Origin: a virus | DNA length: 41,580 nucleotides | Reading direction: 5' to 3' (one strand) | IMG/VR virus record: IMGVR_UViG_3300047471_000628 | Location: 1-41,580 of that record | Part shown: positions 1 to 41,580 of the stretch, one piece after another | Layout of the letters: each line of letters opens with the position of its first letter | Numbering within the stretch: the stretch's first letter is position 1 | The notes under the pieces: model-generated | What the model saw: only the letters and a program-made list of their open reading frames with translations | What the model was told of the DNA's origin: nothing | Database searches by the model: none | Made by a program: the position numbers and the translations under genes

Positions 1-148
1 GCCCACCTGCGAGACATACGGCACATCGACGTTGGTGGGCGCTGTGACGGTCACAGGCGGCGGGGCGCCGTCCGCATCCAGCATCAGCACCGGCTCGTAT
101 TGGCTGCCCTCCAGCACCGCGCCGGCAGCGGCTGTCTCCTCGCCCTGT
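1..148. repeat. Left copy of terminal redundancy
   Basis: Bases 1-148 are identical to 41433-41580 except at base 127 (A here, G at 41559). The difference is synonymous (Ala) in the Ig-domain gene that crosses it. Because that gene continues in frame across the junction, this is best read as the overlap of a circular or circularly permuted genome rather than a true packaged terminal repeat. Confidence 0.9.
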
Positions 149-258
149 GCCAGTGCTTTGACCTTCGCGTCACTGATGCCATCGGCCTCGGGGTACATGC
201 GGATCAGCGGCACCGGATCGATGTCGTCCGCGAGGACTGGCGCTGTGGTGCCGCTCAT
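1..258 (-). CDS. Ig-domain virion protein, N-terminal part (continues at 41432)
   Basis: This is the first 86 codons of a 158-residue protein whose remainder lies at 41432-41214 in the circular genome. The ATG at 258 overlaps the stop of the upstream gene (ATGA), so translation is probably coupled. The N-terminal 40 residues, including IDPVPLIRMYPEAD and KALAQGEE, resemble the C-terminal half of the upstream neighbour. After about residue 60 a bacterial Ig-like domain begins. The position between capsid and adaptor genes suggests a capsid decoration or head-completion protein; that role is inferred from context and from the frequency of Ig domains on phage virions. Confidence 0.85.
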   Translation of the reverse strand, partial: MSGTTAPVLADDIDPVPLIRMYPEADGISDAKVKALAQGEETAAAGAVLEGSQYEPVLMLDADGAPPPVTVTAPTNVDVPYVSQVG

Positions 259-569
259 TGGTCGGTCTTCGGGATTGGCACGTTCTGCGCCGCGACCAGC
301 GTCGCGCCCTGCTCCCAGGTTTCCTTGCCCTGCGCGAGTGCCAGGGCCTCGACATCGGCGGCGCTGTCGGCGTCGGGAAACAGTCGATGCAGCAGCACGG
401 GATCGATGCCCTCGACCATGACCGGCTCGGCGCCCCTGGTCTCGGGCGTCTGTGCAACGTGCCCCGCCATCGGCGTCATGCTGCCGGCCGTTGCGGGCGC
501 GCCACCAACGCCGGGTGTGGGCTTCATGCTACCGGCATGTGGAGCGTCGTGTTTCGTTGGGCTGGCCAT
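255..569 (-). CDS. Small virion-module protein paralogous to the Ig protein N-terminus
   Basis: A 104-residue protein with no assigned family. The first half is low complexity, rich in Gly, Pro, Met and His. The second half (IDPVLLHRLFPDAD, LALAQGKETWEQGATL) aligns with the first 40 residues of the next gene, so the two are probably paralogous at that segment. The start is preceded by AGGAGA at a good distance. The stop overlaps the next ATG (ATGA). It sits between the capsid gene cluster and the adaptor, so a head-associated role is likely but unproven. Confidence 0.8.
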   Translation of the reverse strand: MASPTKHDAPHAGSMKPTPGVGGAPATAGSMTPMAGHVAQTPETRGAEPVMVEGIDPVLLHRLFPDADSAADVEALALAQGKETWEQGATLVAAQNVPIPKTDQ

Positions 570-580
570 GGTGGTCTCCT

Positions 581-904
581 TTAGATGCGTCGTCCGTCGT
601 CGGTCCTGAACACGCGGTTGTCGCGCTCATCGAGCCACGCGTTGAGCGCCTTCTGGTCCTTGGTAATCCCCAGCTTCTGGAGCTGCTGCCAGATGACCAT
701 GGGAATACGCGCGACATGGGTGATGCCGTCCGGGTTCGGCCGGTGCTTGTCGAAGTTGGACGCCAGTTGCTTCGCGCTCTCGACAATGGGACGGGTGTTC
801 TGCGAGGTGATGATGACCGGAAGCCCGGTTTCCGCATCGGTCACGATCTCGGTTGACCGCTGCGTTACCGGGTTCCAGGACTCAAAGAACGGTCTGTCGG
901 TCAT
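581..904 (-). CDS. Hypothetical protein downstream of capsid gene
   Basis: A 107-residue soluble protein (SWNPVTQRSTEIVTDAETG at its N-terminus) with no signal peptide or membrane segment. I do not recognise a family with a known function. Its ATG overlaps the HNH stop (ATGA), and the next gene follows after 11 bases with its own AGGAGA site. Its place just after the capsid gene suggests a head protein; the HNH gene appears inserted between the two. Confidence 0.8.
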   Translation of the reverse strand: MTDRPFFESWNPVTQRSTEIVTDAETGLPVIITSQNTRPIVESAKQLASNFDKHRPNPDGITHVARIPMVIWQQLQKLGITKDQKALNAWLDERDNRVFRTDDGRRI

Positions 905-1341
905 AAGCTGCGCTTCTGTCGGTGGTATCGAGCGGATCGTCCGTTCATGCATTGCCGGCACGATCGCATGCCGTTGAACGTCATGGTGTTCTCTGGCGTG
1001 TATTCGTGCCCGTGTGGACAATGGGTCTTCAGCGCGTTTACGGCAGAACCGCCCTTGAAGCGGCCCTTCACGCGCATATCGGTGACATTGTCCAACTGCG
1101 TCCCGACGAAGAGATGATCGGGATTGCAGCAGGCCGGCACATCGCATTTATGCAGAACCCTCAACCCGGTTGGGATGGGGCCATTGGCCTCGGCCCATGC
1201 CAGGCGATGAACCTTTAGGATCTTGCCCTTCCGGTTCACCATCCCATAGCCACAACCGTCCACCGATCCCTCCCAGAGCCAGCAACCGGAGTTGGGCTCT
1301 GGGATTAGACGATCTTGCCAAGGGATCGATGTGACTGTCAT
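901..1341 (-). CDS. HNH homing endonuclease next to the capsid intron
   Basis: A 146-residue HNH_3-type endonuclease. Visible motif: VHRLAW (His45), then LHKCD (His64, Cys66), then CCNPDHLFVGT (Cys71, Cys72, Asn73, His76), the usual HNH core of phage homing nucleases. A second possible zinc site near the C-terminus is formed by Cys108, His110, His112, Cys128 and Cys131. It starts 10 bases after the stop of capsid exon 2 and ends in an ATGA overlap with the following gene. It lies outside the intron, as in free-standing nucleases that cooperate with a neighbouring intron. It probably cuts intronless or nuclease-free alleles of the region. The target is unknown. Confidence 0.9.
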   Translation of the reverse strand: MTVTSIPWQDRLIPEPNSGCWLWEGSVDGCGYGMVNRKGKILKVHRLAWAEANGPIPTGLRVLHKCDVPACCNPDHLFVGTQLDNVTDMRVKGRFKGGSAVNALKTHCPHGHEYTPENTMTFNGMRSCRQCMNGRSARYHRQKRSL

Positions 1342-1351
1342 TGCATGTTCG

Positions 1352-2639
1352 TTATTGGTTCAAATCGAAAATCGTGGCATGTGCTTTGGGGGCTGTGGGA
1401 CGAATGCAGCCCTCGAACACAACGCCACCTTGCGAGTTGTCGCCGGTTTGCGCATCCTGATTGTTCATCGGAGTTCGCTACTCTCCAACCGCCCTTGCGG
1501 GCTGCTGCATGTCTCCATGCAGAGCAGACTATCTCATCACCTGCCGCAGCAGGGCTGGGCGCTTCGCTTCGCTTGAAGCTACGGGGTTGCCCCCTAGTCG
1601 TTACACCTTCCCCTTGCGGGGCTTGGCTCGGTATTACGCACAGCTTTCCTGTTTGCGCCTTCACCGAATTCACCCAGTTTTCGACAGCAATCACTTGCTG
1701 AAGGACCTAAGCCGCTACTAGCGAACGAATGGCGTTGTCGTTCGCCGCAATGCGGCGCGAGTCTTGCTGAATCATGTCACGCTCTGGCAACGGTGCCATC
1801 TCGACATAGTCCGTAGATACAAGCAGGATTTGATGAGCGGGACAGAACCGATCCGGTGCCAACTGCAGCGTACCGAAGTTGGTGCGGTACACGTCCACCG
1901 CGCCCTGGATGGTCATCTCCCCGGTTGGTGACGCCTGGACGATGTTCTGGGCGACGATCGGATTGCCGGTCCCACCCTGCGACAATGTTGCGAAATAGTT
2001 CTTAATATTCCCCGACATGATCGCCAATGTCGGATTACCCCCGGCCTGCCAGCACTGCTGCACGGAGGTGTTGACCACGGCGAGGGTGAGGTCGAACGTG
2101 GTGCCAACGGTGCCTGCGTTGGAGCCGTCACCGATGGGCATGACGCCTGCGCCGGCACCGCGTGCCCCGAAGTTGGTGTAGCAGGGCAGGCCGCTCATGT
2201 GCCTCGGGTCGGTGATGGTGCGCACGAGTGGCGAGGTGACGGCCAATTCGAGGTCGCGTTTCACCTCCATGCCGCGCAGGATCATATTGCGGTTGTACTC
2301 GTCCTCGCCCCCGACCACGTCCACGACACGGAGCGTGTTGGAGACGCCGACTGTGCGGGCCAGCAACTGGCAGACATTGTTGAGCCGCACCGGCTTGATG
2401 ACCGCTTGCATAACGGCGGTGAAGCCTTCGGGCTGCGCGTTGTCTGCTGCCGGATTGAGTTCCTGCACGATCCACTCGGTCAGGACTTGCTTGGAGCCTA
2501 CTCGCGAACACGATGAGACGAGCGGTGTCTCGTCGGGATCGATGCGATAGATGATATCCGCGAGGTCTTCGCGGACGCCAACAGCTGCAGTCTCGACATA
2601 TGTGCCTGAGGGTGCAGCTCCCATTGCGGGAACGGCCAT
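1352..2639 (-). CDS. Major capsid protein, SU10/DUF5309 type, split by a group I intron
   Basis: Exon 1 is 2639-1760 and exon 2 is 1452-1352, joining in frame to 326 residues. Family features include an N-terminus ending VREDLADIIYRIDPDETPL, GMEVKRDLELAV in the middle, QAGGNPTLAIMSG, and APDRFCPAHQILLVSTDYVEMAPL near the end. Exon 1 read alone runs into the intron and stops at 1707, giving a 310-residue form that lacks the family's ending. Exon 2 restores it: QTGDNSQGGVVFEG and PKAHATIFDL correspond to the usual AKTGDS and EYTLxxxNEAAHGVxxDL ending of DUF5309 proteins. The spacing from the YVEMAPLP strand to TGD also fits only when the intron is removed. The ATG follows GGAG at a normal distance. 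This is the main HK97-fold shell subunit. The exact splice bases are inferred. Confidence 0.9.
1453..1759 (-). ncRNA. Group I intron (subgroup IA-like) in the capsid gene
   Basis: A 307-nt intron read on the minus strand. Paired elements seen: P2 1700-1685 (CAGCAA/TTGCTG); P3 CTGGG 1677-1673 with CCCAG 1559-1555; P4 TCGGT 1667-1663 with ACCGA 1632-1628; P5 CGCA/TGCG 1657-1637; P6a CCCC-GCAA-GGGG 1621-1610; P7 GACTA 1599-1595 with TAGTC 1531-1527; P7.1 and P7.2 hairpins 1594-1566; P8 CCTGC-TGCG-GCAGG 1553-1540; P9 CTGCATG-GAGA-CATGCAG 1522-1505. Conserved strings: Q-like TACCGAGCC, R-like GTAACGACTAG and S-like GAGATAGTCTGC. The exon before it ends in T (GACT) and the intron ends in G. A GGTC guide at about 1707-1704 could pair with GACT as P1. 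P7.1 and P7.2 point to subgroup IA. Confidence 0.92.
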
Positions 2640-2871
2640 GGTCTACTCCATTGCTTAGCACGGCGCGGTGCGCCTGGTGCCGGTTGAACCAAAATTGCTG
2701 GTTCGCAATGGATCTGACTGATGGCCTGGCAGGCGTTTAGCGCTTGGTCAGCGACTGCGCTGCGTGCTGCTGGTCAACTTGGTCGTCCTGCGACTGCACG
2801 GCCCGATCGTTGCTTGGTCTGCGACTGCCCCCGACCGACGGCGGGACGCTACGAGCGTATCTACTGTGCCG
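2640..2871. other. Gap between scaffold and capsid genes
   Basis: These 232 bases hold no convincing gene. A short inverted repeat (GAACCA, 7-base loop, TGGTTC) lies near 2686-2704, about 50 bases upstream of the capsid start. It lacks a T-run, so it looks more like an mRNA stem than a terminator. The capsid gene's GGAG site is at the left edge. Confidence 0.5.
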
Positions 2872-4002
2872 TCAATACCGTCCGTTGCTGCTGCTGGCGT
2901 TGGAGCGGCGGGCGCTGAGCAGGGCGGCGGCATTACGGGCATTGGGTCGTGCCTCGAACGCCTGTTCGGCCTGCTGCACCTGGGCGGCGGCGGCTGGTGG
3001 TGGGCGCACGCCACGGACCTGTGCGGTCTGCACCGGCTTGGGGGCTGTGGTTTTGGCGCCTTCCAGCATCCTGTCCCACATCATTGCTTTCATCATGCTC
3101 TCGACGTGGCGCGGGTCGGACAGTCCCTGGAGTTCCTGCCTCGTGTAGCCGCCTTTGCTTTCGGCCCATTTGGCAATGTCGCGCTGGACGGTCGTGCGCA
3201 TCGCATCATCCCGCCAGAACTCGTATTTCTCCGACAGCATTTTGTTGCCGGCCTCGACCTGCTGGCTCATCGAGCGCTCGTAGGCCTGCTGCTGGAGTTG
3301 GGTGAGGGTGCCGAGGCGTTGCTGTTCGGCGGTGGCGGCCTGGTAGGCGGCGAACTGGCGGAGATAGCCTTGCGGGTCGCTTTCGATCAGGCTGGGGTCT
3401 GGCGGGGTCGCTCCCTGGAGGCGCTCACCAAGCTTCGCGAGTTCCGGTTGGATATGCGGCAGCACGGTAGCGAGTGCCTCGGCCTGCTGCTGGAGTTGCT
3501 GGCGCTGGACAGCCAACTCTTGGGTCTTGCGGGTATAGTCCGCGGCTTGCCCCATCGCCGTCCTGATCTGAGCGGCGGTGACGCGGTGGCCGTCGATCGT
3601 ATAGACGCTGTCGCTTTCCCCTTCGGTGGGGGAACCCTCGGCCGGCGCCGGCTGCACCCCTTCCTGCAACCCCAGCGCCTTGGCGATGGTGTCGTAGCTA
3701 TCGGTGGGGGCGGCGGGCGCTGCTGGTTTGGACTCTACCGGCGCCGTAAGCTGTCCGGGCGGCCCTGCGGGGGCTGGAGAGGGGTTGAGGCGTGCTGTGG
3801 GTTGCCCCTGGGCCTCGCGTGCGGCCTCCTGGCGACGCCTGGCGAGCAGGCGCCCGGCATCGGAGAGGCTGATGCTTTCCTGGCTGGCTGGCGCGGGGGC
3901 GTTGACGACGTTGGTGTTGGTTGCCGGTGCCGGGGTGGCCGGCTGGGCTGCTGCGGGTGCTGCCGGGGCAGCCGGTGCGGATGTGCCGCTACTCTCGCTC
4001 AT
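2872..4002 (-). CDS. Capsid scaffolding protein
   Basis: A 376-residue protein directly upstream of the capsid gene. The N-terminal third is low-complexity Ala/Pro. The centre is predicted helical and coiled-coil, rich in Gln and Glu (AVQRQQLQQQAEALATVL and onward). A conserved-looking patch, SEKYEFWRDDAMRTTVQRDI, is followed by a basic, disordered C-terminus. Size, composition and the portal-scaffold-capsid order are typical of phage scaffolds that guide procapsid assembly and then leave. The start has a GAGG site. Confidence 0.85.
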   Translation of the reverse strand: MSESSGTSAPAAPAAPAAAQPATPAPATNTNVVNAPAPASQESISLSDAGRLLARRRQEAAREAQGQPTARLNPSPAPAGPPGQLTAPVESKPAAPAAPTDSYDTIAKALGLQEGVQPAPAEGSPTEGESDSVYTIDGHRVTAAQIRTAMGQAADYTRKTQELAVQRQQLQQQAEALATVLPHIQPELAKLGERLQGATPPDPSLIESDPQGYLRQFAAYQAATAEQQRLGTLTQLQQQAYERSMSQQVEAGNKMLSEKYEFWRDDAMRTTVQRDIAKWAESKGGYTRQELQGLSDPRHVESMMKAMMWDRMLEGAKTTAPKPVQTAQVRGVRPPPAAAAQVQQAEQAFEARPNARNAAALLSARRSNASSSNGRY

Positions 4003-4011
4003 GGTGCATCC

Positions 4012-4284
4012 TCATTCAAACCGCCTGCCATCGGTCTCGCGCTGCTGCGTGAGCAGCGCGGTATCGAGGCGTGAGCGCATTTCGGTCGCGAGGTGATCGA
4101 TCGCCCGCGCCAGGTTGCGGGCGTCCTCGCGCTCACGGACATCGGCACCATGCACCGCCGTCTGCACCGCGCCGTCGCGGATGAAAGTGAGGATGCTCAT
4201 CAGTTCGGCATCCTGCAGCAGGCGGTGGGCCTCGCCGCCGCGGCGCTGGATTTCGTAGCGTTCCTCGCGGGAGAGGTCGCTCAC
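4012..4284 (-). CDS. Small helical protein before scaffold
   Basis: A 90-residue charged, probably all-helical protein (LSREERYEIQRRGGEAHRLL). The start is GTG, overlapping the upstream stop as GTGA, so translation is coupled. It ends ten bases before the scaffold ATG. No family is recognised. Its position between portal and scaffold suggests a capsid-assembly accessory role. Confidence 0.8.
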   Translation of the reverse strand: MSDLSREERYEIQRRGGEAHRLLQDAELMSILTFIRDGAVQTAVHGADVREREDARNLARAIDHLATEMRSRLDTALLTQQRETDGRRFE

Positions 4285-4430
4285 TTCCGGGTTGTGGTCC
4301 TGCTGATGGTGGGCAGCTTGGCGGTGCCGCGGTCTTTGCCGGCGCCGGATGTGCCACCAGCCACCGGCTTGTTCTGACCTTGGCGGGGCACCGTTTTCGT
4401 TGACTGGCTGCCGGTTGCGCGTGTGACCAT
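4281..4430 (-). CDS. Very small basic protein between portal and scaffold
   Basis: A 49-residue, Lys/Arg/Thr-rich, probably disordered peptide (ends SRTTTRK). The ATG at 4430 follows a perfect AGGAGG site, the best evidence that it is translated. A longer reading frame upstream runs through the intergenic palindrome and is not used. Its stop is the GTGA overlap with the next gene. It may bind DNA or capsid; no function can be assigned. Confidence 0.65.
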   Translation of the reverse strand: MVTRATGSQSTKTVPRQGQNKPVAGGTSGAGKDRGTAKLPTISRTTTRK

Positions 4431-4442
4431 GGTGGCCTCCTG

Positions 4443-4488
4443 TGACGCGGTTTGACGCGGTTTTCTGCCAACTCGCAGTTGCGAGTTG
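4443..4488. repeat. Tandem 10-mer plus perfect 20-bp inverted repeat in the head operon
   Basis: TGACGCGGTT occurs twice in tandem at 4443-4462. It is followed by CAACTCGCA-GT-TGCGAGTTG (4469-4488), a perfect inverted repeat with 9-bp arms. This fills the gap between the portal stop (4504) and the AGGAGG site of the 49-residue gene. There is no T-run, so an mRNA-stabilising or processing hairpin, or a protein-binding site, is more likely than a terminator. Confidence 0.7.
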
Positions 4489-4503
4489 AACTCGCGGAAA
4501 GTG

Positions 4504-7218
4504 TTATTGCCCTGGTTGTGGTGGTGGCGCGTTGGGCCGCGGCAATGGCGGCCCTCCGGGTCCGAACAGTGATTTCGCCGCGGCGTTGGCAGCGATGTTC
4601 CCGTATGCACTGGGCATCTGGCCTTGCATCAGCGCCTGGCGCGTCGCCATCGCTTGGGCTGGATTGAACGAGCCGGCGGGCGGCCCCATGGGCTGTTGTG
4701 GGCGTGGCGGCACCATGGATGGCCCTGGCGCCCCTTGGGGCATCCCTGGCGGCCGTGGCGGCCCTTGGGGCGGCTGGCCTGGGGGTGGGCCTGCCGTGGC
4801 TGGCATCTGCGGGCTGGTGGGTGGCGGCAAGTTGCCGAGCAGTTGGATGCCCGGCACCTTGCTAGTCATCGCCTGCTGGAACTCGGTGAGCGACGGCACG
4901 GGGGTGCCGAACTGCGCCCCGGCGACCCAGGTCTTGGTCCAGGCATCGAGCGCTGCTTTGTCCCTGTTCAGATCATCATCGGTCAGCATCTGCGCCCGCT
5001 TGGTCTGCTCGCTGGCCCGATCGTTCTCCACATCCGCCGCGGTCTTGCCGGCCTGTACCTGGGCGAGGATCAGCGACGGATCGGGCGGTGTCGGTGGCGG
5101 CGGCGGCGCCTGGAACCCGGGGGGCAGGGCTTTGAAGTAGGACGACACATCCGCGATGTTGGCGGTTTCCAGCATGCGCGACAGCGTGTTCCGGTATTCC
5201 GGCACGCCGACCAGCGGATTATCCAACCCCTGGCTCTGCATGATCATCTCTTGCTTGCCGGCGATCTGGGCGAGCATAGCGAGGCGCTCCATGGGCATGC
5301 CCTTGCCGCCGACATTCACGCTGGTCTGCCACATCACGCCGAGCGCGCGCGGATCGATCGGCACCCATTGCCCGCGGATACGATAGACGTTGGGCCGGTC
5401 CTGATGCCTGGCCATCATGCGCAATAGCCCACTGTAGAGCGGCGCTAGCCCAGTCTCGGCCAACGTCCTCGCCATCATGTCGAGCCGGTCCTGAGCTGCG
5501 CTGGTCTGCGCCGACACGGCCACGGGTGCCGTGCTCTGCAGCTCGTCCACGGTGAGCCCCTGCGAAGCTCGCGTGATGCCTGTCCGGCTCTCCCTGATGG
5601 CCTCCAGGGCTTGCATCATGTTGAGCGCCGCCTCGCCGGTATAGGGCTTCACCAGCTCGGTGACGGCGCCCGCCTGGGTGGTGCGGATGATGGACCCGAT
5701 TGCCGTCTGTCTGGCGTCCGCGAGGTTCACTTGCCCGAGGGTGACGACCGTCCTTGGGAACATGCTCTGCGCCAGGCTGTCGAGCGTCGCGCGCATCACC
5801 CGGCTTTCGACCCGCTGCAGGTCCATGACCATGTCGGCCTGGCTGTAGCCGATCAGCCGCCCGGGCTCCCTGTATGGCGTAAAGCATGCCAGCGGGATCT
5901 CGTCGCAGCGCTCCCACTGGATCATCTTGGTGGCATTGCCCAGCATGTGGACGTGGATGAGTTCCGCTTTATGGTCGTTATCCGTGTCGCAGCGTATCCA
6001 GCCCTCGGCGTAGCGACAGATGCCCATACTGCGGTCACCTGGGGGCGACGGCTTGATATTGTGCCCCTGGGCGGGGTTACGGGCGATCATCTCGCGGCGC
6101 TGCTGCGGCCGCATCATGGTGTCGCAGTAGGCGAGGATCTTGTCCTCGGGTAATCCCATCTCAATGAGATCCGATGCCGGTACATCGCGCACATGAAAGA
6201 TACCGCGCGCCGTCCCGACGTCGTTGGCATCGGCCACCACCCAGACGCACTCGGCGGGCACGGCCTCGACCACTGGCCAGTTCTGCTGCGCGGTGCGGGT
6301 GATGGTGGCCGCCCACATTTCCGCAGCGCCACCCGACTGCAGATACATCGCCCCATCGGGGGTCTTTTGCAGGGTGGAGATTTCCTCGTCCGTCATCGGG
6401 CGTCGGACGATGCGCTGCGCCTCGATGCCGGGCTGGGCGAGCAGCATCTGCAACTGCGGCTGCAGCAGGCCCTCACAGACATCCGTCCGCACCTGCTCCC
6501 GCTTGCCCCAGTACCAGCGTGCCCACCCCGCTTTCCTGGTCAGCGCATCCAACAAGACATCGTGCAGCACCTGCCAGCCGTGGTTGGCGGTCATCAGCGC
6601 CCAGCGCGCATAATCGGTCGCCTGGCGCGCTAGTGTCGTCGCCAGCTGATCGTTGCCGGTGATCTCAGACGAAATCGGCTCAAACGAGACGGGGTCTTCA
6701 ACGCCGGTGAACACGCGCAGCAGCGACGGCAGCGTACTCCTGATCGTGTCGCGCACCACGGTGAGCACGATCTGCGAGCGTCCCGGCGTTTCGTCCCCCA
6801 ACGGGCGCCCATCGTAATACTGGGACGCGGTGATCCGCTCACGCGACAGATACGCGTCGTAATTCATCGCCACACGAAAGTAGTACTGCGCGACGGCTTC
6901 TATCTCGCGATCGTCCTTGCCGAGGCGTTCAAAAACCACTTCCTGTTGCCACGGCACGCCTTCCGGCTTCACTGTGGGGCGCAATCCGGCCGCGTAGCGC
7001 CGCAGGGTTGGCGGCAGATCCTGGTCGGGGTTGTGTGGATGTAGGTCCGCCTGCTGCGGGACCAGGTAGGCCAGCATCTGCTCGCTGCCCAAATTTAGCC
7101 CCTGTGGCTGCATTCCGCTGGGAACAAGATTGGGCAACGGCGGCAGAGGCGGGATAATCCCTTGGGGCATCCCCATGGGAGACAGCAGGCCGCCGGGTCG
7201 TTGGATCAGTCCGCTCAC
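4504..7218 (-). CDS. Portal protein (P22-like, long form)
   Basis: A 904-residue portal subunit, expected to form the dodecameric ring through which DNA enters and leaves the capsid. Features include an N-terminal Pro-rich tail, then QEVVFERLGKDDREIEAVAQ and VVRDTIRSTLPSLLRVFTG, typical of podovirus portals. A long helical C-terminal region ends in a Pro/Gly/Met/Gln-rich tail. It is longer than the P22 portal (725 residues), mostly through the low-complexity ends. The start chosen is GTG at 7218, which overlaps the upstream TAG and has GAGGGG nearby. Extension to 7533 would overlap the upstream gene in a low-complexity frame. Confidence 0.92.
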   Translation of the reverse strand: MSGLIQRPGGLLSPMGMPQGIIPPLPPLPNLVPSGMQPQGLNLGSEQMLAYLVPQQADLHPHNPDQDLPPTLRRYAAGLRPTVKPEGVPWQQEVVFERLGKDDREIEAVAQYYFRVAMNYDAYLSRERITASQYYDGRPLGDETPGRSQIVLTVVRDTIRSTLPSLLRVFTGVEDPVSFEPISSEITGNDQLATTLARQATDYARWALMTANHGWQVLHDVLLDALTRKAGWARWYWGKREQVRTDVCEGLLQPQLQMLLAQPGIEAQRIVRRPMTDEEISTLQKTPDGAMYLQSGGAAEMWAATITRTAQQNWPVVEAVPAECVWVVADANDVGTARGIFHVRDVPASDLIEMGLPEDKILAYCDTMMRPQQRREMIARNPAQGHNIKPSPPGDRSMGICRYAEGWIRCDTDNDHKAELIHVHMLGNATKMIQWERCDEIPLACFTPYREPGRLIGYSQADMVMDLQRVESRVMRATLDSLAQSMFPRTVVTLGQVNLADARQTAIGSIIRTTQAGAVTELVKPYTGEAALNMMQALEAIRESRTGITRASQGLTVDELQSTAPVAVSAQTSAAQDRLDMMARTLAETGLAPLYSGLLRMMARHQDRPNVYRIRGQWVPIDPRALGVMWQTSVNVGGKGMPMERLAMLAQIAGKQEMIMQSQGLDNPLVGVPEYRNTLSRMLETANIADVSSYFKALPPGFQAPPPPPTPPDPSLILAQVQAGKTAADVENDRASEQTKRAQMLTDDDLNRDKAALDAWTKTWVAGAQFGTPVPSLTEFQQAMTSKVPGIQLLGNLPPPTSPQMPATAGPPPGQPPQGPPRPPGMPQGAPGPSMVPPRPQQPMGPPAGSFNPAQAMATRQALMQGQMPSAYGNIAANAAAKSLFGPGGPPLPRPNAPPPQPGQ

Positions 7219-7694
7219 TACATGGTCCCCTCTGCGCCACCGCCACCGCCGCCGCCTTCGCTGCCGTCGTGTTCCAGCAGTCCTGGCAGTGCGGGCCCAT
7301 TCGCCGCCTGCCTGGCCTGTGCCGCCTGGATCATCGCCAGGATGTCGGCCAGGCCCGGTAGCTGCGGCGTGGCCTGTGGCGCGACCGGCGCCTGGCGCCC
7401 CCACATATCGTAGCCGCTGGCACCAGGATTGACGGCGCTGGACCCTTGCTGTGCCTGCGCCAACCCTGGCCCCACGTTCAGCGATGGCACGGTGGGTGCG
7501 GCCTGCGGCTGTCCCGTGACGACATGCCCCCATTTGTCATAGGTGTTGTCTGGTGGCGGCGCAGCCTGTGGAGCCTGCGTGCTGAACTGCGGTGTCCCGC
7601 CGCCGAAGAACGACGAGATCGCTGTCGCCAACTGCCCCTGACCGCTATCGGGGGTGATGCCGGGGGCGACCATAGGACCGAGCAGCCCGCTCAT
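7218..7694 (-). CDS. Pro/Gln/Gly-rich protein upstream of portal
   Basis: A 158-residue low-complexity protein with two related segments, NTYDKWGHVVTGQPQAAPTV and SGYDMWGRQAPVAPQATPQL, which look like an internal duplication. It ends in a run of Gly. The stop overlaps the portal start by one base. No known family is recognised. It is probably a virion or assembly protein because of its place between terminase and portal. Confidence 0.75.
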   Translation of the reverse strand: MSGLLGPMVAPGITPDSGQGQLATAISSFFGGGTPQFSTQAPQAAPPPDNTYDKWGHVVTGQPQAAPTVPSLNVGPGLAQAQQGSSAVNPGASGYDMWGRQAPVAPQATPQLPGLADILAMIQAAQARQAANGPALPGLLEHDGSEGGGGGGGAEGTM

Positions 7695-7697
7695 GGC

Positions 7698-8024
7698 TCA
7701 ATCATCCGTCAATGCCTCCACAAGGATCTGCGTGTAGTCGTAAGCCTTTACGTAGATGTCCAGCAGGGCACCACGGTGCGGATCGTCCTTTTCCATCCGC
7801 TCCACCACCTTGATGATTGCGTATGTCATGTCGCCCAGCACATTGAGCGTGTCATCAAGACACGGATGCAGTTCCCCCTGGAGACTCTCCAGCTCTGCCC
7901 ATTCTGCAACCAGATCGATGATGCCAACTTCCAGTACCGGCTGATCACCATCAAAGACGGTAACCTCCATTCCCTCGCCATCGTCTGCCGGGAGCAGCAT
8001 GACGGAGAGGTCAGCGGCCCTCAC
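7698..8024 (-). CDS. Acidic hypothetical protein after terminase
   Basis: A 108-residue acidic protein, probably alpha/beta (EVTVFDGDQPVLEVGIID, then long helices). The GTG start overlaps the terminase stop (GTGA), with GGAGG just upstream inside the terminase gene. An internal ATG at 8000 is an alternative start. No family is recognised; co-expression with terminase and portal suggests a packaging or assembly accessory. Confidence 0.75.
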   Translation of the reverse strand: MRAADLSVMLLPADDGEGMEVTVFDGDQPVLEVGIIDLVAEWAELESLQGELHPCLDDTLNVLGDMTYAIIKVVERMEKDDPHRGALLDIYVKAYDYTQILVEALTDD

Positions 8025-9487
8025 ACCTCCACCTCCTGGCCGAGATCCATCCGCATGCCCACCTTGTCGTAGATCCCGCCGCTCATCCCCGAGCCCACCC
8101 CCAGCCCCTGCTGACAGAATGTGAGGTTCAACGCATCCGCGTAATCACATGATGGCAATCCCCTGGCGCGCATGCTGTTCTTGTCCTCGACCTTCAGCCG
8201 GCCATCCGACAGGAACGCATACCGCGGCGCCACTAGGTCATCCCTCAGCCGCTCATGCCGCGGCAGCCGAACCGCCCTGCTCGACAGCCACTCCTTGCAC
8301 CGCACCCACAGCTCGTCTCTGAGTCTCGCATAGCGCCCGGTGGTGGAGGGCGATTCCGAGACGTTGACGCCGAGAATGGGCAACCCCTGCTCGTTCAACC
8401 GGTCGACAACCCCCGCCCCAATCCCAATCACGTCTATACAAATCAATACCGGCTTGGTGATCTGGGCGTCCCACTCGGCCTTGATCGCCCCCGCCAGCAT
8501 CATGGTATCCAGCTGGTGGAAGCTGCGCGGCATCTCAGGCACCACATTGCCCCGCCGCTTGATCAGCACTGATGCGTCCGTCCCGAACCGCGCGACATCG
8601 ACGCCCCAGATCTCGGGAGAGCCGTCCAGCGCGACATCCCGCACCATCGCGCCGTCGACCAACTCGGCCGGGATCAGCGTATCCGCATCGGCCAGGGGAA
8701 ATTCCCCGAGGACTCTGACCCTGTACGCATTGCTGTCCTGGCCATACCGCCCGGCAATCTCGTCGGCAAAGTCCTGCGTCACCCGCGGGCTGTCGGTGTG
8801 CCCGACTTTCATGCAGAACCAGCGGTCCCGCTCCAGCATGAACGCCTTCCAGAAAAAGCCGGACGACCGCGTCGGATTGCCGATCAGCAGCGTGATTGCC
8901 CCCGCACTGCTCATGCTCCCAGACGCCGCCTCAAACACTTGTTCCGGCACGCCGGACGCCTCATCCACCACCAGCAGGATGTTGTCCGAGTGCAGCCCCG
9001 CCAGCGCCTCCGGCGTCTCGGGCCTGCTGGTCCTCGCCGTGATGAAGCACTCGCTGTTGGCCTTCAGCGTGATGTGGTCGGAGGTCACGTGCCACAACTC
9101 GCGCCACGCGCCTGGCAATCGATCGAGCCATTTGATCACCTCGGGGTAGAGGGCGTCGAACAGCTGCGGGCTGCTCGGGGCCGTCATCGCCAGCTTGAAC
9201 GGAGCACGCGTATTGCTGAACCATACCGCCACCCAGGCGGCCAGCGCGGTCTTGCCGGGCCCGTGGCAGCTGCGCACCGCGATCCGGGTGTGCCCCCTCG
9301 CCAGCGCCCGCAGCACCTTCAGCTGCCAGTCGTCAGGTTCAGCCAGCAGCACCTCGCGCACGAATGCGATCGGCGCCCTGGCGTATCTGGCGAGTGATAC
9401 CTCATACGGGTTGGGCGCGCGGGCAATCGCTTCCGCCCACGAGGGTGGCATCCGTTCCGCATAGTCGGGGGCAGCGGTTTCACTCAT
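8021..9487 (-). CDS. terL: Terminase large subunit
   Basis: A 488-residue packaging motor. The ATPase domain has a Walker A-type loop at residues 74-80 (CHGPGKT) and a Walker B at 171-176 (LLVVDE). The motif IGNP at 202-205 fits the coupling motif. The RNase H-like nuclease domain has acidic residues at Asp297 (GVDVARFG), Asp352 (CIDV) and Asp448/Asp451 (CDYADAL). It translocates DNA into the procapsid and cuts the concatemer. Its start overlaps the upstream gene by 8 bases and its end overlaps the next (GTGA). Confidence 0.96.
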   Translation of the reverse strand: MSETAAPDYAERMPPSWAEAIARAPNPYEVSLARYARAPIAFVREVLLAEPDDWQLKVLRALARGHTRIAVRSCHGPGKTALAAWVAVWFSNTRAPFKLAMTAPSSPQLFDALYPEVIKWLDRLPGAWRELWHVTSDHITLKANSECFITARTSRPETPEALAGLHSDNILLVVDEASGVPEQVFEAASGSMSSAGAITLLIGNPTRSSGFFWKAFMLERDRWFCMKVGHTDSPRVTQDFADEIAGRYGQDSNAYRVRVLGEFPLADADTLIPAELVDGAMVRDVALDGSPEIWGVDVARFGTDASVLIKRRGNVVPEMPRSFHQLDTMMLAGAIKAEWDAQITKPVLICIDVIGIGAGVVDRLNEQGLPILGVNVSESPSTTGRYARLRDELWVRCKEWLSSRAVRLPRHERLRDDLVAPRYAFLSDGRLKVEDKNSMRARGLPSCDYADALNLTFCQQGLGVGSGMSGGIYDKVGMRMDLGQEVEV

Positions 9488-9779
9488 CGGCCTGCAGTTC
9501 AGATTGCAGCGGCGGCAGCGTGCGGGCGTTGGCCGGCAGGGGCTTCGGCTGCGCCCGTGCCAGCACCACCCGGCCAGGCGGCTGTGCAGGGGGCGCCACG
9601 AGGCTGCCGCGCGGCCCGAGGTTCAGCGTCTCGATCTCGGAGCGCACGCTGTATTTGCTGCGCCCCAGGTGGCGGCCAATGCCGGTGCAGCCGATGCCGT
9701 TCTCCCACATCTGGCGCAGCGTGGTGCGCTCCTCGTCGGTCCAGGGCACCGAGACGACGTGCTTCATGCTGGCTGGCAT
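9480..9779 (-). CDS. Small DNA-binding protein, candidate terminase small subunit (GcrA/Myb-like HTH)
   Basis: A 99-residue protein. The N-terminal half (PWTDEERTTLRQMWENG, then GRHLGRSKYSVRSEIETLNL) resembles the helix-turn-helix of GcrA-type and SANT/Myb proteins. The C-terminal half is Pro-rich. As the first gene of the late operon, overlapping the large terminase by 8 bases, it probably recognises the packaging site as small terminase. The alternative is a GcrA-like transcription factor acting on late or host promoters. Confidence 0.75.
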   Translation of the reverse strand: MPASMKHVVSVPWTDEERTTLRQMWENGIGCTGIGRHLGRSKYSVRSEIETLNLGPRGSLVAPPAQPPGRVVLARAQPKPLPANARTLPPLQSELQADE

Positions 9780-9803
9780 GGCGGCGCTCCGCTGTGCTAT
9801 GCT
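9773..9803 (+). promoter_or_regulatory. Candidate promoter with extended -10, rightward
   Basis: TGC-TATGCT at 9795-9803 fits an extended -10 element. The upstream CTGGCA (9773-9778) is only a partial -35 at 19-bp spacing. It would start a rightward transcript at about 9810, running into the terminator at 9834-9867. The assignment is weak and rests on sequence only. Confidence 0.4.
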
Positions 9804-9833
9804 GGGTCCGCGATAAGTCCGAGAACCTCAAGC

Positions 9834-9867
9834 GCCCCGCTCTCCCGTGTGAGACGGGGCTTTTCTT
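9834..9867 (+). terminator. Rho-independent terminator on the plus strand
   Basis: GCCCCG (9834-9839) pairs with CGGGGC (9855-9860), extended by TCTC/GAGA across a one-base bulge, and TTTTCTT follows. No plus-strand gene lies upstream. It must therefore end a short RNA started nearby (about 55-60 nt) or act as an attenuator ahead of the rightward small-gene operon that starts at 10084. Confidence 0.8.
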
Positions 9868-10083
9868 ATGGCGCCATCCCTGTCATCTGCTGACGTGAGC
9901 GGCGCAAAGACTATGCGAATGCAGGGCGTCATTGAGGACTTACCGCTTCCGGCGAGGTACTGGCTTCCTGGGGCTTCCAGCCCTGCCGTGTGTTGCCCTC
10001 TACTCGCGCACCGGGAATTGTCCTCCCGCTCACCTTTCGGGGTCCAATTGTGGCAACTGGCACCTGACTGGGGGTCAGGCGGC
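9868..10083 (+). promoter_or_regulatory. Leader region of the rightward small-gene operon
   Basis: No convincing gene is seen between the terminator and the first small gene, and the open frame here has no family features. A hairpin, CCTGAC-TGGGG-GTCAGG (10063-10079), ends five bases before the ATG at 10084 and could cover the ribosome site. The leftward late promoter should lie in 9780-9830. Confidence 0.5.
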
Positions 10084-10293
10084 ATGGACAGCGAAGGCAT
10101 CATCGATCCGCCATCGAAGCACGCCCATCACAGCTTCCACTGGGCGTATCACGAGAAGGACCGAAGATGGCTGGTCTTCGAGGTGCGCGATGGCGTGCTG
10201 TGGCATTCTTTGGGGCAATCGTGGAACAGTCCGACACTCTATAACCGCGGCTGGCGTTACGTTGGCCCGGCCGTCCCTCCGAAGAAAGGCTAG
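10084..10293 (+). CDS. Small hypothetical protein, first of the rightward island
   Basis: A 69-residue soluble protein rich in aromatics (HHSFHWAYHEKDRRWLVFEV, then RGWRYVGPAVPP). The pattern is familiar from small unnamed phage proteins, but no function is known. The ATG at 10084 is chosen because the protein-like sequence begins there. The longer frame to 9868 covers the terminator leader. The start is preceded by GGCGG and a hairpin. Confidence 0.65.
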   Translation: MDSEGIIDPPSKHAHHSFHWAYHEKDRRWLVFEVRDGVLWHSLGQSWNSPTLYNRGWRYVGPAVPPKKG

Positions 10294-10329
10294 GTATGCG
10301 GTGGCTGATGAACCTGGATGTAAGCAACA

Positions 10330-10497
10330 ATGGCTGATCCCAAAACGACCGAGCTTCCTCTGACCGAGGCAAAGTTGCGCTTCATGTGTGAGCAGCTACG
10401 AGAGTGGGGCGGCCTGCCAGAGGCTGAAATCCGCCGCATCTACGAAGCGGAAACGAAGCGGCTGGCAGAGCAGCGTGAGGGGCAGGTTGATGAGTAG
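10330..10497 (+). CDS. Small helical protein (55 residues)
   Basis: A charged helical protein beginning MADPKTTELPLTEAKLRFM and ending in the shared C-terminal tag EGQVDE. Its N-terminus matches that of the 27-residue gene at 11940 (MADxxTTExP), which looks like a shortened copy. No function is assigned. The end of the gene forms the first copy of the repeated boundary sequence found throughout this island. Confidence 0.65.
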   Translation: MADPKTTELPLTEAKLRFMCEQLREWGGLPEAEIRRIYEAETKRLAEQREGQVDE

Positions 10498-10505
10498 GGG
10501 GCGGC

Positions 10506-10979
10506 ATGGAAGCCAACGAGGGTGATCGGTTCGTGTGCCCGTTCTGCTCCGCTGTCAGCTTCAACCTGAACGACGTGCGCGAGAGCTACTGCGGCCGGTG
10601 CCACCGGTTCGCGGACTGTCCGGTCTGCGGCGGTGACTGTGCTGGCGCCAATCCTCCCGTCAGCTACTGTCCCATGCGAGTGGAGGAGGCTTGGGGGCAC
10701 TGTGGATCGGCTGGATCCCCGGTTGGCACTGAGGGGCGCGGCGGCATGACACACCCTGAAACCACCGATGCCGACCTGCTGGCGATCATGAACCGCATCT
10801 GCCACCACCAAGTGGCGAAGGTCGCGCATCCGCTAACCTGCGGGAACGACAGCCGCCATCAGAACCTGTTCCCAGTCATCCACGGGCGCCGCGTGATCCT
10901 TCGATGCGTAGATTGCGACTATGCGCAGGAGCACATTCCGGGGCTGTTTGTGAAAAGCAAGGGGCATTTTGAAGAGTAG
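10506..10979 (+). CDS. Double zinc-ribbon protein, apparent fusion
   Basis: A 157-residue protein made of two parts. Part one (to about residue 80) has CPFC...CGRC and CPVCGGDC, a zinc-ribbon arrangement with the FNLNDVRESYC pattern seen in many small phage proteins. Part two (from Met81, codon at 10746) has CHH, LTCGNDSRHQNLFP and LRCVDCDY, another zinc-binding pattern. The junction at DNA level (10731-10748) resembles the boundary repeats of this island, so two separate genes were probably fused. An internal start at 10746 may still be used. The protein ends with the tag KGHFEE. It may bind nucleic acid or protein. Confidence 0.75.
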   Translation: MEANEGDRFVCPFCSAVSFNLNDVRESYCGRCHRFADCPVCGGDCAGANPPVSYCPMRVEEAWGHCGSAGSPVGTEGRGGMTHPETTDADLLAIMNRICHHQVAKVAHPLTCGNDSRHQNLFPVIHGRRVILRCVDCDYAQEHIPGLFVKSKGHFEE

Positions 10980-10987
10980 GAGGCGGT

Positions 10988-11176
10988 ATGGACAACGACC
11001 AAGAGGCCGCGTGGCTGGCGTATCAGGAGAACCTCGGCAACCGCACAGTCGGCGAGGAGGCCCTGGCCGAGCGATCGTTCAAGGCTGGTTGGACAGCCCT
11101 AGCTCAACTGCTGGAGGCGCGGGCGGCGGCACGGCCCCCGATGGGGCCATACTGGCATCCCGGAGATGAGGCATGA
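10988..11176 (+). CDS. Small hypothetical protein
   Basis: A 62-residue protein (AWLAYQENLGNRTVGEEALA, then FKAGWTALAQLLEARAAA), probably helical. The ATG follows AGGAGG within a copy of the boundary repeat. It overlaps the next start by four bases (ATGA). No known function. Confidence 0.7.
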   Translation: MDNDQEAAWLAYQENLGNRTVGEEALAERSFKAGWTALAQLLEARAAARPPMGPYWHPGDEA

Positions 11177-11415
11177 GCCAAGACCTAACCGATATCGTCA
11201 CCATGATGCTGAAGGTTGACGCCAACCACGACCCGTCGGAGGCGAACGAGCTGCTGTCGGCAGGAGCACGAGAGATTGAGCGGCTCCGCGCCCGTGAGCA
11301 TGTGGCGAACTCTCTGTTGGCGGCTGGGGCGCAGGAGATCACGCGGCTTCGCACGGCTCTCGCTGAGATAGCCGAGGAAATGAACGCGCCAATCGTGCTT
11401 CGTGGCGGGGCGTGA
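11173..11415 (+). CDS. Small coiled-coil protein
   Basis: An 80-residue helical protein with two related segments, AGAREIERLRAREHVANSLL and AGAQEITRLRTALAEIAEEM, suggesting an internal duplication and a coiled coil. It is coupled to the upstream gene by ATGA. Its stop lies just inside a boundary repeat that is now read out of frame. Confidence 0.7.
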   Translation: MSQDLTDIVTMMLKVDANHDPSEANELLSAGAREIERLRAREHVANSLLAAGAQEITRLRTALAEIAEEMNAPIVLRGGA

Positions 11416-11450
11416 GGGGCAGGTTGATGAGTAGGAGGTGGTATGGCGCT

Positions 11451-11624
11451 ATGAACGACAGACCATCGAACCCTGAAACGACCAATCTGCAAGACGATGT
11501 TGAGACGATCCGGCGGCTGATCGACTTGGCCTCGTTCACCAACAGCGAGACGCTTCTTGCTGCCAAGTTCCGCGCAGACGAGGCGATCGACCGCATTGAG
11601 GCTGCTTTGAAGGCAAAGTTATGA
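11451..11624 (+). CDS. Small helical protein
   Basis: A 57-residue protein (LQDDVETIRRLIDLASFTN, ending DRIEAALKAKL), probably a helical hairpin. ATG 11451 is preferred; an in-frame ATG at 11427 would add eight residues encoded by the boundary repeat. The repeat's own ATG at 11443 encodes only MAL. Overlaps the next gene (ATGA). Confidence 0.65.
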   Translation: MNDRPSNPETTNLQDDVETIRRLIDLASFTNSETLLAAKFRADEAIDRIEAALKAKL

Positions 11625-11950
11625 AACCACAAACAACTATCCATCCCGATCGCGGCGACTTGGACAAGATGACCAAGAAGCCGGCGTCTGTTCAGAGAGA
11701 GTTGGAGGAGGCGCGCCGCATCGTCAGTCAGGTCATCGTCCCGCCAGCGGGCAGCCAAGCGCCAAACCACCGAGCCGCCGTCATCAGAGAGCTATACCGC
11801 ATCGCGCACGAGCAGAACATGGAAGTCTCCGCACTCTCGTGGAACGGCTTCAACCTGATGGGAGATCGGAGATCGATCGAGGAGGTTCAGCGGCTCATGT
11901 CCTGCGAAGCTCGAATGAAAGCCCTGGAAGAACGTCTGAATGGCCGATGA
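11621..11950 (+). CDS. Hypothetical protein (109 residues)
   Basis: A basic N-terminus is followed by a helical region (SVQRELEEARRIVSQVIVPP) and a segment RIAHEQNMEVSALSWNGFNL. No family is recognised. It starts in an ATGA overlap and overlaps the 27-residue gene at its 3' end by 11 bases. Confidence 0.7.
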   Translation: MKPQTTIHPDRGDLDKMTKKPASVQRELEEARRIVSQVIVPPAGSQAPNHRAAVIRELYRIAHEQNMEVSALSWNGFNLMGDRRSIEEVQRLMSCEARMKALEERLNGR

Positions 11951-12023
11951 CAATACGACCGAGCGTCCGACATGCGCGCTGGAAAACGTGGCGGCAGGGC
12001 GTGAGGGGCATTTTGAAGAGTGA
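11940..12023 (+). CDS. 27-residue peptide, shortened copy of the 10330 gene
   Basis: The peptide begins MADDNTTERP and ends REGHFEE. Both ends match the 55-residue gene at 10330 and its relatives, while the middle is missing. It overlaps the upstream gene and ends in a copy of the boundary repeat. It could be a decayed remnant or a real micro-protein. Confidence 0.5.
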   Translation: MADDNTTERPTCALENVAAGREGHFEE

Positions 12024-12030
12024 GGCACCC

Positions 12031-12216
12031 ATGGAACTAAGTGAGGACGAGGCGGCGCTGCGCGTGGCAGCGGCCGCACAGCATGGGTTCCCCGGTGACC
12101 GGGACGCCCAGGTGCGCAATGTCGCCAACGCAGCCAGGCATCTCGGCGTCGGCGTGACACTGAAGGCGCTGGCTATCATTACCCAGCGCTGCCGGGAGGG
12201 GCAGGTTGATGAGTAA
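12031..12216 (+). CDS. Small hypothetical protein with EGQVDE tag
   Basis: A 61-residue helical protein (MELSEDEAALRVAAAAQHGF) ending CREGQVDE, the same C-terminal tag as the 10330 gene. The ATG at 12031 follows GAGG within a boundary repeat. It overlaps the next gene by eight bases. Confidence 0.65.
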   Translation: MELSEDEAALRVAAAAQHGFPGDRDAQVRNVANAARHLGVGVTLKALAIITQRCREGQVDE

Positions 12217-12376
12217 CAAACCTCTCGTGGCGCTGCGTGGCGACGAGTTCCGCATCATGTGCCCAGCGTGTAGCGTTATGTGGAGCACGATGACGCTACC
12301 AAGCGAGTGTCCAGACTGCGGGCAAGAGGTCACGTTGCAGATTGTCCAGCCACGCCACGATGAGCAGGAGGGGTGA
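12209..12376 (+). CDS. Zinc-ribbon protein (55 residues)
   Basis: A small protein with CPAC and CPDC knuckles 18 residues apart, a treble-clef or zinc-ribbon pattern that probably binds one zinc ion. The ATG lies inside the boundary repeat that ends the previous gene. It ends one base before the next ATG. Confidence 0.65.
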   Translation: MSNKPLVALRGDEFRIMCPACSVMWSTMTLPSECPDCGQEVTLQIVQPRHDEQEG

Positions 12377-12559
12377 ATGGCCGTCGAAACCGTGCAATTC
12401 TGCCCGATCTGCCGAACCAAGACATGGTTCGTTGACGGTGTGTGCGAGTGGTCTGACGGCCATGCGGTGATGGAGCAGGCCAGACTCGCTCCAAAGGTAA
12501 GCGTAGGCCCCGCCGGGTGCAAACGGGGCAGGGGCGGATGCCCGATTGACGCCACATGA
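12377..12559 (+). CDS. Small Cys-containing protein
   Basis: A 60-residue protein starting right after the previous stop. The N-terminal part (FCPICRTKTWFVDGVC) looks like a partial zinc knuckle. The last third overlies a GC hairpin, GCCCCG/CGGGGC (12507-12529), and may be less constrained. No function known. Confidence 0.55.
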   Translation: MAVETVQFCPICRTKTWFVDGVCEWSDGHAVMEQARLAPKVSVGPAGCKRGRGGCPIDAT

Positions 12560-12602
12560 CGGGTAGGCCGCCTCAACCGGTCGACACGCCTCTCAGCTCG
12601 GG

Positions 12603-12830
12603 TCATTGCTTCGTCAGGCATGCCGACAGCAACTGGTTGAGTACGTCGGCGGTGTGCTTGGCGCGGGCATCCACGAACCAGAATAGGAAACTGAGCGCCA
12701 GACCGTTCACAATGATCAGCGCCAGGAACTGGGGGCCGAGCGTGTGCGCAGCCTGCCCGCCAAGCTTGATCGCCGCCTGCACGACCGTGGTGTGGCCGCC
12801 ACCATTGCCGTTGGGCGGCGCCTCGGCCAC
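12603..12830 (-). CDS. Single-pass membrane protein, holin candidate
   Basis: A 75-residue protein with a Gly/Asn-rich N-terminus, a short amphipathic part (VQAAIKLGGQAAHTLGP) and one transmembrane helix (FLALIIVNGLALSFLFWFV), followed by a charged C-terminal helix. The start is GTG. It is the only leftward gene between two groups of rightward genes, so it has its own transcript or is read from the middle operon. Size and topology fit a small holin or membrane regulator, but no endolysin lies beside it. Confidence 0.7.
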   Translation of the reverse strand: MAEAPPNGNGGGHTTVVQAAIKLGGQAAHTLGPQFLALIIVNGLALSFLFWFVDARAKHTADVLNQLLSACLTKQ

Positions 12831-12866
12831 TAGGCTCGCCGCTGACGCATGTTGTTATGGTCTGAC

Positions 12867-13229
12867 ATGAAGAACCTCCGAGAACTGGACGCCTACCGGA
12901 TGCGCGGCGAGGCCGTCCACGAGGCCTATGGGTGGGACGGCGATGAGACCTGCGGCGCGTTTACGGTGCCGTCACCGATCGATCGTCAGCCCCTGGTGAT
13001 TGTGGCCAGCAGCGAGGGTGGCTGGGATCATGTCAGCGTCTCGCGCCGCAACCGGGTGCCAAACTGGGCCGAGATGGAACACGTCGCGCGACTGTTCTTC
13101 CGAGACGACGAAACCGCTGTGCAGTTCCACGTTCCCGCCACCGACCACATCAACATCCACCCGAATTGCCTGCACTGGTGGCGCTGCCAGGAGGCGCCAT
13201 TTCCGCGTCCTCCCGGCATTTTCGTGTGA
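12867..13229 (+). CDS. DUF7694 family protein
   Basis: A 120-residue protein of the DUF7694 type, common in phages and of unknown function. Hallmarks are WDHVSVSRRNRVPNWAEMEH, RLFFRDDETAVQFHVP and HPNCLHWWRC. Its upstream neighbour on the opposite strand starts 36 bases away, so the two share a divergent promoter region. An earlier in-frame ATG at 12849 is possible. Confidence 0.85.
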   Translation: MKNLRELDAYRMRGEAVHEAYGWDGDETCGAFTVPSPIDRQPLVIVASSEGGWDHVSVSRRNRVPNWAEMEHVARLFFRDDETAVQFHVPATDHINIHPNCLHWWRCQEAPFPRPPGIFV

Positions 13230-13398
13230 AGCCCCTGGAATGTTTGTTGTTGTGCCCGTCTCTCCGGCTGTCACCCCCGCGCGCCTACTGGAATTGGGGT
13301 CCATCCTGATTAACCGACGCGTGGCCGGGGCGGCTCCTGGCGGATTGCGTCCCCGTTCGATCTCGTCCCCGCCATCGAAGATTTCATGCTATTCCAGA

Positions 13399-13935
13399 TC
13401 ACCTCTTCGGCGCTGCCTCGGTCGGGGGCGGCTTTGGCGTCATCTCCACGGTAAAGGCAATCCGTTGCCCGTTGGCATAGACCACGACATGGGCCTTGCC
13501 ATCGGTCCCCGGCACGATGGCTTCCGGCGGGATCACGATGGGGTGGCTCGCGAACGGCGGTAGTCCTTGGGCGGGATAGATTGGCAGCACAATCGGATGC
13601 TCAGGCTGGCCTGGTCCAACCGCATCAGGCGGGATTACAATCGGGTGTTGTGGATACACAGGTATATAAATCGGATGGGATGGCAGACCCGGTCCGATTG
13701 CATCCGGAGGCAGAACGATTGGATGGCCGGGATACACCGGCAGATAGATCGGGTGCGACGGCAGGCCAGGACCAATGGCATCTGGTGGGATCACGATCGG
13801 ATGTGCTGGCCGGTCGCTACTGATGCCGTAGCCAGGATCAACCGGACCCTCGACGCCAGGCAGCTCATTGCCGGGATAGCCGCCGCTCATCCCCTCGACG
13901 TTCAAATACCCGCCCATGACGTGAACCCGTGCCAT
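13399..13935 (-). CDS. Pro-rich tandem-repeat protein (HPI repeats)
   Basis: A 178-residue protein starting MARVHVMGGYLNVEGMSGGY. It then carries about four copies of an approximately 25-residue unit built on HPIVxPPDAxGPGxPxHPIY and PVYP. It ends in a short beta-like domain (KAHVVVYANGQRIAFTVEM). The start is set by GGAGG seven bases upstream. The repeats suggest an extended polyproline rod. It lies just after the Acb2-like gene. The role is unknown; a virion or surface fibre-like function is possible. Confidence 0.75.
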   Translation of the reverse strand: MARVHVMGGYLNVEGMSGGYPGNELPGVEGPVDPGYGISSDRPAHPIVIPPDAIGPGLPSHPIYLPVYPGHPIVLPPDAIGPGLPSHPIYIPVYPQHPIVIPPDAVGPGQPEHPIVLPIYPAQGLPPFASHPIVIPPEAIVPGTDGKAHVVVYANGQRIAFTVEMTPKPPPTEAAPKR

Positions 13936-13958
13936 CATAATCCTCCATACGTTGATGT

Positions 13959-14180
13959 TCAGACGCGCGGCGAACCGTCCGGGTTGCGGGTAATCGCGAT
14001 ATTCGCCCACATCGCGCAGTCCCGTAGTTGTCGCATCAGGTAGGTCTTGTCCGGCCCGTCCGGAATATGTGCGGCGATGACGTTGGTCAACTCAGCGAAG
14101 GTGCCGCGCACAAACGCCATGTCGCGCATCTGACCGTCGGTAGGTTTCAGATACTCAAATGTGGACGTGTGCAGCGTCAT
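13959..14180 (-). CDS. acb2: Acb2/Tad1-type anti-CBASS cyclic-nucleotide sponge
   Basis: A 73-residue protein of the Acb2/Tad1 hairpin family. It has a conserved N-terminal FEYLKPTDGQ, a long helix (MRDMAFVRGTFAELTNVIAA), the turn IPDGPDKT, and the closing helix with CAMWANIAITR. Acb2 proteins form oligomers that capture the cyclic nucleotides made by CBASS (and, in relatives, Thoeris) defences, preventing effector activation. The start at 14180 is chosen for its GGAGA site; an upstream ATG at 14219 is possible. It lies in a small accessory operon, as usual for anti-defence genes. Ligand range cannot be read from the sequence. Confidence 0.82.
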   Translation of the reverse strand: MTLHTSTFEYLKPTDGQMRDMAFVRGTFAELTNVIAAHIPDGPDKTYLMRQLRDCAMWANIAITRNPDGSPRV

Positions 14181-14317
14181 CAGATGTCTCCATGTGTCTG
14201 CGTTGCGTACGGATGCCATGCTCGGTCACTGTGTCGTTGCGTCTTGGACTCGACCGTGCTGTGATGGCGATGTCGCCCAGGTGCAACCTTGCCCGGGACG
14301 GCCAGGCTGAGCGACAT

Positions 14318-14355
14318 GAGTAGCGGGCGGTCACCGCCAGAAGCCGCCCCTACTC
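14318..14355. terminator. Long hairpin after the zinc-ribbon gene
   Basis: GAGTAG-C-GGGCGG (14318-14330) pairs with CCGCCC-CTACTC (14344-14355), giving 12 bp with one bulge and a 13-base loop. It begins two bases past the stop of the leftward 62-residue gene. No clear T-run follows on either strand, so it may be an RNA-processing or attenuation stem before the Acb2-like gene rather than a full terminator. Confidence 0.55.
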
Positions 14356-14356
14356 G

Positions 14357-14545
14357 CTATCCGGCCGGGTCGTCACGCGACAGTTCAGCGGCAATCGCAA
14401 TGCGCTTCCACCCAGCCTCACACTGAGGGCAATGGATGGCGCGCATCGAAGCAACGACAACCATCGCAGGCGCGTCCATCACCAAGTCGTCCATCCACCT
14501 GTGATGGCACGCCAAGCACAGAAACGGGGTGTTCTGCAGGATCAT
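14357..14545 (-). CDS. Small zinc-ribbon protein
   Basis: A 62-residue protein with CLACHHRW and CPQCEAGW, a standard two-knuckle zinc ribbon, separated by a hydrophobic segment (MVVVASMRA). It is part of the leftward middle operon, four bases after the stop of the 23-residue membrane peptide. No specific function. Confidence 0.75.
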   Translation of the reverse strand: MILQNTPFLCLACHHRWMDDLVMDAPAMVVVASMRAIHCPQCEAGWKRIAIAAELSRDDPAG

Positions 14546-14549
14546 CCCA

Positions 14550-14621
14550 TCACGTTACCGCGGTGATCAGCAGCACAACCAGCGCCAAAACCATGATCCC
14601 AACCAACGCTCCGTGGCTCAT
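14550..14621 (-). CDS. 23-residue membrane micro-protein
   Basis: MSHGALVGIMVLALVVLLI plus a few residues: essentially one transmembrane helix. The ATG overlaps the stop of the upstream membrane gene (ATGA), and the next gene starts four bases after its end, which supports real translation despite the length. Confidence 0.6.
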   Translation of the reverse strand: MSHGALVGIMVLALVVLLITAVT

Positions 14622-14806
14622 CTCACACCAGGCCCCTGAATCATAAACCCAAATACCGCCCAACCAAGGATAAAAAGGAGCACAAAAACCCACACCCCGT
14701 TGAACCTCGGAACATTCGGATTACCCGCATACGGACCCCAATATCCCCCAATGTGAAACACTATCGCCAACAACATTATCAACCAAAAGATAAACCCAAT
14801 GGTCAT
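14618..14806 (-). CDS. Small two-helix membrane protein
   Basis: A 62-residue protein with two hydrophobic segments, MTIGFIFWLIMLLAIVFHIG and VWVFVLLFILGWAVFGFMI, separated by a loop. Similar small membrane proteins are frequent in alphaproteobacterial phages with no known role. It is the first gene of the middle operon, with AGGTGA upstream and a likely promoter at 14837-14864. Could belong to lysis or superinfection control. Confidence 0.75.
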   Translation of the reverse strand: MTIGFIFWLIMLLAIVFHIGGYWGPYAGNPNVPRFNGVWVFVLLFILGWAVFGFMIQGPGVR

Positions 14807-14836
14807 CGCCGTTCACCTGTCATGGGTATATGGGCG

Positions 14837-14873
14837 CGTATATACGTAGCTACGAGCATGCCAAAAATTTTGG
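14837..14873 (-). promoter_or_regulatory. Leftward promoter overlapped by three palindromes
   Basis: Read leftward, TTGGCA (14864-14859) and TATACG (14842-14837) are spaced 16 bp, a good sigma70-type promoter for the operon starting at 14806. It is overlaid by the palindromes CGTATATACG (14837-14846), CGTAGCTACG (14845-14854) and CCAAAA-A-TTTTGG (14861-14873), which are likely operators. Confidence 0.6.
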
Positions 14874-15214
14874 GAGAGTGTGAGGGTGGGCGTGGGTGTC
14901 ATGGCCGGTCGCGTGAAGGGGGGCCATGGCACGGGGGTCGATCCTGGTGGTGGTGCCGATCGGTGCCAGTGCTGCGATGCGGCTATGTCGCTGGCGTTGC
15001 TGCGTGCGTGTGGCTGGTCAGCGCCGATCGTCGTTGGTTCGGTTCGTTACTATGCAGTGGCACTGTAGCTACACGCTGCACTGCAACATGAGTGGGTGCT
15101 GCTGCTGCTCTGAAGCCCCACTGAAGCCCCGTGCGGCCAGATGCTGCGTAACCCGTTGATATCATTGGTATGAGCCACTTATTGTAAGTTAGCGGCTCAT
15201 GCTAATCACGAGCG
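14874..15214. other. Intergenic region without a convincing gene
   Basis: No reading frame here has family features or a good ribosome site. The region contains G-rich simple sequence, GCTGCTGCTGCT, two copies of CTGAAGCCCC near 15110-15130, and the inverted repeat ATGAGCC/GGCTCAT (15170-15176 and 15194-15200). The inverted repeat lies 15-45 bases past the end of the early operon and may contribute to termination there. Confidence 0.5.
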
Positions 15215-15571
15215 TTATTCCTCGGGCAATGGCGCATCGAGCAATGAGACTGATGGTGCATCTTGTGCCTGCGGCTCAATGGTTATCGCCCGCTTGGGCT
15301 GTTGCAGCATCTGCTTTGACACCTCCATCGCTGCCTCAAGATGCAGATGCAGATGGTTACTGCTTTCACTGACGATATGAGCTGGCATCACCTTGGCGAG
15401 CAGCGTGAGAAAAGCGCCTGGATGATCAATGGCTTGCTGGGCCAGATACTTGACGCCACCGACGCGATGCAGGGCTTGATGCATCATGCCGCGGATGTCA
15501 GAATTGACGCCATTTGCCCTGCCTTTTGGGCGGCCGCCTGGATTTAATCTTGGCGCTTGTAGTGTTAACAA
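15215..15571 (-). CDS. DUF5681-like protein
   Basis: A 118-residue protein whose N-terminus (NPGGRPKGRANG) and following helices (KYLAQQAIDHPGAFLTLLAK) resemble DUF5681/small-terminase-like phage proteins that open with a GRPKG motif. A terminase-like small subunit or a DNA-binding accessory is possible. It lies far from the large terminase. The only in-frame start is TTG with GGAG about nine bases upstream. It is the last gene of the leftward early operon. Confidence 0.6.
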   Translation of the reverse strand: MLTLQAPRLNPGGRPKGRANGVNSDIRGMMHQALHRVGGVKYLAQQAIDHPGAFLTLLAKVMPAHIVSESSNHLHLHLEAAMEVSKQMLQQPKRAITIEPQAQDAPSVSLLDAPLPEE

Positions 15572-15606
15572 CGGCTTACGCTCCGTTCCTCTACTTAGCC
15601 AGTCAG

Positions 15607-16203
15607 CTAGAAGTCGTTCCTACTGATGATGGCGTCGAATGGGTAGACGACTTCGCGGAGTTGTCCGAGGAAGAGGATGCCGACGACGGCGTTTTCCTCC
15701 CGCACTGCTAGCACCACCCCTGGCAGCCCTTGGAACGGCCCAATGCGAGGCGCCACAGCGTCGCCCAGGTGCCAATGGCTGGTTTCTGGTGGTTGGGTAG
15801 CGGCCAGCTCCTGAACGGCCTGTAGCCTCACCACAGCCTCCGCATTCGTGTATGCCGGTAAAGCCCCGCATCGAACGAGGTCGATGACGCCTGGTGTGTT
15901 GCGGATTGGGGACCAGGAGGTGTCGCGATGGTCGAAGGCGATGAAGCCGTAGCGTGGGAAGAGCGGGCGTTCGACTGGGTTGAGCTTGGTTGGGATGCTG
16001 CGGTCGGGCTGCTGGATGGTGCGGGTGGGGAACCAGACGCGGTAACCGACGAGTTGGAGGTTGGTCTTGGCCCAGTGCTCGGCTTGTGGGTGGGTATAAA
16101 CGCAAGCCCAACGAATGCTGTAGCACCCGAGGTCACCGACTGCGGGTTCTGGTGTAGCTACGCACTGAGCGGGGACGACGTCAAGCGGCATTGTCACGCT
16201 CAT
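15607..16203 (-). CDS. NusG/RfaH-like transcription antiterminator
   Basis: A 198-residue protein with a NusG N-terminal domain: RWACVYTHPQAEHWAKTNLQ (31-50), the GYRVWFPT strand (53-60), PLFPRYGFIAFD (80-91) and WSPIRNTPGVIDLV (97-110). A KOW-like motif follows at 147-165 (GDAVAPRIGPFQGLPGVVL). RfaH-type paralogs bind RNA polymerase and suppress pausing and termination in specific operons. At the end of the early operon it occupies the position lambda Q has, so it may turn on late transcription. The start overlaps the upstream gene by 23 bases; ATG at 16191 is an alternative. Confidence 0.85.
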   Translation of the reverse strand: MSVTMPLDVVPAQCVATPEPAVGDLGCYSIRWACVYTHPQAEHWAKTNLQLVGYRVWFPTRTIQQPDRSIPTKLNPVERPLFPRYGFIAFDHRDTSWSPIRNTPGVIDLVRCGALPAYTNAEAVVRLQAVQELAATQPPETSHWHLGDAVAPRIGPFQGLPGVVLAVREENAVVGILFLGQLREVVYPFDAIISRNDF

Positions 16204-16597
16204 TGAGTTGGCGTTTGGCGTAGTCTTCGAGGTCGGTGAGGGAGAGGTGGAAGTTGGTGCGTTGCAGGAGGGCTTTGGCGTGTGCCAGTTTGGTGTGGCT
16301 TTCTCTGAGGGTTTGTTCGTGGTGTTCGATGGTGTCGGCTGCCTCGACCAGCATTGTCCTGGCCAGTTCATCGACGCTGCGTGGATCGTCCACATCGTCC
16401 ATTGCGTCGTATGTTTTGCGTGCTTCGGTGAGGTTGGTCAGGAGATCGCATCGCTGTAGCAGGGCGTGAACGGCGGCGGCCTTACGGTGGGCTTTGGGTA
16501 GTTCGAGTTCATGGTATCCGACGTGCCAGAACGCATTGCGCAGGATTTCGCTGAGCAGGTTGCAGGCTGCGGCATTTGGATCGACTGGTGTGGTCAT
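16181..16597 (-). CDS. Helical hypothetical protein
   Basis: A 138-residue, mostly helical protein (ELPKAHRKAAAVHALLQRCD, then a coiled-coil-like C-terminus). No family is recognised. It is coupled to the HNH gene upstream by ATGA and overlaps the NusG-like gene downstream. It could be a partner of the replication or nuclease proteins in this operon. Confidence 0.7.
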   Translation of the reverse strand: MTTPVDPNAAACNLLSEILRNAFWHVGYHELELPKAHRKAAAVHALLQRCDLLTNLTEARKTYDAMDDVDDPRSVDELARTMLVEAADTIEHHEQTLRESHTKLAHAKALLQRTNFHLSLTDLEDYAKRQLNERDNAA

Positions 16598-16998
16598 GGC
16601 GGGTCCCGTGCGATCAGATCGCGCTCGACCTCCTCGTCGGTCAGGTGCTCGATGGCATGGCAGGCCCTGCAAAGGGCGATCAGGTCTTCGTCCAGTTCAC
16701 AGCCGCGGCGTCGGTAGGTGAGATGGTGAACGTCGAGATGGTCGGTAGCGGAGCAGTAAAAGCACCGGCCCTCGGCTACTGCCAAAGCCCGTTGGCGCAC
16801 GATGGCCCAGTGGTCGCTTCTGAGGTAGCGCCAGTACGGCATCTGGCGCAGCTCATCGGGGTCCTCACCGCTTTCGGACCAGAGGCCTGCCCGGCTGTAG
16901 CGTGATTCTGGTTTGGCTTGGTCTAACCAGATATCGCGGTAATCGTCGCAGCCCAGGAAGCTTGGCATGGGGCCGAGGTCATAGGGGTCGTCGCTCAT
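16594..16998 (-). CDS. HNH nuclease in the replication module
   Basis: A 134-residue protein with a standard HNH core in the C-terminal half: Cys79/Cys82 (CFYC), HHLTY (His91, His92) and LCRACH (Cys110, Cys113, His114). The N-terminal half is specific to this protein. This single-gene HNH, embedded in the operon with ATGA overlaps on both sides, looks like an operon-resident nuclease rather than an inserted homing gene. Confidence 0.88.
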   Translation of the reverse strand: MSDDPYDLGPMPSFLGCDDYRDIWLDQAKPESRYSRAGLWSESGEDPDELRQMPYWRYLRSDHWAIVRQRALAVAEGRCFYCSATDHLDVHHLTYRRRGCELDEDLIALCRACHAIEHLTDEEVERDLIARDPP

Positions 16999-17891
16999 GC
17001 TGGCACCATGATGCCGGCTTGCTTGCGGAGGGCGGCAAGTTGCGGCCCCGCGATGTAGCAGGCTTTGGGACGGGCCGGCTTGGCGACGGCTGCCTTCTGC
17101 ACGTCCAACGTGTGGTTGCGTTGGGGTAGCCGAGATGGTGCTGGAAACGGTGGCAGGGTGTCGAGCAGCGCCTTCAGTCCGTCAGCGGGGACGGTCACTT
17201 GCTCGGGAGACGGATTTGCTCCCGTTTCGCCCGGTTTTGCCTCGCGCGCGCATTCTTCCTGAGAAGAAAGTAATATATTCTCTTTCTTGGTAGAAGGTAC
17301 GCTGGCAAAACGGGTGGCAAACGGGTGGCAATTGCCAGAATCGTCTGGCAAAGGTGGTGGCAAACTACCTGGCAAAGTTTTGGCAATTGCCAGGTTATCC
17401 ACAACATAAGGTTTGGTTGATGTTGTGGCATTTGCCAGAGTTTTGTCATCGCCTGGCTGTGGGATGACGTGACGCTGCACAACCGGCGGTTGTTCGTGCT
17501 TGGCCTGTGGTGGCGGTGGTGGCGCCGGAGGCACGCTGCCATTGCTAGGGTGCGGACGGTGCTTGGCCTCCGCGCCCCGCTTGCCAGCCTCCCGCCGCTT
17601 CTCGCTCAGATCGATCCAGTGCTCACGCTCCTTGTCCATTCGCTTCTGATGCAACATGCCATCACCATTCGCGGTGAAGAACCCGGTGAGCTTACCCCAC
17701 ACCGCTGGCCACGTCTTGGCATCCACCCGAGTGATCGCTGCCAGCGCCTCCTGGTCATCCGGCAGCGGGCCGGTCTTCCAGTAGTGCATCAGCAACAGCA
17801 CGTAGGCTCCATGCTGCAGCGTCGTCAGATGCATGGTGTCACCCAGGTAGTCGGCTACATACAGCGGCATCCAGCGGTCCCCGTTGCTCAT
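16995..17891 (-). CDS. DUF1376 replication protein, origin inside gene
   Basis: A 298-residue protein. The N-terminal DUF1376 domain (residues about 6-95; WMPLYVADYLGDTMHLT, MHYWKTGPLPDD) is typical of phage replication-initiation proteins. It is followed by a Pro-rich linker and a low-complexity middle encoded by the iteron region, then a basic C-terminus. As with lambda O, the gene seems to contain its own origin: iterons, a perfect DnaA box and an AT-rich stretch lie in 17263-17437. It probably binds the iterons and recruits host helicase loading. Its start overlaps the upstream winged-helix gene (ATGA). Confidence 0.8.
   Translation of the reverse strand: MSNGDRWMPLYVADYLGDTMHLTTLQHGAYVLLLMHYWKTGPLPDDQEALAAITRVDAKTWPAVWGKLTGFFTANGDGMLHQKRMDKEREHWIDLSEKRREAGKRGAEAKHRPHPSNGSVPPAPPPPPQAKHEQPPVVQRHVIPQPGDDKTLANATTSTKPYVVDNLAIAKTLPGSLPPPLPDDSGNCHPFATRFASVPSTKKENILLSSQEECAREAKPGETGANPSPEQVTVPADGLKALLDTLPPFPAPSRLPQRNHTLDVQKAAVAKPARPKACYIAGPQLAALRKQAGIMVPA
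17263..17437. other. Candidate replication origin (iterons, DnaA box, AT-rich stretch)
   Basis: Eight TGGCAA-type sites occur in 135 bp: 17303, 17315, 17326 (palindrome TGGCAATTGCCA to 17337), 17346, 17358, 17370, 17381 (same palindrome to 17392) and 17426 (TGGCATTTGCCA). A perfect DnaA box TTATCCACA is at 17395-17403. An AT-rich, inverted-repeat stretch (AAGAAAG ... CTTTCTT) at 17263-17290 stands out in this GC-rich genome and could be the unwinding element. All lie within the replication gene. Confidence 0.75.
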
Positions 17892-18145
17892 GGCCGCCCT
17901 CCCAATGTCACCACATAAATCCGCCGCCCACGCCCCACCCCGCGCGTCTCGGTCGCAATGCCAGCCTCATCCAGCGCCCGCCGGATCTGCCGCCCGCCCT
18001 CACTGCTGCTGATGCCCAGAAACCGCGCCATCCAGTTGGCCGATGGCACCCGGCAGCCAGGCGTCAGGCGTGGCAATATCCAGCGCTCGATCTTGGCGCG
18101 GTGACGCCGCCCCTCGGGACGCCCACAGTTGTGTGTGATGCTCAT
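17888..18145 (-). CDS. Winged-helix DNA-binding protein
   Basis: An 85-residue basic protein (IERWILPRLTPGCRVPSANW, then GISSSEGGRQIRRALDEAGI and GRRIYVVTL) consistent with a winged helix-turn-helix. The ATG at 18145 follows GGGAGA. The frame stays open upstream to a GTG at 18484 that overlaps the previous stop (GTGA), which would add an N-terminus encoded by the tandem array. The short form is the safer call. It lies directly before the replication gene, a position like that of lambda CII. Confidence 0.7.
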   Translation of the reverse strand: MSITHNCGRPEGRRHRAKIERWILPRLTPGCRVPSANWMARFLGISSSEGGRQIRRALDEAGIATETRGVGRGRRIYVVTLGGRP

Positions 18146-18321
18146 GGCACATGTCTCCCTAGACAGCCGTAGGAGCCTGTGCGAAAAGGAGGTGCACACC
18201 TGCTTCTCGCCGCTCTCCCGCGGCATGGTTCCAGTTACAGTCGAGCCTCGGTTCCCGCCGGGGCTCGTCTCGTTTCTACCCTGGAAATGCGTGAGTCGGA
18301 AGGGGCGCCGCTCTCTCGTTT

Positions 18322-18483
18322 CGGTACTCTCACGCCCCGCGGCTCGCTCGATCCACTCGGCACTCTCATCGTCAACGGCTCGCTCATCTCCGACGGTACT
18401 CGCGGTCGTGTCGGCTCGCTCCGTATATACGGTACTCTCCGCACCCACGGCTCGCTCGCAAGACTTGGTACTCTCAACGGTCA
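18322..18483. repeat. Array 1: nine 18-bp units, two alternating boxes
   Basis: Units start every 18 bp from 18322: a conserved 10-base box, alternately CGGTACTCTC and CGGCTCGCTC, then eight variable bases. A decayed unit may precede it (18304). The array begins at the stop codon of the Transposase_20 gene. Several frames are open through it. On the minus strand it reads as RVPxxxSEPxxx or ESTxxxERAxxx hexapeptides. Confidence 0.9.
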
Positions 18484-19347
18484 CGGCTTTAGTCCCGGCA
18501 CGAGGTGGGCGTTTGGAACCTCGATGCGATGCACATGCCCCCCGACATGGTCGAGCACGTAGGGTTTTGGCGGCCGTTCCCCATACGTCACGAAAAACAG
18601 CACCTCATGGAAATGGCTCAGGAATATCTTGACGGCATAGCGTTGCGTCCGAAGATGAATGCGCGCAGGCGGTAGCTTGCCGGCGAGATAGTGCTTCTTC
18701 GCAGCCGTATCGTCGCCGAACCGCTTGGCCGTGAGCGAGGCGGCAGCCTGCTCGGCGTAGTCACCAGCTTCATTGCGCGCGATCTCACGCTCTTTGCGCT
18801 GCTGGTAGAGCTTGCCGTACGTGTCATCGGGGTGGTTGGAAACCTTGGTGAAGCTCTCCCCAACTATCCAGCACAGGCGCTTGAGCGACGCATTCCACGG
18901 GCGCTTGGTGCCCTTGTCCCATTTGACCGTCGGATCGAGGCCGCAGAACCGCCAGATGTGGCCGACGGTCGGGGCTTTGGCGATGTCGATATGAGCGAGG
19001 AAGCCCGCGGTTATGACTGGGCCGATGCCGACGATGCTGCGCATCCAAACGCCAGCAGGCTGACCAGCACCATAGACATCGAGCGCGGCTTTGATCTGGT
19101 TCTCCAGCGTCTGCTCTTGGGTGAACAGCCAGGCGATGGTGTCGTGCGGCTCCGGGGCTTTGTCGTCGGTCGCCTGCGACAGTGTGCGGACCTGGTGGGC
19201 GGATCGGATGCGGTCTTCCTGGATCTTGTAGTAGGCGTCTACCAGGAAGCGTGCTTCCGCTGGGCCTAGCGTGCGTGACGCCTCGCGCAGATCCTTTGTC
19301 AGTTTCTGGATGGGCGTCAGTAGTGACGGGTCTACATGGTCACTCAT
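18481..19347 (-). CDS. Transposase_20 (IS110-like HhH) domain phage protein
   Basis: A 288-residue protein. Residues about 100-190 match the Transposase_20 (IS116/IS110/IS902 C-terminal) domain: SIVGIGPVITAGFLAHIDI with a helix-hairpin-helix GIGP, then GHIWRFCGLDPT and KRPWNASLKRLCW. The DEDD nuclease domain of true IS110 transposases is absent; the N-terminus is instead helical. Similar phage proteins are common and are unlikely to be transposases; a DNA-binding role in replication or recombination is more probable. Both ends abut tandem arrays: array 2 runs up to its start and array 1 begins at its stop. The start overlaps the upstream gene by eight bases. Confidence 0.8.
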   Translation of the reverse strand: MSDHVDPSLLTPIQKLTKDLREASRTLGPAEARFLVDAYYKIQEDRIRSAHQVRTLSQATDDKAPEPHDTIAWLFTQEQTLENQIKAALDVYGAGQPAGVWMRSIVGIGPVITAGFLAHIDIAKAPTVGHIWRFCGLDPTVKWDKGTKRPWNASLKRLCWIVGESFTKVSNHPDDTYGKLYQQRKEREIARNEAGDYAEQAAASLTAKRFGDDTAAKKHYLAGKLPPARIHLRTQRYAVKIFLSHFHEVLFFVTYGERPPKPYVLDHVGGHVHRIEVPNAHLVPGLKP

Positions 19348-19531
19348 ATGCGCTCCGCTTGCATGGTACTCTCTGGCGGCCCGGCTCGCTCTCGGTCATC
19401 GGTACTCTCCGCAGCGACGGCTCGCTCATGCGCATCGGCACTCTCCTGGCCCGCGGCTCGCTCGCGATAGACGGTACTCTCCAGCAGATCGGCTCGCTCG
19501 GCGTTTGCGTTACCAGCGCCCACGGCTTCAT
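19340..19531 (-). CDS. SEP/RVP hexapeptide-repeat protein encoded by array 2
   Basis: A 63-residue basic protein starting MKPWALVTQTPSEP and continuing as alternating RVPxxx and SEPxxx hexapeptides. The ATG at 19531 overlaps the stop of the upstream membrane peptide (ATGA) and has GGAGGGGG nearby, and the gene ends eight bases inside the next one, so the operon structure supports translation. The frame is wholly built from the 18-bp array. A second frame (EST/ERA) is also open and ends in an ATGA overlap with the next gene, so the coding frame is uncertain. Confidence 0.55.
   Translation of the reverse strand: MKPWALVTQTPSEPICWRVPSIASEPRARRVPMRMSEPSLRRVPMTESEPGRQRVPCKRSAYE
19364..19507. repeat. 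Array 2: eight 18-bp units, same boxes as array 1
   Basis: Units start every 18 bp from 19364 and alternate GGTACTCTC-type and GGCTCGCTC-type boxes, each followed by eight variable bases. The orientation is the same as array 1. A decayed unit overlaps the start codon region of the Transposase_20 gene. No other copies of the boxes in this arrangement were noticed in the window. Confidence 0.9.
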
Positions 19532-19629
19532 CGCACCCCCTCCCCCATCATCACCACCAGCATCCACGTCGCGCCGAACGCCAACCCCCACGCACACACC
19601 GTCAGGGCAAGGGCGCGCAGCACCGTCAT
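19528..19629 (-). CDS. 33-residue membrane micro-protein
   Basis: A peptide with one transmembrane helix (VLRALALTVCAWGLAFGATW, then MLVVMM). The ATG overlaps the stop of the VRR-NUC gene and its stop overlaps the next ATG; both are ATGA. Precise coupling on both sides supports a real gene. Confidence 0.6.
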   Translation of the reverse strand: MTVLRALALTVCAWGLAFGATWMLVVMMGEGVR

Positions 19630-20138
19630 GCGGCCATGTCCGTGTATGGCCTCAAGGGCACGCCACAGGCCGTCAGGAACGCCAGCACGGCCGGCAGGCT
19701 GTCGCACACGGCGATCGTCAGCCCCGCGGCCTCAAGCACCGGGAAGGTCTCCCGCTGGCCTGCAAGCTCACGCAGCCCCCCGCGGCGGGTCCGCACGATC
19801 CTCGTCCGCGACAACTGGCCGCCAGGTCTTTTCAGCTCAACCCCATAGAGGCGCTGATGGAGCACGAAGATGTCCGGGAGACCCCGCTTTAGCCCAATCT
19901 CCGTGAGGCGCGCGGCCTGCGCCTTGGTCAGCTTGATGTGGCCGACCGGCATGGCGAACCACACCGCCGGCGGCAGCAGCAATACGTCGAGCCCGTGCCT
20001 GACTGTCGCCTGGATGTCTCTTTCCCGCGGGATGTCCTCCGTCAGCCGCCAGGCGCGGCCCGTGGTGACCCGCACCTCGGCCACCGCCGCGCCGCCAGAG
20101 ACGCGCATGGGCCGGTCATCGTCGCCGGGGGGGGTCAT
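19626..20138 (-). CDS. VRR-NUC domain nuclease
   Basis: A 170-residue PD-(D/E)xK nuclease of the VRR-NUC family. Visible catalytic pattern: GLPDIFVLH (Asp89) followed by GVELKR (Glu101, Lys103), with an upstream ERDIQATV helix (Glu39 region) usual for the family. Phage VRR-NUC proteins act as structure-specific nucleases in replication or recombination. The ATG at 20138 overlaps the Cro-like stop (ATGA). Confidence 0.9.
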   Translation of the reverse strand: MTPPGDDDRPMRVSGGAAVAEVRVTTGRAWRLTEDIPRERDIQATVRHGLDVLLLPPAVWFAMPVGHIKLTKAQAARLTEIGLKRGLPDIFVLHQRLYGVELKRPGGQLSRTRIVRTRRGGLRELAGQRETFPVLEAAGLTIAVCDSLPAVLAFLTACGVPLRPYTDMAA

Positions 20139-20371
20139 TCGGCCGCCATCCGTTGCCGCACCGGGAACAGGTCCGGCCGCAGCCGCCGCTTCGAGATGCC
20201 CGTGATACGGGCCACCACAGCAACGTGCCGCTCCGGCACCCGCCGCCACTGGCTCACCGCCGCCCTGGACACACCGAGGGCCTCAGCAATCTCCGTGACC
20301 GCCATGCGGGGGCTCAGCGCCAGCTCCAGGGCTGCGTCACGCTCGCCAGGCTGGAGAGGCCGGGGTGCCAT
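20135..20371 (-). CDS. Cro/YdaS-like repressor
   Basis: A 78-residue helix-turn-helix protein: VTEIAEALGVSRAAVSQWRR then PERHVAVVARITGISKRRLRPDLFP, the signature of Cro/YdaS-like phage regulators. It is the first gene of the leftward early operon and divergent from the CI-like gene, so it probably acts as Cro in the switch at 20372-20484. Confidence 0.88.
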   Translation of the reverse strand: MAPRPLQPGERDAALELALSPRMAVTEIAEALGVSRAAVSQWRRVPERHVAVVARITGISKRRLRPDLFPVRQRMAAE

Positions 20372-20484
20372 CAGCCTACCTTACGGTAAGAGCAGACGGG
20401 ATTACAATAGTGCGAATGAGTTGCTAAGGCAGGCTTAACTACGTTAACCTAGACACGCTGCCCAACCCGACTCTGAGGTGTATC
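20372..20484. promoter_or_regulatory. Divergent switch region (OR-like)
   Basis: The 113 bases between the Cro-like and CI-like genes contain two dyads: CTTAC-G-GTAAG (20389-20399) and TTAAC-TAC-GTTAA (20436-20448). A possible rightward -35 TTGCTA lies between them. The CTTAC half-site recurs in the dyad after the repressor gene (20962-20982), so these are likely operators. Confidence 0.65.
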
Positions 20485-20916
20485 GTGGATATGGACGTTG
20501 GCGATCGGCTGCGCGAGGCACGCGAGCATCTGGGAATGACGCAGAGCGAACTCGCCGCCAAGCTTGGTGTTCATGTCGCTACGGTGACGCTGTGGGAGAA
20601 CCGCAAGAACCGTCGCAAGGTCGCCACCAAGTATATACAGAAGATCGCGCAGGTTCTCAATATCCGAGTATCCGAACTGCTCGGTGAGGGCGCGGAACTA
20701 GCAATACCAGAACCGCCGCCCGCGCTGACGACGCGCGACAACGCCGAGTATCAGCTGCTGCGGCTGTTCCGGCTAATGCCAGAGAAACTGCAGTTGTTCC
20801 AATTGGCACAATTCGTTCAGTGCGTGACAGGCGGCCAAGGCAGTCAGTCGCTTAGCCATGAAATAAGCATCGATGGAGCGACCATGCAGAGCACCATTTT
20901 GGGCTTCGGTCGCTAG
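20485..20916 (+). CDS. CI-like repressor (HTH_3, no peptidase domain)
   Basis: A 143-residue protein. Residues about 5-65 are a Cro/CI helix-turn-helix (LREAREHLGMTQSELAAKLG, HVATVTLWENRKNRRK), followed by a Pro linker and a helical C-terminus that may mediate oligomerisation. No LexA/S24 peptidase motif is present, so RecA-induced self-cleavage is not expected. Start GTG 20485 has GAGGTG four bases upstream; ATG 20491 is equally possible with longer spacing. Confidence 0.85.
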   Translation: MDMDVGDRLREAREHLGMTQSELAAKLGVHVATVTLWENRKNRRKVATKYIQKIAQVLNIRVSELLGEGAELAIPEPPPALTTRDNAEYQLLRLFRLMPEKLQLFQLAQFVQCVTGGQGSQSLSHEISIDGATMQSTILGFGR

Positions 20917-20942
20917 CTCGCGAACAATTTCGCTAAGGTCAC

Positions 20943-20982
20943 CACTAGAACCTTGCACTAGAACCTTACGTCCTGTAAGGTT
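20943..20982. promoter_or_regulatory. OL-like operator cluster downstream of the repressor
   Basis: CACTAGAACCTT occurs twice, 13 bp apart (20943-20954, 20956-20967), running into a perfect dyad AACCTTAC-GTCCT-GTAAGGTT (20962-20982). It lies between the repressor gene and the rightward recombination operon, where a second operator or early promoter would be expected. No T-run follows, arguing against a terminator. Confidence 0.6.
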
Positions 20983-21006
20983 GCTTCCAGATTGCGGAAG
21001 CGCGAA

Positions 21007-21441
21007 ATGCTTATTGTTACCGTACGGCACGACGACGGCCTCCTCCTCCGCTGGGATGGTTTTTGCGAAACGTCGCGGCTAGGCAATTCTGGCGGGATAG
21101 GCGCGCCCGAAACCAGTCTACGCCTGTCACGGGACGGTAGCGCAAGTGTCGCGGGCAAGAGTTTCGCAACTGCACCGCGCGACGGCGATTGGCACACCAA
21201 ATCACGCGCGAATAACGCGGACTGCAACCTATTCTCCATGCAGCATTTGCTGCGCCAGCAGGCGCTCGACGAGCTGCTCAACGAAATCGGGGAATGGCGA
21301 ACGGCCAGCCCGCAGTTCAGGGGCTTCTGGCGCCGCCTCGCGCGGCACGACATCGCCCGGTTCCGCAGAGACTACCTGATCCCCGAGCGCGCCGCCTTCG
21401 AGGTAGCGGTTGAGCGGCAGCAAGCCCGGAGGGCAGCATGA
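21007..21441 (+). CDS. Hypothetical protein at the start of the recombination operon
   Basis: A 144-residue reading frame. The C-terminal 67 residues (from Met at 21238: QHLLRQQALDELLNEIGEWR, FWRRLARHDIARFRRDYLIP) look like a real helical protein. The N-terminal part is less convincing, and the true start may be 21238. It is coupled to the next gene (ATGA). No known family. Confidence 0.5.
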   Translation: MLIVTVRHDDGLLLRWDGFCETSRLGNSGGIGAPETSLRLSRDGSASVAGKSFATAPRDGDWHTKSRANNADCNLFSMQHLLRQQALDELLNEIGEWRTASPQFRGFWRRLARHDIARFRRDYLIPERAAFEVAVERQQARRAA

Positions 21442-21695
21442 ACGACCTGTACCTGATCTGGTCGCACGAGCACGGCGCATGGTGGGGGCCGGGCGGCTGT
21501 GGCTATGTCCGAAGCATCGCCCAGGCCGGCCGCTACCCCGCTGAGGAGGCGCTTGGGAACTGCATCCGTGCGATGCCTGGAACCTCGTCGGGGCTTGGCG
21601 CTTTACCGGAACTACCGGTGCGACTGGCTGACATCGAGGCCATGACCGCAGCCTACGATAAGGAGTTCGCTGATCGACCGGAGCCGTGGCGATGA
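21438..21695 (+). CDS. Small hypothetical protein
   Basis: An 85-residue protein (LYLIWSHEHGAWWGPGGCGY, then AGRYPAEEALGNCI), a pattern recurring in small phage proteins in which an aromatic N-terminal strand is followed by GY and a helix. Function unknown. ATGA overlaps occur on both sides. Confidence 0.75.
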   Translation: MNDLYLIWSHEHGAWWGPGGCGYVRSIAQAGRYPAEEALGNCIRAMPGTSSGLGALPELPVRLADIEAMTAAYDKEFADRPEPWR

Positions 21696-21970
21696 ACACC
21701 TGCCCCGATCTGCTCGCGGCGCTGAAGCTGCGCATGCGCGATCTGGAACTCGACGCCGTGGAGGTGAAGGCGCGCATCAGCGAATTGGGCGAGATGATCA
21801 CCATGCTGGAGCACCCGCAGCGCAACAAGCGTGGCAGGCCCCCCGGGCCCAGGGCCGTGTTCACCCCCCGCCGTGTCACCCCGTCCAACCCGCCGCTGCA
21901 CGTCGCCGGCGAGGTCAACGAACCGCCAGACGACGAGCTGCCGCTGCAGTCCAACGCCCCCGGCGCGTGA
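21692..21970 (+). CDS. Coiled-coil protein with AT-hook-like motif
   Basis: A 92-residue protein. An N-terminal helix (LKLRMRDLELDAVEVKARIS) is followed by a basic NKRGRPPGPR segment, AT-hook-like, and a Pro-rich tail. It may bind DNA. The start overlaps the upstream stop (ATGA). Confidence 0.7.
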   Translation: MNTCPDLLAALKLRMRDLELDAVEVKARISELGEMITMLEHPQRNKRGRPPGPRAVFTPRRVTPSNPPLHVAGEVNEPPDDELPLQSNAPGA

Positions 21971-21989
21971 CCCCCATCAGGAGACCAAC

Positions 21990-22259
21990 ATGAGCCTGAC
22001 AGGCCAAGGCAAAGCAGCGGTCGCGCAACTGGCAGCACGCTTCGTGTTCGATGAGCAGGCATCCGCTGCCAGCCAGCAGGATCTAGCCGAGCGCATCGAG
22101 GCTGCGATCAGCGCATTCAAAGCCTCTCAGATGCAGCAGATCATCGCCCACGCACTGCGGCGGGAACTGGAGCGGCATATCGAGGCCGCCATCGATGGCT
22201 GGCACCGCGACCATCCGCCGCAACCCGCAACTCCAGAGCCACAGGACACACCAGCATGA
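21990..22259 (+). CDS. Helical hypothetical protein
   Basis: An 89-residue helical protein (AAVAQLAARFVFDEQASAAS, then RRELERHIEAAIDGWHRDHP). The ATG at 21990 follows AGGAGA at a good distance and is preferred over an upstream frame extension. Overlaps the next gene by four bases. Confidence 0.7.
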   Translation: MSLTGQGKAAVAQLAARFVFDEQASAASQQDLAERIEAAISAFKASQMQQIIAHALRRELERHIEAAIDGWHRDHPPQPATPEPQDTPA

Positions 22260-22462
22260 CCATCGCCAACGACTACCTAAATTGCGCCGATTGGGTTGCA
22301 GGACGAGCGCATCGCCTCGAACCGATCATGCCGTCCGAAGCAGCGCACCTCGCGATAGAGCTGCTCAAGCTGGCAGATCAAGCCAAGCGCATGGAGCGCT
22401 TAGCGATCGTCTTCGAGCCTGTGGTCTACAGCGATAAGGACGACTGCGATGCCGTGCTCTGA
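22256..22462 (+). CDS. Small hypothetical protein
   Basis: A 68-residue helical acidic protein (YLNCADWVAGRAHRLEPIMP). Start in an ATGA overlap, end overlapping the following gene by 14 bases. No family recognised. Confidence 0.65.
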   Translation: MTIANDYLNCADWVAGRAHRLEPIMPSEAAHLAIELLKLADQAKRMERLAIVFEPVVYSDKDDCDAVL

Positions 22463-22772
22463 GCAGCAGACGCCGCCAGCAGATGAGCTGTTCGACGTTC
22501 GGGCTGAGATCAAGCACCTTACGTCGCGCGAGCGTGTCCTAACCGCGCTCATGATCGCTGACCCTTCTGCACGCACCGGCAACAGCCATGCCGTTGAGGT
22601 CAAGGAGGTCGAGACAACCCGCACAGACCTCAAAGAGATGCGCGCCTGTCACGCCGACATTGTCGAGCAGTTCACGTTCCCAGTGAAGATCACCCGTGTC
22701 GAACTGCGCGGCGTCAACGAGGATGGCGAGTTGACCAGCCTGCGCCGCAAACCCGAGAAAGCCACACAATGA
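22449..22772 (+). CDS. Hypothetical protein upstream of recT-like gene
   Basis: A 107-residue protein (RAEIKHLTSRERVLTALMIA, then ADIVEQFTFPVKITRVELRG), probably a helical N-terminus and a beta C-terminus. It is coupled to the RecT-like gene by ATGA and so may assist recombination. No known family. Confidence 0.7.
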   Translation: MPCSEQQTPPADELFDVRAEIKHLTSRERVLTALMIADPSARTGNSHAVEVKEVETTRTDLKEMRACHADIVEQFTFPVKITRVELRGVNEDGELTSLRRKPEKATQ

Positions 22773-23704
22773 ACGCCATTTCCACGATTCCCGCACCGAT
22801 GCCGTTGCAGGACATGCAGACACTCGCCGTCGCCATCGCCAAGAGCAATCTGTTCGGCATCAAGACGCCGGAGCAGGCGCTGGTCCTGATGGCGATCGCC
22901 CAGGCCGAAGGCCGTCACCCAGTCGAGGCCGCGCGGGACTACGACATCATCAACGGCAGGCCAGCCAAGAAGGCCGAGGCGATGCTGCGCGATTTCATCC
23001 TCGCCGGCGGCAAGGTGGCGTGGCACGCGCTCACCGACGAACTGGCAGACGCGACATTCACCCATCCGCAGACCGGCGAGGTGCGCATCGACTGGGACAT
23101 GAAGCGTGCGATGACCGCCTTCGGTAAGAAGGACATGTACGCCAAATTCCCCAGGCAGATGTTGCGCAGCCGGGTGGTGTCAGAGGGCGTCCGCACGCTC
23201 TGGCCGCTGGCGACGAGCGGGATGTACGAACCCGGGGAGGCGGCAGACATCCCGGCCCAGGAGACGCCGCACACAGGCTCCACGATCGAGGGGGAGCCGC
23301 CCTCCGACGCCCGCCAGGCGCTGAACGATTCCATCCCCCTGCGCTCCGTCGCCGCCGCCACACCGCGCGCGCCCCGCAAGGCGGATCCGATGGTCTACGA
23401 CGCCGAGCCAGCCCCTGCATATCCGGGCGCCCCGCCAAACGAGAAGCCCGAGCGCACCGAGGCAGCGTGGCGCATCTTCCTGGACAAGCTGCGCGCGGCG
23501 GTTACCGTCCTGCATCACCGCAGTGAGGTGGTGGAGATTGGTGGCCGCGCCACGGTGGGCGACGCCCTGGCCGCCGGGCCGGAATGGGTGCAGCGCGAGA
23601 TCAGCTCTATTCTGGCGGAAGCATACGCCCGCTTCCCAGCCGAGCCCGGCGACGACCTGGACGACGTGGTGATAGCCGGCGAGGACAAGATCCTGGCTGG
23701 ATGA
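22769..23704 (+). CDS. RecT-like single-strand annealing protein
   Basis: A 311-residue protein. Residues about 25-155 show the pattern of phage RecT-like proteins: FGIKTPEQALVLMAIAQAEG, ARDYDIINGRPAKKAEAMLR, KKDMYAKFPRQMLRSRVVSE and GVRTLWPLATSGMYEP. The C-terminal half is Pro-rich then helical and more variable. Such proteins anneal complementary single strands during phage recombination and replication restart. No exonuclease gene lies beside it; the VRR-NUC protein of the other operon could supply nuclease activity. Confidence 0.8.
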   Translation: MNAISTIPAPMPLQDMQTLAVAIAKSNLFGIKTPEQALVLMAIAQAEGRHPVEAARDYDIINGRPAKKAEAMLRDFILAGGKVAWHALTDELADATFTHPQTGEVRIDWDMKRAMTAFGKKDMYAKFPRQMLRSRVVSEGVRTLWPLATSGMYEPGEAADIPAQETPHTGSTIEGEPPSDARQALNDSIPLRSVAAATPRAPRKADPMVYDAEPAPAYPGAPPNEKPERTEAAWRIFLDKLRAAVTVLHHRSEVVEIGGRATVGDALAAGPEWVQREISSILAEAYARFPAEPGDDLDDVVIAGEDKILAG

Positions 23705-23709
23705 TATAA

Positions 23710-23916
23710 ATGGAAATCCTCATTAGCCTCGGCATGTTGTTGATAGTGATTATCGGCGGCCCTGCCTGGGTGGTGTATCAAGCCTGCACCGGACTCGCTC
23801 GCCCGATGGAGAGGATCTTGGCGATCGAGGCTCAGTACCGCGCCCTCGCGCGGCACAAGCTTGAACAGCGCCACGCCCGTCGCCCAGTCGGCTCGTACTT
23901 CGGCCCCTACTACTGA
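23710..23916 (+). CDS. Small single-pass membrane protein
   Basis: A 68-residue protein with an N-terminal transmembrane helix (EILISLGMLLIVIIGGPAWV) and a basic helical tail. It is the last gene of the rightward operon. Its 3' end overlaps the 3' end of the leftward ejection-protein gene by seven bases, so the two transcripts collide here without a visible terminator. Confidence 0.65.
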   Translation: MEILISLGMLLIVIIGGPAWVVYQACTGLARPMERILAIEAQYRALARHKLEQRHARRPVGSYFGPYY

Positions 23917-26051
23917 CCTAGCAGGCCACCGCGCTGGGGTTGCCGTGGCGGCGGCTGGGCTGCCTGGATCGCTCCGGTGATACCGGCTGGCACCCGCACC
24001 CACGGCGTCATCAGCCGGCTCTGCGCCGACTGCAGTGCCTGGAAATACGGGCTGCCCTGCTGCGGGCCCGGTTGGCTGAATAGCTGTTGCGCGATCTGCG
24101 CTCGCACCGGGTCGGTATCCATCGCGGGATTGGCCCGCGCCCCTTGCCGCAGCAGGCTGACAGCTGCTGGCAATGGGTGGCCGGTCGCTAGCAGCGTCAG
24201 AGGCGTCCCTAAATCCACGTCCTGCTGACCGGCTACTCGTCGTGCCGTCTGCGACCCCTTCAACACCTCGTTGCGGGTCTTCGCGAAAGTCCCCTCGTTC
24301 TGCATCGTGTTGGCGAACTGATCAAAGCTGACGTCATCACCGAACCCGGCGCGGATCTTGTCGCGGATCAGCTGGTTGCCGAAGATCCTGCGCGTTGCGT
24401 CAGCCCCCTCCTGCGTCGCGTCCACCTTGTCCTTCAGTGCGCGCGCCACACCAGCGCGGAAGAAGTCTTTGTCGTTGTCCGACAGCGCGCCGATCGTGCT
24501 CGCGGTCACCTCGGGATCTTCCGACAGGATCTCGCGGCCCATGTTTAGCGCGCTCATCGATTGCGATGGGCCACCCCAGGCATCGAGAGCGACGGCATAG
24601 CGGGGATACATATCCCTGAGTTGTCCGACATAGGTGCGCCTTACTGCGTCTACCCTCATGCCATACGAATTTAGCTTACCAATCGGAGAGGCATCTTTGA
24701 TGTTTTGGACGATGGTGTCGTAACCCCGCTTCACAGCGTCCATCAGCCGCAGGTTTGGTGTGCCGCTACCGAGCACATACCGACCGTCGTCACCCTTCGT
24801 CACGCCGTAATCTGCCGGGTTGAACGGGTCACCGGTTTTGAGCTTCTCCAACTGAATGTCACGCATACCGTGTTGCAGCGCCTCCTGGCCGATCGGGTCA
24901 TGGATAAACCGCTGCACGCTATCGACTTCCTCCTGTGTGGGAATGATGCGGGAGAATGCCGCTTCGTATTTCGGCGTGGCAGCAGTGGAACGCTGTTGAG
25001 CCAGATTGCTCATAGTGCCGTTGAACTCACCGGGCGTGCCGGTGCCGGCGTTGATCGCGGCGTTGATACGGGTAGGCGCCCCCTCCATGCGGGTTTCAAG
25101 GAAATCGGTGGCAAGCTGCCGGTTGCTGCCTGGCATGCTGGCCATCGCTTCGCCAAGACCCGTCACGTTGGCGCCGCCGGCATCAATCAGGCCCCCGAGG
25201 GGACCGAGGCGTGCCAGGGCATCCCGCGCCTGGTCGGCTGTGATCATGTCGCGGTTGAACGCCTGGGCTATCTTGGCTGCTGCCTGACGAGACGCCTCCC
25301 CAGGAACCAGCCTGGCGGTCACGGCGTCGATCAGCGGGCGGCCGATTAAACCGGCAGCACCGAGGCCCAACGGGATGGCTGCGCCGGCTGTGGCGCCTGC
25401 GAGGCCGCCCGAGACCGGATCCGCTTCGTTCATGCCGGCGCCTGCCGTGCCGCCGATAATGCCGCCGCGCGTTGTCTGGCCGCCGATATCCATGGCGCGG
25501 CCCACGATGCCGGGCCGCGTGGCCGCGGGGATCAATCGTGTGAGCGCGCCTTCACCGATCGCCGCGGTGGGCAGCGCCCCGACGATTTCCGCCCCGGTCT
25601 GCAGTTCGGGGCTGTTCGCCTCGAACTTTGCTTGCGGCAGTTCGTCCAGCTGTTGTCCTGGGGTGGCGATAGCCCGATCGAGGCGCGGCGCCAGACCGAA
25701 GCTAAGCCCCTTGGCCATACCGCCGACCACGCCGGCTGCCTTGGCCAGATCCTGCCCGATCGCCGTTGCCCACGGATGGTCGGCACGAGGGGGCGGTGGC
25801 GTGTTGGCGGCTGCCGTGGTGTCGAAGCCCGCGCCCTCGTCAAGCGCCCGTAGGAACGTGCTGACGCCGCCCCAGACGCTGCCTGATGGCTGCTCGTTGG
25901 TCGGCACTCGCTGGAACGAGGTGTCGAGGATTTTCGCCGGCTGCTGCTGCGGCGTTGCGCCGCCAGGGTCTGTATAGGTGGTGTCGTCGGTCGATCTGCC
26001 GGGCACCGCCATGACTGAGTTGGCGCCGGGATCGTAAGGCTCTTCAGCCAT
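23910..26051 (-). CDS. Large internal virion (DNA ejection) protein
   Basis: A 713-residue protein. The N-terminal third is Gly/Ala-rich with long apolar stretches (GGLAGATAGAAIPLGLGAAG), typical of podovirus ejection proteins that enter the host envelope. The middle is helical (EASRQAAAKIAQAFNRDMIT), and the C-terminus is Gln/Pro-rich. It ends the late operon. The start overlaps the upstream stop by one base (TAATG). Likely counterpart of P22 gp16/gp20 or T7 core proteins, by context. Confidence 0.75.
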   Translation of the reverse strand: MAEEPYDPGANSVMAVPGRSTDDTTYTDPGGATPQQQPAKILDTSFQRVPTNEQPSGSVWGGVSTFLRALDEGAGFDTTAAANTPPPPRADHPWATAIGQDLAKAAGVVGGMAKGLSFGLAPRLDRAIATPGQQLDELPQAKFEANSPELQTGAEIVGALPTAAIGEGALTRLIPAATRPGIVGRAMDIGGQTTRGGIIGGTAGAGMNEADPVSGGLAGATAGAAIPLGLGAAGLIGRPLIDAVTARLVPGEASRQAAAKIAQAFNRDMITADQARDALARLGPLGGLIDAGGANVTGLGEAMASMPGSNRQLATDFLETRMEGAPTRINAAINAGTGTPGEFNGTMSNLAQQRSTAATPKYEAAFSRIIPTQEEVDSVQRFIHDPIGQEALQHGMRDIQLEKLKTGDPFNPADYGVTKGDDGRYVLGSGTPNLRLMDAVKRGYDTIVQNIKDASPIGKLNSYGMRVDAVRRTYVGQLRDMYPRYAVALDAWGGPSQSMSALNMGREILSEDPEVTASTIGALSDNDKDFFRAGVARALKDKVDATQEGADATRRIFGNQLIRDKIRAGFGDDVSFDQFANTMQNEGTFAKTRNEVLKGSQTARRVAGQQDVDLGTPLTLLATGHPLPAAVSLLRQGARANPAMDTDPVRAQIAQQLFSQPGPQQGSPYFQALQSAQSRLMTPWVRVPAGITGAIQAAQPPPRQPQRGGLLGQ

Positions 26052-28249
26052 TAGCGTTGCCCCTGCTGAGGAGGCGATTTCGCCACCATCACGGCGCCGT
26101 TGTTGAGGTGATAAAGCGTGCCGGGCCGGATATCATTATCCTGCGCCCACTTCAGGCGCTGCTGCGCCCAGTTCGGGTCTGGGTCGGTCCAGTGCGCGCT
26201 CAATTCTGCGGGGACCGCAGGGACGAACGGCTTGCGGTTCTGGTTGGCGGCATCGAGGGCGTCGCCGTAACTCTTACCGCGGCTCATTTCCTTCTGCACA
26301 TCAAAGGAAAAACGGTTCTTTGCCTGGTATGCCTGCTTAAGGTAGCCAACCACCGCCGACCTGGTGTCCTTGTCCATCCATTCGGTCGGTCCCAGCCGCT
26401 CGATGAATTTTAAATCCGTGTCCGACAACGAACCCATCGGCATGCCTTGGCGCAACGTGGACACCAGGCCATTGATGCCGCTGCGCAGCAACTGCACAGC
26501 TCCGGTGTCCGATAGCGGCAGGCCAAGGCTTCCCAGCGTCTCAGCGATGGTCGCCTTCATTCCTGGCAGCGACACATTCTGCCAGAGCTTAGGTTGCTCG
26601 ACATTATCCGAGAGCGCGCGGAAGCCATCCAACTGGGCAACTATGTTGCCGGTATCGTGCTGCTCTTGCTGTGCCGTCTCCAGTCCCTTCTGGTTGGTTG
26701 TGTTAACGACGGTGTCCTTGTTGGTCTGGCGCGTCAGGTCTGCATTGAGCTTGGCCAGTACGATGGCGTGCGCACGATCCGCTGCGTCTTTCTCATCGGA
26801 CTGCTGGCGGTTCATCTCCGCATCGTAGAGCTGCCGTTGGGTGTCCAGCGCATTCTTCTGCGCCGCCTGCTGCAGCTCCGCCGACTTGGCCGTTGCGGCT
26901 GCCTGCGCGTCGGTGACGGCCTTGGCGGCTGCGGTGTGGGCGACCAGCGCCTTGTCTGGATCGCCGCCGCGTCCCGCGCGCGCCAGCGAGAGCTGCTGCG
27001 CGGCTGCGGCCTCCGATGCCACAAGCTTATCCAGGTTCGGCGGGGTGATCGTATAGTCGGCCGGGTTGATGGCGATCGGATGCTGCGCCTGGAACTGCTC
27101 GAACGTCAGCTGCCCGCCGGGCGCCGCCGTCGGCGTGGCGTCCGCTGTCGTGGTCGTCGTGTCGGCAGGGGCCGTCGTAGAGCCGCTGGGAGGCGCCACA
27201 GTCTTCCCGGCCACCTGATACGGCGCAGGGGGCGCCTGGGCCGTCTGGCCCCGGTTGGCGGCCGCCAGTTGCACGCCCTTCGCGACATCGGCCGGATTGA
27301 GCACCGCACCACCGCCGCCGCTCTCGTGGGGTTGGGCAGCGAGGATGAATTTCTGCTGCACGGTTGGGTCGGTGAGGTCGATCTTGTCGGTCGGCTTGAC
27401 GCCGAGGGCATTCGCCACATCGGCGGTGTAGCTGGTCAGATCGGCCTTCGGATCGCTGACCCAGCGTTTCACTGCGTCCTGCACCGTGTTGATGCCGTGC
27501 TGTGTCTGGTAGAGCGCGAGCTGATCCGCTGTTGCCGCAACGCCGCTCGGAAGATCGGAGAACGTGGCGAACCGGTTGCCCTGTCCTGGCTGCGCGCCTG
27601 GCTGCCCGGCAAAGGTCAGGTTCAGCGGGTTGTTCTGCCGCATGCCGAGGGCAATGCCGCCACCGCCTGGCTTCCCAGCGCCTGTCGCTGTTCCTGGCAC
27701 GGCCGGCGTGTTAGCGCTGAGCAGTGGGTTGGGGATGGTTGCCCCGTACTGCATCTGCAGCAGCGGCAGCGCCTCCTTGAGCCGCTCCATCTGCAGCTTC
27801 TGCTGCTCCAGCTGCCAGTTCTGCTGCGCGCCGAGATAGGACGCCGCCTGCTGCTCGCTGCCAGCTTCGCTCCGCGATGCCCCCTCGAACCCCTGCGCCA
27901 AGCCGCCGAACATCGGCTTGCCTGGGTAGTAGCCCGAGCCCGCCATCAGCGACGTGCCGAAGTCTCCGAGTGCGCGTAGCCCGGCACGCTCCCGTTGTGC
28001 CGGTGACATCGCGTCGGTCTGTGGGCCGCCACCAATCGCCTCGCCCAGCAGCGAGAGCCAGCCGCGCTTGACCGGTGTGGTGTCTGGCTGCACCGAAGGC
28101 AGCGGCGCCTGGAGCAGCGCGAGCTGCTGCCTGATGTAGTCCGACGTTGGATCGGCTGCTGCCGCTGGCGCAGCACTTGGTGGAGGTGGTGGTACAGCGC
28201 GCGGTGGCGCGTCGGTCTGTGCCAGATCCCAGGTGTCAGGTGTTGCCAT
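26051..28249 (-). CDS. Virion protein with murein-hydrolase-like domain
   Basis: A 732-residue protein. A central domain (about residues 195-310: MRQNNPLNLTFAG, RFATFSDLPSGVAATADQLA, YQTQHGINTVQDAVKRW) resembles the structural-lysozyme/P5-like domain of phage and prophage virion proteins, thought to open peptidoglycan during DNA entry. The flanks are Pro/Ala/Gln-rich and coiled-coil. ATG 28249 is chosen for its GGGCGG site. Confidence 0.78.
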   Translation of the reverse strand: MATPDTWDLAQTDAPPRAVPPPPPSAAPAAAADPTSDYIRQQLALLQAPLPSVQPDTTPVKRGWLSLLGEAIGGGPQTDAMSPAQRERAGLRALGDFGTSLMAGSGYYPGKPMFGGLAQGFEGASRSEAGSEQQAASYLGAQQNWQLEQQKLQMERLKEALPLLQMQYGATIPNPLLSANTPAVPGTATGAGKPGGGGIALGMRQNNPLNLTFAGQPGAQPGQGNRFATFSDLPSGVAATADQLALYQTQHGINTVQDAVKRWVSDPKADLTSYTADVANALGVKPTDKIDLTDPTVQQKFILAAQPHESGGGGAVLNPADVAKGVQLAAANRGQTAQAPPAPYQVAGKTVAPPSGSTTAPADTTTTTADATPTAAPGGQLTFEQFQAQHPIAINPADYTITPPNLDKLVASEAAAAQQLSLARAGRGGDPDKALVAHTAAAKAVTDAQAAATAKSAELQQAAQKNALDTQRQLYDAEMNRQQSDEKDAADRAHAIVLAKLNADLTRQTNKDTVVNTTNQKGLETAQQEQHDTGNIVAQLDGFRALSDNVEQPKLWQNVSLPGMKATIAETLGSLGLPLSDTGAVQLLRSGINGLVSTLRQGMPMGSLSDTDLKFIERLGPTEWMDKDTRSAVVGYLKQAYQAKNRFSFDVQKEMSRGKSYGDALDAANQNRKPFVPAVPAELSAHWTDPDPNWAQQRLKWAQDNDIRPGTLYHLNNGAVMVAKSPPQQGQR

Positions 28250-28259
28250 ATCCGCCCCC

Positions 28260-28631
28260 TCAGAGGCCCAAAAGGCCGCTGGCTTTGCCACCGCCCTGGA
28301 GATTGACCGGGCGTGCGGTCGCCGGGTTGCTGGCGTCCCGCAGCGCCTGCACCCGTGCCATCAGCATCTGCACCAGGGCGTTCATGCTGGCCGGGTTGCC
28401 GCTATAGGCACCGCTGGCGGCCTGTCCCGCCGCTGCCTGCGCGCCGGGGGGCAGGTTGGACACGGCCGGCTTCTGCGCCTGCTGTTGGCCGCCAGCCTGC
28501 CCCAGCGCCTTGGCAATGGATGTGAAGTCCATGCCGCCGCCAGTTCCTGATCCGCTGCCTGATGAGAGATCCCAAGCCCCAGAGGTATCGCCGCCGCCGC
28601 CGAGTGCCGATAGGTCCCATGCGCCACTCAT
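28260..28631 (-). CDS. Gly/Ala-rich small virion protein
   Basis: A 123-residue low-complexity protein with a duplicated N-terminal motif SGAWDLS (twice, 14 residues apart). The related TPDTWDLAQ opens the next gene, suggesting a shared docking motif. It lies between two ejection-protein genes. Function unknown. Confidence 0.7.
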   Translation of the reverse strand: MSGAWDLSALGGGGDTSGAWDLSSGSGSGTGGGMDFTSIAKALGQAGGQQQAQKPAVSNLPPGAQAAAGQAASGAYSGNPASMNALVQMLMARVQALRDASNPATARPVNLQGGGKASGLLGL

Positions 28632-28633
28632 CG

Positions 28634-29779
28634 CTATATCCCCGCTGCCGCGCCGCCGATCGACGCCACCTTGCTGATCAGCCCCAGGTAGCTGCCGATC
28701 TGATCCACCGTGGACGGCGTCGTGGTGCCCGTCGTGGTGCCGGATGTCTGTCCGGTTCCCGTGGTCTGCCCCGTGGTGCCGTAGGGCACGCCGCTGACCG
28801 CGGACAGCAGCAGATCGAGGTTCTGCACCGGTTGCTGCTGCTGGCCATAATAGTTGCCCATCGCCGCATTGAGCCCCGCCTGTTGCTGCGACTGCTGCAG
28901 GCCGCCGATGCCGAGCAGGTTCTGCAGATACTGCTGCGGCAGCCCGGAGCCGGTGGAGAGCGCGTTGCTGAGGTCGGTCTGCCCGTAGCCCGCCAGCTGG
29001 CCGCCGGCCGTGCCATACATTTGCCCCAGCGTGCTGGCGGCGCTTTCCCCGAGCTGCTGCCGCGTATTAGCGAGGCTGCCAGCCTGTGTCAGCGCCTGGC
29101 CGTAGCCGGTGTTCAGCAGGTTGCCGAGGACGTTTTGCTCATTGAGCGCGCCCTGCGCCTGCGCCATACCCTCCATGACACCCTGGCGCGAGCCGCCGAA
29201 CGCGCCGGCTTGGTTCGCATTCGCGCCCACCTGCTGGAGGTTCTGCGCCAGCGCTTGTTGGCCGAGCTGCAGCGTCGGCGCAATCACCGCATTCGCATAC
29301 GGGGTCATCATGCTCTGCGCGTCCTGCGCCACGCCCTGCGCGCTGGCCGGTCCCTGCCCCGCCCATCCCCCAAGCAGTCCCTGCGCCTGTCCCAGTCCCT
29401 GCTGTAGATACTGCTGTTGTTGCGGCAGTGCCATGCCGCTGATGGCCGAGTAGATGTCTCCTGTGGTGCCGCCGATCTGCCGCGCCATCCCCGTCGGGTC
29501 TGTGCCGGTGCCGTAATTCCACCCCGCCTGCGTGCCGGGGCTAACGTCAGCGACTTGCTGCCCGCCATAGGGGGTAAACAGGTTGGGGTCTTGCGACAGC
29601 GTCTGTGCGGTGCCCACCGCTTGCTGCGCAGCGCCGGTCAGCCACGACGGCAATTCCGTCTGCGAGGTGCCGGACGTGTTGCTGGTGCCTTGCTGGGTGG
29701 TCTGCTGGCTACCGCCCTTGCTCTTGTAGACGCCACCGAATGCCAGGTGGTCGATCTGACCCGCTTCGTTGAATCTCAT
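28634..29779 (-). CDS. DNA ejection protein (gp7/gp14-like)
   Basis: A 381-residue protein rich in Gln, Gly and Ala. The segment NANQAGAFGGSRQGVMEG (residues 187-204) is characteristic of podovirus DNA-transfer proteins, surrounded by long amphipathic helices. It probably forms part of the trans-envelope channel with the two large proteins that follow. Confidence 0.78.
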   Translation of the reverse strand: MRFNEAGQIDHLAFGGVYKSKGGSQQTTQQGTSNTSGTSQTELPSWLTGAAQQAVGTAQTLSQDPNLFTPYGGQQVADVSPGTQAGWNYGTGTDPTGMARQIGGTTGDIYSAISGMALPQQQQYLQQGLGQAQGLLGGWAGQGPASAQGVAQDAQSMMTPYANAVIAPTLQLGQQALAQNLQQVGANANQAGAFGGSRQGVMEGMAQAQGALNEQNVLGNLLNTGYGQALTQAGSLANTRQQLGESAASTLGQMYGTAGGQLAGYGQTDLSNALSTGSGLPQQYLQNLLGIGGLQQSQQQAGLNAAMGNYYGQQQQPVQNLDLLLSAVSGVPYGTTGQTTGTGQTSGTTTGTTTPSTVDQIGSYLGLISKVASIGGAAAGI

Positions 29780-29780
29780 A

Positions 29781-30263
29781 TCAGCCTCGTTTCATGACGG
29801 CGCGGCGGAACAGCGCGGCCAGCGGCGATGTCACCACGACCCGGCCGCCAGGCACGGCACGAGCCGCAGCCCGCGCAGCAGCAAGAACACCGCCGGGGCT
29901 TGCAACACTCTCATGTGCCACCGCACCGGCTGGCGTGCGCCCCTGCACGACACGAGGGGCCCCTGATGCAATCGCATGCCGCTTGCTCTCGGGGTAGCCG
30001 AGCTGCTTCGCCAGATGCCCATCGGTCACCGTGCGCGCCTTGGCGAACTGCTTGGCCTGCTGCGGCGAGTTGGTCACCAGCGTGCCCTCGGGCCGTGTGG
30101 CCTTTACCAGTCCCGGCGGTAGCGTGCGCGGCACCTTGGTGCCTTTGGCCATGAATGCCGTGCTCTTGGGACTGCGCGGGTCAGCCACTGCGCCGATCTG
30201 CGCCGCCACATCGGCCACCGGTTCCGGCAGCGTGCCCAGCAGGCCTTGCGGCTTACGAGCCAT
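29781..30263 (-). CDS. Basic virion-module protein
   Basis: A 160-residue Ala/Pro/Arg-rich protein (start MARKPQGLLGTLPE). The C-terminus is an Ala-rich helix ending LAALFRRAVMKRG. It overlaps the upstream GNAT-like gene by 11 bases. No family recognised; the role is presumed structural. Confidence 0.65.
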   Translation of the reverse strand: MARKPQGLLGTLPEPVADVAAQIGAVADPRSPKSTAFMAKGTKVPRTLPPGLVKATRPEGTLVTNSPQQAKQFAKARTVTDGHLAKQLGYPESKRHAIASGAPRVVQGRTPAGAVAHESVASPGGVLAAARAAARAVPGGRVVVTSPLAALFRRAVMKRG

Positions 30264-30633
30264 CGGGGGCCACCAGCGACTTGTAGAACGTCGGGAAATG
30301 CGGTCGCCACCCCGAGGCATGGGCAACTCTGCCCCAACCCTTACGGCCCATCGCGGTGGCAGCGATGCAGCCCTGCTCGCGTGCCCACGCGTCGATGGTC
30401 GGCTCAAGCGCCAGGCAGTCGTGCAGCTCACCCGCGATTAGCCAATAATACACCGACTTGCCAAGCGGGAATGACTGTATCTCAGCGATGATAACGCCGC
30501 CGTCATTCTCGAATAAAAAAGCCTCGCCCGCCTTCAGCATCCGCACCACGTCGTCCATGCGATGTGTTGCGTGGCCACCGCAGTCCAGCGCCTTCTGCAG
30601 CCGGTGCGCTTTCTCGCCACCGGAAAGGCTCAT
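30253..30633 (-). CDS. GNAT-like acyltransferase-fold virion-module protein (T7 gp13-like)
   Basis: A 126-residue protein with GNAT-like pattern: helix DDVVRMLKAGEAFLFENDGG, strand VYYWLIAGELHD, helix IDAWAREQGCIAATAMGRKG, and GWRPHFPTFYKSL at the end. Similar proteins lie beside ejection-protein genes in podoviruses (T7 gp13 is a known case). It may have lost catalysis and serve in assembly. Confidence 0.72.
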   Translation of the reverse strand: MSLSGGEKAHRLQKALDCGGHATHRMDDVVRMLKAGEAFLFENDGGVIIAEIQSFPLGKSVYYWLIAGELHDCLALEPTIDAWAREQGCIAATAMGRKGWGRVAHASGWRPHFPTFYKSLVAPDGS

Positions 30634-30845
30634 GGCATAACCTGCGTGGTGACGAGTGTGCCGGTGGCATTGATCGCCACGTTCCAGCTACTGCCATCCG
30701 GCGCCCGCAGCACGATGCTGCTGAACGATGGCGTCGTGGTCGCGTCGGCCTTGCGGTTGATCGCATCAGCGACGGCGGCGAGCCGCTGGGTGATGTCGCC
30801 CGAGACCGGCGCGGTGAACGGCGCGACTGGCAGCGGGCGAGACAT
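30630..30845 (-). CDS. Small virion-module protein
   Basis: A 71-residue protein: an amphipathic N-terminus (SGDITQRLAAVADAINRKAD) and beta C-terminus (IVLRAPDGSSWNVAINATG). ATGA overlap with the GNAT-like gene and one-base overlap with the tail protein upstream. Possibly an adaptor; not recognised. Confidence 0.7.
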   Translation of the reverse strand: MSRPLPVAPFTAPVSGDITQRLAAVADAINRKADATTTPSFSSIVLRAPDGSSWNVAINATGTLVTTQVMP

Positions 30846-32449
30846 CAGCGTTTGCCTGCCTTGGCCAGATCGATCCGCGTGCGCCCGACCGAGAACGGGG
30901 CATCAGCCGTGGCTTCCAGCCGCATCCGGATGCTGCGCCCCGACACCCGCGTGTCCATCAGGCCCCCATGCACACCGGTGTATAGTCCGGTATCAGTCTC
31001 CGCGCTGTCCCACGGCTGCTCTTTCGCCAGGAATTTGAACCCGAAGTTGGCGCTCAATGCCGGATCGGTCGTGCTGTCGAACACCAGTTGCTTGACCGCA
31101 AACCGGATATCCCCTTCGCCCTGGTTGATGCTGCCGCTTTCCACGAACACCTCGCCGGCACTGGCACGTGGCGCCCCGTTGTCGGTCCAGCCGGTCTCGT
31201 GCTGATAGAGCGCGCCGCCCGTGCCACCAGGGGCCAGCCCGCCCAATATCGGATAGTCCAGCGTGCCGATGCGATCGCCCGCGGTGCGTGCGCGTCGCCC
31301 CAGCAGCCAGTAGCCCGCCACCGATCCGGCCTGGCCTGAATATACACCCGGCAATACGCCCGAGTAGTTCATCGCGATGTAGCGGTTGCACTCGCCCGAG
31401 GCTGAGTTCTCATCCGGCCAGTCCCACCAGATCTCCGCGAATTGCGGATTGGCCGAGCCGAACAGCCGCCCGATGCTGTTGGCCTTCAGAACGCTGAAAA
31501 ACCAGTTCTTCACATCGCAGCCCAGCACCTGCACGTTGCCGTTGTAGAGCCAGAAATTCTGCAAGCTCATCCAGGCGACAAAGCCGCCAGCGCCGGCCAC
31601 CGCGCGCGGCGAGATCGGGCCGCAACCGGCCGCGATCTGGTTGATGCCGTAGGCGTAGGGAGGCCCGACATAGGTCATCAGATGCACGTCGTTGGTGGTG
31701 AACAGCAGGATGCCCGCAGCCACCTTGCAGGCGGTCAGCGCGTGGGCGTTGGTGACGAGCTGCTTGGAGCCGGCGAGGTTGGTCACGTCCGGCGTCCAGA
31801 CCGTCATATCCTCCTGATCGCTCCAGGCGACAGCCCGCGGATCGCCGCCGGCGCCATACAGCACCACCTGGCGCTGATCGGTGACGATCACGCCTCGGTT
31901 GCTGGTTGGCGCATTCAGGACCTGGGTGGCATGCACGGTCGGTGTCGTTGGGTCCCAGGAATACAGATGCCCGTCCTGGGTCGGGACGACCACGAGCAGC
32001 TCACCGAACGTGTCCATCGACCACCAGTCGGTGATATGGCCGAGGATGCCTGGCGGGCCGATGGGCGAGCCTGTGGGGCTGCTGATGCCATAGATGCCAT
32101 CGCCGTAGAACCCGAGGCCGTAGCCCGAGGGATAGCCGGGAGGCAGGATCGGGGGCGCCCCTGTGGGGGTGATGTCGTAGAGCGCCTGGGTGTCGAAGCA
32201 ATACGCCCACAGCTTGGTGTCACTCCCATACGCCGCCCAGCGCTGATAGCTGTTGTCGTGCCAGGTGAGGACATCGCGCGGCGGGGTGTCTGACACCTCG
32301 GTGCCCTGCAGCAATGCGTTGCCGCCCACTGGCGTCAGCACGCCGCCGCGCCAGCGTATGTTATTTCCGTCGAACCAATGCCCCGATGTCGCCTCGGAGG
32401 TTGACTGCCTCACGATGCCGGGGGGCGGTGACTGGGTGAGCCTAGGCAC
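30845..32449 (-). CDS. Tail stabilisation protein (P22 gp10-like)
   Basis: A 534-residue beta-rich protein with repeating aromatic and glycine strands typical of a propeller (DVLTWHDNSYQRWAAYGSDT, YGINQIAAGCGPISPRAVAG, FAEIWWDWPDE). It matches the podovirus family that closes the portal and joins it to the tail tip. It overlaps the upstream fibre gene by eight bases. Confidence 0.8.
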   Translation of the reverse strand: MPRLTQSPPPGIVRQSTSEATSGHWFDGNNIRWRGGVLTPVGGNALLQGTEVSDTPPRDVLTWHDNSYQRWAAYGSDTKLWAYCFDTQALYDITPTGAPPILPPGYPSGYGLGFYGDGIYGISSPTGSPIGPPGILGHITDWWSMDTFGELLVVVPTQDGHLYSWDPTTPTVHATQVLNAPTSNRGVIVTDQRQVVLYGAGGDPRAVAWSDQEDMTVWTPDVTNLAGSKQLVTNAHALTACKVAAGILLFTTNDVHLMTYVGPPYAYGINQIAAGCGPISPRAVAGAGGFVAWMSLQNFWLYNGNVQVLGCDVKNWFFSVLKANSIGRLFGSANPQFAEIWWDWPDENSASGECNRYIAMNYSGVLPGVYSGQAGSVAGYWLLGRRARTAGDRIGTLDYPILGGLAPGGTGGALYQHETGWTDNGAPRASAGEVFVESGSINQGEGDIRFAVKQLVFDSTTDPALSANFGFKFLAKEQPWDSAETDTGLYTGVHGGLMDTRVSGRSIRMRLEATADAPFSVGRTRIDLAKAGKR

Positions 32450-33167
32450 CCTGGATCTCCAGCGCTGTCACCCGGTCTGCGAGTTCGCGCAGGGCATTAA
32501 CCACAGCGAGCAGGAGCGGCCCGTGATCGATCGCCAGTTGGTCCGGCAGCGTATGCTCGCTGGCTGGCAACCGCTTCACCAGTTCCGGCATCACCGGCTG
32601 CGTGGCCTGCGCCGACAACCCGACATAGGTCACGCCGTCGTCCGTTGTGCCGCCGTCGCCGTTGTATTCATACTGGATGGGCGCCAACTCGCAGACATCG
32701 GCAAGCCCTGCGGAATATGGCCGCACGTTGCGCTTGGTGCGGTCGTCCGAGGTGATGATCCACGATGCGCTGCCTGAGGGCTTGGTCGCGTTCGCGCCAC
32801 TGATGTTGAGATTGCCGCTAGCGTCGAACACCAGTTGGGCGCTAGGGACGTTCCAACTGAGTACGCCGCTGGCCAGCAACAAGAAATAGCAATTCGGAGA
32901 GAGTTGCAGGAGCGCGTTAGCGCCTGACGGCCCCATCGCCATGTTGCTGTTGTTGGCGTAGACGGTCTGGCTGGCAAAGATGCTGCCGCCCGCGGTTAGA
33001 TTGCCGCTGACCCCGCCTCCTGTGATCGGCAGATAGCCGGACGCGAGCGTGTGGATCGCCTTGTCGGCCGTCGTCCAGTTGCTGTTTAGCAGGTTGCCCC
33101 AGCTGTCCTGATTGCCGCCAATCGCGGGTAGGCTGAACCCGTAGTTGGGCGTGGTGGTGCCGCTCAT
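32442..33167 (-). CDS. Tail fibre with S74 intramolecular chaperone
   Basis: A 241-residue protein. The first 135 residues form a short fibre stalk. From Ser140-Asp141 (ITSDDRTKRNV) a Peptidase_S74 endosialidase-type chaperone follows, with LAPIQYEYNG, YVGLSAQ and DHGPLLLAVVNALRELADRV. The chaperone trimerises the fibre and then cuts itself off before the Ser. ATG 33167 is used; the longer frame overlaps the upstream gene. Confidence 0.88.
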   Translation of the reverse strand: MSGTTTPNYGFSLPAIGGNQDSWGNLLNSNWTTADKAIHTLASGYLPITGGGVSGNLTAGGSIFASQTVYANNSNMAMGPSGANALLQLSPNCYFLLLASGVLSWNVPSAQLVFDASGNLNISGANATKPSGSASWIITSDDRTKRNVRPYSAGLADVCELAPIQYEYNGDGGTTDDGVTYVGLSAQATQPVMPELVKRLPASEHTLPDQLAIDHGPLLLAVVNALRELADRVTALEIQGA

Positions 33168-33169
33168 GG

Positions 33170-33472
33170 CTACTTGATCCCGGCCGGGGGCTTTCCGGGC
33201 CATGGGATCGGCGGCGTCAGCGCGGTCTCGACTGGATCGTCCGCGAGCGAGATCTTCCAGGTGGCGCCTGCGTCATAGGGCATCAGGATGATCCAGCCGA
33301 GAGGGCCGAGGCCCCTGCGCCTGCCCTGCCAGCCGACCTGTCTGATGTAATCCTGGCGGTTGCCTTCGCTGAGCACACCCTTCGTGCGCCGTGCCTGCTT
33401 GTCATCGAGCACATAATACGGTTTCCCATCACACAGTACCCACTGCGGGTTGGGCTGCGCGGTGTTGGACAT
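33170..33472 (-). CDS. Hypothetical tail-module protein
   Basis: A 100-residue protein with aromatic and basic patches (QWVLCDGKPYYVLDDKQARR, WKISLADDP). It lies between fibre genes, ending two bases before the S74 fibre start. No family recognised; probably a fibre accessory. Confidence 0.7.
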   Translation of the reverse strand: MSNTAQPNPQWVLCDGKPYYVLDDKQARRTKGVLSEGNRQDYIRQVGWQGRRRGLGPLGWIILMPYDAGATWKISLADDPVETALTPPIPWPGKPPAGIK

Positions 33473-33502
33473 CGAACCTGCGAATGTGGAAATGGTCGCC
33501 TC

Positions 33503-33721
33503 CTATGGTCCGTCTGGAATGCTGCGCGCCAGATCCTCGGTGCTGAGCCGCTGCGGCGCCTGCGCCTGCTGCTGAAGCTGCGTTGTCAGGCCCTCGATGA
33601 TGGGCGCGGAGATCTCGAACGGCATGGCATGCTTACGTAGTGCGAACAGCACGACGTTCCACTGCTCGGCCACCAGGTTGCACGTCATCGGTCGGTTGGG
33701 TTCGATCGGCTGCATTTCCAT
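33503..33721 (-). CDS. Small fibre-module protein (MQPIEPNRP family)
   Basis: A 72-residue protein beginning MEMQPIEPNRPMTCNLVAEQ and continuing as a helix (WNVVLFALRKHAMPFEISAP). A 19-residue truncated relative follows the other large fibre gene (35427-35486). It is probably an assembly partner of the fibre it follows. Confidence 0.72.
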   Translation of the reverse strand: MEMQPIEPNRPMTCNLVAEQWNVVLFALRKHAMPFEISAPIIEGLTTQLQQQAQAPQRLSTEDLARSIPDGP

Positions 33722-33734
33722 GCGTGCTACGCTC

Positions 33735-35183
33735 CTACGGTGTGGTGCTGCCGGTGACGGTGCCGCGCGCGCGCACATTGCCTGACGCATCGACGCTCCA
33801 CATATCGACGCCAGCGACGGTGTAATAGAGCCGCTGCGTCGCTGAACGATATTGCAGGATGTGGTTGTTCTGTCCTGCTGCCGTGCCATCACCACTGAAG
33901 TCGATCGGCATGTTCGCGGCGAGCCTGATCCCAGCATCCTTCACGCCACCATCAACCAGCGTTGCGGTCGAGAACTCCAGGATCGCATCGTAGTAGGCGG
34001 CGCTTGAATACAGGAATGCGCCATATGTCGTACTGGCGGCAGCGGCTGCATTGATGAGCCGTGAGAATTGCATCGCCAGCGTGTGGCACTCCCAGGTCAC
34101 TGTGCCATCAGCGACCGTCGCGCCCACCGTTGTGGGCCATGTCGGTTGCGTGCTTCCAGTTGTCCCGGCAACGATGCAACGATAGACAAAACCGTTGGCG
34201 ACTGTCGGCTGTACAAGACCGACAGCGGTTGCCGTGCCGTTGCTGGCAACGCCATAAGCGTGATTAGCCAGCCATGCCGCTGGTGTATTAGCGCGGTTGG
34301 CAAAATTGATAGCAACACGCCCGCCTTGATGCGGATCATAAGCCGTGGCCGGATCTTCAGGGCCGTTGGCTATGATGTCCGATTCCCACCCTACGATATT
34401 CCCGGTCGCAGTAGCGTCGAGGCCAGTGTTGTCTTGGCTTGAACCAAAGAACTGCCACGTCGCAGCGTAGCCAAACTTGTGGACACGGCTGGCAATCGAC
34501 ACGTCTTGCGTTGAGTTCGGCGCCCCACCGATCCCGCCGTAGCTTTCAAGGTTGACGTTGTGCGACCACGTATAACCACTGGAACCTGTGAAGCTGGAAG
34601 CGCCAACTACCAAACCGCTGACGACAGTGGGCTGTGAGAACGAGGTGGGATTGTTGTTGATCATACCCACCTGAACCGTCGCAAAGCCATTGCTGCTGGT
34701 GGTCATCTGCTTATAGAAGCCCTTACGCCCTACCAGCATCGTCTCTACGATATCGCCATCACCGATATACTGTTGAAGGCCAGCGTTGCCCTCCACCATG
34801 AAGCGGATGTTGCCAGTACCGGCACCTCGCACGAAACCGGCGGTGTCAACATTCCACGTACCAGGCGGCACATAGACTGTGCCATCGGTTGGTGCCGCAT
34901 TGTATGCTGCCAGGAATGCCGTCGTGTCGTTTGTGCCATCCATCTTGGCACCGAAGTCTCTGACGTTCATCCGATCAGCCGAGCGGTCCTGTGCCGAGCG
35001 TGAGGCGGTGCTGCCGGTGGCGGTCCAGTAGAGCGGTGCCCCGATGCCTCCTGTCCCGCCCCATAGCGTGTCCAGCACATCGGCATTGAGATTGAGGTGG
35101 CTCCCCCACTGGTTGATGTCGGCATTGGCGATCGGCTTATAAAGACCAAGATTTGGCGTCAGGGTGTAGTTGGAGCCACTCAT
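33735..35183 (-). CDS. Tail fibre / spike 2
   Basis: A 482-residue protein. The N-terminus (LTPNLGLYKPIANADINQWG) is of the virion-anchoring kind. Residues 55-78 (ATGSTASRSAQDR, ADRMNVRDFGAK) are shared with the 1117-residue spike and begin a pectate-lyase-like beta helix (NDTTAF). The rest is Gly/Ser/Thr/Asn-rich beta. It probably binds host surface glycans. Confidence 0.8.
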   Translation of the reverse strand: MSGSNYTLTPNLGLYKPIANADINQWGSHLNLNADVLDTLWGGTGGIGAPLYWTATGSTASRSAQDRSADRMNVRDFGAKMDGTNDTTAFLAAYNAAPTDGTVYVPPGTWNVDTAGFVRGAGTGNIRFMVEGNAGLQQYIGDGDIVETMLVGRKGFYKQMTTSSNGFATVQVGMINNNPTSFSQPTVVSGLVVGASSFTGSSGYTWSHNVNLESYGGIGGAPNSTQDVSIASRVHKFGYAATWQFFGSSQDNTGLDATATGNIVGWESDIIANGPEDPATAYDPHQGGRVAINFANRANTPAAWLANHAYGVASNGTATAVGLVQPTVANGFVYRCIVAGTTGSTQPTWPTTVGATVADGTVTWECHTLAMQFSRLINAAAAASTTYGAFLYSSAAYYDAILEFSTATLVDGGVKDAGIRLAANMPIDFSGDGTAAGQNNHILQYRSATQRLYYTVAGVDMWSVDASGNVRARGTVTGSTTP

Positions 35184-35410
35184 GCCACCACCTCCAATCG
35201 CGGATCATTCGGCGGCCCTGACGGCAGCGTGGTGGCTGTCCAGGTGCCGGTCTCGCACATCTGCGTCGGGATCGCCCACGTCTCGATGAGCTGCCCCGTG
35301 GGGCCGAACGAGATGACCGCCAGGCCGGCGATTTGCACGACGCTGTATGGCGGCCACGGGCCGACGCCGAAGGGGCCTGCGCCGAAGGGATATGTGATGC
35401 TGCCGCTCAT
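35180..35410 (-). CDS. Small tail-module protein
   Basis: A 76-residue protein (MSGSITYPFGAGPFGVGPWP, then ISFGPTGQLIETWAIPTQM), beta-rich. Coupled to spike 2 by ATGA. The N-terminus MSGS is shared with both spikes. Function unknown. Confidence 0.7.
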   Translation of the reverse strand: MSGSITYPFGAGPFGVGPWPPYSVVQIAGLAVISFGPTGQLIETWAIPTQMCETGTWTATTLPSGPPNDPRLEVVA

Positions 35411-35426
35411 GTCACGCGCACTGCTG

Positions 35427-35486
35427 CTATTGCGGCGCAAGCTGCGCGTTCAACGGCCTGTTCGGTTCGATCGGCTGCATGTCCAT
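35427..35486 (-). pseudogene. Truncated copy of the MQPIEPNRP gene
   Basis: A 19-codon frame, MDMQPIEPNRPLNAQLAPQ, ends at TAG. It matches the first 20 residues of the gene at 33503-33721 and has the same position relative to a spike gene. It looks like a remnant left by duplication of the spike cassette. Confidence 0.65.
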
Positions 35487-35498
35487 GTGTCGCTACGC

Positions 35499-38400
35499 CT
35501 ATGCGGTGGTGGTGTCGGCGATGAGGCCCTGCGAAACGAGCGCGGCGATCAGCGAGCCGAGAGCGGTGTTGCTGCCCTTGGCGCCAGACACCGTTGGCTT
35601 AGCTACTGCTACGGTGTTGTAGAAACCGACGTTGCCGTTCACACGCAGGTTGGTGAACGTGCCACGTGAAGGCGTCGTGTCGCCAATCGGCGTGCTATCA
35701 ATCGTGGTGCCGGTGATCGAGGATGAGGTGGTGACTTGCGTCAGTTCAGTATTTGACAGCATGCGCGGCCAATAGCGGACGCGCCGTATCCAGCCATTAA
35801 AGCATTGCACTCCAACCGTCGAACCGATTTGCAGCGAGGTCCAGCCCGAAGCGATTGTCGCGGCAGCAGCAGGGAAGACGGCGCCGCCATTGAGGCAGCT
35901 AGCCTGCGCGCCGTCCGAATAAGCCATGGCAAACCGATAGGGTATGCCGATTGGTTCTGCGACCGAGGTATTGGTGAAAGTGCTAGCCCCGGCAATCTGG
36001 CTTTGCGCCGACATCAAAGTGGTGGAATTGATATAGACCCCGCACTTGTCGTTGGCACTTTTATAGACCCATATCAGTGCCGCGATGACATTCAGCGGCG
36101 TGGCCTTCAACCCTTCGGCCATCAACGTGCCGCTGGTTGTCGTGGTGTTGATCCAGCCAGTTACCGTCGCAGACACAGCATCAGCCGCGCGGGCAACGAC
36201 TGTGGCAGTCGTTGGGATGTAAGAAGTCGCGAACACACCAGCCGCAGCACCGGTCTTCTCTAACTGGAACCGCGTCAACGTGCCGGTGACCGTCACCGTC
36301 ACCGTGCCTGCTGTGGTAACAACGAAAGAATTAAATGTGCCAGCAATGGCCGCCCCGAAGCCTGTGCCAACCGCAGTGCCTGCCGAGGAGGTCGCCGATC
36401 CAGAGCCAACCACCCACAACACGTAGGTGCCGGACGCTAGTGACGCCGTGGTCTGGGTTGCTGGCGCGCCGCTATTGAGCAGAAAATTTGTGCGCGTCTC
36501 CTCGATTAGAATGCCTCGCGGTTGCAGTGTTACTGGGTCGTAGTCAAAGCGCGCCACATTGTTCGACGCCGTTTGCAGCGTCCCTGTGCTGTCAAAATAG
36601 GTGCCAATCGACGCCCTGGCCACAGTGACACGCGAGTCAAGCACGCCGTGCAGAAAGTCGACGTCGAGCGAGAAGTCGGCGGCTGGTCCTGTCAGCGAGC
36701 CAATCGTCATATTGTTGATCGTGCCACCGGTCAGTTGACCACCGATCGTCACAGGCCAATTACTGGCACCGATCTGGGACCAGTTGCCCGATGTGCGGTC
36801 GGTGATGCCGGGATAGACCGACAAGTGTGTTCCCGAGGTGACTTCGTTGATGTCGCCGCTGGTTGCGCCCTGGTAGGAGCAAGGGCCGATTTGGATATAA
36901 TCGGTGCTATCGGCGAGTTCGATGTGCCATGGCACCGTTGCAAATGGCCCACCGCTGTTAAATAGCACCTCAGTGACCGCAGTGTTGAGGCTCGTGCCAC
37001 CGATATGCAGATTAGCCCCAGTGCCATGCAGCGTGTTGTTGTTGAGAAAAATGCCACCGGTGATGTTGACGTAGTTCCCAGCCTGGATATTCATCCCATA
37101 AAGCTTGTTGGTGTTCCACGAACAGCCGGTGAATGTGATCAGAGTGCATTGCGGGTCACCCAAATAGACGCCAGCCTGAGAGGCGATGATAAATCGGCAA
37201 TTAGTGAAATTATGACTTGCATTGTTCGCCGTATGGCCGGGGAGATTGCGGGTTTCCACACAATACGTGGTGCTAGTATCGAAGTCGCAGTTGGAGCAAT
37301 TCACACCGGCAAGATTATCGTCAACATTCGCCGCCTGGATCAACAGGTTAGGGCCTCCAGTGTTAAACCCGATATGGCAGTCTGAAATGGTTATGCCATC
37401 TGCGCAACGAACGATAAGGCCGTTCGTGTAAGTCGAGGCATTAGAACGCCAGTTCGCATTGTGAACCCAGTTCTCACTACACTTGAAACTAAAAAAGGTG
37501 ATCGCCTGCCCTGACGAAATCGCACCGCCGACCGGCTTGTTCAACGTGACCGACACGTTCTCAACGATACTACTGACGGTCGTGCCAGCTTGGATGTTCG
37601 TCCCGGTCACCGTGTCGGCGACATAGATGCCGGTGGTATTGGCAAACGACAATACCGAACCGGAGGCCGTAGCTGCGGATGTATTTACCGCAGTGGCCGA
37701 CCGTCGGAACTGCGCATAGGTGCTACCAGCGGTATTATTGTCACCGTAGCAGATGGTATTGGTGAACGTGTTGGACAACGCGCCGATCACATCGAGGCAG
37801 ATATAAGGACCGTCGATCTGGATGTCATTGACGTGGGCATATTGCGGGCGTTGCAGCAAAATTCCGACGCCGGAGGTATGCGTGTTACTCGTCATAAACA
37901 GACGGAACCCTTCGATCGTTAGGCCCGCCATGCGCGCTGCGTTACGACGCGGCTGGAACTCGAAAATGTTCCCAGCGGTATTCTGCGAGGTGATCAGCGT
38001 GGATTGTCGCCCAGCGCCACGGAATGTGATGCCGTCGCCAAAGAAGGTCACAGTGCCAGCGCCTAGTGTGTAACTGCCAGCAGGCCAGTAGACCTCAGCG
38101 TAGCCAGTTGCTGATACAGCAGCAGCCAGTGCTTGCAGATTGGCCAAGTTCACTGTCGGCGTATTGGTAGCGCCGGGGAGAACACCCCAATCACGCACAT
38201 TGATCCGATCAGCTCCGCGGTCCTGCAACGAGCGGGGCGTGGTGCTGCCTGTGGCGGTTATCGGTGACGGGGAGAGCGGCAGGAACGGCCCGCCCGCCGT
38301 CGCTGCATTAAGCTGTTGCAGCGGCACTGCGTCCAACGGCTGTGTCGCATTGCCAGCGAGCGTCAGCGGCCCGGTCATGGTGCCGCCGGCAACCGGCAAC

Positions 38401-38852
38401 CACGGTGCCGAAGAAACACCGCCGACGCCAGCCGCCGCCTGCACACCGAGCGTGCCGGGAGAGAACCGCACGATGTCACCGGACGCGACGGTGAGCGTTG
38501 CCGGCACACCGCTGGTATGATCGATCAATTGCCCCCAGTAAAGGCGATTGCCGCCGACCTGGGCGTCCCACAACTCGAAGTAGCCAACGGTTCCCCAGGC
38601 AGCCAGGGCCATCGGGAATTCGATCGCAGCGACATTGGCCGCCATGTTGGCTTGCGAGGTCGCGAGCGCGAACGCGGCCGGCGTGCGGTAGTAGCCGAGG
38701 CCGGACACCTCGATGCCGCGTACGCTCTCGGAGGGAGCCTGCGTTGCAAGGCACAGCGCCACGTACACCTGCGTTGGTGCGGCCATCGGCGCGAAGCCAA
38801 GGGTATGGCCGAGGACGGCCTGCTCTAGCCCGAGGCTGGCGCTGCCGCTCAT
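35499..38852 (-). CDS. Large tailspike (beta helix plus LamG-like domain)
   Basis: A 1117-residue protein. Residues about 1-135 are a phage-fibre N-terminal domain (TQVYVALCLATQAPSESVRG, EVSGLGYYR, YFELWD). Residues 200-223 (ATGSTTPRSLQDR, ADRINVRDWGV) start a right-handed beta helix with pectate-lyase-like coils to about 700. Then comes a LamG/concanavalin-like domain (RVTVARASIGTYFDSTG, RFDYDPVTLQPRGILIEETR) related to the one in the next gene. It ends with a short beta tip. Likely receptor-binding or capsule-degrading spike; catalytic residues cannot be assigned from sequence alone. Confidence 0.85.
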   Translation of the reverse strand: MSGSASLGLEQAVLGHTLGFAPMAAPTQVYVALCLATQAPSESVRGIEVSGLGYYRTPAAFALATSQANMAANVAAIEFPMALAAWGTVGYFELWDAQVGGNRLYWGQLIDHTSGVPATLTVASGDIVRFSPGTLGVQAAAGVGGVSSAPWLPVAGGTMTGPLTLAGNATQPLDAVPLQQLNAATAGGPFLPLSPSPITATGSTTPRSLQDRGADRINVRDWGVLPGATNTPTVNLANLQALAAAVSATGYAEVYWPAGSYTLGAGTVTFFGDGITFRGAGRQSTLITSQNTAGNIFEFQPRRNAARMAGLTIEGFRLFMTSNTHTSGVGILLQRPQYAHVNDIQIDGPYICLDVIGALSNTFTNTICYGDNNTAGSTYAQFRRSATAVNTSAATASGSVLSFANTTGIYVADTVTGTNIQAGTTVSSIVENVSVTLNKPVGGAISSGQAITFFSFKCSENWVHNANWRSNASTYTNGLIVRCADGITISDCHIGFNTGGPNLLIQAANVDDNLAGVNCSNCDFDTSTTYCVETRNLPGHTANNASHNFTNCRFIIASQAGVYLGDPQCTLITFTGCSWNTNKLYGMNIQAGNYVNITGGIFLNNNTLHGTGANLHIGGTSLNTAVTEVLFNSGGPFATVPWHIELADSTDYIQIGPCSYQGATSGDINEVTSGTHLSVYPGITDRTSGNWSQIGASNWPVTIGGQLTGGTINNMTIGSLTGPAADFSLDVDFLHGVLDSRVTVARASIGTYFDSTGTLQTASNNVARFDYDPVTLQPRGILIEETRTNFLLNSGAPATQTTASLASGTYVLWVVGSGSATSSAGTAVGTGFGAAIAGTFNSFVVTTAGTVTVTVTGTLTRFQLEKTGAAAGVFATSYIPTTATVVARAADAVSATVTGWINTTTTSGTLMAEGLKATPLNVIAALIWVYKSANDKCGVYINSTTLMSAQSQIAGASTFTNTSVAEPIGIPYRFAMAYSDGAQASCLNGGAVFPAAAATIASGWTSLQIGSTVGVQCFNGWIRRVRYWPRMLSNTELTQVTTSSSITGTTIDSTPIGDTTPSRGTFTNLRVNGNVGFYNTVAVAKPTVSGAKGSNTALGSLIAALVSQGLIADTTTA

Positions 38853-40537
38853 GTCGTCACCGACTGCAACTCGGCGTTGGTCAGCGCACGCGGCCAGTAA
38901 CGGACACGGCGCAGATAGCCGTTCAGTGGCGTGTTGCGTCCGGTGCCAAACGTGCAGCGAGAGATCGCTGTCGGCAGTCCGGTGGTTGTGCTGGACGTGA
39001 CGGTGCTGCCATTCAGTGCAACCGTAATCACCGCCGACGATACATTGTACGTGAACCCGGCACGGCTCACGAGACCGGCCACCAACACTGGAGCCGCCAC
39101 CCCCGGGCCGCCCTTGCCGACGCCTGCCACGAAGCTGTTGGTAGAGAATATGATCGAGGCGCCTGATTGACGAGCCGCTATAATATCTGTCGTGGCACCC
39201 TGATCGAGCCCCAGCATCTCGATATTGCTACCAGTAGACAGCACCTGCGGCAGCATCAGGTCCGTCACAGCCGATCCGACCGCGGTATTGAACCACGCGG
39301 CTGTCGGCATGGTGCAAATCTCGATCGCGCGTGTCGCAGCAGCACCGGCGGTAGGGATGTAGCTGGTGGCGAAGGTGCCTACCTCAAGCTGTGCGCTGGT
39401 CACGCTGCCGGTGACTGTGAGCGTCAGTGTGCCGGCGGTTGGTGTGAACGCGAGCGCGACGCGATTAGCAGCGCCGGTGCCTGTCAATGGGCCTGCCGTG
39501 GATACGCCGCTGAGCGTGACCGTGCCGGTGCCATAGAACGACAGCGTCCACGGGACTGCCGTGACAGTAACATTTTGCGTCACCAGCGTGGCGCTATTCA
39601 ATACGCTGTTGGTCCTCGCCTCTTCGATGCGTAGGCCGTTCAGCACATGCGTCACGGGGTCGTAATCCCAGCGTGGCGCACCGTTGGCTACTGTGGTGGT
39701 AGGGATGTAGAATGTGGCTGATGAGCCAAGCTCTACCTGTGCGCCCCAGGCGAAGATTGTCGCTGCTGATTGCACCCCTTGCGCTGGGTCACGTTGGTCA
39801 GAACCGACCTGAAATAGCCACACAAGCGCCGACAGGGCCGGTGTTTTCAGAGAAAACCGCTGCCACGCCGTTGTCAGCGTACAGGACAGCTCATAGTAGG
39901 CAGACGTATTCTGCGTGGCGGATATGTAAACCCGTTCGCCGCCAACATTGCCACGCAGCCAGACTGACCATGTATACACAGCAGCGGTGACTGCAATGGA
40001 CTGGTAGACAAAGCTGTAACCACCGCTTGCCACAGCGGGATAAACGATACGAGCTGCCGTCAGCGTCCCGTCTGGTGCAGTGGCTTGGTTGGCTGTAGTG
40101 ACAGGAGCAACCGGGGCACCGCTGCCACCGTTGCCTTTCGCCCAGACCGCATTGTTCAAGTCCGCACTTTGCAGAGCTAGGTTGGTGGCTGCTGTCTGCA
40201 TCACACCGCTGCTATCGAAATACGTCGCAGTGGATGCGCGGGTAAACGTGATGCGCGGATCAAGCGTGCCGGGCGTCATGAACGACAGATCGAGCGTCAC
40301 GCCGGGCGGACCACCGAGGACAGTCGCTTGTCCGGCATGGTCCGCATAGGTCACCTGGCGCGAGAACAGCATGCACCAGCCAGCGGCGCTGATCGGCCCC
40401 TCGATGCGCGCGCAGGAACTGGATGGGGCATAGTGCCGGCACATGCCGCAGCGCTCGGCACCGCCTGCAGGGGTGTAGCGCGCTGCCTGCTTGGTGGCCT
40501 TGGGCGTGGCGCGGGTGGTGAGCATCTGCAGCGGCAT
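38849..40537 (-). CDS. Fibre with HiPIP-like N-terminus and LamG-like domains
   Basis: A 562-residue protein. The N-terminal 60 residues carry Cys30, Cys33, Cys42 and Cys55 in the pattern CGMC, SCARIEGPIS, AAGWC, which resembles high-potential iron-sulfur (HiPIP-like) proteins. Elsewhere such Cys-rich segments occur as separate small phage genes. From about residue 80 comes a LamG-like sugar-binding module (RITFTRASTATYFDSSG, PRWDYDPVTHVLNGLRIEEA), also found in the large tailspike. The two are fused in one frame. It overlaps both neighbours by one to four bases. Metal binding is inferred only. Confidence 0.78.
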   Translation of the reverse strand: MPLQMLTTRATPKATKQAARYTPAGGAERCGMCRHYAPSSSCARIEGPISAAGWCMLFSRQVTYADHAGQATVLGGPPGVTLDLSFMTPGTLDPRITFTRASTATYFDSSGVMQTAATNLALQSADLNNAVWAKGNGGSGAPVAPVTTANQATAPDGTLTAARIVYPAVASGGYSFVYQSIAVTAAVYTWSVWLRGNVGGERVYISATQNTSAYYELSCTLTTAWQRFSLKTPALSALVWLFQVGSDQRDPAQGVQSAATIFAWGAQVELGSSATFYIPTTTVANGAPRWDYDPVTHVLNGLRIEEARTNSVLNSATLVTQNVTVTAVPWTLSFYGTGTVTLSGVSTAGPLTGTGAANRVALAFTPTAGTLTLTVTGSVTSAQLEVGTFATSYIPTAGAAATRAIEICTMPTAAWFNTAVGSAVTDLMLPQVLSTGSNIEMLGLDQGATTDIIAARQSGASIIFSTNSFVAGVGKGGPGVAAPVLVAGLVSRAGFTYNVSSAVITVALNGSTVTSSTTTGLPTAISRCTFGTGRNTPLNGYLRRVRYWPRALTNAELQSVTT

Positions 40538-41214
40538 CAGAAGCAGACCGCGGCTTCGGCACGCAGCGGTGCGCCACTGTAGTCACTCTGCTGCTTTGCG
40601 AGATTAGCCCGCGTTATCTCCTGCTGCCATTGCGCGTCCCAAGTCTGCGACTCATCGGTGTCGCGCGCCCAGAGCGCGCCATACTTCAGGACACCGAACA
40701 GATAGCAGCCGTACAGCTCCTCCAGGATGGGATTGGTGTCAGTCGGGAGGCGAAGCGGGACGGGCTTGGAGTACCAGCCCATCATCACGCTCTGCGGCAC
40801 CCAGAATGGGTCTGGCGGGTTCGGGATCGTGGGGTGTGGCAGGAACTCGATGCAATCATGCACGAGCCTGTAGGCCACGCTGGGGCCGCTCAGCGTGGTG
40901 ATGGCGTCGTAGGGTTGCCAACCGATCGGCGCATATTGGTTGTTCCAATGTCCCGACCATTGATCCTTGAGGACGAGCATCTCACCCGTGGTGTTGTCCC
41001 TGATGGACTCCATGGTGGCGAAGTCGGGCGGCAGGGTGATGTATGCGTTGTCGATCGGCTGCACGGCGTGCTTGACCTGGACGCGAGAACGTAGGGTTTC
41101 ACCAAGTTGGGTTTCCACGGTGAGTACCCACCCCGGCATGACACCGTTGGTGAGCACGTCCTGCCTGTTCAGCCAGTTCGCCACGTCGGCCTGGAGTTGC
41201 GCGAGCGATGCCAT
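40537..41214 (-). CDS. Head-tail adaptor protein (SU10-type)
   Basis: A 225-residue protein of the phage adaptor type: LAQLQADVANWLNRQDV at the start, the VETQLGETLRSRV helix, NAYITLPPDFATMESIRDNT, and a C-terminal helix (LEELYGCYLFGVLKYGALWA). Adaptors sit beneath the portal and join it to the tail. This family is typically found with the SU10-type capsid protein, as here. Start overlaps the Ig-protein stop. Confidence 0.83.
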   Translation of the reverse strand: MASLAQLQADVANWLNRQDVLTNGVMPGWVLTVETQLGETLRSRVQVKHAVQPIDNAYITLPPDFATMESIRDNTTGEMLVLKDQWSGHWNNQYAPIGWQPYDAITTLSGPSVAYRLVHDCIEFLPHPTIPNPPDPFWVPQSVMMGWYSKPVPLRLPTDTNPILEELYGCYLFGVLKYGALWARDTDESQTWDAQWQQEITRANLAKQQSDYSGAPLRAEAAVCF

Positions 41215-41580
41215 CAGGGGGCCGCGACAACCACGGCATTGGACGGCGGGGCCGTGCCCGTGCCTGCCGCGTTCTCAGCCGTCACGACACAGGTGACGGA
41301 ATGCCCGACATCGGCCCCGGTGACGGGAAGGTCCATGCCATCGCTCGGGATATCGGCGCCGTCCATTCTCCACTGGTAGACGTAAGCGGTCGGCTCGCCG
41401 GTCCAGTTCCCCATGGTGCAGTTGAGCGTGCTGCCCACCTGCGAGACATACGGCACATCGACGTTGGTGGGCGCTGTGACGGTCACAGGCGGCGGGGCGC
41501 CGTCCGCATCCAGCATCAGCACCGGCTCGTATTGGCTGCCCTCCAGCACCGCGCCGGCGGCGGCTGTCTCCTCGCCCTGT
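41214..41580 (-). CDS. Ig-domain virion protein, C-terminal part (5' end cut by window edge)
   Basis: This continues the gene that starts at 258 at the other end of the window; bases 41433-41580 duplicate 1-148. The segment encodes an Ig-like fold: a Cys near the first strand (NCTMGNW), YVYQWRMDG around the core Trp, and a VGHSVTCVVTAENAAG strand with the second Cys. The protein ends AVVVAAP at 41214, where the stop overlaps the start of the adaptor gene. The full protein is 158 residues. It is probably displayed on the capsid surface. Confidence 0.85.
   Translation of the reverse strand, partial: QGEETAAAGAVLEGSQYEPVLMLDADGAPPPVTVTAPTNVDVPYVSQVGSTLNCTMGNWTGEPTAYVYQWRMDGADIPSDGMDLPVTGADVGHSVTCVVTAENAAGTGTAPPSNAVVVAAP
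41433..41580. repeat. Right copy of terminal redundancy
   Basis: Second copy of the 148-bp end overlap, offset 41,432 bp from the first, with one transition at 41559. It implies a unit genome of about 41,432 bp. The mismatch could be population variation or a sequencing error. Confidence 0.9.

Follow-up and report, generated by a model that had tools for sequence, protein, structure and literature searches.

What becomes of a major capsid protein when a ribosome reaches the intron in its gene before that intron has been removed? The question is raised by IMG/VR record IMGVR_UViG_3300047471_000628, whose 41,580 bases (the window) carry a capsid gene on the minus strand with an intron close to its 3' end. 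Bacterial ribosomes are able to enter an intron before splicing, and in this gene they would meet an open frame whose ending has the form of a tmRNA (ssrA) tag. Judged from comparative sequence analysis, it is quite likely that this capsid-gene intron of a probably alphaproteobacterial phage carries its own fail-safe degron, the xAA part of which recurs in many phage introns. We also lean toward the broader reading that a cis-encoded degron imitating the host tmRNA tag is a common feature of phage group I introns and provides quality control at the protein level.

The interrupted gene is recognized by an SU10_MCP domain (PF17236, E 1e-52) in a 310-residue ORF (2639-1707, minus strand), where the match covers residues 19 to 293. 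The original prediction held that exon 1 alone lacks the conserved capsid ending; the Pfam match indeed stops at residue 293, and TGDNSQGG...PKAHATIFDL, the ending that is missing, is found in downstream sequence. The group I covariance model, proposed at the time as a check, places the element above its curated cut-off (RF00028, 67 bits against a gathering score of 50, E 5e-15), and this is the sole RNA in the window at an Rfam curated threshold. An unconstrained MFE fold contains P1 (GACU/GGUC), P2 and most core helices, and P1, P2 and the core helices are backed by both the Rfam alignment and the fold. The 5' splice site is marked by a U1760.G1707 pair, and the guide sequence lies just before the P2 hairpin. 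No homing endonuclease ORF was found inside the 304-nt intron.

The borders are fixed by natural empty-site alleles, which reach up to 99% protein identity. The interruption is no chance event: among 80 capsid relatives in IMG/VR, 72 are uninterrupted, 7 have an intron here and 1 is ended by a contig edge. Most of the 72 continuous relatives read QQD-YAQ-TGDNSQGG, and joining T1760 to A1455 gives GAC TAT GCG CAA ACC (D-Y-A-Q-T); the intron is therefore 1759-1456. For the borders proposed earlier (1759-1453, 307 nt), the 5' end stands, whereas the 3' end is 3 nt off when compared with the intronless relatives: a border at 1453 was rejected because its product, QQD-S-QTGDN, is one codon short and lacks the Tyr-Ala of the empty-site alleles. 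Once this border is corrected, the expectation that splicing restores the capsid C-terminus is confirmed, the junction being identical to that of the intronless relatives in a spliced protein of 327 residues. The covariance model, the empty-site alleles and the rejoined C-terminus together give firm support to the interruption of this SU10-type major capsid gene, close to its 3' end, by a group I intron with self-splicing predicted (Table 1). As an intron it is unremarkable; what is new is the tag.

Table 1. Features of the interrupted capsid gene and its intron (positions in the window).
Feature	Position	Strand	Description	Evidence
Exon 1, SU10_MCP major capsid gene	1760..2639	-	880 nt, ends ...CAAGAC-T, phase 1	Pfam, intronless relatives
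Exon 2	1352..1455	-	AT-GCG-CAA-ACC-GGC..., TAA at end	
Group I intron	1456..1759	-	304 nt, last base G1456	RF00028, empty-site alleles, alignment of intron copies
Stretch aligned to Rfam group I model	1505..1738	-	model 1-253	
Read-through tag AANDNAIRSLVAA	1710..1748	-	P1 loop, in frame with exon 1	Translation, tmRNA tag comparison, variants
UAG stop, read-through frame	1707..1709	-	its G is the first guide-sequence base	Sequence, fold
Internal guide sequence GGUC	1704..1707	-	pairs with exon end GACU (1763-1760), forming P1	MFE fold, window and six variants
P2 hairpin CAGCAA-GUGA-UUGCUG	1685..1700	-		Fold

Read-through past exon 1 adds SRRI-AANDNAIRSLVAA and then UAG. The resulting 310-residue product keeps 293 of the 327 residues, lacks the conserved C-terminal 34 and ends directly in the tag. 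An ORF of this length with the wrong C-terminus had been foreseen and is present, but its reading as a mere annotation artefact does not hold, since the tail resembles a tmRNA tag and is apparently under selection. Comparison with ARAGORN tags reveals the ssrA form, an upstream AANDN combined with a C-terminal hydrophobic-Ala-Ala, and alphaproteobacterial tmRNA tags follow the pattern AANDN...[LIV]AA. Real tmRNA genes retrieved with related patterns have, by ARAGORN, the tags ANDNNKAPVAVAA, ANDNEALALAA, ANDNMYALAA and ANDNEFALAA, and one tag-bearing locus (L244, ANDNFAPQDMRLAA) is an alphaproteobacterial tmRNA by Rfam. No tmRNA gene was found in the 41,580-nt window, and the tag is intron-encoded; it resembles a tmRNA tag but is no tmRNA product. 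Several of the isolated phages with the best capsid matches infect Rhizobium, Bradyrhizobium or Sinorhizobium, and the best match of a second window protein is likewise a Rhizobium phage. With rhizobial phages among the nearest matches, the host of the window phage is probably an alphaproteobacterium. Alphaproteobacterial-type tmRNA genes also occur on three viral-class contigs (L244, L257, L279), where they may be phage-borne or part of host sequence.

ClpX recognizes the C-terminal xAA of ssrA tags, whose upstream portion is bound by SspB-type adaptors. Under the proposed mechanism, successful splicing would yield the 327-residue capsid protein, while a ribosome translating exon 1 before splicing would enter the P1 loop, add the tail ending in AANDNAIRSLVAA and halt at the UAG within the internal guide sequence, ahead of the catalytic core. 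The tail may then act like an ssrA tag, with AANDN as adaptor site and [LIV]AA as ClpX site, and the truncated, tagged capsid protein would be degraded rather than poison head assembly.

Related introns in the capsid family retain this arrangement at a second position. In five loci (L003, L004, L010, L011, L013), the same intron lies 11 nt farther on (CAG ACU/GGA GAC, the slash marking the splice site), also after GACU, and its tails read AVNDNAIRSLAA and AANDNASHSIAA. These sister introns enter the gene in phase 0, the window intron in phase 1. The distance from splice site to AACGAC is 12 nt in the sister introns against 17 nt in the window intron, and the same tag frame is therefore restored despite the different insertion phase. 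In all folded intron copies (7/7), the tag codons form the P1 extension. L003 and L010 differ by an AAC-to-AAU change in the ANDN arm, synonymous at the protein level and accompanied by a matching pairing change in the opposite arm.

SU10-type (DUF5309) capsid genes are a group I intron hot spot (L203, which is Phage C72C1; L163, L376, L446, L530, L105, L144, L461). Beyond the window site, there are at least two more insertion sites, after GRAKETAL and after the ADIYV stretch, and some genes hold more than one intron. The capsid gene of C72C1 is annotated as two separate head proteins. The introns of C72C1 and of IMG/VR contigs with such genes share gene kind and intron kind with the window; unlike it, they occupy other insertion sites, and the AA-stop tail is present in some and absent in others.

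Searching for ANDN...AA-stop with the group I motif GGTGAA after it recovered two more intron loci, alongside true tmRNA genes and ordinary genes. One (L262/L268) has the tail ANDNDASISFAA and an RF00028 score of 54.7 bits; in the other (L255), with the tail ANDNREVVAFAA, Rfam gives no intron match and nhmmer finds the core in two pieces flanking an insert. Both interrupt Phage_capsid_3 genes, a capsid family unrelated to that of the window. In L268 the splice site is again GACU/AU, and exon 2 goes on with DNQLGISAG. The ANDN-type introns have the guide sequence and P1 layout in common, and their tags, few in number, are probably related by descent. Most tag-pattern matches on contigs of IMG/VR and GTDB belong to true tmRNA genes or else to ordinary genes, and the GTDB contig scan by tag pattern yielded no additional clear intron of the window type. 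A family of 309-residue ORFs ending in ANDNLAAAIKKYAA (L241 and others) was rejected as an intron tail, with no Rfam intron at the ORF end. ORFs of ~260-400 residues in L241, L245, L247, L251, L261, L275, L320 and L369 have the ssrA-like ending AANDN(L/F)xAA(I/V)KKYAA-stop or close variants; conserved GC-rich non-coding sequence lies 3' of them, and tRNA genes are nearby in L241 and L251. In L220 and L233, an intron with a window-type P2 hairpin occurs in a large phage (near 1651 of L220); the ORF upstream of it ends AVAQGGAPLAA-stop, and the same records hold more group I matches.

The frequency of AA-stop endings was assessed in a tag-blind survey of IMG/VR introns that share a few core patterns, chosen independently of the tail among the matches listed. 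Introns were confirmed by an iterated nhmmer profile, and the longest ORF entering each was taken. Close duplicates were removed, as were all loci that had been retrieved through tag or capsid similarity, though related introns may remain. Among the matches listed, 21 of 137 exon-frame tails in phage group I introns have AA before the stop; for out-of-frame stops in the same stretches the figure is 1 of 1059 (Fisher p 8e-20), and for ORFs of at least 150 codons on the same contigs it is 23 of 1569 (p 9e-13). With harder removal of relatives and stops restricted to the near intron region, the exon-frame counts are 19/104 and 14/95 (p 5e-18 and 3e-13, matches listed). At the nucleotide level, the exon frame accounts for 21 occurrences of GCNGCN-stop among these matches, with a single one elsewhere. 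The residue preceding AA is most commonly L (8 of the 21 tails listed). Most survey introns (about 85% of the matches listed) have no AA-stop tail, and none was seen on the annotated ORFs adjoining the intron core in about ten named-phage introns (PAP02, AD45-P1, 2050HW, PT1-4, KIL1, RCIP0089, Vibrio 1.232.O, phiS, C72C1, RHph_N3_13).

The 21 tagged introns listed lie for the most part in SU10 capsids (6/21), further capsid families and tape-measure genes; none of the interrupted genes has a polymerase or reductase match. Capsid genes are found among the 90 untagged introns too, along with 9 cases of DNA polymerase A and several of ribonucleotide reductase or HNH domains. As descriptive counts, this contrast fits the idea that truncated structural proteins, as potential assembly poisons, are worth destroying. 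For one tape-measure gene (L127), an uninterrupted homologue exists in Listeria phage B025, and the comparison locates the tail DSPVVKKFAA within the intron.

The AA-stop tails could be a by-product of RNA structure: GC-rich P1/P2 arms (GCNGC) next to a GUAA loop, or to a guide sequence that begins with UAG, would read Ala-Ala-stop by accident, and the peptide would be without function. Several tails are in fact encoded by P1/P2 arms that adjoin a GUAA loop (GCUGC-GUAA-GCAGC, for example), and the tag codons of the window are base-paired, so RNA structure may supply raw material for AA tails. However, structure is blind to the exon frame, which holds 21 of the 22 GCNGCN-stops among the matches listed; the in-frame excess points to selection on the peptide. 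The by-product account also fails to explain ANDN, or a frame preserved across two insertion phases, and we regard it as unlikely. In many introns (L405, L512, L156, L425 and L397 among them), a short hairpin carries the in-frame stop UAA in its GUAA loop and the Ala codons in its 5' arm. That the 310-residue read-through protein is instead a functional isoform, such as a minor capsid variant, would agree with its 293 retained residues and the open intron frame; the loss of the conserved C-terminal 34 residues, and the fact that tails across unrelated genes have only the tag-like end in common, make this very improbable. A neutral relic of a tmRNA gene that once hosted the intron, or of a recombining fragment, is given equally little weight. 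ANDN...AA-UAG-GUCC is common to the intron and some tmRNA genes, with the qualification that GGUC was in the search pattern; against a relic, the stretch of DNA from ANDN to AA differs strongly, yet frame and tag persist, ANDN-less tags recur in many unrelated introns, and no alignable tmRNA sequence past the tag was seen by eye.

A different account takes the adjacent HNH gene as the main point of the locus, forming a collaborative homing pair with the intron. This free-standing HNH_3 gene (901-1341, minus strand) starts only 10 nt past the capsid stop. Among the capsid relatives, though, the two elements are independently distributed: L002, L003, L004, L010 and L020 have the intron and no HNH gene there (3.6 kb of downstream sequence), whereas L012, L014, L060, L061 and L065 are intronless yet carry an HNH gene at the same or a nearby place. 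Linkage of HNH gene and intron was rejected on this distribution, and the pairing, which would in any case leave the tag unexplained, is a most improbable account of the locus.

The fail-safe degron reading can be compared with several known systems. With known introns of phage protein genes (T4-like, SPO1, Twort, and terL and pol of Shewanella phage KASIA), the window intron shares the self-splicing fold and core, the U at the 5' splice site, the G at the intron end and a spliced reading frame; it differs from them in that its P1 loop encodes a tmRNA-like tail and its host gene is the major capsid gene. The papers found mention no tag in those known introns. With ssrA tagging it shares the C-terminal AANDN...[LIV]AA tail and presumed ClpXP proteolysis, but here the intron itself encodes the tail in cis, and ordinary translation up to a stop appends it, with no trans-translation. 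Yeast HAC1 follows the same logic: its unspliced mRNA gives a protein that carries an intron-encoded C-terminal degron and is removed (PMC5114014, PMC6456296). There too an intron supplies the degron as a fail-safe, although the HAC1 system is eukaryotic, Ire1-spliced and ubiquitin-dependent, and has no homology to the window intron. The openly licensed PMC literature yielded no account of a group I intron bearing a degradation tag, and similar read-through endings in many phage introns seem to be undescribed so far.

The degron claim is directly testable by a reporter fusion ending in SRRIAANDNAIRSLVAA, and AA-stop tails on truncated structural genes offer a signature for unannotated introns. 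The finding bears on how introns persist in genes whose truncated product should be harmful, and it would link a self-splicing RNA to tag-dependent proteolysis. It also implies that unspliced RNA is translated often enough for counter-selection. If the reading is true, the intron degron would be for bacteria what the HAC1 fail-safe is for yeast, having evolved repeatedly and, in the window lineage, being fitted to the host group's own tag sequence, and it would make intron carriage tolerable in assembly-critical genes.

What the first reader, a model, noticed from the sequence alone, without database searches (positions are those of the whole stretch)
18304..19531. Two matching 18-bp-period arrays flank the Transposase_20 gene exactly
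Array 1 (18322-18483, nine units) and array 2 (19364-19507, eight units) share two alternating 10-base boxes, CGGTACTCTC and CGGCTCGCTC, each followed by eight variable bases. Both have the same orientation and strict 18-bp spacing. Array 2 runs to the start of the 288-residue gene and array 1 starts at its stop. The boxes are conserved at every base, including wobble positions of all candidate frames, while the spacers vary freely. This points to a DNA- or RNA-level role: binding sites for the flanked helix-hairpin-helix protein, a recombination cassette, or a regulatory RNA. I know of no described element with this form.
Basis: partly seen in the sequence, partly recalled or inferred. Interest (0 to 1): 0.82.

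Follow-up and report, generated by a model that had tools for sequence, protein, structure and literature searches.

The report
Phage TIGR-Tas guide-RNA system (TasA type)
The two repeat arrays around this phage gene are banks of short paired guide sequences for a known kind of RNA-guided DNA-binding protein (TIGR-Tas, described in 2025), here in a form with no DNA-cutting domain whose targets are still unknown.

Summary
The arrays and gene are a TIGR-Tas locus (Faure et al. 2025, PMC12045711). The 288-residue protein hits NCBIfam TIGR_Tas_endo at 209.9 bits (cut-off 100). Its nearest solved relatives, by sequence and fold, are TasR and TasH. It lacks their N-terminal nuclease, so it is a TasA. 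On the gene's strand the boxes are the edge repeat GAGCGAGCCG and loop repeat GAGAGTACCG, with 8-nt spacers. Array ends in relatives keep exactly half an edge repeat (AGCCG at the 5' end, GAGCG at the 3' end). That predicts the published 36-nt tigRNA: AGCCG-8-loop-8-GAGCG. All 133 arrays in the 52 loci with a measured tas gene lie on the tas strand. Spacers shift frame and loops vary non-synonymously, so the arrays are not coding. One new result: the two spacers around a loop are inherited together (113 joint vs 45 half-matches between phages) while those across an edge are not (28 vs 192), as expected if each tigRNA is one functional unit. A target search found no self-targeting and only a weak, unproven excess in related phages. 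New member of a known kind; what TasA does in the phage stays open.

The parts
18484..19347 (-). tasA: Nop-domain Tas protein, 288 aa; stop TGA at 18481-18483
   Evidence: NCBIfam NF052498.1 209.9 bits vs cut-off 100; PDB profile hits TasR 9mty E 1.7e-24 and TasH 21kl E 3.1e-13; fold match; no HNH/RuvC Pfam domain in any of 46 relatives
19351..19527 (-). Upstream TIGR array (array 2): 5'-truncated edge AGCCG (19523-19527), one degenerate first unit (loop remnant about 19508-19514), four canonical units, 3'-truncated edge GAGCG (19351-19355)
   Evidence: terminal-repeat profiles
18309..18488 (-). Downstream TIGR array (array 1): 5'-truncated edge AGCCG (18484-18488, inside the last codons of tasA), five units, 3'-truncated edge GAGCG (18309-18313)
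   Evidence: terminal-repeat profiles
18340..18349 (-). Example edge repeat GAGCGAGCCG (others start at 18376, 18412, 18448, 19382, 19418, 19454, 19490)
   Evidence: type assigned because the half-repeats at array ends are this type in 97 (5') and 79 (3') array ends
18466..18475 (-). Example loop repeat GAGAGTACCA (others GAGAGTACCG/GAGAGTGCCG/GCGAGTACCG/GAGAGTACCA start at 18322, 18358, 18394, 18430, 19364, 19400, 19436, 19472)
18453..18488 (-). First predicted 36-nt tigRNA of array 1: AGCCG TGACCGTT GAGAGTACCA AGTCTTGC GAGCG
   Evidence: inferred from the break point of terminal edge repeats between positions 5 and 6 and the 36-nt length in PMC12045711
19353..19356 (-). GGAG at the junction of last spacer and 3'-truncated edge, 5 nt before the tasA ATG: probable Shine-Dalgarno of tasA
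   Evidence: sequence; the same GGAGCG or a near variant before the ATG in L068, L057, L050, L023, L020, L081, L080, L086

Best explanation
The locus is a TIGR-Tas system of the nuclease-free TasA type in a tailed-phage genome. Proposed working: the two arrays are transcribed with tasA on the - strand. The precursor is cut in the middle of each edge repeat (GAGCG^AGCCG) into 36-nt tigRNAs. A TasA dimer binds each tigRNA through the shared GAG...CCG ends of the edge and loop repeats (box D and box C). The two 8-nt spacers of one tigRNA pair with opposite strands of the same short DNA site, which TasA opens and bends without cutting. The likeliest use is to block transcription or replication of other mobile DNA at that site. 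Shown here: membership, array anatomy, strand coupling, absence of a nuclease domain, co-inheritance of the two spacers around a loop. Inferred from the published TasR/TasH/TasA work: processing, RNP formation, tandem DNA binding. Guess: the purpose (about 0.4).
For: NCBIfam TIGR_Tas_endo E 4.4e-62, 209.9 bits vs cut-off 100. PDB profile search: TasR 9mty first, TasH second, IS621 third; Foldseek gives TasR/TasH at E about 5e-6 and then IS110-type recombinases (model pLDDT 85.5). Alternating 10-nt repeats with 8-nt spacers fit the published definition. Array ends hold only edge positions 6-10 (5') and 1-5 (3'), giving 5+8+10+8+5 = 36 nt. Arrays on the tas strand in 133 of 133 cases; a downstream array within 300 bp of the tas stop in 39 of 52 loci, upstream within 300 bp in 31. 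The spacer pair around a loop is co-inherited, the pair across an edge is not.
Against: No rho-independent terminator was found on the guide strand after array 1, though the paper says arrays typically have one. No target was identified. Foldseek TM-scores to TasR/TasH are moderate (0.5-0.6). The NCBIfam model name says 'endonuclease', but this protein has no nuclease domain, so the name overstates it.
Confidence: 0.93

Rival explanations
1. The arrays are protein-coding hexapeptide repeats (- strand RVPxxxSEPxxx, or + strand GTLxxxGSLxxx).
For: In the window alone all box variants are synonymous in the RVP/SEP frame and all frames through the boxes are open.
Against: In the family 7-, 9- and 10-nt spacers break the frame, and loop position 6 varies over all four bases, which is non-synonymous in that frame. 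Arrays start and end at half-repeats next to tas start and stop codons.
Confidence: 0.01
2. The arrays are DNA binding sites or iterons (replication or regulatory) for the flanked protein, not guides.
For: Regular 18-bp spacing like phage iterons; they lie in the early region beside a primosomal gene.
Against: The protein belongs to an RNA-guided family. Two box types alternate strictly and differ only in their middle. Spacers are mostly unique and pairwise co-inherited around the loop box, which a spacer in an iteron has no reason to be. Array strand always equals gene strand.
Confidence: 0.02
3. It is an IS110-type transposable element with flanking bridge-RNA-like sequence.
For: Weak Pfam Transposase_20 match, 21.5 bits vs cut-off 21.3; distant similarity to IS621; PHROG 4285 is labelled 'transposase'.
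Against: IS110 NCBIfam model scores 23.9 vs a cut-off of 140; no DEDD domain; arrays of many units instead of one bridge RNA.
Confidence: 0.02
4. Same system, other purpose: tigRNAs regulate the phage's own genes or aid its own replication or integration.
For: TasA has no nuclease; the paper proposes regulation and help to integrases as options.
Against: Of 1083 distinct units, none has a site with at most 1 mismatch in its own contig at gap 0, and 2-mismatch self hits are at background (20 units; comparable control cells 15-30). Many contigs are fragments, so this is not proof.
Confidence: 0.2

Closest known systems
TIGR-TasA (Faure et al. 2025, PMC12045711; Flavonifractor plautii FpTIGR)
   Same: Solo Nop-domain protein with dual-repeat array(s); arrays up- and downstream; truncated edge repeats at array ends; a 36-nt unit is predicted here
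   Different: Spacers are 8 nt rather than 9 nt (the paper allows exceptions and reports 16 nt in total for SpTIGR); repeat ends GAG...CCG instead of the TasR UG...CCA; no terminator found
SpTasH (Salicola phage, PMC12045711) and the PDB TasH structures 21kl, 9vzx, 9w02-9w04
   Same: Phage-borne; 16 nt of spacer in all reported for SpTIGR, as here; the solved TasH chains share the homologous Nop core
   Different: TasH carries an N-terminal HNH nuclease; the window protein does not
TaTasR (9mty)
   Same: Best sequence and fold relative
   Different: TasR has an N-terminal RuvC domain; the window protein starts at the coiled coil
TasA-TasParB operons (PMC12045711)
   Same: TasA with dual-repeat arrays and 10-nt repeats
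   Different: No ParB_N match over the family cut-off in any of the 33 records searched, the window included; two weak sub-cut-off matches elsewhere
IS110/IS621 bridge-RNA recombinases
   Same: Distantly homologous Nop core
   Different: No DEDD domain; arrays instead of a single bridge RNA

Membership tests
TIGR-Tas | Tas protein with Nop domain | tested here: met
   NF052498.1 209.9 bits, cut-off 100; TasR/TasH best PDB matches by sequence and fold
TIGR-Tas | Two alternating 8-12-nt repeats with short spacers (9 nt, some exceptions) | tested here: met
   10-nt edge and loop repeats, 8-nt spacers; 2125 loop/edge steps at 8 nt across the family
TIGR-Tas | Array adjacent to tas, upstream and/or downstream | tested here: met
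   Window: both sides. Family: downstream within 300 bp in 39 of 52 loci, upstream in 31 of 52
[quoted passage not shown]
   97 5' ends keep only positions 6-10; 79 3' ends keep only positions 1-5
TIGR-Tas | Rho-independent terminator after the array | tested here: not met
   None on the guide strand in 17900-20500; described as typical, not as obligatory
TIGR-Tas | 36-nt processed tigRNAs | not testable with these tools
   36 nt predicted from the anatomy; needs small-RNA sequencing
TIGR-Tas | Tandem-spacer binding to opposite DNA strands | tested here: inconclusive
   Co-inheritance of the spacer pair around the loop supports a paired function; target search did not establish targets
TasA subtype | No HNH or RuvC domain | tested here: met
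   No such Pfam match in 46 members; the alignment to TasR starts at chain residue 121 and to TasH at 94
TasA-TasParB | Operon with ParB-like gene | tested here: not met
   No ParB_N match in the window
IS110 transposase | DEDD domain plus Transposase_20 | tested here: not met
   23.9 bits vs cut-off 140 for NF033542.1; no DEDD match in Pfam

The most novel reading that the evidence does not exclude
In this phage clade TasA is a non-cutting weapon between related phages. Arrays turn over by exchanging whole tigRNA units at edge repeats, and the guides aim at homologous sites (including tasA itself) in rival phages while avoiding the carrier's own copy. Hints: 18 units match related phages at the predicted geometry with at most 1 mismatch, against 4-14 in control cells; self matches are zero; two unrelated guides hit tasA of the window's clade.
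Probability: 0.15. Interest if true: 0.75.

Novelty: new member of a known kind. Interest (0 to 1): 0.35.

Why it matters
The system class is known, but the discovery paper states that natural targets, spacer origin and the role of nuclease-free TasA are open. This clade gives over a thousand distinct dual-spacer units in related phages, a sharp predicted cleavage point (GAGCG^AGCCG), and a clear evolutionary signal that the spA-loop-spB unit is what is inherited. It is a good comparative set for those open questions. It also shows that PHROG 4285, labelled 'transposase', matches all 46 Tas proteins aligned here.

Tried and rejected
(1) Protein-coding repeats: tempting in the window because all box variants are synonymous in one frame; rejected on family data. 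(2) Spacers tracking synonymous change in coding targets: mismatches between homologous units show no 3-base phase (within-half distances mod 3 of 27:17:15 for remainders 1:2:0, about the 25:19:15 expected without phase). (3) Self-targeting: at background in fetched loci and in the larger set of nearly whole contigs. (4) Cross-phage targets: gap-0 excess at 1 mismatch disappears at 2 mismatches (145 units, within the control range) and there is no perfect match at gap 0; treated as suggestive only. (5) IMG/VR scans for three recurrent guide pairs gave 17, 22 and 53 stretches vs 16 for a mispaired decoy; the hits do not share one homologous gene and none carries tas or an array. (6) Hosts: a genome-contig scan found one array-bearing contig, a 7.2-kb 'Proteobacteria' MAG contig (L102), probably phage. 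(7) No tblastn relatives in INPHARED or PLSDB.

Full report
What is there. On the - strand, the strand of the 288-codon gene, the two boxes read GAGCGAGCCG and GAGAGTACCG. They alternate strictly and are separated by 8 variable bases. Array 2 (19351-19527) lies upstream of the gene and ends in GGAGCG, whose GGAG sits 5 nt before the ATG. Array 1 (18309-18488) starts within the last two codons, with the TGA stop inside its first spacer. The same two-box pattern occurs in 92 stretches of IMG/VR, holding hundreds of arrays. A homologue of the 288-aa protein is found by tblastn in most of those loci. In the 52 loci whose gene could be measured, 133 arrays lie on the gene's strand and none on the other.

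What it is. NCBIfam recognises the protein as TIGR_Tas_endo at 209.9 bits, twice the curated cut-off. A profile of 46 family members finds TasR (9mty, E 1.7e-24), TasH (21kl, E 3.1e-13) and then IS621 among solved structures. The AlphaFold model (pLDDT 85.5) puts TasR and TasH first by fold, then IS110-type recombinases. No member carries an HNH or RuvC Pfam domain, and the aligned region begins after the nuclease part of TasR and TasH. This is therefore the TasA form.

Fit to the definition. The discovery paper (PMC12045711) describes two alternating 8-12-nt repeats, short spacers (9 nt with exceptions; 16 nt in all for SpTIGR), arrays up- and/or downstream of tas, a 5'-truncated edge repeat at the start and a 3'-truncated one at the end, and 36-nt tigRNAs that start and stop in the middle of the edge repeat. 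All anatomical points are met except the terminator. The array ends in this family are informative. In 97 arrays the 5' terminal repeat keeps only positions 6-10 (AGCCG), and in 79 arrays the 3' terminal repeat keeps only positions 1-5 (GAGCG). The break lies exactly between positions 5 and 6, and 5+8+10+8+5 makes 36. This identifies GAGCGAGCCG as the edge repeat and GAGAGTACCG as the loop repeat. The one typical feature missing, a terminator after the array, was looked for on the guide strand and not found.

Not coding. In the window alone the box variants look synonymous in one frame (RVPxxxSEP). Over the family, spacers of 7, 9 and 10 nt break any frame and loop position 6 takes all four bases. 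Positions shared by both repeats are GAG.G..CC plus a final G or A, which fits the paper's statement that the box D and box C ends covary between edge and loop repeats because they bind a symmetric dimer.

An evolutionary signal. Between phages that are not near-identical, spacer pairs flanking a loop are shared as a pair 113 times (59 exact, 54 with 1-2 mismatches), against 45 times for one partner alone. Pairs flanking an edge repeat are shared 28 times against 192 halves. Shared units usually keep their own loop variant and appear in different neighbourhoods. Window and L068 share 89% of tas nucleotides but only one of nine units each. So the tigRNA unit, bounded by edge repeats, is what is inherited and reshuffled. 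The paper leaves the origin and turnover of spacers open. Counts include clusters of related phages and are not independent events.

Targets. The order spA then rc(spB) was derived by me from the reported 8-nt 3' overhangs and the C-5 rule. With arrays masked, 1083 distinct units were searched in about 1.75 Mb of carrier and related DNA. At gap 0 and at most 1 mismatch, no unit hits its own contig. 18 units hit related phages (other gaps, orders and mispaired decoys: 4-14) and 50 hit unrelated ones (19-53). The excess vanishes at 2 mismatches, so this is a hint at most. Listed hits include tasA of the window's clade, hit by guides from G007/G027 and from L087. IMG/VR scans for three recurrent guide pairs did not converge on a target.

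Context. The window is a virus record of 41,580 bases with portal, terminase, major head, tail and ejection genes. The TIGR locus lies in the early - strand cluster, next to a phrog_824-like gene on one side and a DUF1376 primosomal gene on the other. No ParB gene accompanies it.

Verdict.

Noticed in passing
window 18484-19347; phrog_4285: PHROG 4285, annotated 'transposase, integration and excision', matches all 46 Tas proteins aligned here; the label appears wrong for this family.
   Followed up: yes
window 18833-18848 and 18521-18536: Guide pairs of other phages (G007/G027 unit TGGTTGGA/ACAAGGTT; L087 unit TCGATCCG/ATGTGCAT) match tasA of the window's clade with one mismatch at the predicted tandem geometry.
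   Followed up: partly
L023:9092-10048, L030, L051 and others: Several TasA relatives are about 25-45 residues longer (313-332 aa), L023 (319 aa) through an insertion relative to the window protein; its role was not examined.
   Followed up: no
window 19351-19356; also L068, L057, L050, L023, L020, L081, L080, L086: The 3'-truncated edge repeat at the end of the upstream array also seems to be the Shine-Dalgarno of tas (GGAGCG or a near variant just before the ATG).
   Followed up: partly
window 13652-13803: A 78-bp direct repeat, 1.9 copies, 75% matches, in a + strand open frame.
   Followed up: no
L102 (JAJYTL010000167.1): The only array found in the genome collection: a 7.2-kb contig of a 'Proteobacteria' MAG with array sequence at its end, probably a phage contig in the bin.
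   Followed up: partly
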